The notes below the pieces were generated by a model, which saw only the letters and a list, made by a program, of their open reading frames with translations, ran no database searches and was not told the origin of the DNA. A stretch of DNA of 35,568 nucleotides from Patescibacteria group bacterium (GTDB taxonomy: Bacteria; Patescibacteriota; Minisyncoccia; UBA6257). The first letter of the stretch is position 1. Each line of letters begins with the position of its first letter. This document shows, piece after piece, positions 1 through 35,568 of the stretch. The DNA lies in NCBI GenBank assembly GCA_030917555.1, contig JAUPUN010000015.1, positions 1-35,568 of the forward strand, read 5' to 3'. A program made the translations under genes and the position numbers.

Positions 1-285
1 CAGAGAAAAGACAATGCCCAATTTTGGTACAGCAGAGAGGAGGGAGCAAGACATTAGTAAACCATACCACCAGGGTTGTTTGGCAATTTGAGCTAAGACT
101 ACAGAATTATAAACTGGAATTATTGCAGCCCAACCCGGCTTGCCTGCTTTGGTAAAAATTTTCCAAAAGGAGATAATCATTAAAAGACCAAAGGCAAACG
201 CTAGCAGAGTGATACCGATGCCAATACCCATGAAAGCACCGAGGGTAGTGGCAGCTGGCGCATATTCTGACATATAAGGATTCAT
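1..285 (-). CDS. Partial small membrane protein, DUF5684-like (truncated by window edge)
   Basis: Reverse-strand ATG at 285..283, open to the window edge: MNPYMSEYAPAATTLGAFMGIGIGITLLAFAFGLLMIISFWKIFTKAGKPGWAAIIPVYNSVVLAQIAKQPWWYGLL. The FTKAGKPGWAAIIPVYN motif is typical of DUF5684-type proteins. Confidence 0.7.
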   Translation of the reverse strand, partial: MNPYMSEYAPAATTLGAFMGIGIGITLLAFAFGLLMIISFWKIFTKAGKPGWAAIIPVYNSVVLAQIAKQPWWYGLLMSCSLLSAVPKLGIVFSL

Positions 286-392
286 ATTTGTTTTTATTAA
301 TTCTTTAAATTATTTTCGACCTTTAGGCTTTAAATAGTTTAAGGCAAGACTGAGTTATTGTTAAAACAGTATTATTGTAAGTATAAGGCTTT

Positions 393-421
393 TTGAATTT
401 CAAGGCAAGATGTGATAGAAT
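393..421 (+). promoter_or_regulatory. Extended -10 promoter for tyrS: TTGAAT-17-(TGa)TAGAAT
   Basis: TTGAAT 393-398, TAGAAT 416-421; ATG 433. Confidence 0.6.
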
Positions 422-432
422 TTACTTTACTT

Positions 433-1689
433 ATGGTTAAAATCTTAGAAGATTTAAAAGATCGCGGTTTGATTTACCAAGCTACCAATTTAAAGGGATT
501 AGAGGAAAGATTAAAAAAGGGTAAGCTGGTTTTATACTGCGGTTTTGATCCAACTGCTCCTAGCTTGCATATTGGCCATCTTTTGCCCCTTATTACTTTA
601 AAAAGATTTGCCCTTTTTCAACAGAACCCTATCGTTTTAATTGGAGGTGGCACTGGGTTAATTGGTGATCCTAGTGGCAAAAGAGAAGAAAGGCCTCTTT
701 TAGAGGAAAAAAGAGTAAAAGAGTGGAGTGCTAGTTTAAAGCAACAAATTAAAAAAATTTTTCAAGATACCAATCTAGTGGTATTAAACAATAATCAATG
801 GCTCAATCGGGAAAAACTGGTTACCTTTTTAAGGGAGACAGGAAAATATTTTACTGTTTCTTATATGCTTTCCAAAGAATCGGTAAAAAATCGTCTAGAG
901 GAAGGGCTTTCTTTTACGGAATTTAGCTATATGCTTTTACAGGCTAATGATTTTTATCAATTAGCTAAGAAATATCATTGCGAATTGCAAATTGGAGGTA
1001 GCGATCAGTGGGGAAATATTACCGCTGGTATTGATTTGATAAAAAAGCGACTAAATCAAGAAGTTTTTGGCTTGTCCTTACCTCTTTTGACTAAAGAAGA
1101 CGGCACTAAATTTGGGAAAACCGAGCAAGGTACTATTTGGCTAGATGCTAAGCTCACTACTCCTTACCAATTTTATCAGTTTTGGTTTCAAACTAGTGAT
1201 CAGGAAGTAATTCCTTATTTGAAATATTTTACCTTTCTTTCAGCTGCTCAAATTGAAAATTTAGCCCAAAAAGTTCAATTTCAACCTGAAAAAAGAGAAG
1301 CACAAAGAGTTTTAGCTTTCGAAGTGACTCAATTTATTCATGGTAAAGAAGAAAGCCAACGAGCAGAAAAAATTTCCCAGAAACTTTTTTACGGGGAAAT
1401 TGAAAAATTAACCGAAGCAGAACTTACTACAGCTTTTCGAGCAGTTCCTACTACTATTTTACGACAGCAGCGTGAAATTCTGCTGGTAGATCTTTTAGTA
1501 GAGAGCGGTATTTCTTCTTCTAAACGGCAAGCTAGGGAAGATCTTCAAAGTCATAGCATCAGTATGAATGGAAAAATCTGCGATCAAGTCAATCAAATTA
1601 TTTCGCCCAAGGATTGCTTATTTGGTAGATATTTAATTCTAAAAAAAGGTAAAAAGAACTATCATTTAGTTACTTGGCTTAAAAGCTAA
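433..1689 (+). CDS. tyrS: Tyrosyl-tRNA synthetase (start trimmed from 412 to ATG 433)
   Basis: HIGH motif (HIGHLLPL), KFGKT signature, C-terminal S4-like region (SSSKRQAREDL). The start at 433 gives MVKILEDLKDRG. Confidence 0.95.
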   Translation: MVKILEDLKDRGLIYQATNLKGLEERLKKGKLVLYCGFDPTAPSLHIGHLLPLITLKRFALFQQNPIVLIGGGTGLIGDPSGKREERPLLEEKRVKEWSASLKQQIKKIFQDTNLVVLNNNQWLNREKLVTFLRETGKYFTVSYMLSKESVKNRLEEGLSFTEFSYMLLQANDFYQLAKKYHCELQIGGSDQWGNITAGIDLIKKRLNQEVFGLSLPLLTKEDGTKFGKTEQGTIWLDAKLTTPYQFYQFWFQTSDQEVIPYLKYFTFLSAAQIENLAQKVQFQPEKREAQRVLAFEVTQFIHGKEESQRAEKISQKLFYGEIEKLTEAELTTAFRAVPTTILRQQREILLVDLLVESGISSSKRQAREDLQSHSISMNGKICDQVNQIISPKDCLFGRYLILKKGKKNYHLVTWLKS

Positions 1690-1706
1690 TTAAAAATAAT
1701 AAATTT

Positions 1707-2405
1707 ATGAAAAAAATTAATTGGACAACTGTTATTGTTATCATTTTAATTATCTCTTTTCTAATTGGCTATGGAGAGTTATTCGCGCCCAAAGCTCAAA
1801 ATAATTTAAGCGCTCTTTGCCAAGGTAAAGCTCTTCAAATAAAAGACTTAAAAGAAATTGAACCTCTTGGCGCTGCTACTAGTACTATTTTAGTAGAGGT
1901 ATATTCTGATTATCAATGCCCTGCTTGTGCTAAATATTATTATGAAAGTATTAAACCTTTGGTACAAGATTATGTAGCTACCAATAAAGTTAAATTACTT
2001 TTTCATGATCTTGCTTTTGAGGGTAATAGGTCTCAATGGGCAGCAGAAGGGGCATATTGCGCTAATGATCAAGGTAAATTTTGGGATTATCATGATGCCC
2101 TGTTGAGTTTAAGATATGAAACTAATAGTACTGAATTTTATGAAAAAGCCAATCTAGAAAATCTCGCCCAATCTTTAGGGTTAGATGAATGTGAATTTTA
2201 TTTTTGTTTAGAGTCCGGTAAATATTTGAATCTAGTTAAAAATAACACCGAAGAAGCTTTGAAGACAATTACAGGCACCCCTGCTACTTTTCTTAATGGT
2301 AGTCTTTTAGCCAATGAGAAAGGTGAAAATTTAGGAGCAGTGTCTTATGAAACTTTAAAAACTAAAATTGATACCTTGTTAGGGTCTCAAAATAATAATC
2401 AATAA
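1707..2405 (+). CDS. DsbA-family thiol-disulfide oxidoreductase with N-terminal membrane anchor
   Basis: N-terminal hydrophobic segment, YSDYQCPACAKYY (CxxC), C-terminal GTPATFLNG cis-Pro loop. Confidence 0.88.
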   Translation: MKKINWTTVIVIILIISFLIGYGELFAPKAQNNLSALCQGKALQIKDLKEIEPLGAATSTILVEVYSDYQCPACAKYYYESIKPLVQDYVATNKVKLLFHDLAFEGNRSQWAAEGAYCANDQGKFWDYHDALLSLRYETNSTEFYEKANLENLAQSLGLDECEFYFCLESGKYLNLVKNNTEEALKTITGTPATFLNGSLLANEKGENLGAVSYETLKTKIDTLLGSQNNNQ

Positions 2406-2422
2406 AATAATTAAATAAATTT

Positions 2423-2668
2423 ATGAAAGTTACAGTTTATTCTACTCCTGCCTGTCCTTGGTGTCACTTAGCCAAAGAGTTTCTGACAGAGCATCAGATA
2501 CCTTTTGAAGAGGTAGATGTTTCTCAAGATGAAGCTAAGGCTCAAGAAATGATTTTAAAATCTGGCCAAATGGGAGTACCAGTAATTGAGATTGATGGTC
2601 AGATAGTGATTGGCTTTAATAAGCCTCGTTTGGAAGAATTATTAGGTTTAAATCATGAAGGCTCCTAA
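2423..2668 (+). CDS. Glutaredoxin-family protein
   Basis: 81 aa, CPWC motif, GVPVIEIDGQIVIGFN. Confidence 0.9.
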   Translation: MKVTVYSTPACPWCHLAKEFLTEHQIPFEEVDVSQDEAKAQEMILKSGQMGVPVIEIDGQIVIGFNKPRLEELLGLNHEGS

Positions 2669-3164
2669 GGAAGAATTAGTAGTTGTTTTAGATAATATTC
2701 GCAGCACCTACAATGTAGGTGCTATTTTTAGAACAGCTGACGGAGCAGGAGTAAGTAAAATGTACTTGAGTGGTATTACCCCAGCTCCACCTCATCCTAA
2801 AATTAGTAAAGTTGCTTTAGGGGCAGAAAATTATGTTCCTTGGGAGAAAGTGTCTCAAACTTGGCGGTTGCTTGATGATTTAAAAAAACAAGATTATTTT
2901 TTAATAGCTCTTGAGCAGCAGGCTAAGGCCAAAAATATTTTTAGCTTAAATAAATTAAAGCATCGTAAGTTAGCCTTAATTGTAGGACCAGAAGTAAAGG
3001 GTTTATCTTCCAGAATTTTAAGCAGGGTTGATTTAATTTTAGAAATTCCCATGTGGGGAGCCAAGGAATCATTAAATGTCTCAGTAGCTTTTGGTATTGC
3101 TATCTATCAACTAAAAAAACTTTTACTAGGGCAGTCTTTTGGAAAGGAGAAAAATTTGTTATAA
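2655..3164 (+). CDS. TrmH/SpoU-family RNA 2'-O-methyltransferase
   Basis: NIRSTYNVGAIFRTADGAGV, GPEVKGLS, IPMWGAKESLNVSVAFGIAIYQ motifs. Confidence 0.9.
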   Translation: MKAPKEELVVVLDNIRSTYNVGAIFRTADGAGVSKMYLSGITPAPPHPKISKVALGAENYVPWEKVSQTWRLLDDLKKQDYFLIALEQQAKAKNIFSLNKLKHRKLALIVGPEVKGLSSRILSRVDLILEIPMWGAKESLNVSVAFGIAIYQLKKLLLGQSFGKEKNLL

Positions 3165-3172
3165 TTAAGGCA

Positions 3173-3844
3173 ATGAAGAAATGGCTACCTTATCTTTTAC
3201 TTCTAGTAATTCTAGCAATAGGTTTAATAAGTTGGTTTTTGGAGACAGGAAAACAGCGCCTTCCTGAGGAACTTTCGGTTGATGCTTCTTCTCAAATTTT
3301 AAATAGTAGAGTAACCATGGAGAAAAAAATTTTAATGGTGATCGCTTTTCGAGATTTTAAGGATGAAGAATATTTTGTAACTAAGGAGGTGTTAGAAAAT
3401 GCTGGTTTTACTGTAGAGACTACGAGTAGTCGGAGTGGTATAGCTTTAGGGGTTGATGGCGGTGAAGTAGAAATTAAGATTTTACCAAAAGATATCAAAG
3501 TAACTGATTATGCAGCTGTAGTTTTTGTAGGAGGTCCTGGTATTAGTACAGAAATTACTAATTCTGATTTTCAATTATTAGCTCAAGAATTTAATCAGGA
3601 AGGCAAGATAGTGGCTGCGATTTGCTTAGCGCCGGAGCTTTTAGCTCAAGCTGGTCTCTTGAAGAATAAAAAAGCGACTGTTTGGTCTTCTCCTTTTGAC
3701 AAAAGTGCTATTAAATTTTTAGAGCAACAAGGAGCCCATTATCAAAATGAAGCAGTAGTAATCGATCAAAATATTATTACTGCTAATGGACCAAGTGCAG
3801 CACAAGCTTTTGGCGAAGCTTTAGTTCGTACTCTCATTTTTTAA
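3173..3844 (+). CDS. DJ-1/PfpI-family protein with N-terminal membrane anchor
   Basis: KILMVIAFRDFKDEEY, VVFVGGPG, IVAAICLAPELLAQAGLL. ATG 3173 preferred because the 3053 ORF start is buried in trmH. Confidence 0.85.
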   Translation: MKKWLPYLLLLVILAIGLISWFLETGKQRLPEELSVDASSQILNSRVTMEKKILMVIAFRDFKDEEYFVTKEVLENAGFTVETTSSRSGIALGVDGGEVEIKILPKDIKVTDYAAVVFVGGPGISTEITNSDFQLLAQEFNQEGKIVAAICLAPELLAQAGLLKNKKATVWSSPFDKSAIKFLEQQGAHYQNEAVVIDQNIITANGPSAAQAFGEALVRTLIF

Positions 3845-3867
3845 TTTTAATCTAATTTTTAATTATT

Positions 3868-4947
3868 ATGCGTATTGCTCTTAATGGTTTTGGGAGAATA
3901 GGTCGAGCTTTTTTTAAGCTGGCTTTAGCAGAACCTAATTTAGAGATAGTGGCTGTTAATGATTTAACTAGCATTGAAGATATTATTTATTTATTGTATC
4001 ACGATACTGTTTATGGTTTTTATGATCACAAAATTGCTTATACTGCTTCTGATCCTGAACAACCTTTTCTTAATGATTTAAGATTTAAAAATAGCAAATC
4101 TTTACCTGCTAGTTCTTTTAATGTTGATGGAGGTAAGGAAATTTTTTATTTTCAGGAAAAAGATCCTGCCAATCTGCCGTGGCGAGAACTTAATATTGAG
4201 GTAGTAATTGAAGCCACTGGCGTTTTTGAAGATTTTATTAAAGCAAAGAGTCATCTTGGAGCAGGAGCTAAAAAAGTAATTATTACTGCGCCAGCTAAAG
4301 GTGAAGAAGGAAAGGATGGTAGAACTGTTTTATTAAATATTAATGAAGAAGAACTTTTGAAGTTTGAGGTAATTTCTAATGGTTCTTGTACTACCAATGC
4401 AGTAGCACCGGTTTTGGCTATTTTAGCTGAAAGACTCGGCATTAAAAAAGCCCTCTTAAACACTGTTCATGCCTATACTGCTACTCAAAATTTAGTGGAT
4501 GGAACTACTAAAGGTAAGGATTTACTACGGGGCCGAGCTGCTGCTCAAAATATCGTTCCGGCTACCACTGGCGCCGCCTTGGCGGTAACTAAAGTCTTAA
4601 AACAATTAGATCAAAAATTTGATGGTCTAGCAGTGAGAGTACCAGTAGTTTGTGGTTCTTTAGCTGATTTAACTTTTGTAAGTGAGAGAGTTACTACTCC
4701 GGAAGAAATAAATAAAATTTTAGCTGATGCGAGTAAAGAGGAAAAATGGAAAAATATTTTAGAAGTTCATTATGAACCCTTAGTGTCTTCCGATATTATT
4801 AAAAATACCCATCCTGCTATTATAGATTTAAGTTTTACTAAAGTAGTGGCAGGAGATTTATGTAAAGTTTTTGTTTGGTATGATAACGAATGGGGGTATG
4901 CCTGGACCTTAGTGGAACAATTAAAAAGGCTTCAAGCTATTTTATGA
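3868..4947 (+). CDS. gap: Glyceraldehyde-3-phosphate dehydrogenase, type I
   Basis: INGFGRIGR-like N terminus (MRIALNGFGRIGR), SNGSCTTN active site, NEWGY C-terminal motif. Confidence 0.95.
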   Translation: MRIALNGFGRIGRAFFKLALAEPNLEIVAVNDLTSIEDIIYLLYHDTVYGFYDHKIAYTASDPEQPFLNDLRFKNSKSLPASSFNVDGGKEIFYFQEKDPANLPWRELNIEVVIEATGVFEDFIKAKSHLGAGAKKVIITAPAKGEEGKDGRTVLLNINEEELLKFEVISNGSCTTNAVAPVLAILAERLGIKKALLNTVHAYTATQNLVDGTTKGKDLLRGRAAAQNIVPATTGAALAVTKVLKQLDQKFDGLAVRVPVVCGSLADLTFVSERVTTPEEINKILADASKEEKWKNILEVHYEPLVSSDIIKNTHPAIIDLSFTKVVAGDLCKVFVWYDNEWGYAWTLVEQLKRLQAIL

Positions 4948-5402
4948 TTTATTTAGGAGCTGATCATCGTGGTTTTTATTTAAAAGAGAGATTAAAAGAA
5001 TATTTACAAGCTATTCATCAAGATTTTGAAGATTTGGGGAATTTCGTTTATGATGTTCAAGATGATTATCCTGACTTCGCTCGTTTAGTAGCGCAAAAAA
5101 TTTCTCGCCGACCCAAAAATAATTTTGGTATTTTAATTTGTGGTTCTGGTCAGGGCATGAACATAGTGGCTAATAAATACCCAAAGATTAGAAGCGCTCT
5201 TTGTCTTTCTCGTTGGATGGCTCAGCAGGCTCGAAGAGATGATGATGCTAATATTTTAGTTTTGGCTGCTGATTTTACTGATACCCAAACCGCTTTCTCT
5301 ATCATCAAGACTTTTTTAAATACGAAAGCCTCACAGCAAATGCGTTTTAAAAGAAGGCTAAAGAAAATTGCGTTGTTAGAAAAAAAATTATTTAAGTATT
5401 AA
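4944..5402 (+). CDS. rpiB: Ribose-5-phosphate isomerase B-like
   Basis: MIYLGADHRGFYLKERL, DYPDFARLVA, LICGSGQGM. ATGA overlap with the gap stop (start trimmed from 4890). Confidence 0.9.
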   Translation: MIYLGADHRGFYLKERLKEYLQAIHQDFEDLGNFVYDVQDDYPDFARLVAQKISRRPKNNFGILICGSGQGMNIVANKYPKIRSALCLSRWMAQQARRDDDANILVLAADFTDTQTAFSIIKTFLNTKASQQMRFKRRLKKIALLEKKLFKY

Positions 5403-5407
5403 ATTTT

Positions 5408-6076
5408 ATGGCCTTAGTGCGAGATTTAATTCCAGTAATTAATGTAAAAACTAGAAAAAAATTCGAAGAAAGGTTTCGTTATCTTTTAGATTTTGAAGGA
5501 GTTTTTCAAATAGATGTAGCTGATGGTAAATTTACTGCTTGGAAAAGCTGGAATGCTCCAGCAGATTTAAAAGAAATAAAAGGATTACGTCATAATTTTG
5601 AGGTTCATTTAATGGTAGCTCATCCGGAAATAGAAGTCCCCTATTGGCTGGAAGCTCAGCCTCAAAGAATAATTGTGCAGGAAGAAGCCGTAAAAAATTT
5701 TCCATTTTTATTAAAACAATGCGAGGAAAGAAAAATAGAATTAGCTTTAGCTTTAAAGCCAGAAACACCTCTTGAAGCTTTAAAAGATTATCTCAAGCAG
5801 GTGAATTATTTAGTATTACTTTGTGTTGATCCTGGTCCTTCCGGTCAAAAATTTCAGTGGTATGTTTTAGATAAAATTAAAGCTTTAAGGCAAAAATACC
5901 CTCTTTTAAACATCGAAGCTGATGGTGGTATTAATCAAAATAATCTAGAAGAAGTTTTAAAAGCTGGAGCTAATTATCTGGCTTTGGGCTCTGCTCTTTT
6001 TGAAGCAAATAATCCTAAGCAGCAGATCGCAGAGCTGAGGCAAATTATTAAGAAATATGAAACAAAAGAGAAATAA
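5408..6076 (+). CDS. rpe: Ribulose-phosphate 3-epimerase family protein (divergent)
   Basis: QIDVADGKF, EVHLMVAHPE, VDPGPSGQKF, IEADGGIN, ALGSALF barrel motifs. Confidence 0.82.
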   Translation: MALVRDLIPVINVKTRKKFEERFRYLLDFEGVFQIDVADGKFTAWKSWNAPADLKEIKGLRHNFEVHLMVAHPEIEVPYWLEAQPQRIIVQEEAVKNFPFLLKQCEERKIELALALKPETPLEALKDYLKQVNYLVLLCVDPGPSGQKFQWYVLDKIKALRQKYPLLNIEADGGINQNNLEEVLKAGANYLALGSALFEANNPKQQIAELRQIIKKYETKEK

Positions 6077-6929
6077 ACAAGCTGAAAGAATTGCCTCGCT
6101 AGAAGAATTATCTCTAAAAATTAGGCAAGAGATCATCCAAATGCTTCTGGAGGCTAAATCAGGTCATTGCGCCGGCCCTTTGGGAGCAGTAGAACAATAC
6201 GTAGCTTTATATTTTGGAGGTATCTTAAAGTATGATGCTAAAAATCCTGATTGGCCGGAACGGGATCGAGTAGTAGTTTCTAACGGTCATTATGCTCCTT
6301 TACTTTATGCTATTTTAGCAGAAGCAGGCTATTTCCCCAGGGATGAATTAAAAAATTTACGGAAATTAGGTTCGCCACTCCAAGGGCATCCTTACCGTCT
6401 TGGTCTGAAGGGAGTGGAAACTTCCTCTGGGCCGGTAGGAGAAGGACTCTCGCAAGCAGTGGGTATGGCTTTAGGCTTGAAATTAGATAAAATTAAATCT
6501 CAGGTATATTGCCTGATGGGAGATGGCGAGCAAGATTGCGGCAGTACTTGGGAAGCAGCGATGCTGGCTGCTAAATACCAATTAGATAATTTAACAGTTT
6601 TAATTGATAGAAATAATATTCAAATAGATGGGTTTACTGAAAAAGTTTTACCTCTAGAACCATTAAAAGAAAAATACGAAGCTTTCGGCTGGAAAGTATT
6701 AGAAGTCGATGGCCATAATCTTGAGGAAATAATTAGTGCTCTTTTGAAAGCTAAGTCTTTATTTGCGAAGCCAGTAGCGATTATTTGTCATACTATTCCT
6801 GGTAAAGGCATTGATTTTATGGAATGGGAATATCAGTGGCACGGTAAAGTGCCCAATTCGAGAGAGGCTGAAGAAGCATTAAGGCAGCTTCGTTCTCTTA
6901 AAGGTAAAATTCAATCAGAATTAGACTGA
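6057..6929 (+). CDS. Transketolase, N-terminal (TPP-binding) subunit
   Basis: GHCAGPLGAVE, GHPYRLG, SSGPVGEGLSQAVGMA, MGDGEQDCGSTWEA. Ends with TGA. Confidence 0.93.
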   Translation: MKQKRNKQAERIASLEELSLKIRQEIIQMLLEAKSGHCAGPLGAVEQYVALYFGGILKYDAKNPDWPERDRVVVSNGHYAPLLYAILAEAGYFPRDELKNLRKLGSPLQGHPYRLGLKGVETSSGPVGEGLSQAVGMALGLKLDKIKSQVYCLMGDGEQDCGSTWEAAMLAAKYQLDNLTVLIDRNNIQIDGFTEKVLPLEPLKEKYEAFGWKVLEVDGHNLEEIISALLKAKSLFAKPVAIICHTIPGKGIDFMEWEYQWHGKVPNSREAEEALRQLRSLKGKIQSELD

Positions 6930-6939
6930 TAGATAACGA

Positions 6940-7036
6940 ACAATTTTTAATTTCCAATGTTTAATTTTATAAATAATGCCTTAATGATTTAATTTTTAAA
7001 CATTAAAAATTACAAAATTAAAAATTTGAAAATTTA
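6940..7036. repeat. AT-rich imperfectly palindromic element with 7-bp periodicity, between the two transketolase subunit genes
   Basis: AATTTTTAATTT...TTAAACATT-AAAAATTA-CAAAATTAAAAATTTGAAAATTT; arms match as an inverted repeat. Confidence 0.7.
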
Positions 7037-7043
7037 TTGCCTT

Positions 7044-8042
7044 ATGCTTAATCCGGAATTAAAATTAAATAGTGGCTTATTTTCAGAGAAAGCTGAAATA
7101 AAATCCATGAGAGATGGATTTGGAGAAGGGTTAGTTTTAGCTGGAGAATTGAACCATCAAGTAGTGGCTCTTTGTGCTGATGTCACAGAATCTTTGAGAA
7201 TGAATTTATTTCGAGACCGTTTTCCGGAAAGATTTTTTGAGTTAGGAGTTGCTGAACAAAATATGATCGGTGTGGCTTCTGGTTTGGCGGCCACTGGCAA
7301 GATTCCGGTAGTGGGGAGTTATGCTGTTTTTTCTCCAGGAAGAAATTGGGAACAGATTAGAACCACTATTTGCTACAATCAGCAAAAAGTAATTTTAGTT
7401 GGTTCTCACGGTGGTTTAAATGTAGGGCCAGACGGTGGTTCCCATCAAGCCTTAGAAGATTTAGCCTTAACTCGTGTTTTGCCTCAACTAGCAGTAATCA
7501 GTCCTTGCGATTATTGGGAGGCTCGAAAAGCACTTCTTGAAGCTCTTACTTATCCTACCTCTGTTTATCTAAGATTAGCCAGAGCCACGGGGCCAGTTAT
7601 AACTAGCCCCGAGACTCCTTTTCAAATAGGGAAAGCTCAGGTTTTTTGGCTTCCTGAAGAGCCTTTTTCTGGAATTACAGTAGTGGCCACTGGTTTTTTA
7701 GTTTTTGAAGCCTTAAAGGCAGCCCAAGAATTAGCTCAAGAAAAAATTAACATTGCGGTAATTAATAATTCTACTATTAAACCTTTAGACCAAACTTTAA
7801 TCCTAGCATGGGCCCAGAAATCCAAATTAATTTTAACTTTAGAAGAGCATCAAAAATTTGGTGGGATGGGTTCTACTGTCAGCGAATTTTTGAGTGCTAC
7901 TTATCCGGTGCCAATGCATTTCTTGGGAGTAGCTGATACTTTCGGCGAATCAGGAGAAGCTCAAGAGCTAATTAAAAAATATGGTCTTTCTAAAGATAGC
8001 CTAAAAGAAGTAATAAAAACATTGCTAATTGAAAAATTATGA
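7044..8042 (+). CDS. Transketolase, C-terminal subunit (likely start ATG 7044; listed ORF start TTG 7026)
   Basis: MRDGFGEGLVLAGE, FFELGVAEQNMIGVASGLA, PVVGSYAVFSPGRNWEQIR, SHGGLNVGPDGGSHQALEDLAL. Confidence 0.92.
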   Translation: MLNPELKLNSGLFSEKAEIKSMRDGFGEGLVLAGELNHQVVALCADVTESLRMNLFRDRFPERFFELGVAEQNMIGVASGLAATGKIPVVGSYAVFSPGRNWEQIRTTICYNQQKVILVGSHGGLNVGPDGGSHQALEDLALTRVLPQLAVISPCDYWEARKALLEALTYPTSVYLRLARATGPVITSPETPFQIGKAQVFWLPEEPFSGITVVATGFLVFEALKAAQELAQEKINIAVINNSTIKPLDQTLILAWAQKSKLILTLEEHQKFGGMGSTVSEFLSATYPVPMHFLGVADTFGESGEAQELIKKYGLSKDSLKEVIKTLLIEKL

Positions 8043-8794
8043 AGAATACTTTAAAACCATTTTTTAAAAATAATAAAGCTTTATTTTTAGCTTATGATCA
8101 TGGCTTTGAACACGGTCCTAAAGATTTAATCGGTCTGGGCACTCGGCCTGAAGCAATTGTAGATTTAGCTTTAAGGGGTGGTTATACTGGTCTTATTCTT
8201 CAAAAAGGTTTAGCTGAACATTATTACTCTCGAAAAGTACAAACAAAACAACTGTCTTTAATTATAAAACTTAACGGGAAAACTAATCTCTTAACAGAAG
8301 AGCCCTATGCTGCCTTAAATTGTTCAGTAGCTTATGCTAAAAAATTAGGTGCTCAAGCAGTTGGCTACACTATTTATTTGGGAAGTGAAAAAGAAGCTCA
8401 AATGTTTGAAGATTTCGGTAAGGTTGAAGAAGAAGCTCATCGCTTAGGCTTAGCAGTAATGGTTTGGATGTATCCCAGAGGTAAAAAAGTAACTCCTGAA
8501 CTTTTACCTCAGTTAACGCTTTATGGAGTTCGTTTAGGTTTAGAATTAGGAGCTGATTTAATTAAAATTAAAGATCCTGGTTCATTTGAACTTTTAAAAC
8601 AAACAGTAGAACTAGCTGGGGACTCAAAAATTATTTTGTCAGGAGGAGAAAAAATAGCAGAAGAGGAGTTTCTTGATTTAGTGAGAAAATCAGTCAAAGC
8701 TGGAGTGGCTGGCTTAGCAGTAGGAAGAAATATTTGGCAGCGGGAGAATCCTTTTGTCATTACCGAAGAAATCAAAAAAATTCTTTGGAATTAA
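8039..8794 (+). CDS. Class I fructose-bisphosphate aldolase, archaeal/DhnA-type
   Basis: LFLAYDHGFEHGP, GADLIKIKDPGS, KIILSGGEK, AGVAGLAVGRNIWQR. Confidence 0.88.
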   Translation: MKNTLKPFFKNNKALFLAYDHGFEHGPKDLIGLGTRPEAIVDLALRGGYTGLILQKGLAEHYYSRKVQTKQLSLIIKLNGKTNLLTEEPYAALNCSVAYAKKLGAQAVGYTIYLGSEKEAQMFEDFGKVEEEAHRLGLAVMVWMYPRGKKVTPELLPQLTLYGVRLGLELGADLIKIKDPGSFELLKQTVELAGDSKIILSGGEKIAEEEFLDLVRKSVKAGVAGLAVGRNIWQRENPFVITEEIKKILWN

Positions 8795-8810
8795 TTAGCT
8801 TGAGAGAAAA

Positions 8811-8839
8811 TTGCTTTTTTCTTTAATTTTAGCTATAAT
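8811..8839 (+). promoter_or_regulatory. Promoter for rplY: TTGCTT-17-TATAAT
   Basis: 8811-8816 and 8834-8839; ATG 8849. Confidence 0.65.
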
Positions 8840-8848
8840 ATCTTCATT

Positions 8849-9565
8849 ATGGCTACTTTTACTTTAACTGCCAAAACTCGTCAAATTTTTGGCAAAAAGA
8901 ATAAAATTTTAAGAAAACAAGAGATTGTTCCGGCAGTAGTCTATGGAAGAAAAACTCAGCCTTTATCTTTGGAAATAAAGCTCAAGGATTTTTTGCCTAT
9001 TTATCACAAAGCCGGTGAGACAGATTTAATAGATCTAATTATTGAAGATGAAGAGGGTAAAAAAATTACTAAAAAAGTGCTAGTACAAGAAGTAAATCGT
9101 GATTATATTAATAATAAACCTTTGCATCTGGATTTTTATGAAGTAGAAATGGATAAGCCTGTTACTACCCATGTACCTCTTATTTTTGTAGGCGAACCTC
9201 CTGCCGTGAAATTAGGAGGTATTTTAGTAAAATCTATGGATGAATTAGAAATTGAAGCTTTGCCTAAAGATTTACCTCACGCTCTAGAAGTTGATGTTTC
9301 GTCTTTGGATTCTTTTGATAAAAGTGTGTATGTAAGGGATGTTAAATTGCCACCAGGCGTGAAAAGTCTAGTTAAAGAAGATACTCCAATTGCTACCATT
9401 AACGCGCCTTTAACAGAAGAAGAGTTAGAAGAAGAATTAGGTAAGGTTAAGACCGTGGCTGAAGTTGAAGTAGAAGGAGAAAAGAAGGAGGAAAAAGAAG
9501 AGGGTGAAGGAGCCGCACCGACTGAAGAAAAAGAAGAAAATAAAGAAGTTAAATCAGAATCTTAA
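8849..9565 (+). CDS. rplY: 50S ribosomal protein L25/CTC with acidic C-terminal tail
   Basis: VPAVVYGRKTQPLSLEIKL, HLDFYEVEMDKPV, LPKDLPHALEVDVSSLD. Confidence 0.93.
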   Translation: MATFTLTAKTRQIFGKKNKILRKQEIVPAVVYGRKTQPLSLEIKLKDFLPIYHKAGETDLIDLIIEDEEGKKITKKVLVQEVNRDYINNKPLHLDFYEVEMDKPVTTHVPLIFVGEPPAVKLGGILVKSMDELEIEALPKDLPHALEVDVSSLDSFDKSVYVRDVKLPPGVKSLVKEDTPIATINAPLTEEELEEELGKVKTVAEVEVEGEKKEEKEEGEGAAPTEEKEENKEVKSES

Positions 9566-9567
9566 TT

Positions 9568-11085
9568 ATGCGGAGTGAGATTAAAATTAAATCTGTGGCT
9601 CGTCCAAGAGTTAGAGATATTAAGTCTGCTCATACTTCTTCTGTTTCATCTTTGCCTTTAAATGATAAGGTTCATTCTTTTTTTTCTAGATTTACTTTTC
9701 GCCACTCTTACTCTTTAATTTCTTTTTTACTTTTAATAGTCATACTTTTTGGGTTTGGGAGAGTTAAGGTACTGGCACCTATTTTTTTAGCTCCTTATGA
9801 GGTTCAGGCTTCAAACGATGAGGAAAGGGCACAATTACAAAAACAGTTAGAGGAGGTGGAAAAAGAAATTGCCCAATATGAACAAGTTTTAGCTACTACC
9901 CAAAAAGAAAAACAAACGCTTCAAAATAAAATTAATGAGCTTAAAAAACAGGCTGATAAATTAAGTCTTCAGATTAAGCAGACTAATTTAAACCTTGAAT
10001 ATCTTAATATTCAGATCGATGAGACAACTGCTTCTATTGCTAAAACAACTGAGCAAATTAATGAAACCAAGAAGAATTTAGCTGGTTTACTTCAAGCTTT
10101 ATCACAATTACAGCAAACTTCTTTAGTAGAAATTTTATTAGGTAACCAGAAACTCAGTGATTTTTTTGATTATGCCAATGCTTTGAACAGTTTACAGAAT
10201 AAAATCCAAGAAACTTTAAATGAGCTTACTAATTTACAGGTAACTTTAAATATCCAAAATGAAAAGCTGAGCGCTGATGAAGAAGAAACAAAAAATCTCT
10301 TAGCGATGCAGTTGCTCCAAAAAGATAATTTGGCTAAAACTCAAAAGCAACAGGCCAGCTTATTAGAAGTTACTAAAGGGAACGAAACTAAATATCAGCA
10401 GATGTTGGCTGCTTCTAGACAAAAGGCAGCTGAAATTAGAGGAAGGATTTATGACTTAATAGGAGTTAAAACTAAAGTTACTTTTGGTGAGGCTTTAGAT
10501 ATTGCCAATTGGGTGAGCTCTAGGCTCAATATTAGACCAGCTTTTCTTTTAGCTATTTTAACTCAGGAATCGAATTTAGGACAAAACGTAGGCACTTGTA
10601 ATAGGCCTGGTGACCCGCCTGAAAAAAGCTGGCGTGTAGTGATGAAGCCAGATAGCAGAGACGCTTTTCTGCAAATTACTAAAGAATTAGGTTTAGATCC
10701 TAATACTACACCTATTTCTTGTCCCATTAATAATCCAGCCAAGGGTTTAATTGCTGGTAAGAATAGCTGGGGTGGAGCTATGGGGCCAGCTCAATTTATG
10801 CCTCGTACTTGGTTAGCCTATAAAGATAAAATTGCTCAAGTGACCGGACATAATCCTCCTAATCCTTGGGATGTGAGAGATTCTTTTGTGGCAGCAGCTT
10901 TATATTTAGCTAATTGGGGAGCTACTAAGCAAACGAGAGATGCTGAATGGAAAGCTGCTATGATTTATTTCTCTGGTTCTACCAATCCTAAATATAGTTT
11001 TTATGGAGATAGTGTCATGGCTATTGCTGATCAATATGCTCAAGATATAGCTGCTTTGCAGGAGGTAGCTTCTAATTTGAAATAA
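9568..11085 (+). CDS. Coiled-coil envelope protein with C-terminal lytic-transglycosylase (SLT)-like domain
   Basis: N-terminal TM segment, long coiled coil (EQYEQVLATTQKEKQTLQNKINELKKQ-like), AILTQESNLGQN, AMGPAQFMPRTW, NPWDVRDSFVAAALYLANWGA. Confidence 0.85.
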   Translation: MRSEIKIKSVARPRVRDIKSAHTSSVSSLPLNDKVHSFFSRFTFRHSYSLISFLLLIVILFGFGRVKVLAPIFLAPYEVQASNDEERAQLQKQLEEVEKEIAQYEQVLATTQKEKQTLQNKINELKKQADKLSLQIKQTNLNLEYLNIQIDETTASIAKTTEQINETKKNLAGLLQALSQLQQTSLVEILLGNQKLSDFFDYANALNSLQNKIQETLNELTNLQVTLNIQNEKLSADEEETKNLLAMQLLQKDNLAKTQKQQASLLEVTKGNETKYQQMLAASRQKAAEIRGRIYDLIGVKTKVTFGEALDIANWVSSRLNIRPAFLLAILTQESNLGQNVGTCNRPGDPPEKSWRVVMKPDSRDAFLQITKELGLDPNTTPISCPINNPAKGLIAGKNSWGGAMGPAQFMPRTWLAYKDKIAQVTGHNPPNPWDVRDSFVAAALYLANWGATKQTRDAEWKAAMIYFSGSTNPKYSFYGDSVMAIADQYAQDIAALQEVASNLK

Positions 11086-11105
11086 TTAAATAATAATTCA
11101 TTTTT

Positions 11106-11306
11106 ATGACCCAATGTTATTTTTGTTCTCAAAATATTAAGACAGTAGATTATAAAGATACTGAGACCTTAAAAAGATTTCTTTCTAGCCAGATGAAAAT
11201 TTATCCAAGGCGAAAAACTCATTTGTGCGCTAAACATCAGAGGCAGCTTAAAACAGCAGTTAAAAGAGCTCGGGTAGAAGGTCTTTTACCTTTTATTGTT
11301 TCTTAA
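11106..11306 (+). CDS. rpsR: 30S ribosomal protein S18 (zinc-type)
   Basis: 66 aa; CYFC..., KIYPRRKTHLCAKHQRQLKTAVKRARVEGLLPF. Confidence 0.9.
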   Translation: MTQCYFCSQNIKTVDYKDTETLKRFLSSQMKIYPRRKTHLCAKHQRQLKTAVKRARVEGLLPFIVS

Positions 11307-11324
11307 TTATTATTACACATTAAG

Positions 11325-11798
11325 ATGGAGAAATTTTATTCTCCTAATGGGAAAAGTTATAGCTACGAGGCACTTCTGAAAGAAGTGATTTTGTTTATTA
11401 AATCAGATCCAGTGAAACACTATCGGATTATTATTGGTACTGATTCCGCTAATCACGAAACGACAGATTTTGTGAGTGCTTTAGTGATTTATCGAGTTGG
11501 CCACGGAGGCCGTTTTTTCTGGCGTCGGATTGTCAGCAAAAATAAAATTAGCAACTTGAGAAGCAGAATTTATGAAGAAGTAATGCTTTCTTTAAAATTA
11601 GCTAATGAAGTTCTTTTTAATTTATCTCAGAATCAAGATTTAAAATTTGATTTTGAGGTACATGTTGATATTGGTTCTCAAGGAGAGACTAAAGAAATGC
11701 TTCAAGAAATTATTGGTATGGTTAGAGGTTCTGGTTTCGAAGTGAAAACCAAACCAGAATCTTTTGGTGCTTCCAAAGTAGCAGATAGGTACACATAA
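11325..11798 (+). CDS. YkuK/DUF458 RNase H-like predicted nuclease
   Basis: MEKFYSPNGKSYSYEALLKEV, IIIGTDSAN, HVDIGSQGETKEMLQEIIGMVRGSGFEVKTKPESFGASKVADRYT. Confidence 0.82.
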   Translation: MEKFYSPNGKSYSYEALLKEVILFIKSDPVKHYRIIIGTDSANHETTDFVSALVIYRVGHGGRFFWRRIVSKNKISNLRSRIYEEVMLSLKLANEVLFNLSQNQDLKFDFEVHVDIGSQGETKEMLQEIIGMVRGSGFEVKTKPESFGASKVADRYT

Positions 11799-11799
11799 C

Positions 11800-11848
11800 T
11801 AAATCCTAAATCCTAAATCCTAAATCCTAAATTCTAAACTCTAAATTC
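11800..11848. repeat. Heptamer tandem array TAAATCC x4 plus TAAATTC, TAAACTC, TAAATTC
   Basis: Seven consecutive 7-bp units counted directly. Confidence 0.95.
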
Positions 11849-11876
11849 TAAGTCAAAATATAAAGCTAAAACTGAG

Positions 11877-11907
11877 GGCTCTTGAAGATGGAAAAGAGCC
11901 TTTTTTT
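11877..11907 (+). terminator. Terminator GGCTCTT...AAGAGCC-TTTTTTT upstream of ftsK
   Basis: 7-bp stem plus 7-T tract. Confidence 0.8.
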
Positions 11908-11923
11908 GTGGTAAGATATTATT

Positions 11924-14044
11924 ATGGCTAGAACTAAAAAACAAAAAAGAGAGCATACTGCTTTAGAAAGAGAAACAAAATCTTCTTTAGCTCCAGAAAT
12001 CAAAAACAATATTTTAGCAATTTTTTTTGTAGCCTTATCCTTAATTCTTATTTTAAGTTTTTTTGATTTCGCTGGTCCTTTTGGTAGATTAGTCTATCGA
12101 ATTTTTGATTATCTTTTAGGTTGGGGTTATTTTCTTTTACCCCTGCTTTTAGTTATTATTGCTTTTCACTACTTTCGTTCTTGGACTGAAAAGCTCAATT
12201 TTAATGAAATCACTCTTTTAGGAGCTGTTTTAACTCTTTTTTCTAGTCTTTCAATCATTGAGTTGTTTTCTGCTCAAAGCGGTGGATTAATTGGTAGACT
12301 GGGAGCTGCTTTGCAGGCAGTTTTAGGTTTTTGGGCTTCTTTAATTATTCATTTAGCCCTTTTGATTTCTGGCTTACTTTTAACTTTTAATACTCCTTTA
12401 CAATTTCCTAAGTTTTTCAAAAAGAAAAATCACTTGTCCTCTTCTTCTCCTTCTCTTACTGCAACTACAATTCCCCTTGCTTCAAGCGAGAAACAGGTAG
12501 AGACGGAACTAAAAATTAATGGGGGAGGAAGCAGTATTCAAGAAAAACCAGAAAAAACAGAAAAGGAGAAAGAAAACAAAAAATCTAATTATTTTGTGAC
12601 AAAAGTAGCTGGTAATTACGAAATTCCTCCCTTAGATTTATTAGACAGTGGCAGTACTAGACCGACTGTAGGCGATATTAGAGCTAATGCTAATATTATT
12701 AAAAGAACATTAGAGAGTTTTGGCATTATTGTAGAAATGGGAGAGGTCAATATTGGTCCTACTGTGACTCAATACACTTTAAAGCCCACTGAAGGAGTTA
12801 AATTATCAAGTATTACTGCCCTACAAAATGATCTTTCTTTAGCTTTGGCAGCGCATCCTTTAAGAATCGAAGCACCGATTCCTGGCAAGTCTTTAGTGGG
12901 AATTGAAGTACCTAATAAGGCAGTAGCTTTAGTGCGTTTAGGCAATTTATTAAAAGAAATTAATTTTCAAAAAACTACTCCGCCTTTAGCTTTTGCCTTA
13001 GGCAGAGATGTAGAGGGGAAAATTGTGGTACCAGATTTAAGTCAAATGCCTCATCTGCTTATAGCGGGAGCTACTGGCTCAGGCAAAAGCGTTTGCATTC
13101 ATTCTATTATTAGTTCTTTTCTTTTAAAAAATTCTCCCAATTCTTTAAGACTTCTTTTAATAGATCCTAAAAGGGTGGAACTAGCTCGTTATAATGGCAT
13201 TCCCCATTTATTAACTTCAGTAATTACTGATAATAAAAAAGTTTTACCAGCTTTAAAATGGGTTTTAAACGAAATGGGTAGGCGTTATGATTTACTGTCA
13301 GAGTACCAGGCTCGGGATTTAGAAAGTTATAACCTAAAGGCTTTAAATAATAAAGAAGAGCCTTTACCTTATTTGGTAGTTATTATCGACGAATTAGCGG
13401 ATTTAATGATGTATTATGGCCATGATTTGGAAAGTTATATTATTAGAATTGCTCAAATGGCTCGAGCTACTGGTATTCATTTAATTGTTTCTACTCAGCG
13501 GCCTTCAGTAGAAGTAATTACCGGTTTAATTAAAGCCAATATTACAGCGAGAATTGCTTTTCAGGTAGCTTCTCAGGTTGATTCCAGAACTATTTTAGAT
13601 ATGGCTGGCGCAGAAAAACTTCTAGGTCACGGAGATTTACTTTTTCTCTCACCAGAATCTTCTAAGCCAAGGAGAATCCAAGGCGCTTTTATTTCTGAAG
13701 AAGAAATCGAAAGATTGGTGTCCTTTATTATTAAACATAGCTCACTAGAAGGAAGTAATGGTTTAGGCATGGAAGTTTCTCAATTTTTAGCAGAAGCCAC
13801 GCCGGAGCAAATTAATCTTGATAATTTAGAAGAAACGGAAGATGAACTTTATCCAGAAGCTTACGAAGTAGTAGTTAAAGCTCAGAAAGCCTCAGCTTCT
13901 TTACTTCAGAGACGTTTAAAAATTGGCTACGCTAGGGCAGCTCGCTTGCTCGACCTCTTAGAAGCCAGAGGAGTGGTAGGACCGGCTGATGGAGCTAAAC
14001 CTCGAGATGTTTTTGTGAAATCTCAAGATGAAAATAGAAATTAA
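11924..14044 (+). CDS. ftsK: DNA translocase FtsK/SpoIIIE
   Basis: N-terminal TM region, GATGSGKSVCIHS Walker A, VVIIDELADLMM Walker B, C-terminal winged-helix gamma-like domain. Confidence 0.96.
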   Translation: MARTKKQKREHTALERETKSSLAPEIKNNILAIFFVALSLILILSFFDFAGPFGRLVYRIFDYLLGWGYFLLPLLLVIIAFHYFRSWTEKLNFNEITLLGAVLTLFSSLSIIELFSAQSGGLIGRLGAALQAVLGFWASLIIHLALLISGLLLTFNTPLQFPKFFKKKNHLSSSSPSLTATTIPLASSEKQVETELKINGGGSSIQEKPEKTEKEKENKKSNYFVTKVAGNYEIPPLDLLDSGSTRPTVGDIRANANIIKRTLESFGIIVEMGEVNIGPTVTQYTLKPTEGVKLSSITALQNDLSLALAAHPLRIEAPIPGKSLVGIEVPNKAVALVRLGNLLKEINFQKTTPPLAFALGRDVEGKIVVPDLSQMPHLLIAGATGSGKSVCIHSIISSFLLKNSPNSLRLLLIDPKRVELARYNGIPHLLTSVITDNKKVLPALKWVLNEMGRRYDLLSEYQARDLESYNLKALNNKEEPLPYLVVIIDELADLMMYYGHDLESYIIRIAQMARATGIHLIVSTQRPSVEVITGLIKANITARIAFQVASQVDSRTILDMAGAEKLLGHGDLLFLSPESSKPRRIQGAFISEEEIERLVSFIIKHSSLEGSNGLGMEVSQFLAEATPEQINLDNLEETEDELYPEAYEVVVKAQKASASLLQRRLKIGYARAARLLDLLEARGVVGPADGAKPRDVFVKSQDENRN

Positions 14045-14046
14045 TT

Positions 14047-14706
14047 ATGGCTACGCAAGAAGAACTTACCGGTGGTACATATTTAAGACAGATGCGAGAG
14101 CAAAAAGGTCTTACTTTAGATAAAGCAAGTCAAGATTCTAAAATTATCAAAAAAATTTTACAAGCTTTAGAACAAGAAGATTATCAAAATTTACCGCCCT
14201 CACCTTATCTAGAAGGTTTGATTAAAGATTATGCTCGCTATTTACGTCTTAATGAAGAAAAAGTTTTGGCACTTTATTTGAAAAATAAAAAAAATTCAAC
14301 TACTTCTGATACTTCTTTTTCTCACAAAGAGTCAGTAAAATCTGTTTTACCTTTTTCCCAAATTGTCGCTCATTTTTTACAATTTTTTCTTTTAGGTTTA
14401 TTTTTAGTTTATTGCGGTTGGGAGTTAAGCCAATTTCTTTTGCCGGCTAAAATTACTTTGTTTACTCCAACTCCAAATTTTGTTGCTTCCAATCCGGACT
14501 TAGAAATTAAAGGTCAGGTTAAAAGAGCTAAGTCTTTGTTTTTGCAAGGGCAAGAAATTCGTTTTGATCAAAGAGGTTTTTTTCAGGAGCAACTTAGGCT
14601 GGTGGAAGGTTTAAATACCTTGGAATTGAAAGCTTTTAATCCTTTAGGTAAAGAAACTACTTTAGAGCAGCAAGTGTTTTTTTCGTCTCCAGTTAATTCT
14701 TTTTAG
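14047..14706 (+). CDS. RodZ-like helix-turn-helix plus TM protein
   Basis: GTYLRQMREQKGLTLDKASQDSKI...YLEGLIKDYARYL HTH, then TM and extracellular domain. Confidence 0.8.
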   Translation: MATQEELTGGTYLRQMREQKGLTLDKASQDSKIIKKILQALEQEDYQNLPPSPYLEGLIKDYARYLRLNEEKVLALYLKNKKNSTTSDTSFSHKESVKSVLPFSQIVAHFLQFFLLGLFLVYCGWELSQFLLPAKITLFTPTPNFVASNPDLEIKGQVKRAKSLFLQGQEIRFDQRGFFQEQLRLVEGLNTLELKAFNPLGKETTLEQQVFFSSPVNSF

Positions 14707-14722
14707 GTCGAGACGGTGGGGT

Positions 14723-14751
14723 TTGCTAAAGTCATAAAAAATTGGTAAAAT
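14723..14751 (+). promoter_or_regulatory. Extended -10 promoter for recA: TTGCTA-17-(TGg)TAAAAT
   Basis: 14723-14728 and 14746-14751; ATG 14768. Confidence 0.6.
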
Positions 14752-14767
14752 AACCATTAATAAGAAT

Positions 14768-15781
14768 ATGTCTAAAAATAGTACTAATAAAAAAGACAAA
14801 GAAACGGGGGATAGTTTAGAAAGTACTCTTCAAGAATTGAGAGAGAGATTTGGCGAAGGTGCAGTTATGCGTTTAGGGGAAGTAAGAAAGGTAAATGTAG
14901 ATGTTATTCCCACCGGTTCACCTTCTTTGGATTTGGCTTTAGGAGTTGGCGGAGTGCCCCGTGGTAGGATAGTAGAAATTTATGGTTCAGAATCTTCCGG
15001 CAAAACTACTTTAGTTTTACATATTATTGCTCAAGTGCAAAAAAGGGGTGGAAAAGCAGCTTTTATTGATTCTGAACATGCTTTGGATCCTGAATATGCC
15101 GAGAGGATTGGAGTAAAGGTTAAAGATTTATTAATTTCTCAACCAGATAATGGTGAGCAGGCACTTGATATTACTGAAGCTTTAGTCAGGTCAGGTTCGA
15201 TTGATGTAGTAATAATAGATTCAGTAGCTGCTTTAACTCCAAAAGCTGAATTAGAAGGAGAAATGGGCGACCAACACATTGGTCTGCAAGCTCGTCTTAT
15301 GAGTCAAGCTTTAAGGAAATTAACTGCTATCGCTAATAAAACTAATACCGCCATTATTTTTACTAACCAAACTAGAATGCAGATTGGAACTATGATGTTT
15401 GGTAATCCCACCACTACGCCGGGTGGTAAAGCTTTAAAATTTTATGCTTCAGTTAGAATAGAATTAAAAAGAATAGCTCAAATCAAAAAAGGAGATCAAA
15501 TTATTGGTTCTAGAATTAAGGCTAAAGTAGTAAAAAATAAAGTAGCAGCTCCTTTCAAAGAAGCTGAGTTTGATATCATTTACAATGAGGGAATTTCTTA
15601 TTATGGAGATGTTTTGAATTTAGGACTCAAGTATGGTTTAATTAAACGCTCCGGCACTACTTATTCTTATCAAGATACCAAATTAGGTACTAGTTTTGAG
15701 AAAGCAGTAGAATTTTTGAAAGCTAACGATTCTTTGGCCCAAGCAATTTTAAAAGAGATTATTAATACTAACATTAAATAA
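14768..15781 (+). CDS. recA: Recombinase RecA
   Basis: [53 protein letters not shown]. Confidence 0.98.
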
Positions 15782-15782
15782 T

Positions 15783-16220
15783 ATGTCACTTCCTAAATAC
15801 GAACTATCTTTTTGGCTGACTTCTAATTTTAATGAGTCAGAAGCAGAACAATGTTTTAATGAACTGGTAAAAAGCGTAGAATCTTTAGGCGCACAGATTT
15901 TAGCCACTCAGTTACCTCAATTAAGGTCTTTAAGCTATCCTATTAAAAAAGAAACGAATGGTTATTTTTGTTTTATTCAGTTCCAAGGCGAAGGATTGAA
16001 TTTAGCTGACTTAACCAGGCAGCTTAGTTTAAATAATAAGATTTTGCGTTTTGGTATTTTTAAGCTTCAAGAAAAAGAACGCAAAGCTGTTACTCACTTA
16101 CCAAAATACAGCATTCACTCGAAAGAAGAAGCTAATAAAAAAGCTGATTCTTTACCAGCTTCTTCAGAGTTGAGTATTGAAGAATTGGATCAAAAACTCA
16201 ATGAAATTTTAAAAGAATAA
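15783..16220 (+). CDS. rpsF: 30S ribosomal protein S6
   Basis: YELSFWLTSNFNE, LSYPIKKETNGYFCFIQFQ, NNKILRFGIFKL. Located between recA and ssb. Confidence 0.85.
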   Translation: MSLPKYELSFWLTSNFNESEAEQCFNELVKSVESLGAQILATQLPQLRSLSYPIKKETNGYFCFIQFQGEGLNLADLTRQLSLNNKILRFGIFKLQEKERKAVTHLPKYSIHSKEEANKKADSLPASSELSIEELDQKLNEILKE

Positions 16221-16224
16221 AATC

Positions 16225-16333
16225 ACTCACCTAAGTTTTCAGATAGAAGACTCTAGAGAAATTAAATAATCAATATCTACAAAATAATTGCTTGTACTAG
16301 ACTATATTCTTTTTTCTGAAAATTTAGGTGGGT
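16225..16333 (+). ncRNA. Candidate structured RNA between rpsF and ssb, closed by a 19-bp stem
   Basis: ACTCACCTAAGTTTTCAGA (16225-16243) pairs with TCTGAAAATTTAGGTGGGT (16315-16333) with 17 Watson-Crick and 2 G-U pairs on the + strand. Confidence 0.5.
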
Positions 16334-16374
16334 AAAGGTCGGTAAAACGGTGGTCATTATTTTGTTTGAAGTTT

Positions 16375-16839
16375 ATGAATCTTAATAAAGTTTTTTTAAT
16401 TGGTAATTTAACGAGAGACGTGACTTTAAAGACTACTCCTACTGGTCAATCTGTAGCTGAGTTTGGTTTAGCAACTAATCGTGTTTGGTTGGGTAATAAT
16501 AATCAAAAGCAGCAAGAGGTGGAATTTCATAATATTGTAGTTTGGGGAAAGATGGCTGAACTTTGCAATCAATACCTAGCTAAAGGCAGAATGGTTTTTA
16601 TTGAGGGACGATTAAGAACTAGAACTTGGCAAGATAGTAATGGTCAAAAAAGATTTAAGACTGAAATTATTGCTGAGAATATTCAGTTTGGTCCGAAATC
16701 TTTTAAAGAAGATAAATTAGATTTACCTCCTGAACCAGAAGCTGAAGAGACAGCTCACGAAGAGTTGCCTGTTTTAGAAGAAGAGCCAACTATTCCGCCC
16801 GAAGACGAAGATTTTAATTCAGAGGAAGTTCCTTTTTAA
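16375..16839 (+). CDS. ssb: Single-stranded DNA-binding protein
   Basis: [36 protein letters not shown], acidic tail ending EEVPF. Confidence 0.95.
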
Positions 16840-17857
16840 GAGTTTCTATAATTTCATCTAAGTTGCCTTCCAGGATACTGCTTAAATCGTGCCATGATTT
16901 TTTAATACGATGATCAGTCACGCGATCCTGAGGGAAATTATAAGTTCTGATTTTCTCTGCTCTTTCCGCATGGCCAATTTGTTTTCTTCTATTTTGGGCA
17001 AGTGTGCTAAGATTTTTTTCTTGCTCTCTCTCCCATAATTGATTTTTTAGTATTGCTAAGGCTTTTTCCCTATTTTGTTTTTGATATCTTTCACTTTGGC
17101 AAGAAACTACAAGGCCGGTAGGCTTATGATATAATCTCACTGCAGTTTCTACTTTTTGCACATTTTGTCCTCCTGGGCCAGAAGCTCGATAAAACGTTTC
17201 CTCAATATCTTCAGGTTTAATTTCGATAGCGATATTTTCTAATTGAGGTAAGACTGCTACGGTGGCAGTGGAGGTATGCACTCGACCAGCTTTTTCTGTT
17301 TCTGGAATTCTTTGGACTCGATGAACCCCTCCCTCAAATTTTAAGTTTTCATAGGCTGCTGGGTTGTCTATTTCTATTACTCCTTCTTTTAACCCTCCTA
17401 GACTGGTTAAGTTTAAATCAATAATTTTAAAAGGCCAATTATGCTTTTGGGAGTAACGTTCATACATTTTTAAAAGATCCTGCGCGAAAAGAGCAGCTTC
17501 TTCACCACCAGTACCTGGTCTGATTTCCAGGATGACACTTTTCACCGTATTTGCTTCAACTTTATTTTCTAAATTCTGGATTTTTTTTAATAAGTTTTCT
17601 TTTAATTCTTCGTTAGTTTTTATTTCTTCTTCCGCCAAATCTAAGAGTTGGGTATCAGTAGCTTGAGCTAAAATGTCTTGAGCTTCGGCTATTTTGCGCT
17701 CAGCCTTTTTGAGTTCTGTTAAAAGGTTAATTTTTTGTTCTAAGTCCTTTAATTGTTTAGAGGCTAGTTCAAAGTTATTTGGATTTGAAAGAAACTCAGG
17801 ATCGCTGAGTTTCTGTAAAAGTTGTTCTTTTTCTGATAGTAATTCCTCCAATTCCAT
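16814..17857 (-). CDS. prfA: Peptide chain release factor 1
   Basis: [28 protein letters not shown] (PxT), [19 protein letters not shown] (GGQ). Tail-to-tail overlap with ssb. Confidence 0.96.
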
Positions 17858-17862
17858 TGTTT

Positions 17863-18147
17863 TTATTTAGCTTGTTTTTTAGTTGCAGCTTTTGTTTTAG
17901 ACTTTTCAGCCTTAGGTAATTTTTTACTCTTTAAACTTGCTGTCTTTTTTAAGCGTTCTTCAAATTTTTGTACCCGACCAGCCGCGTCCATAATTTTAGT
18001 TTGGCCAGTATAAAAAGGATGACATTGGGAGCAGATTTCTACATTAATTTTTTCCAAGGTAGAACCTATTATAAATTTAGCGCCACAGGCGCAGGTAACT
18101 TCTGCTTTCTCGTAATATTTTGGATGAAGATCTTTTTTCATATCCAA
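17863..18147 (-). CDS. rpmE: 50S ribosomal protein L31 with Lys/Ala-rich C-terminal extension
   Basis: [26 protein letters not shown]...[24 protein letters not shown]. Confidence 0.95.
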
Positions 18148-18192
18148 AAATCATAGCAAAAAAATAAAGAAAAAGCAATGTTTCAGAGGGGG

Positions 18193-18231
18193 TTGAACAA
18201 TCTTATCTTTTATGCTAAATTAATGTATAAT
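18193..18231 (+). promoter_or_regulatory. Promoter region for rpsB with TATAAT at 18226-18231
   Basis: TATAAT 9 bp before the last base preceding ATG 18240; TTGAAC at 18193-18198 is not at 17-bp spacing to this -10. Confidence 0.5.
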
Positions 18232-18239
18232 TTAATATT

Positions 18240-18977
18240 ATGGCAATTTCAAATGAAGAAAATCTAATTCAAGAAATGATGAAAGCTGGTTTGCATTTTG
18301 GTCATAAAAAAACTTTTAACCATCCTAAAGCTAGCTATTTTATTGTTAAAAGTTATGAAGAGATAGCTGGTATTAATTTAGAAGAAACAGTAAAAGCTTT
18401 AAATCAAGCTTTAGAATTCTTGAAAGATACAGTAAGCAAGGGGGGGCAGATTCTTTTGGTAGGTACTAGGCCTGGTGCTAGAGAAGCGGTACAAAAATTA
18501 GCTCAAAAATATCATTTTCCTTACGTAAATGAACGCTGGTTAGGCGGCACTCTTACTAATTTTAAGACTTTAGCTCTAAGAATCAAAACCTTAAAAGATC
18601 TAGAAGAGCAAAAAGCAGCTGGAGAGTGGGAAAAATACACAAAAAAAGAACGCATTAAATTAGAAAAAGAATTAGAGCAATTACAGCGAAAATTTGCCGG
18701 TCTAAGAATTATGGAGAAATTACCTGCAGCTCTCTTAGTAGTAGATACTGGCGCTCATTTAGCAGCGGTAAGAGAAGCCAAAATTTTAGGCATTCCAGTG
18801 GTTGGTATTTTAGATACTGATGATGATCCTACTTTAATTGATTACCCCATACCAGCTAATGACAGTGCTAAATCAGCGATCGAATATCTTTTAAGCAAAA
18901 TCGAGATAGCTTTTCAAGAAGGAGCTACCTCTTTAGCTGCACCCAGTAATAACCAGCAAGAAATTAGAAATAATTAA
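18240..18977 (+). CDS. rpsB: 30S ribosomal protein S2
   Basis: MMKAGLHFGHKKTFNHPKASYFI, NERWLGGTLTNFKT, GIPVVGILDTDDDPTLIDYPIPANDSA. Confidence 0.97.
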   Translation: MAISNEENLIQEMMKAGLHFGHKKTFNHPKASYFIVKSYEEIAGINLEETVKALNQALEFLKDTVSKGGQILLVGTRPGAREAVQKLAQKYHFPYVNERWLGGTLTNFKTLALRIKTLKDLEEQKAAGEWEKYTKKERIKLEKELEQLQRKFAGLRIMEKLPAALLVVDTGAHLAAVREAKILGIPVVGILDTDDDPTLIDYPIPANDSAKSAIEYLLSKIEIAFQEGATSLAAPSNNQQEIRNN

Positions 18978-19000
18978 CTAAATTTAATAATTAAAGTAAT

Positions 19001-19585
19001 ATGATTTCAGCTCAAGATGTTTCAAAATTAAGAGAGGAAACTCAAGCCCCGGTAATGGAATGTAAACGTGCCTTAGAAGAGGCGCAGGGAGATTTTGAAA
19101 AAGCTAAAATGATTTTAAAGAAAAAGGGAGAATTAAGGGCAGAGAAAAAACAAGAGAATGTGACTCATAATGGGGTTATTGCTAGCTATGTTCATGCCAA
19201 TAATAAGGTAGGTGCTTTAGTAGAATTGCGCTGTGAGACAGATTTTGTAGCCAATAACTCAGAATTTAAAACCTTAGCTCATGATTTAGCTCTCCAAATA
19301 GTTGCTTTAAATCCCCAATATCTTTCACCAGAAACTATTCCTGCTGAGGAGTTAGAGAGAAGAAAAGAGGAATACCGAAAAGAATTTGAGGGAAGTGGAA
19401 AAAAACCAGAAATGATTGAAAAAATTATTCAAGGCAAGTTAGACAAAGATTTTCAGGAAGCCTGCCTTTTAGAACAAACCTTTGTGAAAGATGAAACTAA
19501 GAAAGTTAAAGATTTGATTAAAGAAGCAACAGCAAAATTCGGAGAAAAGGTAGAAATTGTTAATTTTTGTCGTCTTGAAATATAG
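19001..19585 (+). CDS. tsf: Elongation factor Ts (short form)
   Basis: SAQDVSKLREETQAPVMECKRALEEAQGDFEKA, VGALVELRCETDFVANN. Confidence 0.96.
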   Translation: MISAQDVSKLREETQAPVMECKRALEEAQGDFEKAKMILKKKGELRAEKKQENVTHNGVIASYVHANNKVGALVELRCETDFVANNSEFKTLAHDLALQIVALNPQYLSPETIPAEELERRKEEYRKEFEGSGKKPEMIEKIIQGKLDKDFQEACLLEQTFVKDETKKVKDLIKEATAKFGEKVEIVNFCRLEI

Positions 19586-19587
19586 CT

Positions 19588-20199
19588 ATGTTTAATTTGA
19601 TTCCTCCTCTTCTTCTTCTGATAGGTCTAGCAGGTTTAATTTTACTTTTACACCATCAAGAAAATATTATTTCTTCAGAGGAAGAATCAAAAACCTTTAC
19701 CACAAAAGAAAAGAAGGGTAAGAAGAAGTGGTTTGTAAATTCTGCGCAACTTGAAAATGCCAAAGCGAAGATAAAACATTTCTTTGAAAAAATTTTGATA
19801 AGATTAAGAATAATTGTTTTGAGAATGGATAGAATTTTACTGCATTCCCTCGAAACTTTAAGAGGTAAAAACCAATTAGAGAATCTAGAGGATCAAGAAA
19901 AAAGAAAAGGTTTGTTTAGAAAAAATAAGATTAACCTTAAACATTCTACTTTAGATTCTCAATTAGAAAAGATGGATTTAAGAGAGCAGGAGGAAAAACT
20001 ATTATTAAAAATTTTGCACGACGAAAGTAATTTTGATGATTTAGTAAATTTAGCTAGGTTATATCTTTTTGAAAAGGATTTTCCTTCTGCGAGGTGGGCC
20101 TTAATTCAAGCCTATCATTTAGAAGATAATAATAAGATTATCGAAGGTTTATTTTTAGAGCTGGAGGAGAAAGATTCTTCAGCCTTTCCATCGGAATAG
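19588..20199 (+). CDS. Hypothetical membrane-anchored, charged/TPR-like protein
   Basis: N-terminal TM, charged linker, C-terminal LARLYLFEKDFPSARWALIQAYHLE helical-repeat-like segment. Confidence 0.55.
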   Translation: MFNLIPPLLLLIGLAGLILLLHHQENIISSEEESKTFTTKEKKGKKKWFVNSAQLENAKAKIKHFFEKILIRLRIIVLRMDRILLHSLETLRGKNQLENLEDQEKRKGLFRKNKINLKHSTLDSQLEKMDLREQEEKLLLKILHDESNFDDLVNLARLYLFEKDFPSARWALIQAYHLEDNNKIIEGLFLELEEKDSSAFPSE

Positions 20200-20281
20200 C
20201 TTAAGAAAAGATCTGATCATTATTCATTTTGAGCCGAGATAGCTCAATGGTAGAGTAACTGTTTTGCGGAGCGAAGCGTAG

Positions 20282-20386
20282 CCCCCACACCAAGCCGCGC
20301 CACCTTAGCTCAATGGTAGAGCAACTGTTTTGTAAACAGTAGGTTCTCGGTTCAAATCCGGGAGGTGGCTCTGATTGGTGTGGGGG
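20282..20386. repeat. Perfect 12-bp inverted repeat CCCCCACACCAA (20282-20293) / TTGGTGTGGGGG (20375-20386) flanking the nested tRNA-Thr
   Basis: Read directly; the arms are exact reverse complements. Confidence 0.95.
20299..20370 (+). tRNA. tRNA-Thr(TGT)
   Basis: GCCACCT/AGGTGGC acceptor, ACTGT-TTTGTAA-ACAGT anticodon arm, TTCAAAT T-loop. Confidence 0.93.
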
Positions 20387-20474
20387 TAAAGTTGCGGGTT
20401 TAAATTCCCCTCTTGGCTCCTTGATAAGAGTAAAGGTACAATTGTGGACTGGAAGAAGAGAGTTAGTTTTTGAA

Positions 20475-20561
20475 GGGCAGGTGGCGGAGTAGACAAACGC
20501 ACGAGACTGTAAATCTCGCGGCCTTAGGCCTTCGTAGGTGCAAATCCTACCCTGCCCACCA
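20475..20561 (+). tRNA. tRNA-Tyr(GTA), class II variable arm, encoded CCA
   Basis: GGGCAGG/CCTGCCC acceptor, CGAGA-CTGTAAA-TCTCG anticodon arm, long variable arm, ACCA 3' end. Confidence 0.93.
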
Positions 20562-20581
20562 GTTTCTGTAATTTTTGTTCT

Positions 20582-20654
20582 GCCTGGATAGCTCAGTCGG
20601 TAGAGCACGTCTTTGGTAAAGACGAGGTCGGCGGTTCAATCCCGCCTCCAGGCT
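20582..20654 (+). tRNA. tRNA-Thr(GGT)
   Basis: GCCTGGA/TCCAGGC acceptor, CGTCT-TTGGTAA-AGACG anticodon arm, TTCAATC T-loop. Confidence 0.93.
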
Positions 20655-20681
20655 CCTCCTAATTATTTTTAAAATTTTAAT

Positions 20682-20840
20682 ATGAAAAAAGAGAATATCG
20701 TTAAATTGCAATGTACAGTTTGTAAACATATTAATTATTACGTTCATAAGAATAAAAAAACAGTGGAGCGTAAATTAGAATTCAAAAAATATTGTCCTTG
20801 GTGCAGAAAGCACACTCTTCATAAGGAAGGGAAGAAATAA
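20682..20840 (+). CDS. rpmG: 50S ribosomal protein L33 (too short for the ORF track)
   Basis: Manual translation: MKKENIVKLQCTVCKHINYYVHKNKKTVERKLEFKKYCPWCRKHTLHKEGKK; CxxC...CxxC, RKHTLHKE. Confidence 0.93.
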   Translation: MKKENIVKLQCTVCKHINYYVHKNKKTVERKLEFKKYCPWCRKHTLHKEGKK

Positions 20841-20845
20841 CTTCT

Positions 20846-20918
20846 AGGGGCGTAGCTCAATTGGTAGAGTAGCGGTCTCCAAAACCGTTGGTTGCAGGTT
20901 CGAGTCCTGCCGCCCCTG
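20846..20918 (+). tRNA. tRNA-Trp(CCA)
   Basis: AGGGGCG/CGCCCCT acceptor, CGGT-CTCCAAA-ACCG anticodon arm, TTCGAGT T-loop. Confidence 0.93.
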
Positions 20919-20950
20919 CTTTTTCTAAAGATTCAGCAGCTCGGTTTACT

Positions 20951-20985
20951 CTTTAAAAAGTCTCATTCAGTGAGACTTTTTAAAG
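20951..20985 (+). terminator. Perfect 15-bp stem hairpin CTTTAAAAAGTCTCA-ttcag-TGAGACTTTTTAAAG, probable terminator after the tRNA/rpmG cluster
   Basis: Exact inverted repeat with A/T-rich base. Confidence 0.75.
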
Positions 20986-21021
20986 TTGATGGAATAAGTT
21001 TATTTTAAAAGATAACCTAAC

Positions 21022-21050
21022 TTGAATTTGGGGTGTTATTATGATATGAT
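21022..21050 (+). promoter_or_regulatory. Extended -10 promoter TTGAAT-17-(TGa)TATGAT upstream of the GILT-like gene/prfB/ftsEX
   Basis: 21022-21027 and 21045-21050. Confidence 0.6.
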
Positions 21051-21098
21051 ACTAATAATTAAAAATGGAGAAATAATAAATAATTAAATAATAAAATT

Positions 21099-22082
21099 AT
21101 GAAAGAAAGCTTACGAAAATATTGGAATTTGCTCTTAGCTATTATTTTAATAGCAGCTATTTTTATTGGCTCTGGCAGTCAAATGAGTGGAGCTAGTAGT
21201 ATTTTTAGTGGCCCCAGTAAGGCTGTTGCTCAAAAAGCTATTGATTTTATTAATAGCAACGGGTTAGCAGGCGAAGGCCAAACAGCAACTTTAGAGGAAG
21301 TAAAAGAAGTAAGTGGTCTGTATGAATTTAAGCTGAAGATTGGTGATCAAGAATATACTTCTTATGTGACAAAAGATGGAAAGATATTATTTACTTCTGG
21401 TATTAACATGGCTCTGATTTCTCAGCAAACTACTCCTACCACAGTGGCTGCCAAAACTTGTACTGATTTAACTAAAGCTGAGAAACCTCTTTTAGAGGCT
21501 TTTGTAGTTTCTCAATGTCCTTTTGGCGTACAAATGCAGAGGATGTTGGTAGAGATGGTTAAAAATATTCCTCAACTAGCTCAGTTTGTTAAGATAGAAT
21601 ATTTAGGTAGTATTGAAAATGGTAAAGTTACTTCTATGCACGGAGACGAAGAGGCTCAAGAGAATTTACGTCAAGTATGTTTGAGAGAAGAGCAACCAGA
21701 TACTTTTTGGACTTATTTAAGTTGCCATATTAAAAAAGGAGACGTTGATTCTTGTTTAACTGAAGCTAAAGCAGACCAAGTAAAATTACAATCTTGTTTA
21801 ACTGATCCTCAAAAAGGTTTAGCTTATATTCAAAAAGATTTCGAAAGGCAAAATCAGTTTGGAGTAACAGGTTCTCCTACTTTAGTTCTTAATGATAGCG
21901 AAGTAAGTGAATTTGATTTTGGTGGTAGAACAGCTGAGGCAATTAAGACTGTGCTTTGTTGTGGTTTTTCTCAAGAACCTGGAGTTTGCTCTCAAAAGTT
22001 GACTACTGAACAAGCTGCCACTAGCTACTCAGAAACTTATCAGGCAAGTGGTTCTTCTAATGCTAGCGGTGGTTGTAACTAA
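21099..22082 (+). CDS. Membrane-anchored, GILT-like/thioredoxin-fold cysteine-rich protein
   Basis: N-terminal TM; SQCPFGVQMQRML, MHGDEEAQENLRQVCLREEQPDTFWTYLSCH, GSPTLVLN; many C-terminal Cys. Confidence 0.65.
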   Translation: MKESLRKYWNLLLAIILIAAIFIGSGSQMSGASSIFSGPSKAVAQKAIDFINSNGLAGEGQTATLEEVKEVSGLYEFKLKIGDQEYTSYVTKDGKILFTSGINMALISQQTTPTTVAAKTCTDLTKAEKPLLEAFVVSQCPFGVQMQRMLVEMVKNIPQLAQFVKIEYLGSIENGKVTSMHGDEEAQENLRQVCLREEQPDTFWTYLSCHIKKGDVDSCLTEAKADQVKLQSCLTDPQKGLAYIQKDFERQNQFGVTGSPTLVLNDSEVSEFDFGGRTAEAIKTVLCCGFSQEPGVCSQKLTTEQAATSYSETYQASGSSNASGGCN

Positions 22083-22099
22083 AGTTCTCTTTAATCTTC

Positions 22100-22813
22100 A
22101 TGGAAGATAAAAACCGGGCGCTGCTTTCTATTTATCCAGGAGCAGGTGGTAAAGATGCAGAAGATTGGGCTTTAATGCTTTTGAAGATGTATCAGAAATA
22201 TGCAGAAAAAAAAGGATGGCAGTTTAAGATTTTAGACAGAAAAGATAATGAATACGGCGGTTTAAAAGTTGCTACCATAGAAATTTTAGGAGAAAACGCT
22301 TATGAGATTTTGAAGAAAGAAAATGGGGTACATCGCTTAGTTAGGATTTCTCCCTTTTCCAGTCAGCATTTAAGACATACTTCCTTTGCCTTAGTAGAAG
22401 TCTTACCAATTATTGAAGTTAAGGAAATTCCTATTAAGGAAGAAGATTTAATAATAGAAACTTTTCGTTCCTCTGGTCCTGGTGGTCAAAATGTTCAAAA
22501 ACTAGAAACAGCAGTGAGACTTACTCATAAGCCAACTGGAATAATGGTGAGCTGTCAATCAGAAAGGTCACAATTTCAAAATAAGGAGAAAGCTTTGGAA
22601 ATTTTAAGAGGTAAATTATATCAATTAGCTAAACAAGAAAAAGCAAAAACTTTAGAGGAATTAAAGGGCAAAAAAATAAAAATAGAATGGGGTAACCAAA
22701 TTCGTTCTTATATTTTGCATCCTTATCAATTAATTCGCGATGAAAAAACAGGAAAAAAATGGTCTAATATCGTCGAGCAAGTTTTAGAGGGAAATTTGGA
22801 TTTAATCTCGTAA
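22100..22813 (+). CDS. prfB: Peptide chain release factor 2-like, lacking N-terminal domain 1
   Basis: LLSIYPGAGGKDAEDWALMLLKMY, GVHRLVRISPFSSQHLRHTSFA (SPF), [19 protein letters not shown] (GGQ). Located before ftsEX, a common order. Confidence 0.9.
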   Translation: MEDKNRALLSIYPGAGGKDAEDWALMLLKMYQKYAEKKGWQFKILDRKDNEYGGLKVATIEILGENAYEILKKENGVHRLVRISPFSSQHLRHTSFALVEVLPIIEVKEIPIKEEDLIIETFRSSGPGGQNVQKLETAVRLTHKPTGIMVSCQSERSQFQNKEKALEILRGKLYQLAKQEKAKTLEELKGKKIKIEWGNQIRSYILHPYQLIRDEKTGKKWSNIVEQVLEGNLDLIS

Positions 22814-22815
22814 TT

Positions 22816-23499
22816 ATGAGTTTAGTTTACTTTAAAAATGTTTCTAAGAGCTATAATGGTTTTTTAATATTGGATAATATTACCTTTACCATGGAAGCCG
22901 GGGAATTTGTTTCTTTAGTAGGCCGTTCTGGAGTAGGTAAAACTACCTTATTGAAAATGCTCATCAGAGAAGAATTGCCTACCAAGGGTAAGATTTATTT
23001 TAATGAGAGAGATATTGCAAAATTAAAAGGAGCCGAGCTAGCTTTATTAAGACGTAAAATTGGAGTAGTTTTTCAAGATTTTAAGTTATTAGCTGATCGT
23101 ACTGCCTTTGAAAACGTAGCTTTCGCCATGGAAGTGGCAGGTTATTCAGAAGAAGATATTAAAAAAGACGTACCAGAAGTGTTAAAATTAGTTAATCTGC
23201 AAGATAAAGCAGATCATTTTCCTCATCAGCTTTCTGCCGGAGAAAGGCAAAGGACAGTAATTGCTCGAGCCTTGATTCAAAGACCAGAATTAATTCTAGC
23301 TGATGAGCCTACTGGTAATCTTGATCCTATTAATACTTGGGAAATTATTAAATTATTGGTTAAAATTAATGAATTAGGTACTGCTGTGCTTCTGGCTACT
23401 CACGACAAAGAAATTGTTAATACTTTAGGAAGAAGGGTTATTAGTTTAGAAAATGGTAAAATTATTAGAGACGAGCAAGAAGGTAAATATCTTATTTAA
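22816..23499 (+). CDS. ftsE: Cell division ATP-binding protein FtsE
   Basis: GRSGVGKTTLLKML, LSAGERQRTVIARALIQRPELILADEPTGNLDP. Confidence 0.95.
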   Translation: MSLVYFKNVSKSYNGFLILDNITFTMEAGEFVSLVGRSGVGKTTLLKMLIREELPTKGKIYFNERDIAKLKGAELALLRRKIGVVFQDFKLLADRTAFENVAFAMEVAGYSEEDIKKDVPEVLKLVNLQDKADHFPHQLSAGERQRTVIARALIQRPELILADEPTGNLDPINTWEIIKLLVKINELGTAVLLATHDKEIVNTLGRRVISLENGKIIRDEQEGKYLI

Positions 23500-23518
23500 A
23501 ATAATTTTATTTAAAACA

Positions 23519-24427
23519 ATGATAGCTAATTTAAAGCGAATTATTCAAACAGCCTGGAAGGGGTTAACTAGAAATAAATGGTTATCAGTAGCTTGTATTA
23601 CCATGATGGTTTTAAGTTTAATAATTTTTACTTCCATTCTGCTCTTTAATTATGCCGCCAATACTTTAATTCGCACCTTGCAAGATAAAATGGATATTAG
23701 TATTTATTTTAAAGCTGAAATACCAGAAGAAGATATCTTAAAAATCAGAGATGAATTGCTTGGCAATGAATTAATTGCCAAAATTGATTATGTTTCTAAA
23801 GATGAAGCTCTCGCTGCTTTTAAAGAAAAAAGTAAATATAATCCTACTATTCAGAAGGCTTTGGAGGTTTTAGGAGATAATCCTTTAACGGCTTCTTTAA
23901 ATATTAAAGCTAAATCTACAGCTGATTATTCCAAGATCGTGGAAGATATTAATAATTCTGCATTTAAAGATAAATTAGAAACAATTAATTTGACTGAAAA
24001 TCAAAAAATTGTTTCTCAAGTAGATCGTTTAGCTAAAGCAGTCAAAATTGGTTCAGGGGTAGCTATTCTCCTTTTGGCTTTTCTTAGTTTTATCATTAGT
24101 TTTAATACTATCAGGATGGCCATTTATTCCCTAAAGGAGGAGATAGAAATTATGAAATTAGTGGGAGGTTCTAATTGGTTAATTCGTGGACCTTTTCTGC
24201 TCGAAGGCTTATTGCAAGGTTTAATAGCATCTTTTATCACTACTTTAATTATTTCTTTGGTTATTTTGTCTTTTGGCGCTAAAATTGAAAACTTTTTGCC
24301 AGGAATAGGTTTAGTATCTTATTTTTGGTCTCATTTTTGGTTTCTTTTTATGCTTCAAACTGTCTTTGGTTTAGTTTTGGGTTTAGTGTCTAGTTTTTGG
24401 GCCTTAAATCATTATTTGAAAGTATAA
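23519..24427 (+). CDS. ftsX: Cell division permease FtsX (start trimmed from 23453)
   Basis: MIANLKRIIQTAWKGLTRNKWLSVA, FtsX topology, directly after ftsE. Confidence 0.93.
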   Translation: MIANLKRIIQTAWKGLTRNKWLSVACITMMVLSLIIFTSILLFNYAANTLIRTLQDKMDISIYFKAEIPEEDILKIRDELLGNELIAKIDYVSKDEALAAFKEKSKYNPTIQKALEVLGDNPLTASLNIKAKSTADYSKIVEDINNSAFKDKLETINLTENQKIVSQVDRLAKAVKIGSGVAILLLAFLSFIISFNTIRMAIYSLKEEIEIMKLVGGSNWLIRGPFLLEGLLQGLIASFITTLIISLVILSFGAKIENFLPGIGLVSYFWSHFWFLFMLQTVFGLVLGLVSSFWALNHYLKV

Positions 24428-24433
24428 CTTTAT

Positions 24434-24504
24434 TGCGGGGTGGTGTAATGGTAGCACAGAGGCCTTTGGAGCCTTTGATCTTGGTTCGAATCCAAGCCCC
24501 GCAG
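24434..24504 (+). tRNA. tRNA-Gln(TTG)
   Basis: TGCGGGG/CCCCGCA acceptor, GAGGC-CTTTGGA-GCCTT anticodon arm, TTCGAAT T-loop. Confidence 0.92.
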
Positions 24505-24635
24505 CTATCCTTTGCTAAAGCTACGGAATAGCATTAACTAAAATAAAATGATTTTCCTAGGAAGAGAAAGGTCAATACGCAGCTTGAGCGGAGTATCACC
24601 AAGCTCCACAGCCAATTAATTATTGTAAGATTTTA

Positions 24636-25310
24636 ATGAAGACTTTAGTTGTTGGTCAACAAAAACGAGAAATAGAACGTTTGCTGAAACGAATAGGTTT
24701 TAAAATAGTAGCCAACAAGCCAGATTTTGTATTTAGCTATGGCGGTGATGGAACTTTGCTCAGAGCAGAATTCTTATTTCCCGGCGTGCCAAAAGTAATT
24801 TTAAGGAAGAGCTCAGTTTGTAAACTCTGCTCACCTTTATCTAATGAAGAGATTATAAAAAGAATTCACCAAAAGAATTTTTCTTTGCGAGAATTTTGGA
24901 AATTGGACGCTATTTTTGGAGCAGATCATCTTGTCGCTCTGAATGAGATTGTAATTCATAATAAAAATCCTCAGCATGGTATTAGGTATCGAGTATTTTT
25001 AGATAAGACAGATTTGGGCAAAGAATTCATCGGCGATGGATTAGTGGTAGCTACTCCCTTTGGCTCAACTGGTTATTATCGGAGTATTACTGATAGCTAT
25101 TTTGAATTAGGTATTGGAATAGCATTTAATAATAGTACCGAACAAGCTGATTCTTTAGTAGTAAAAGAGCAAAGGCAAATAAAAGTTTTAATTACGAGAG
25201 GTCCAGCTCTTCTTTATGCTGATAATCAAACTAAGATTATTAACTTAAAAGAACAGGATCTCGTTTTAATTAAAAAATCCTCTCAAGTGGCTAGAATTGT
25301 AAAATTTTAA
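24636..25310 (+). CDS. NAD(+) kinase family protein (short)
   Basis: FSYGGDGTLLRAEF, LNEIVIHNK, GDGLVVATPFGSTGYYRSI. Confidence 0.82.
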   Translation: MKTLVVGQQKREIERLLKRIGFKIVANKPDFVFSYGGDGTLLRAEFLFPGVPKVILRKSSVCKLCSPLSNEEIIKRIHQKNFSLREFWKLDAIFGADHLVALNEIVIHNKNPQHGIRYRVFLDKTDLGKEFIGDGLVVATPFGSTGYYRSITDSYFELGIGIAFNNSTEQADSLVVKEQRQIKVLITRGPALLYADNQTKIINLKEQDLVLIKKSSQVARIVKF

Positions 25311-25327
25311 TTTGCAAAATAAATAAA

Positions 25328-25348
25328 AAAGACCCTTTTTAGGTCTTT
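25328..25348 (+). terminator. Hairpin AAAGACC-ctttttA-GGTCTTT, probable terminator after the NAD kinase gene
   Basis: 7-bp perfect stem 18 bp after the stop codon; weak T-tract. Confidence 0.6.
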
Positions 25349-25398
25349 AAATATTATTAAATAGTCTGTCTTTGTCAAAGTGCAAAATAGTTAGCTGC

Positions 25399-25465
25399 GG
25401 AAGGAGGAACTCTTTCCCACTTGGTTCCTCCTTCCTTAACCTTGATCGCTTGAAGGAGGCTCAAG
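25399..25465 (+). other. Two adjacent hairpins with SD/anti-SD-like sequence (candidate RNA regulatory element)
   Basis: GGAAGGAGGAAC (25399-25410) / GTTCCTCCTTCC (25424-25435), 12-bp perfect. CTTGA-AGGAGGC-TCAAG (25449-25465). Confidence 0.55.
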
Positions 25466-25552
25466 TATTATAATTTTATCAAATTTCTTGAAGATTAGCA
25501 AGAGTTAGCCCTTAAGTGAGTTAGTGAGAGCTGTAATGATAATTATAATTTT

Positions 25553-25999
25553 ATGATTTCTAATTTAACTTCTCAGGAATTTGTTTGTTCTCATTGTGGC
25601 AAGAAAGTAACCTATCAAAGGGCAATTGGAACGCATTACCGCAATCACTGCCCTGATTGTCTTTGGTCTCAGCACGAAGATTTAGCAGTGTCTGGTGATA
25701 GAAAATCTACTTGTCATGGACAAATGGAACCAATAGGTTTGACTTTTAAAAAAGAAGGTAAAGATAGGTATGGGAGAGAAAGACAAGGAGAATTAATGAT
25801 TATCCATCAATGTCTAAAATGCGGTAAAATTTCAATTAATCGTTTAGCTGGAGATGATAACGAAGAAGCCATTTTGCAAGTTTTAGAAAATTCCAAAAAC
25901 TTAACTAGCGAGCAAAAGCATTTGTTAGAAACACAAAATATTAAGATACTTCAGGAGCAGGATAAAGAAGAGATTTTAGTTCAACTATACGGAAAATAA
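25553..25999 (+). CDS. RNHCP-domain zinc-ribbon-like protein
   Basis: FVCSHCGKKV, THYRNHCPDCLWSQHED, CHGQMEPIGL, HQCLKCGKISINRLAGDD. Confidence 0.85.
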   Translation: MISNLTSQEFVCSHCGKKVTYQRAIGTHYRNHCPDCLWSQHEDLAVSGDRKSTCHGQMEPIGLTFKKEGKDRYGRERQGELMIIHQCLKCGKISINRLAGDDNEEAILQVLENSKNLTSEQKHLLETQNIKILQEQDKEEILVQLYGK

Positions 26000-26036
26000 T
26001 TTTAATTATCTTGTAAAAAATGGAAGGGACAAATAC

Positions 26037-26064
26037 TTGACATTCAAGAATATTTCTTTATAAT
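26037..26064 (+). promoter_or_regulatory. Sigma70-like promoter TTGACA-16-TATAAT upstream of rubredoxin gene
   Basis: Exact consensus hexamers at 26037-26042 and 26059-26064. Confidence 0.75.
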
Positions 26065-26136
26065 TACTCTAAATTTTAAGGGAAGAAGTGTTCCCTTCAA
26101 AATTATAAAAATTAAATTAAAAATTAAATAAAAAAT

Positions 26137-26382
26137 ATGAAGTATAAATGTACTGTTTGCGGCTATCTTTATGATGAAGATGGCATTGATCCTACTACTG
26201 GTGAAAAAAATGTACCCTGGGAGGAGCTACCAGAGGAATGGGTTTGTCCTAAATGCGGCGCTTCTAAAATAGATTTTAAACCAGTAAAAGGGGAAAGTAT
26301 CTCTGATGAGGAAGAAGATTTTAAAGATGAAGATTTCGAAGACTACGAAGAAGAGGAAGATTCTGATTTAGATAATTTTTAA
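26137..26382 (+). CDS. Rubredoxin with acidic C-terminal tail
   Basis: [39 protein letters not shown]-rich tail. Confidence 0.92.
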
Positions 26383-26385
26383 TTT

Positions 26386-26940
26386 ATGTCTCGAGAAGAA
26401 GCGTGGCAGTTATTACAAGAGAAGGTTAAAACTCCTAATTTAATCAAACATTGCTTAGCAGTAGAAGCTTCGATGAGAGAATTGGCTCGCTATTTTCATG
26501 AAGATGAAGACAAATGGGGAATAGCAGGTTTACTTCATGATATTGATTATGAGGAAACAAAAGACCAACCCCAAGAGCATTCTTTAAAAGGAGCTGAATT
26601 TTTAGCTAGTCTAGGAGTAGATTCAGAGATTACGGAAGCCATCAAAACCCATAATGATACTCATCAATTAATTCCTCAGTCCTTGATGGCCAAAGCTTTA
26701 TTCTGTACTGACCCCTTAACTGGTTTAATTGTGGCTACTACTTTAGTTTTACCTTCTAAAAAAATTCAGGAAGTAACCCCTTTAAATGTTTTAAATCGCT
26801 TAAAAGAAAAAAGTTTTGCTAAAGGAGCTAGACGAGAAGTTATTAATCAATGCGAACCTTTATTAGGTTTACCTTTAGAAGAATTTGTTTCTTTGGTGTT
26901 AAAGGGCATGCAAAATATTGCTTCAGAGTTAGGTCTTTAA
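26386..26940 (+). CDS. HD/HDIG-domain phosphohydrolase
   Basis: LIKHCLAVEASMRELA, AGLLHDIDYE, EHSLKGAEFLASLGV, IKTHND. Confidence 0.85.
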   Translation: MSREEAWQLLQEKVKTPNLIKHCLAVEASMRELARYFHEDEDKWGIAGLLHDIDYEETKDQPQEHSLKGAEFLASLGVDSEITEAIKTHNDTHQLIPQSLMAKALFCTDPLTGLIVATTLVLPSKKIQEVTPLNVLNRLKEKSFAKGARREVINQCEPLLGLPLEEFVSLVLKGMQNIASELGL

Positions 26941-26944
26941 GGGG

Positions 26945-27000
26945 TTGACTTTTAGGAGCTTTCTTTGTTAAACTAGAAAAGTGCCCACCCGGGCACTTTT
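26945..27000 (+). promoter_or_regulatory. Putative promoter (TTGACT 26945-26950; weak -10) followed by hairpin AAAAGTGCCC-accc-GGGCACTTTT (26977-27000) just before secE
   Basis: Exact 10-bp stem with T-run; secE ATG at 27006. Confidence 0.55.
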
Positions 27001-27005
27001 AAAAC

Positions 27006-27200
27006 ATGAAGAATCTTTTTCAAAAAATTAGTAACTATTTTAAGGATTCCTGGAAGGAATTAAAAAAGGTTAATTGGCCAACTAAGGCAGAAACTAAAAA
27101 AAGAACCTTAGAAGTTTTAGCTTTAGCTTTTTTTGTGGCTATCCTTTTTACTTTAGTAGACTATGGGTTACTTCAGCTAATGAGGTTAATTATTACTTAA
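27006..27200 (+). CDS. secE: Preprotein translocase subunit SecE
   Basis: 64 aa; SWKELKKVNWPTKAETKKRTLEVLALA, single TM. Confidence 0.93.
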   Translation: MKNLFQKISNYFKDSWKELKKVNWPTKAETKKRTLEVLALAFFVAILFTLVDYGLLQLMRLIIT

Positions 27201-27207
27201 AGAAAGC

Positions 27208-27753
27208 ATGCCTAAACAACAAATTAATTTAGGAAGAAATTGGTATGTAATTCATACCTATTCTGGATATGAAGACGCAGTAGCTCGGAATTTAAAACAG
27301 AGAATAGAAGCTTTAGGAATGCAAGATAAAATTTTTAATGTTTTAGTTCCCAAAGAAAAGAAAATCAAAATTAAAAATGGTAAACGAGTAGTGGTAGAAG
27401 AGAAGATTTACCCTGGTTATGTTTTTGTTGATATGGTGGTTACAGATGACTCTTGGTATGTGGTTAGGAATACACCAATGGTGACAGGATTTATTGGAGC
27501 TGGTACTACTCCTCGGCTAGTCCAAGATGAAGAAATTAAAGAAATTTTAAGGAAGATTGTGGAAGAGGAACCAAAATATAAAGTGGAATTCTCGGTAGGA
27601 GATTTGGTGAAAATTATGGATGGCCCTTTTAAAGATAGTGAAGGCAAAGTACAGGAAATTGATAAAGAGAAAGGTAGAGTAAGGGTTTTAGTGTCTCTTT
27701 TTGGTCGAGATACCCCTATTGATTTGGATTTTTTACAGGTAAAGAAAATTTAA
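27208..27753 (+). CDS. nusG: Transcription termination/antitermination protein NusG
   Basis: [67 protein letters not shown]. Confidence 0.97.
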
Positions 27754-27757
27754 AATT

Positions 27758-28183
27758 ATGGCTAAAGCAATAAAAACTGTTTTAACTTTACAAATTCCAG
27801 CTGGTCAAGCTAACCCAGCTCCTCCAGTGGGTCCTGCTTTAGGACAGCATGGTTTAAATATTCAAGACTTTTGTACTCGTTTTAATGAGGCTACTAAAGA
27901 TAAGGCAGGAGAAATTATTCCAGTAGAAATTACTGTTTACGTAGATCGAACTTTTGATTTAAAATTTAAAGAACCGCCAGTTTCTGATTTACTGAGAAGA
28001 GCCGCTGGCGTAGAAAAAGGCTCTGGTAACCCTTTAAAAAATAAAGTAGGAAAAGTAACCAGGGCTCAAGTAGAAGAGATTGCCAAAAGAAAACTTCCTG
28101 ATTTGAATACTCAAGATCTTCAGGCTGCTATGAAAATGGTAGCAGGAACAGCTCGGAGTATGGGAATCGAGATTGTAGAGTAG
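27758..28183 (+). CDS. rplK: 50S ribosomal protein L11
   Basis: [41 protein letters not shown]. Confidence 0.98.
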
Positions 28184-28206
28184 TTTCTAACTAAACTAGA
28201 AAATAA

Positions 28207-28235
28207 AAAACAGCCGTTTCAAAAGCGGCTGTTTT
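28207..28235. terminator. Bidirectional terminator hairpin AAAACAGCCG-tttcaaaag-CGGCTGTTTT between rplK and tmk
   Basis: 10-bp perfect stem with A-run/T-run, between convergent genes. Confidence 0.85.
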
Positions 28236-28263
28236 ACTTAGATAATTTTTATACTTTCTTTTA

Positions 28264-28926
28264 TCAATAAGAACTGTCTTTTAAGGCATAATTCGCTTCC
28301 TTTAATTTATTTTTTAAATAGTTTAAAGCTGTCGCTTCTACTTCAGCTAAGGGTTTTTGAGCATCAACAATCTTAAAGAGAGTATTATTCTCTTTGGCTA
28401 ATTCTAGATAAGCATTTCTTACTCTTTGATGAAAAAGCAGATCTTCTTGATCTAATCTGTCAAAATCTTGACGGTGACTCCTTTTTCTTTCCAATCCTAG
28501 AGCAGGATCTAAATCAAATAAAAGAACCAAATTTGGTTGAAGATCACCTACTGCTAAAGCATTAAGACGTTTGATAGTTTCAAGCCCTAACTGTCTTCCT
28601 CCTCCTTGGTAAGCATACGATGAATAAACAAAACGGTCGCAAATCACAATTTCTTTCTTGGCTAAATGTGGTTTAATTACTTCTTCCACATGTTGAGCTC
28701 TACTAGCAGCAAAAAGGTAAGCTTCAGTAAGAGGCAAAACATTATTTTGGGTATCTAAAATAATTGTTCTAATTTTTTCAGCCACTGGACTTTCTTTACC
28801 TCCTGGTTCTCGGGTATAAAACACTTTTTCACCACTAGCTGTTAATTGCTCGAAAAGCCATTGTCCTACCGTGGTTTTTCCCGAACCTTCACAGCCTTCT
28901 AAAACTAAAAAGAATCCTTTCTTCAT
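28264..28926 (-). CDS. tmk: Thymidylate kinase
   Basis: FLVLEGCEGSGKTTVGQWL, TREPGG, VICDRFVYSSYAYQGGGR. Preceded by an AAGGAG Shine-Dalgarno. Confidence 0.95.
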   Translation of the reverse strand: MKKGFFLVLEGCEGSGKTTVGQWLFEQLTASGEKVFYTREPGGKESPVAEKIRTIILDTQNNVLPLTEAYLFAASRAQHVEEVIKPHLAKKEIVICDRFVYSSYAYQGGGRQLGLETIKRLNALAVGDLQPNLVLLFDLDPALGLERKRSHRQDFDRLDQEDLLFHQRVRNAYLELAKENNTLFKIVDAQKPLAEVEATALNYLKNKLKEANYALKDSSY

Positions 28927-29065
28927 AATTAACTCCTTTATTCCTTTTAGTATATGAAATTGTCAAGGTTTCTGCAAAGATAGCAGCCCAGAAAATAATT
29001 TCTATCAATCTGAACTGTTTTCAGAAATTTATTTTTTAAAAATTTTATTGTATAATAAAACATCT

Positions 29066-30580
29066 ATGGAATACGAAACAGTTATTGGCTTAGAAATTCA
29101 CGCTGAGCTCAAAACCAAAACAAAGATGTTTTGTAAATGTTTAAATAATGCCGAAGAAACAGTGCCCAATAAAAATATTTGTCCTGTTTGTTTAGCTCAT
29201 CCCGGTACTTTACCAGTGATTAATAAAAAAGCAGTAGAATTAGTTTTAAAAGTTGGCTTAGCGTTGGGTTCTACTATTCCTGAATTTTCTAAATTTGATA
29301 GAAAAAATTATTTCTATCCTGACTTACCGAAAGGTTATCAGATTTCTCAGTACGATCAACCCTTATGTCAAGGAGGCAGTTTAAGTTTATACTTGAGTGA
29401 TGATTTAGAAGAAAGTACTAAAGAGATTACTCTGACTAGAATTCATTTAGAAGAAGATACTGGTAAATTAATTCATCCAGCAGATGGCAAATCAACTTTA
29501 ATTGATTTTAATCGGGCAGGAGTACCGCTGATGGAATTAGTAACAGAACCAGTTCTTCATAATGGTAAAGAAGCAAGACTTTTTTGCCAAGGGCTTCAAC
29601 TACTTTTAAAAACTTTAGCTGTTTCCGAAGCAGAAATGGAAAAAGGACAGATGAGATGTGAAGTTAATATCTCTTTAGCTCCAAAGTCCAAAGTCAAAAG
29701 TCAAAAGTTGGGGACCAAAGTGGAAATTAAAAATCTGAATTCATTCAAAGCGGTAGAAGAAGCTATTGATTATGAAATCCAAAGACAGAGAGAACTTTTA
29801 GAAAAAGGAGAAAAAGTAGTTCAAGAAACGCGTGGTTGGGATGAAGCTCGAGGTAAAACTTATTCTCAAAGAATTAAAGAAGAAGCTCAGGATTACCGTT
29901 ATTTTCCAGAGCCAGATTTACCTCCCTTAACAAATATTTCTAAAACATTTGATTTAGAAAAATTAAAAGCTGAATTACCTGAATTACCTTGGGAGAAGAA
30001 AAGGCGAATAATAAAGCAATTTACTGGACAAGCAACAATAGGCCTAACCACAACTCTTGAGCGTAAACCAATTAATATTTTTTTAGAACATCCAGAATAC
30101 TTACAATTTTATGAAGACACAATTAATGAATTAAAGAACGAAAAAATAGAGCTTAAAAAGGCACAAGTTTTAGCGCGCAATTATTTTCTTACAGACATTA
30201 TTGGTTTCATGGAAAAAGAAAAGATCAAGTGGGAAGATTCAAAACTTATTCCTCTGTATTTTGCAAAAATTATCTCTTACTTAGTTCAAGATAAAATTTC
30301 TTCTCGGGTAGCAAAAGATATTTTATTAGAAATAATTCGGACAGGAAAGGATCCAGAAAAATTAATCAAAGAGCAAAATTTAGAAACGATTTCAGATATA
30401 GGGCTAATAAAGTCAATTATTGAGGAAGTAATTAAGAATAATCCTAAAGCCGTTCAAGATTATCGTAATGGCAAGGAAACAGCCCTTCAATTTTTAGTGG
30501 GTCAAGCTATGGCCAGATTAAAAGGAGCAGCTAACCCTCAAGAATTAGGAAAATTAATTAGAGAGAAAATCACGGGCTAA
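29066..30580 (+). CDS. gatB: Asp-tRNA(Asn)/Glu-tRNA(Gln) amidotransferase subunit B (start trimmed from 29048)
   Basis: MEYETVIGLEIHAELKTKTKMFC, GTLPVINKKAVE, FDRKNYFYPDLPKGYQISQYDQP, DFNRAGVPLMELVTEP. Confidence 0.97.
   Translation: MEYETVIGLEIHAELKTKTKMFCKCLNNAEETVPNKNICPVCLAHPGTLPVINKKAVELVLKVGLALGSTIPEFSKFDRKNYFYPDLPKGYQISQYDQPLCQGGSLSLYLSDDLEESTKEITLTRIHLEEDTGKLIHPADGKSTLIDFNRAGVPLMELVTEPVLHNGKEARLFCQGLQLLLKTLAVSEAEMEKGQMRCEVNISLAPKSKVKSQKLGTKVEIKNLNSFKAVEEAIDYEIQRQRELLEKGEKVVQETRGWDEARGKTYSQRIKEEAQDYRYFPEPDLPPLTNISKTFDLEKLKAELPELPWEKKRRIIKQFTGQATIGLTTTLERKPINIFLEHPEYLQFYEDTINELKNEKIELKKAQVLARNYFLTDIIGFMEKEKIKWEDSKLIPLYFAKIISYLVQDKISSRVAKDILLEIIRTGKDPEKLIKEQNLETISDIGLIKSIIEEVIKNNPKAVQDYRNGKETALQFLVGQAMARLKGAANPQELGKLIREKITG
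29681..29708 (+). repeat. Four tandem heptamers CCAAAGT CCAAAGT CAAAAGT CAAAAGT inside gatB
   Basis: Counted directly; in-frame, encodes part of PKSKVKSQK. Confidence 0.9.
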
Positions 30581-31519
30581 TTTTATTGCTTCTTCATTAT
30601 TAATTACCCAATTTACTTTTGGCATTTTTTTAAACCAAGTCATCTGGCGTTTGGCGTAATGACAAATATCTTGATAAAGCGAATTAAACATTTCTTCATA
30701 ACTAATTTTCTTTTCTAGATACCGATTCACCCAGCGGTATTCAAGACCAAAATCTTCTAAACGCTGAGAGGAAACTCCCTGTTTTTTTAAGTTTTCTACT
30801 TCTTGAATCATTCCTTGTTGGATTCTTTTTTGTAATCTTTCTTTGATTAGTTTTTTTAATTCGGTTTGATCTTTTTTAATGCCTAAAATTAAGAGATCCC
30901 AGGGTGGAGGATTTTTCTTTAAAGAAGGTATTTCTTTTTTGGTTTGAAGAATTTCTAAAGCTCGGATTAGCCTTCTTTTGTTATGAGGGTCAATAGTTTT
31001 GGCACGTTGAGGATCTAGTTGTTTTAGTTTTTGAAAAAGCTTCTCAGTACTCTCTGTTTCTAATTGCGCTCTTAAACTGGGATTGGGAGGAACTTCTGGC
31101 AATTGCCAGCCTTCGATCAGACTTGAGAGATAAAGACCAGTACCACCGCATAAAATTGGCAATTTTCCTCGTTTTTGGATGTCTTTAATTGCTTTTAAAG
31201 CTAATTTTTGATATTGAGCTGCGGAAAAATATTCTTGGGGATTGGCCACATCAAGCACATGATGTCTAATACCTTCTGAGTACAATTGATTACTTCGATC
31301 TTTTGACTTTTGAATTTTGACTTTACCACTGCCTATATCCATTCCTCGATAAACTTGCCGTGAATCAGCAGAAATAATTTCACCATTAAAAAGTTGAGCT
31401 AATTGAATAGCTAAATCAGATTTACCTGAGGCAGTAGGCCCTAAAATAACCAACAGTTTCCTGTTGGAATTTTTAATTTTGTAATTTTTAATTTTTAAAT
31501 GATTTAAAAATTTTGTCAT
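30554..31519 (-). CDS. miaA: tRNA dimethylallyltransferase (N-terminal extension encoded by AT repeat)
   Basis: LLVILGPTASGKSDLAIQLA, IISADSRQVYRGMDIGSGK, ILCGGTGLYLSSLIEG, DPHNKRRLIRALEI. Confidence 0.94.
   Translation of the reverse strand: MTKFLNHLKIKNYKIKNSNRKLLVILGPTASGKSDLAIQLAQLFNGEIISADSRQVYRGMDIGSGKVKIQKSKDRSNQLYSEGIRHHVLDVANPQEYFSAAQYQKLALKAIKDIQKRGKLPILCGGTGLYLSSLIEGWQLPEVPPNPSLRAQLETESTEKLFQKLKQLDPQRAKTIDPHNKRRLIRALEILQTKKEIPSLKKNPPPWDLLILGIKKDQTELKKLIKERLQKRIQQGMIQEVENLKKQGVSSQRLEDFGLEYRWVNRYLEKKISYEEMFNSLYQDICHYAKRQMTWFKKMPKVNWVINNEEAIKLARDFLSN
31300..31320. repeat. Three tandem heptamers CTTTTGA CTTTTGA ATTTTGA inside miaA
   Basis: Counted directly; encodes part of VKIQKSK on the minus strand. 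Confidence 0.85.
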
Positions 31520-31562
31520 TAAAAATTATTTTAAAATTATAAAATTAAAAATTTAAAATTTT
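31474..31562. repeat. Second copy of the AT-rich palindromic heptamer element, at the rnhB-miaA junction
   Basis: AATTTTTAATTTTGTAATTTTTAATT ... AAAATTATAAAATTAAAAATTT; shares AATGATTTAA and CATTAAAAATTA with the 6940-7036 element. Confidence 0.75.
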
Positions 31563-32210
31563 TATCGGTTTATAACTTTTCCGATGGATTTCACAAATGC
31601 CATATTTTTTTATTAATTTTAGATGTAATTTGGTAGGGTAGCCTTTGTGAATTTCAAAATGATAATGAGGATACCGCTGAGCTAAGGCGATCATTTTTTT
31701 ATCTCTAATTACTTTTGCTATCACCGAGGCTAAAGCAATTGAAGCGATTTTGGTATCGCCTTTAATAATTGTTTTTTGGGAATAAGGTAATTCAGGTAGA
31801 GCCCGATTGCCATCTATTAGAATTAAATCAGGGGTAAGCTTGGTTTTTTTAGCTAATTTTTGAATACTTTTTTTCATAGCTAAAAAAGTTGCTTGTTCGA
31901 TATTAATTTTATCGATGATTTTTTCGCTCACTAAAGTAAAAGCAAAATCAAGTTGGGGATTGTGTTTAGCTAATTGAAAAATTTCTTCTCTTTTTTTAGG
32001 ACTAAGCTGCTTGGAATCATTTAAAATTTTTAAAAGTTGAAATAAATCATAATTTGCTTTCGCAAATTTAGCTGAGTGTAATTGAGGTGGGTAAATAATT
32101 ACCGCTGCCGCTGCTACCGGACCTGCTAAAGGGCCTCGGCCAGCTTCATCTACGCCAAAAATATTTTGAAAGCCTTGTTTTTGATAAAATTTTTCAGTTT
32201 TTAAATTCAT
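31545..32210 (-). CDS. rnhB: Ribonuclease HII
   Basis: IFGVDEAGRGPLAGPVAAAAVI, LNDSKQLSPKKREE, SIALASVIAKVIRDKKM. Confidence 0.95.
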   Translation of the reverse strand: MNLKTEKFYQKQGFQNIFGVDEAGRGPLAGPVAAAAVIIYPPQLHSAKFAKANYDLFQLLKILNDSKQLSPKKREEIFQLAKHNPQLDFAFTLVSEKIIDKINIEQATFLAMKKSIQKLAKKTKLTPDLILIDGNRALPELPYSQKTIIKGDTKIASIALASVIAKVIRDKKMIALAQRYPHYHFEIHKGYPTKLHLKLIKKYGICEIHRKSYKPIKILNF

Positions 32211-32333
32211 AGGAATATTCTACTTGACAATTACAGAGAAAAAAGATTTGTCTTATTGCTTTTTTAAAACCTTATGATAAAATAGAACAAGAGATTTTTT
32301 TATTTTTATGTTTGCATTGATAATTTGGTCTCA

Positions 32334-32361
32334 ATTTTGACTTTTGATTTTTAAATTTTGA
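32334..32361. repeat. Four degenerate heptamers ATTTTGA CTTTTGA TTTTTAA ATTTTGA in the dnaE leader
   Basis: Counted directly; shares CTTTTGA/ATTTTGA units with the miaA array. Confidence 0.8.
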
Positions 32362-32370
32362 ACTCTTTTT

Positions 32371-35300
32371 ATGTATTTTACCCATCTTCATGTTCATAGT
32401 CATTATTCCTTACTGGATGGCTTAAGCAAAATCGATGAACTGCTCGATTTAGCTAAAAAGATGGGTTTAGACGCCTTGGCTTTAACTGACCACGGCGTTC
32501 TTTATGGTGCTATTGAATTTTATACCAAAGCTAAAGAGAAAGGAATTAAGCCAATTATTGGTTGTGAAGTTTATTTGGCTCCCCGGGCCTTAACCGATAA
32601 AACTCCTAAAGTTGATACTAAATTTTATCATCTAATACTTTTAGCAAAAAATCAAATTGGTTACCATAACTTGATTAAATTAGTAACCATTGGTGAACTA
32701 GAGGGCTTTTATTATAAGCCGAGAGTAGACAAAGCAGTTTTAAAAAAATATTCCGAAGGTTTAATTGCTCTTTCAGCCTGTTTGAGAGGCGAAATTTCTC
32801 AAGTACTCTCTAGCGGTGATTGGGATCGAGCTCAAAACTTAGTAGCAGAATACCAAGATATTTTTGGTAAAGATAATTTTTATTTAGAATTGCAGGATCA
32901 CCCTGAATTACCGGAGCAAAATAAAATTAATGAGCTGTTATTAAAATTATCAGAGTTAACTGGTGCTCCGGCAGTAGTAACTACCGATGCTCATTACCCT
33001 TTCAAAGAAGATAAAAGGGCTCACGAAGTACTTTTGGCAGTTCAAACTGGCAGTGAGGCTGAGAGTGAAGATAGGTTTACGATGGTACAGGCAGATTTGC
33101 ATTTGAAAGAACCCCAAGAAGTATTTTCTCGCTTTTCTGATCACTCCGAATTGTTTGAAAATATTCGTAAAATTGTTGAGGCTTGCAATTTAGAACTAAC
33201 TTTAGATCAAATAGTTTTTCCTAAATTTCAAACTCCGAACAACGAAGATTCTTTTAAATATTTAGAGAAATTAGCTCGGGAAAGTTTTCCTCATTTTTAT
33301 CAGGATACTAACACTGAGGCCAAAGAAAGATTAGAGCATGAATTATCAGTTATTAAAGAAACTGGTTTTGCTGATTATTTTTTGGTAATTCAGGATATCA
33401 TACATTTTGCTAATGAAAATAACATCTTAACTAATACCCGAGGCTCAGCTGCCGGTTCTTTAGTGGCTTATATTTTAGGCATTACTCATATTGATCCGAT
33501 TAAATATGACCTGTATTTTGAAAGATTTTTGAATCCTGAAAGAATTGAACCTCCTGATATTGATTTAGATGTAGCTGACGATAGAAGACAGGATATTATT
33601 GCCTATATTTCAGGAAAATATGGTCAAGATCACGTGGCTCAAGTTTTAACTTTTGGTATTATGAAATCAAGATTGGCAGTACGGGATGTCAATCGGGCTT
33701 TGGGTCATCCTTATTCTTTAGGGGACCAAATCGCCAAACTAATTCCTCAAAATTTACCTTTGAAAGAAGCTTTAAAAACCATACCTGAGTTAAAGGAACT
33801 TTATGAGACTAATGAAGAAGCCCGAGAAGTTTTAGAAATCGCAGAGCGCTTAGAAGGGGTAGCTCGTCATGCTTCTACTCATGCTGCTGGAGTAGTTATT
33901 ACTCCTGAGCCGATTGTTAATTATGCTCCTTTACAACATTCTTCTAGAAACGAAAAAGAAATAGTAACTCAATACGAAATGAATTCTTTAAAGCATATCG
34001 GTTTAGTAAAAATTGATATTTTGGGTTTAGCCAACTTAACTGTTATTAGAAATACTTTAAGAATTATTAAAAAAGTTTATGGTCAAGAAATTGATTTGGA
34101 TCAACTTGGTTTTGATGATAAAAAAGTTTACGATTTACTTTCTCGAGGCGAAACAATTGGGGTATTTCAGGTAGAATCAGAAGGAATGAGGCGATACTTA
34201 AAAGAATTAAAACCTAATTCCCTTGAAGATTTAACTGCTATGTTGGCTTTGTATCGACCTGGTCCCATGGAATTTATTCCGCAATTTATTAAAAGAAAAC
34301 AGGGCAAAGAAAAAATTACTTATTTACATCCCCAACTGGAAGATATCTTAGGTAAAACTTATGGCATTTGTGTTTATCAGGAGCAATTAATGAGAATTGC
34401 TCATGATTTAGCTGGCTTTTCCATGGCGGAAGCTGATGTTTTGAGAAAGGCAGTAGGCAAAAAAATAAAAAGTCTTTTAAATGAGCAGAAAGAAAAATTG
34501 ATTCAAGGTATGACAGAGAGAGGAATTAAAAAACAAGTGGCTCAACAAATTTGGGAATGGATAGAACCATTTGCACGCTATGGCTTTAACAAGGGTCACA
34601 GTAGCTCTTATGCTAGAATTACTTATGAAACAGCTTGGCTTAAGGTGCATTATCCCAATGCCTATCTGGCAGCTCTTTTGACTTCTGATTTTGGTAATTT
34701 GGACCGGGTAGCTATTGAGATTAAAGAATGCGAAAGATTAGGAATTAGAGTTTTACCTCCTTCTGTGAATTATTCCTTTGTAGAATTTGGAGTAGATAAA
34801 GACACCGGCAATATTTTTTTTGGCTTGGCGGCTATTAAAAACGTAGGAACTGGAGTAGCTCAAATGATTCAAGAGGAAAGACAAAAAAACGGCCCCTTCA
34901 AGAACCTTGATGATTTTTTAAAGAGAATGCCAAGGCAAGTTTTAAACAGAAAAACTTTTGAAAGTCTTATTAAGTCAGGAGCTCTCGATTGCTTTGGTTC
35001 AAGGGAATTAATGGCAGAGAATTTAGATAAAATTTTAGAGCTAAGCACCAGTTTGAATCATCAAAATACCTTCCAAATAGGGTTATTTCAGGAAGATACC
35101 AGTGATTTGCTCAGCCGCTTAGGTACTCCTCCTCCTCTTAATAAAACTCAAAGATTAATGTGGGAAAGGGAATATTTGGGCATTTATTTAACTGGTCACC
35201 CTCTAGATGATTATAAAAATATTTTAGGCAAAGTAGCTTTAACAGTTGGTCAGTTAGACTCTTTAAAATTAGGGAAAAAAGTAAAAGTTTGTGGTTTTGT

Positions 35301-35532
35301 CTCTCGCATTCAGAAAGTGAGAACCAAAATTGGGAAAATGATGGTTTTTACCCAGATTTCTGATTTTGATCATTCTATTGAAGTAGTACTTTATCCTACT
35401 GTCTTAGCCAACTGCGCCACCTATCTCTCGGAAGATCGGGTCATTTTAGTGGAAGGCAGACTTGATAAACGAAATGGAGAATATCAAATTGTGGGAGAAA
35501 GAATCGAAGAAATTAAGCCTTTTGAAGCCTAA
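32371..35532 (+). CDS. dnaE: DNA polymerase III subunit alpha
   Basis: PHP domain FTHLHVHSHYSLLDGL, TRGSAAGSLVAYILGIT, PPDIDLDVADDRRQDII, LYRPGPMEFIPQFIKRK, C-terminal OB fold. Confidence 0.97.
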   Translation: MYFTHLHVHSHYSLLDGLSKIDELLDLAKKMGLDALALTDHGVLYGAIEFYTKAKEKGIKPIIGCEVYLAPRALTDKTPKVDTKFYHLILLAKNQIGYHNLIKLVTIGELEGFYYKPRVDKAVLKKYSEGLIALSACLRGEISQVLSSGDWDRAQNLVAEYQDIFGKDNFYLELQDHPELPEQNKINELLLKLSELTGAPAVVTTDAHYPFKEDKRAHEVLLAVQTGSEAESEDRFTMVQADLHLKEPQEVFSRFSDHSELFENIRKIVEACNLELTLDQIVFPKFQTPNNEDSFKYLEKLARESFPHFYQDTNTEAKERLEHELSVIKETGFADYFLVIQDIIHFANENNILTNTRGSAAGSLVAYILGITHIDPIKYDLYFERFLNPERIEPPDIDLDVADDRRQDIIAYISGKYGQDHVAQVLTFGIMKSRLAVRDVNRALGHPYSLGDQIAKLIPQNLPLKEALKTIPELKELYETNEEAREVLEIAERLEGVARHASTHAAGVVITPEPIVNYAPLQHSSRNEKEIVTQYEMNSLKHIGLVKIDILGLANLTVIRNTLRIIKKVYGQEIDLDQLGFDDKKVYDLLSRGETIGVFQVESEGMRRYLKELKPNSLEDLTAMLALYRPGPMEFIPQFIKRKQGKEKITYLHPQLEDILGKTYGICVYQEQLMRIAHDLAGFSMAEADVLRKAVGKKIKSLLNEQKEKLIQGMTERGIKKQVAQQIWEWIEPFARYGFNKGHSSSYARITYETAWLKVHYPNAYLAALLTSDFGNLDRVAIEIKECERLGIRVLPPSVNYSFVEFGVDKDTGNIFFGLAAIKNVGTGVAQMIQEERQKNGPFKNLDDFLKRMPRQVLNRKTFESLIKSGALDCFGSRELMAENLDKILELSTSLNHQNTFQIGLFQEDTSDLLSRLGTPPPLNKTQRLMWEREYLGIYLTGHPLDDYKNILGKVALTVGQLDSLKLGKKVKVCGFVSRIQKVRTKIGKMMVFTQISDFDHSIEVVLYPTVLANCATYLSEDRVILVEGRLDKRNGEYQIVGERIEEIKPFEA

Positions 35533-35568
35533 TCAGTGAATTTAGAAAGTTCATTCTTATTTTTGAGC

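Follow-up and report, generated by a model that had tools for sequence, protein, structure and literature searches.

Nested tRNA-Thr genes in Patescibacteria and a palindromic element that may have placed them

Layout of the nested locus

The window, that is, the whole stretch of 35,568 nucleotides analysed, is contig C13 of the genome G000, which has a size of 408-kb. At positions 20233-20418 it harbors an intact tRNA-Thr(UGU) gene between two inverted arms, all of it contained inside an interrupted tRNA-Thr-like gene (Table 1). A sequence-only reading of this DNA had already described a tRNA gene nested in an interrupted one, and all its coordinates were confirmed, together with the intact state of the inner tRNA-Thr(TGT), the perfect 12-bp inverted repeat (12/12 positions of the arms are paired) and the outer acceptor stem, which consists of 7/7 standard pairs, one of them G-U, and reaches 9 bp when the flanking GA/TC are counted. 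The chance expectation of a perfect 12-bp inverted repeat in such a stretch is estimated at ~6e-4.

Table 1. Features of the nested locus, in window positions
Feature	Position	Strand	Remark
Outer tRNA-Thr, 5' part: acceptor GCCGAGA (20233-20239), D-arm, anticodon 5' strand to TTTTG	20233-20266	+	
Short left segment CGGAGCGAAGCGTAG, linking outer 5' part to arm	20267-20281	+	
Palindrome left arm CCCCCACACCAA	20282-20293	+	
Inner tRNA-Thr(UGU), intact, acceptor GCCACCT/AGGTGGC	20299-20371	+	ARAGORN; Rfam 72.4 bits
Palindrome right arm TTGGTGTGGGGG	20375-20386	+	
TAAA after GGGG	20387-20390	+	Also in nearly all dispersed palindrome copies and most nested loci
Outer tRNA-Thr, 3' part: decayed T-arm (20394-20410), acceptor TCTTGGC (20411-20417), U73	20391-20418	+	

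The RNA of 20231-20420 is predicted to fold with -84.6 kcal/mol (z -6.2; 0/200 shuffles as good), and the predicted fold shows the outer acceptor, the D-arm, the arm helix and the inner cloverleaf, with the left segment and 20260-20267 forming a small hairpin. A near-identical left segment, CGGAGCGAAGCGCAG, is found in G115, and its length in relatives is about 3 to 45 nt. The TAAA could be the end of an inserted element or a remnant of the outer anticodon loop.

As had been noticed, the outer 5' part is nearly identical to the inner tRNA, with 26/27 identities over TAGCTCAATGGTAGAG(C/T)AACTGTTTTG. The remainder of the outer gene is damaged: its T-loop reads TTTAAAT, so that the loss of C56 reported before is real, its T-stem has one C-C mismatch and the anticodon 3' strand is absent. 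Because of these defects the window outer gene would not be a normal tRNA even if it were free of the insert. No tRNA was detected in it by Rfam (E<=5) or ARAGORN, even with the insert removed, nor did ARAGORN call it with introns allowed, all of which fits the earlier leaning towards a pseudogene. A random pseudogene is rejected, as many genomes repeat the architecture and keep its halves paired, and an assembly artefact is unlikely, given that independent assemblies show the nesting, as does a contig of 248 kb. A group I intron is also rejected, since positions 20150-20500 gave no match at E<=5 and there is too little sequence beyond the inner tRNA. The insert consists of the tRNA and the arms only; neither att repeats nor an ORF that fits an integrase were found in it.

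Recurrence, stacked layers and the tRNA-Ile nest

An architecture-pattern scan of genome_contigs, covering 85,462 genomes, returned ten records, all of them from Patescibacteria (10/10) and all with a nested tRNA-Thr(UGU) (10/10), in Doudna-, Giovannoni-, Wolfe-, Buchanan-, Jorgensenbacteria and other groups. The arm sequence changes at almost every locus while complementarity is kept, with 97% of the arm positions pairing with their own partner versus 60% after swapping. A DNA search of 60 relatives revealed that G036 and G044 are also nested, with entirely different arm sequences; among the matches listed, nesting was found at 3/25 tRNA-Thr(UGU) loci. A strict pattern applied across the order (245 genomes) identified nests in G000, G036, G044, G115 and G179, and in G104 it found the arms CCCCCACACC/GGTGTGGGGG-TAAA between two genes, with no tRNA within. 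Pattern-free homology searches add G004, G149, G151, G178, G222, G223, G224 and G228, in which decay varies, and looser searches also yielded nests of Thr(CGU), Ile(UAU) and Gly(CCC). A relic of a 5' half lies upstream of tRNA-Thr(UGU) in 11/54 contexts and the reverse order in 0/54, some of these contexts having been picked for nesting. No published description of nested tRNAs, or of palindromic elements in Patescibacteria, was found in the literature searched. Only the innermost gene of a nest is reported by tRNA finders, which overlook the shells.

Nests can be stacked. L116 comprises four concentric tRNA-Thr genes, each layer with its own arm pair: the innermost (GCCGAGA) is intact, the second from inside (GCCACCC/GGGTGGC) is split in the anticodon arm, and the outer two (GCCAGCG/CGCTGGC and GCCAGAG/CTTCGGC) are split in the D-loop and keep the UGU anticodon intact. 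Remnants of additional layers are present in L111 and L117. A separate GC-rich hairpin (TCCGCC...GGACAGGC) interrupts the T-loop of the outer tRNA-Thr of L111. In L071 and G179:C34, an extra 3' tRNA half (GTCGGTTCGATTCTGAC-AAAAGGC) lies directly past the outer gene and is perhaps an older layer.

The insertion point is best seen in G151, where outer exon 2 retains the full anticodon strand TAAGGCGA, so that the insert falls between nt 35 and 36 (TTTTG^TAA); the Thr(CGU) gene of G178 has the same insert position (GTTTCG^TAAAGC). Three nt of the 3' anticodon strand are absent from the window and most others, and where they are absent the left arm is preceded by a matching or near-matching trinucleotide (CAG, CCG, TAG and so on), an arrangement that may stem from the insertion itself or from a later change.

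The window genome harbors a second nest (G000:C3:13254-13570; L062, minus strand), with a tRNA-Ile(UAU) within an interrupted tRNA-Ile whose anticodon is now GAT and whose D-loop has received two hairpins. The sisters G002 and G005 have tRNA-Ile(UAU) nests of the same kind. The GAT of the outer gene prompted the idea of an essential spliced tRNA-Ile(GAU) in the window genome, which was rejected. Relatives carry a plain Ile(GAU) elsewhere, usually beside Ala(UGC), and the nested outer gene of the sisters is Ile(UAU); moreover, the 16S match of the window genome is truncated, so that the assembly may simply lack its own Ile(GAU)/Ala(UGC) pair. Also on the minus strand of L062, at about 2165-2125, an orphan tRNA-Val-like 3' half (T-arm ACAGG..CCTGT, acceptor ATCGCCC) lies directly past an intact tRNA-Val(GAC).

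A dispersed palindrome with the same end motif

In the order, a dispersed palindromic element has GGTGNGGGG(G/A)TAAA as its right end. Matches to GGTGNGGGGNTAAA were found in 27/120 genomes, with up to 12 per genome, and few were obtained with a reversed-pattern control. When realigned, the dispersed copies form long palindromes whose inner stems vary and whose loops measure from 3 to over 100 nt, and the arms are perfect palindromes also in copies without a tRNA. Many copies have TAAA on either side, others TACA or TTTA on the left; the nested tRNA-Thr copies show no target-site duplication. Reading frames of at least 150 aa span 8/21 elements (e.g., NPHTK..FGVGVK). In-frame TAAA-tagged palindromes were observed in protein genes of L099 (1505-1567), L087 (1482-1514), L094 and L104, and the peptide YPHTKRALALEENDARYGVGVK, in a TatD-like frame, is an example of what such a palindrome encodes. 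The window genome has at least two more dispersed palindromes, on contig C10. A foldback that shares this end motif (CCCCCTCACTTGAAATGGAT...GGGGGTAAA), at about 888-968 of G000:C10 (L034, minus strand, 2425-2505), appears to sit inside a 16S rRNA gene match (C10:180-1147).

The nested tRNA-Gly(CCC) of G004 has the arms CCCCCACACC/GGTGCGGGG, and a tRNA-Ala(CGC) of G071 is enclosed by CCCCCACACCATA/TATGGTGTGGGGG, which ties the tRNA nests to the dispersed element. The AT-rich arms of the Ile nests and of the Thr nests in G151 and G178 are unrelated to it, which may mean that there are two or more palindrome families. Neither a linked transposase nor a tRNA-Thr unit standing free as a mobile copy, away from any tRNA, was found; Y1_Tnp is absent from G036, G044, G115, G179, G104 and G004, and PF01797 is present in the window genome, G023, G011 and G211. 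RAYT mobilisation as a general cause is unsupported, PF01797 being absent from most of the nested genomes tested.

Origin of the nests and comparison with known systems

Relatives had been pointed to as the place to look for an uninterrupted tRNA at the same locus, and most genomes of the window family do have a plain tRNA-Thr at the matching place; in the sisters G001, G007, G008 and G009 this tRNA-Thr(UGU) lies after a TPR-type gene and before tRNA-Tyr. For the sequence-only reading, relatives lacking any outer acceptor-stem complementarity would have counted against an interrupted outer tRNA; the opposite was found, and in many relatives the outer gene is better preserved than in the window. 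The plain genes at that place in the family have the acceptors GCCGAGG, GCCGACG or GCCGGAG, and the window outer acceptor, GCCGAGA, is of this family type; the inner GCCACCT type is found in no plain gene of the family. The nearest match of the window inner tRNA is in G143 (family f14; 94.5%), followed by f10 and f19, and 0 of its 14 closest matches come from its own family. This is a lead, not proof, that the inner tRNA may have been gained by horizontal transfer, because the sequences are short and a 73-nt tRNA is weak evidence. Within family f27, the outer type GCCGAAG is common to G036 and G224, with a close relic (GCTGAAG) in G228, and the inner genes are not of one type (GCCGGGA in G036 and G228, GCCTGAG in G224). 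The acceptor types of G004 are in the opposite order to those of the window, so that "outer = native" is not a simple rule; this order would be consistent with repeated rounds of insertion.

The nests are probably explained by the insertion of a foldback (MITE/RPE-like) element, bringing a replacement tRNA, into a resident tRNA gene. The proposed element is a long palindrome ending CCCC...GGGG-TAAA, whose loop would carry a complete tRNA-Thr(UGU). Its insertion would interrupt the resident tRNA-Thr(UGU) in the anticodon arm and destroy this gene, and the inserted unit would supply a working replacement tRNA in the same transcript, allowing the cell to survive. The inner tRNA would be released by ordinary RNase P and 3'-end processing and would keep its function, leaving the outer halves as a decaying fossil, and the stacked Russian dolls would arise because an intact tRNA-Thr remains at the locus, letting insertion recur. 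This supposes a one-step arrival of the tRNA as cargo, a mobile unit and a dead outer gene. The isoacceptor redundancy of inner and outer genes fits such a replacement; the search results for a free copy and for a linked transposase, both negative, speak against the model, as do the inconsistent target duplications. An insertion carrying its own tRNA had been among the options first put forward for the locus and is the best-supported reading of it, but its supposed target duplication does not stand: the 6-bp direct repeat TTGCGG is present, and relatives with the same left junction lack the right copy.

Were the replacement insertion real, a mobile element would disable a tRNA gene and replace it in one step, which would explain how it enters the single-copy essential tRNA genes of minimal genomes, and would leave behind a readable stack of older copies.

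It is unlikely that a cargo-free hairpin entered one of two tandem tRNA-Thr genes and that recombination or gene conversion later put the intact copy in its loop. Cargo-free hairpins do occur within tRNA D-loops, and one lies in the anticodon loop of the outer Thr(CGU) of G223; the arms of L005 partly copy a tRNA-Gly anticodon stem, which also agrees with this history. However, a second copy and two steps would be required each time, although similar geometry recurs in many genomes, and the window inner gene is of another type than the outer.

Decayed and fresh outer genes are found side by side among the nests. G228 has lost its outer 3' half, compared with G036, which belongs to the same genus (g34) and has the same arm and an inner tRNA 98.6% identical; the outers of G222 and G224 are decayed too. 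These cases and the defects of the window outer gene support a fossil outer, since they would be surprising if outers worked. Across 13 loci, on the other hand, the outer acceptor halves are paired at 86/91 positions when each is matched to its own partner (the mean for swapped partners is 4.84/7, and the observed pairing was reached in 0/20,000 permutations), T-stems are mostly 5/5, ARAGORN accepts 6/13 joined outers as tRNA-Thr(UGU), and structurally perfect outers are present in G036, L113, L112, L117 and G151. A purely neutral relic might lead one to expect fewer perfect outers, though these may be young; if all outers are dead, their number means that many insertions are recent. This preservation would also suit a functional outer gene, already among the options of the sequence-only reading, in which, after excision of the inner tRNA, the arms would hold the outer halves together to give a joined or two-piece (split) tRNA-Thr, and the ~12 bp arms beside the anticodon loop recall the pairing leaders of archaeal split tRNAs (PMC4390854). 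Such a function is nonetheless quite improbable: apart from the lost and decayed outers, nt 40-42 (anticodon 3' strand) are missing or displaced in most outers, the window included, the insert sites vary (anticodon loop, D-loop), the outer is redundant beside the inner copy in every case examined, and inspection of the exon borders showed no bulge-helix-bulge, the arms being continuous helices with a variable left spacer.

Very doubtful is a nested split-tRNA system in which the arms would clamp the outer halves after release of the inner tRNA and both tRNAs of the locus would be used, so that one transcript would give several tRNA-Thr molecules from concentric genes. The same strong doubt attaches to a structural cradle, a folded outer shell, not itself a tRNA, that would help the inner tRNA in its expression, processing or stability. 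The maintenance of arm complementarity under sequence change and the strong fold (z -6.2) would agree with it; against it, in most relatives this locus holds a plain tRNA-Thr, G228 retains its inner tRNA without the 3' shell, and the arms are perfect palindromes also in the dispersed tRNA-free copies. A scrambled tandem duplication, a further option of the sequence-only reading, leaves unexplained the complementary arms, their match to the dispersed palindromic element and the differing type of the inner tRNA.

Some integrative elements insert into tRNA genes and rebuild the end of the gene. As in those, the insertion considered here hits a tRNA gene and brings sequence that compensates the damage; unlike them, it places a complete replacement tRNA in the middle of the gene, it enters at the anticodon arm or D-loop, and it lacks an integrase and att repeats. 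Split and intron-containing tRNA genes are described in the archaea Nanoarchaeum and Caldivirga (PMC4390854), and they share with the nests the interruption of the anticodon loop and complementary sequences flanking the halves; in contrast, the present loci are bacterial, the halves lie in cis around a full tRNA, and D-loop insertions occur too. REP/RAYT systems are tetranucleotide-tagged hairpins dispersed in bacterial genomes (PMC3733652), a description that the present palindromes resemble, although their tag is TAAA, not GTAG or CGTC, and most nested genomes tested lack the Y1 transposase. Rickettsia palindromic elements (RPE) have been described (PMC10969869), and RPE/MITE-like elements are likewise short palindromes scattered over a reduced genome, some of them lying in frame within protein genes. 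The patescibacterial element also has many dispersed copies with conserved ends and in-frame insertions in protein genes (8/21), a resemblance for which no sequence relation to RPEs is claimed; it differs from them in sequence and phylum, its stems vary between copies, and some copies hold a whole tRNA gene in the loop.
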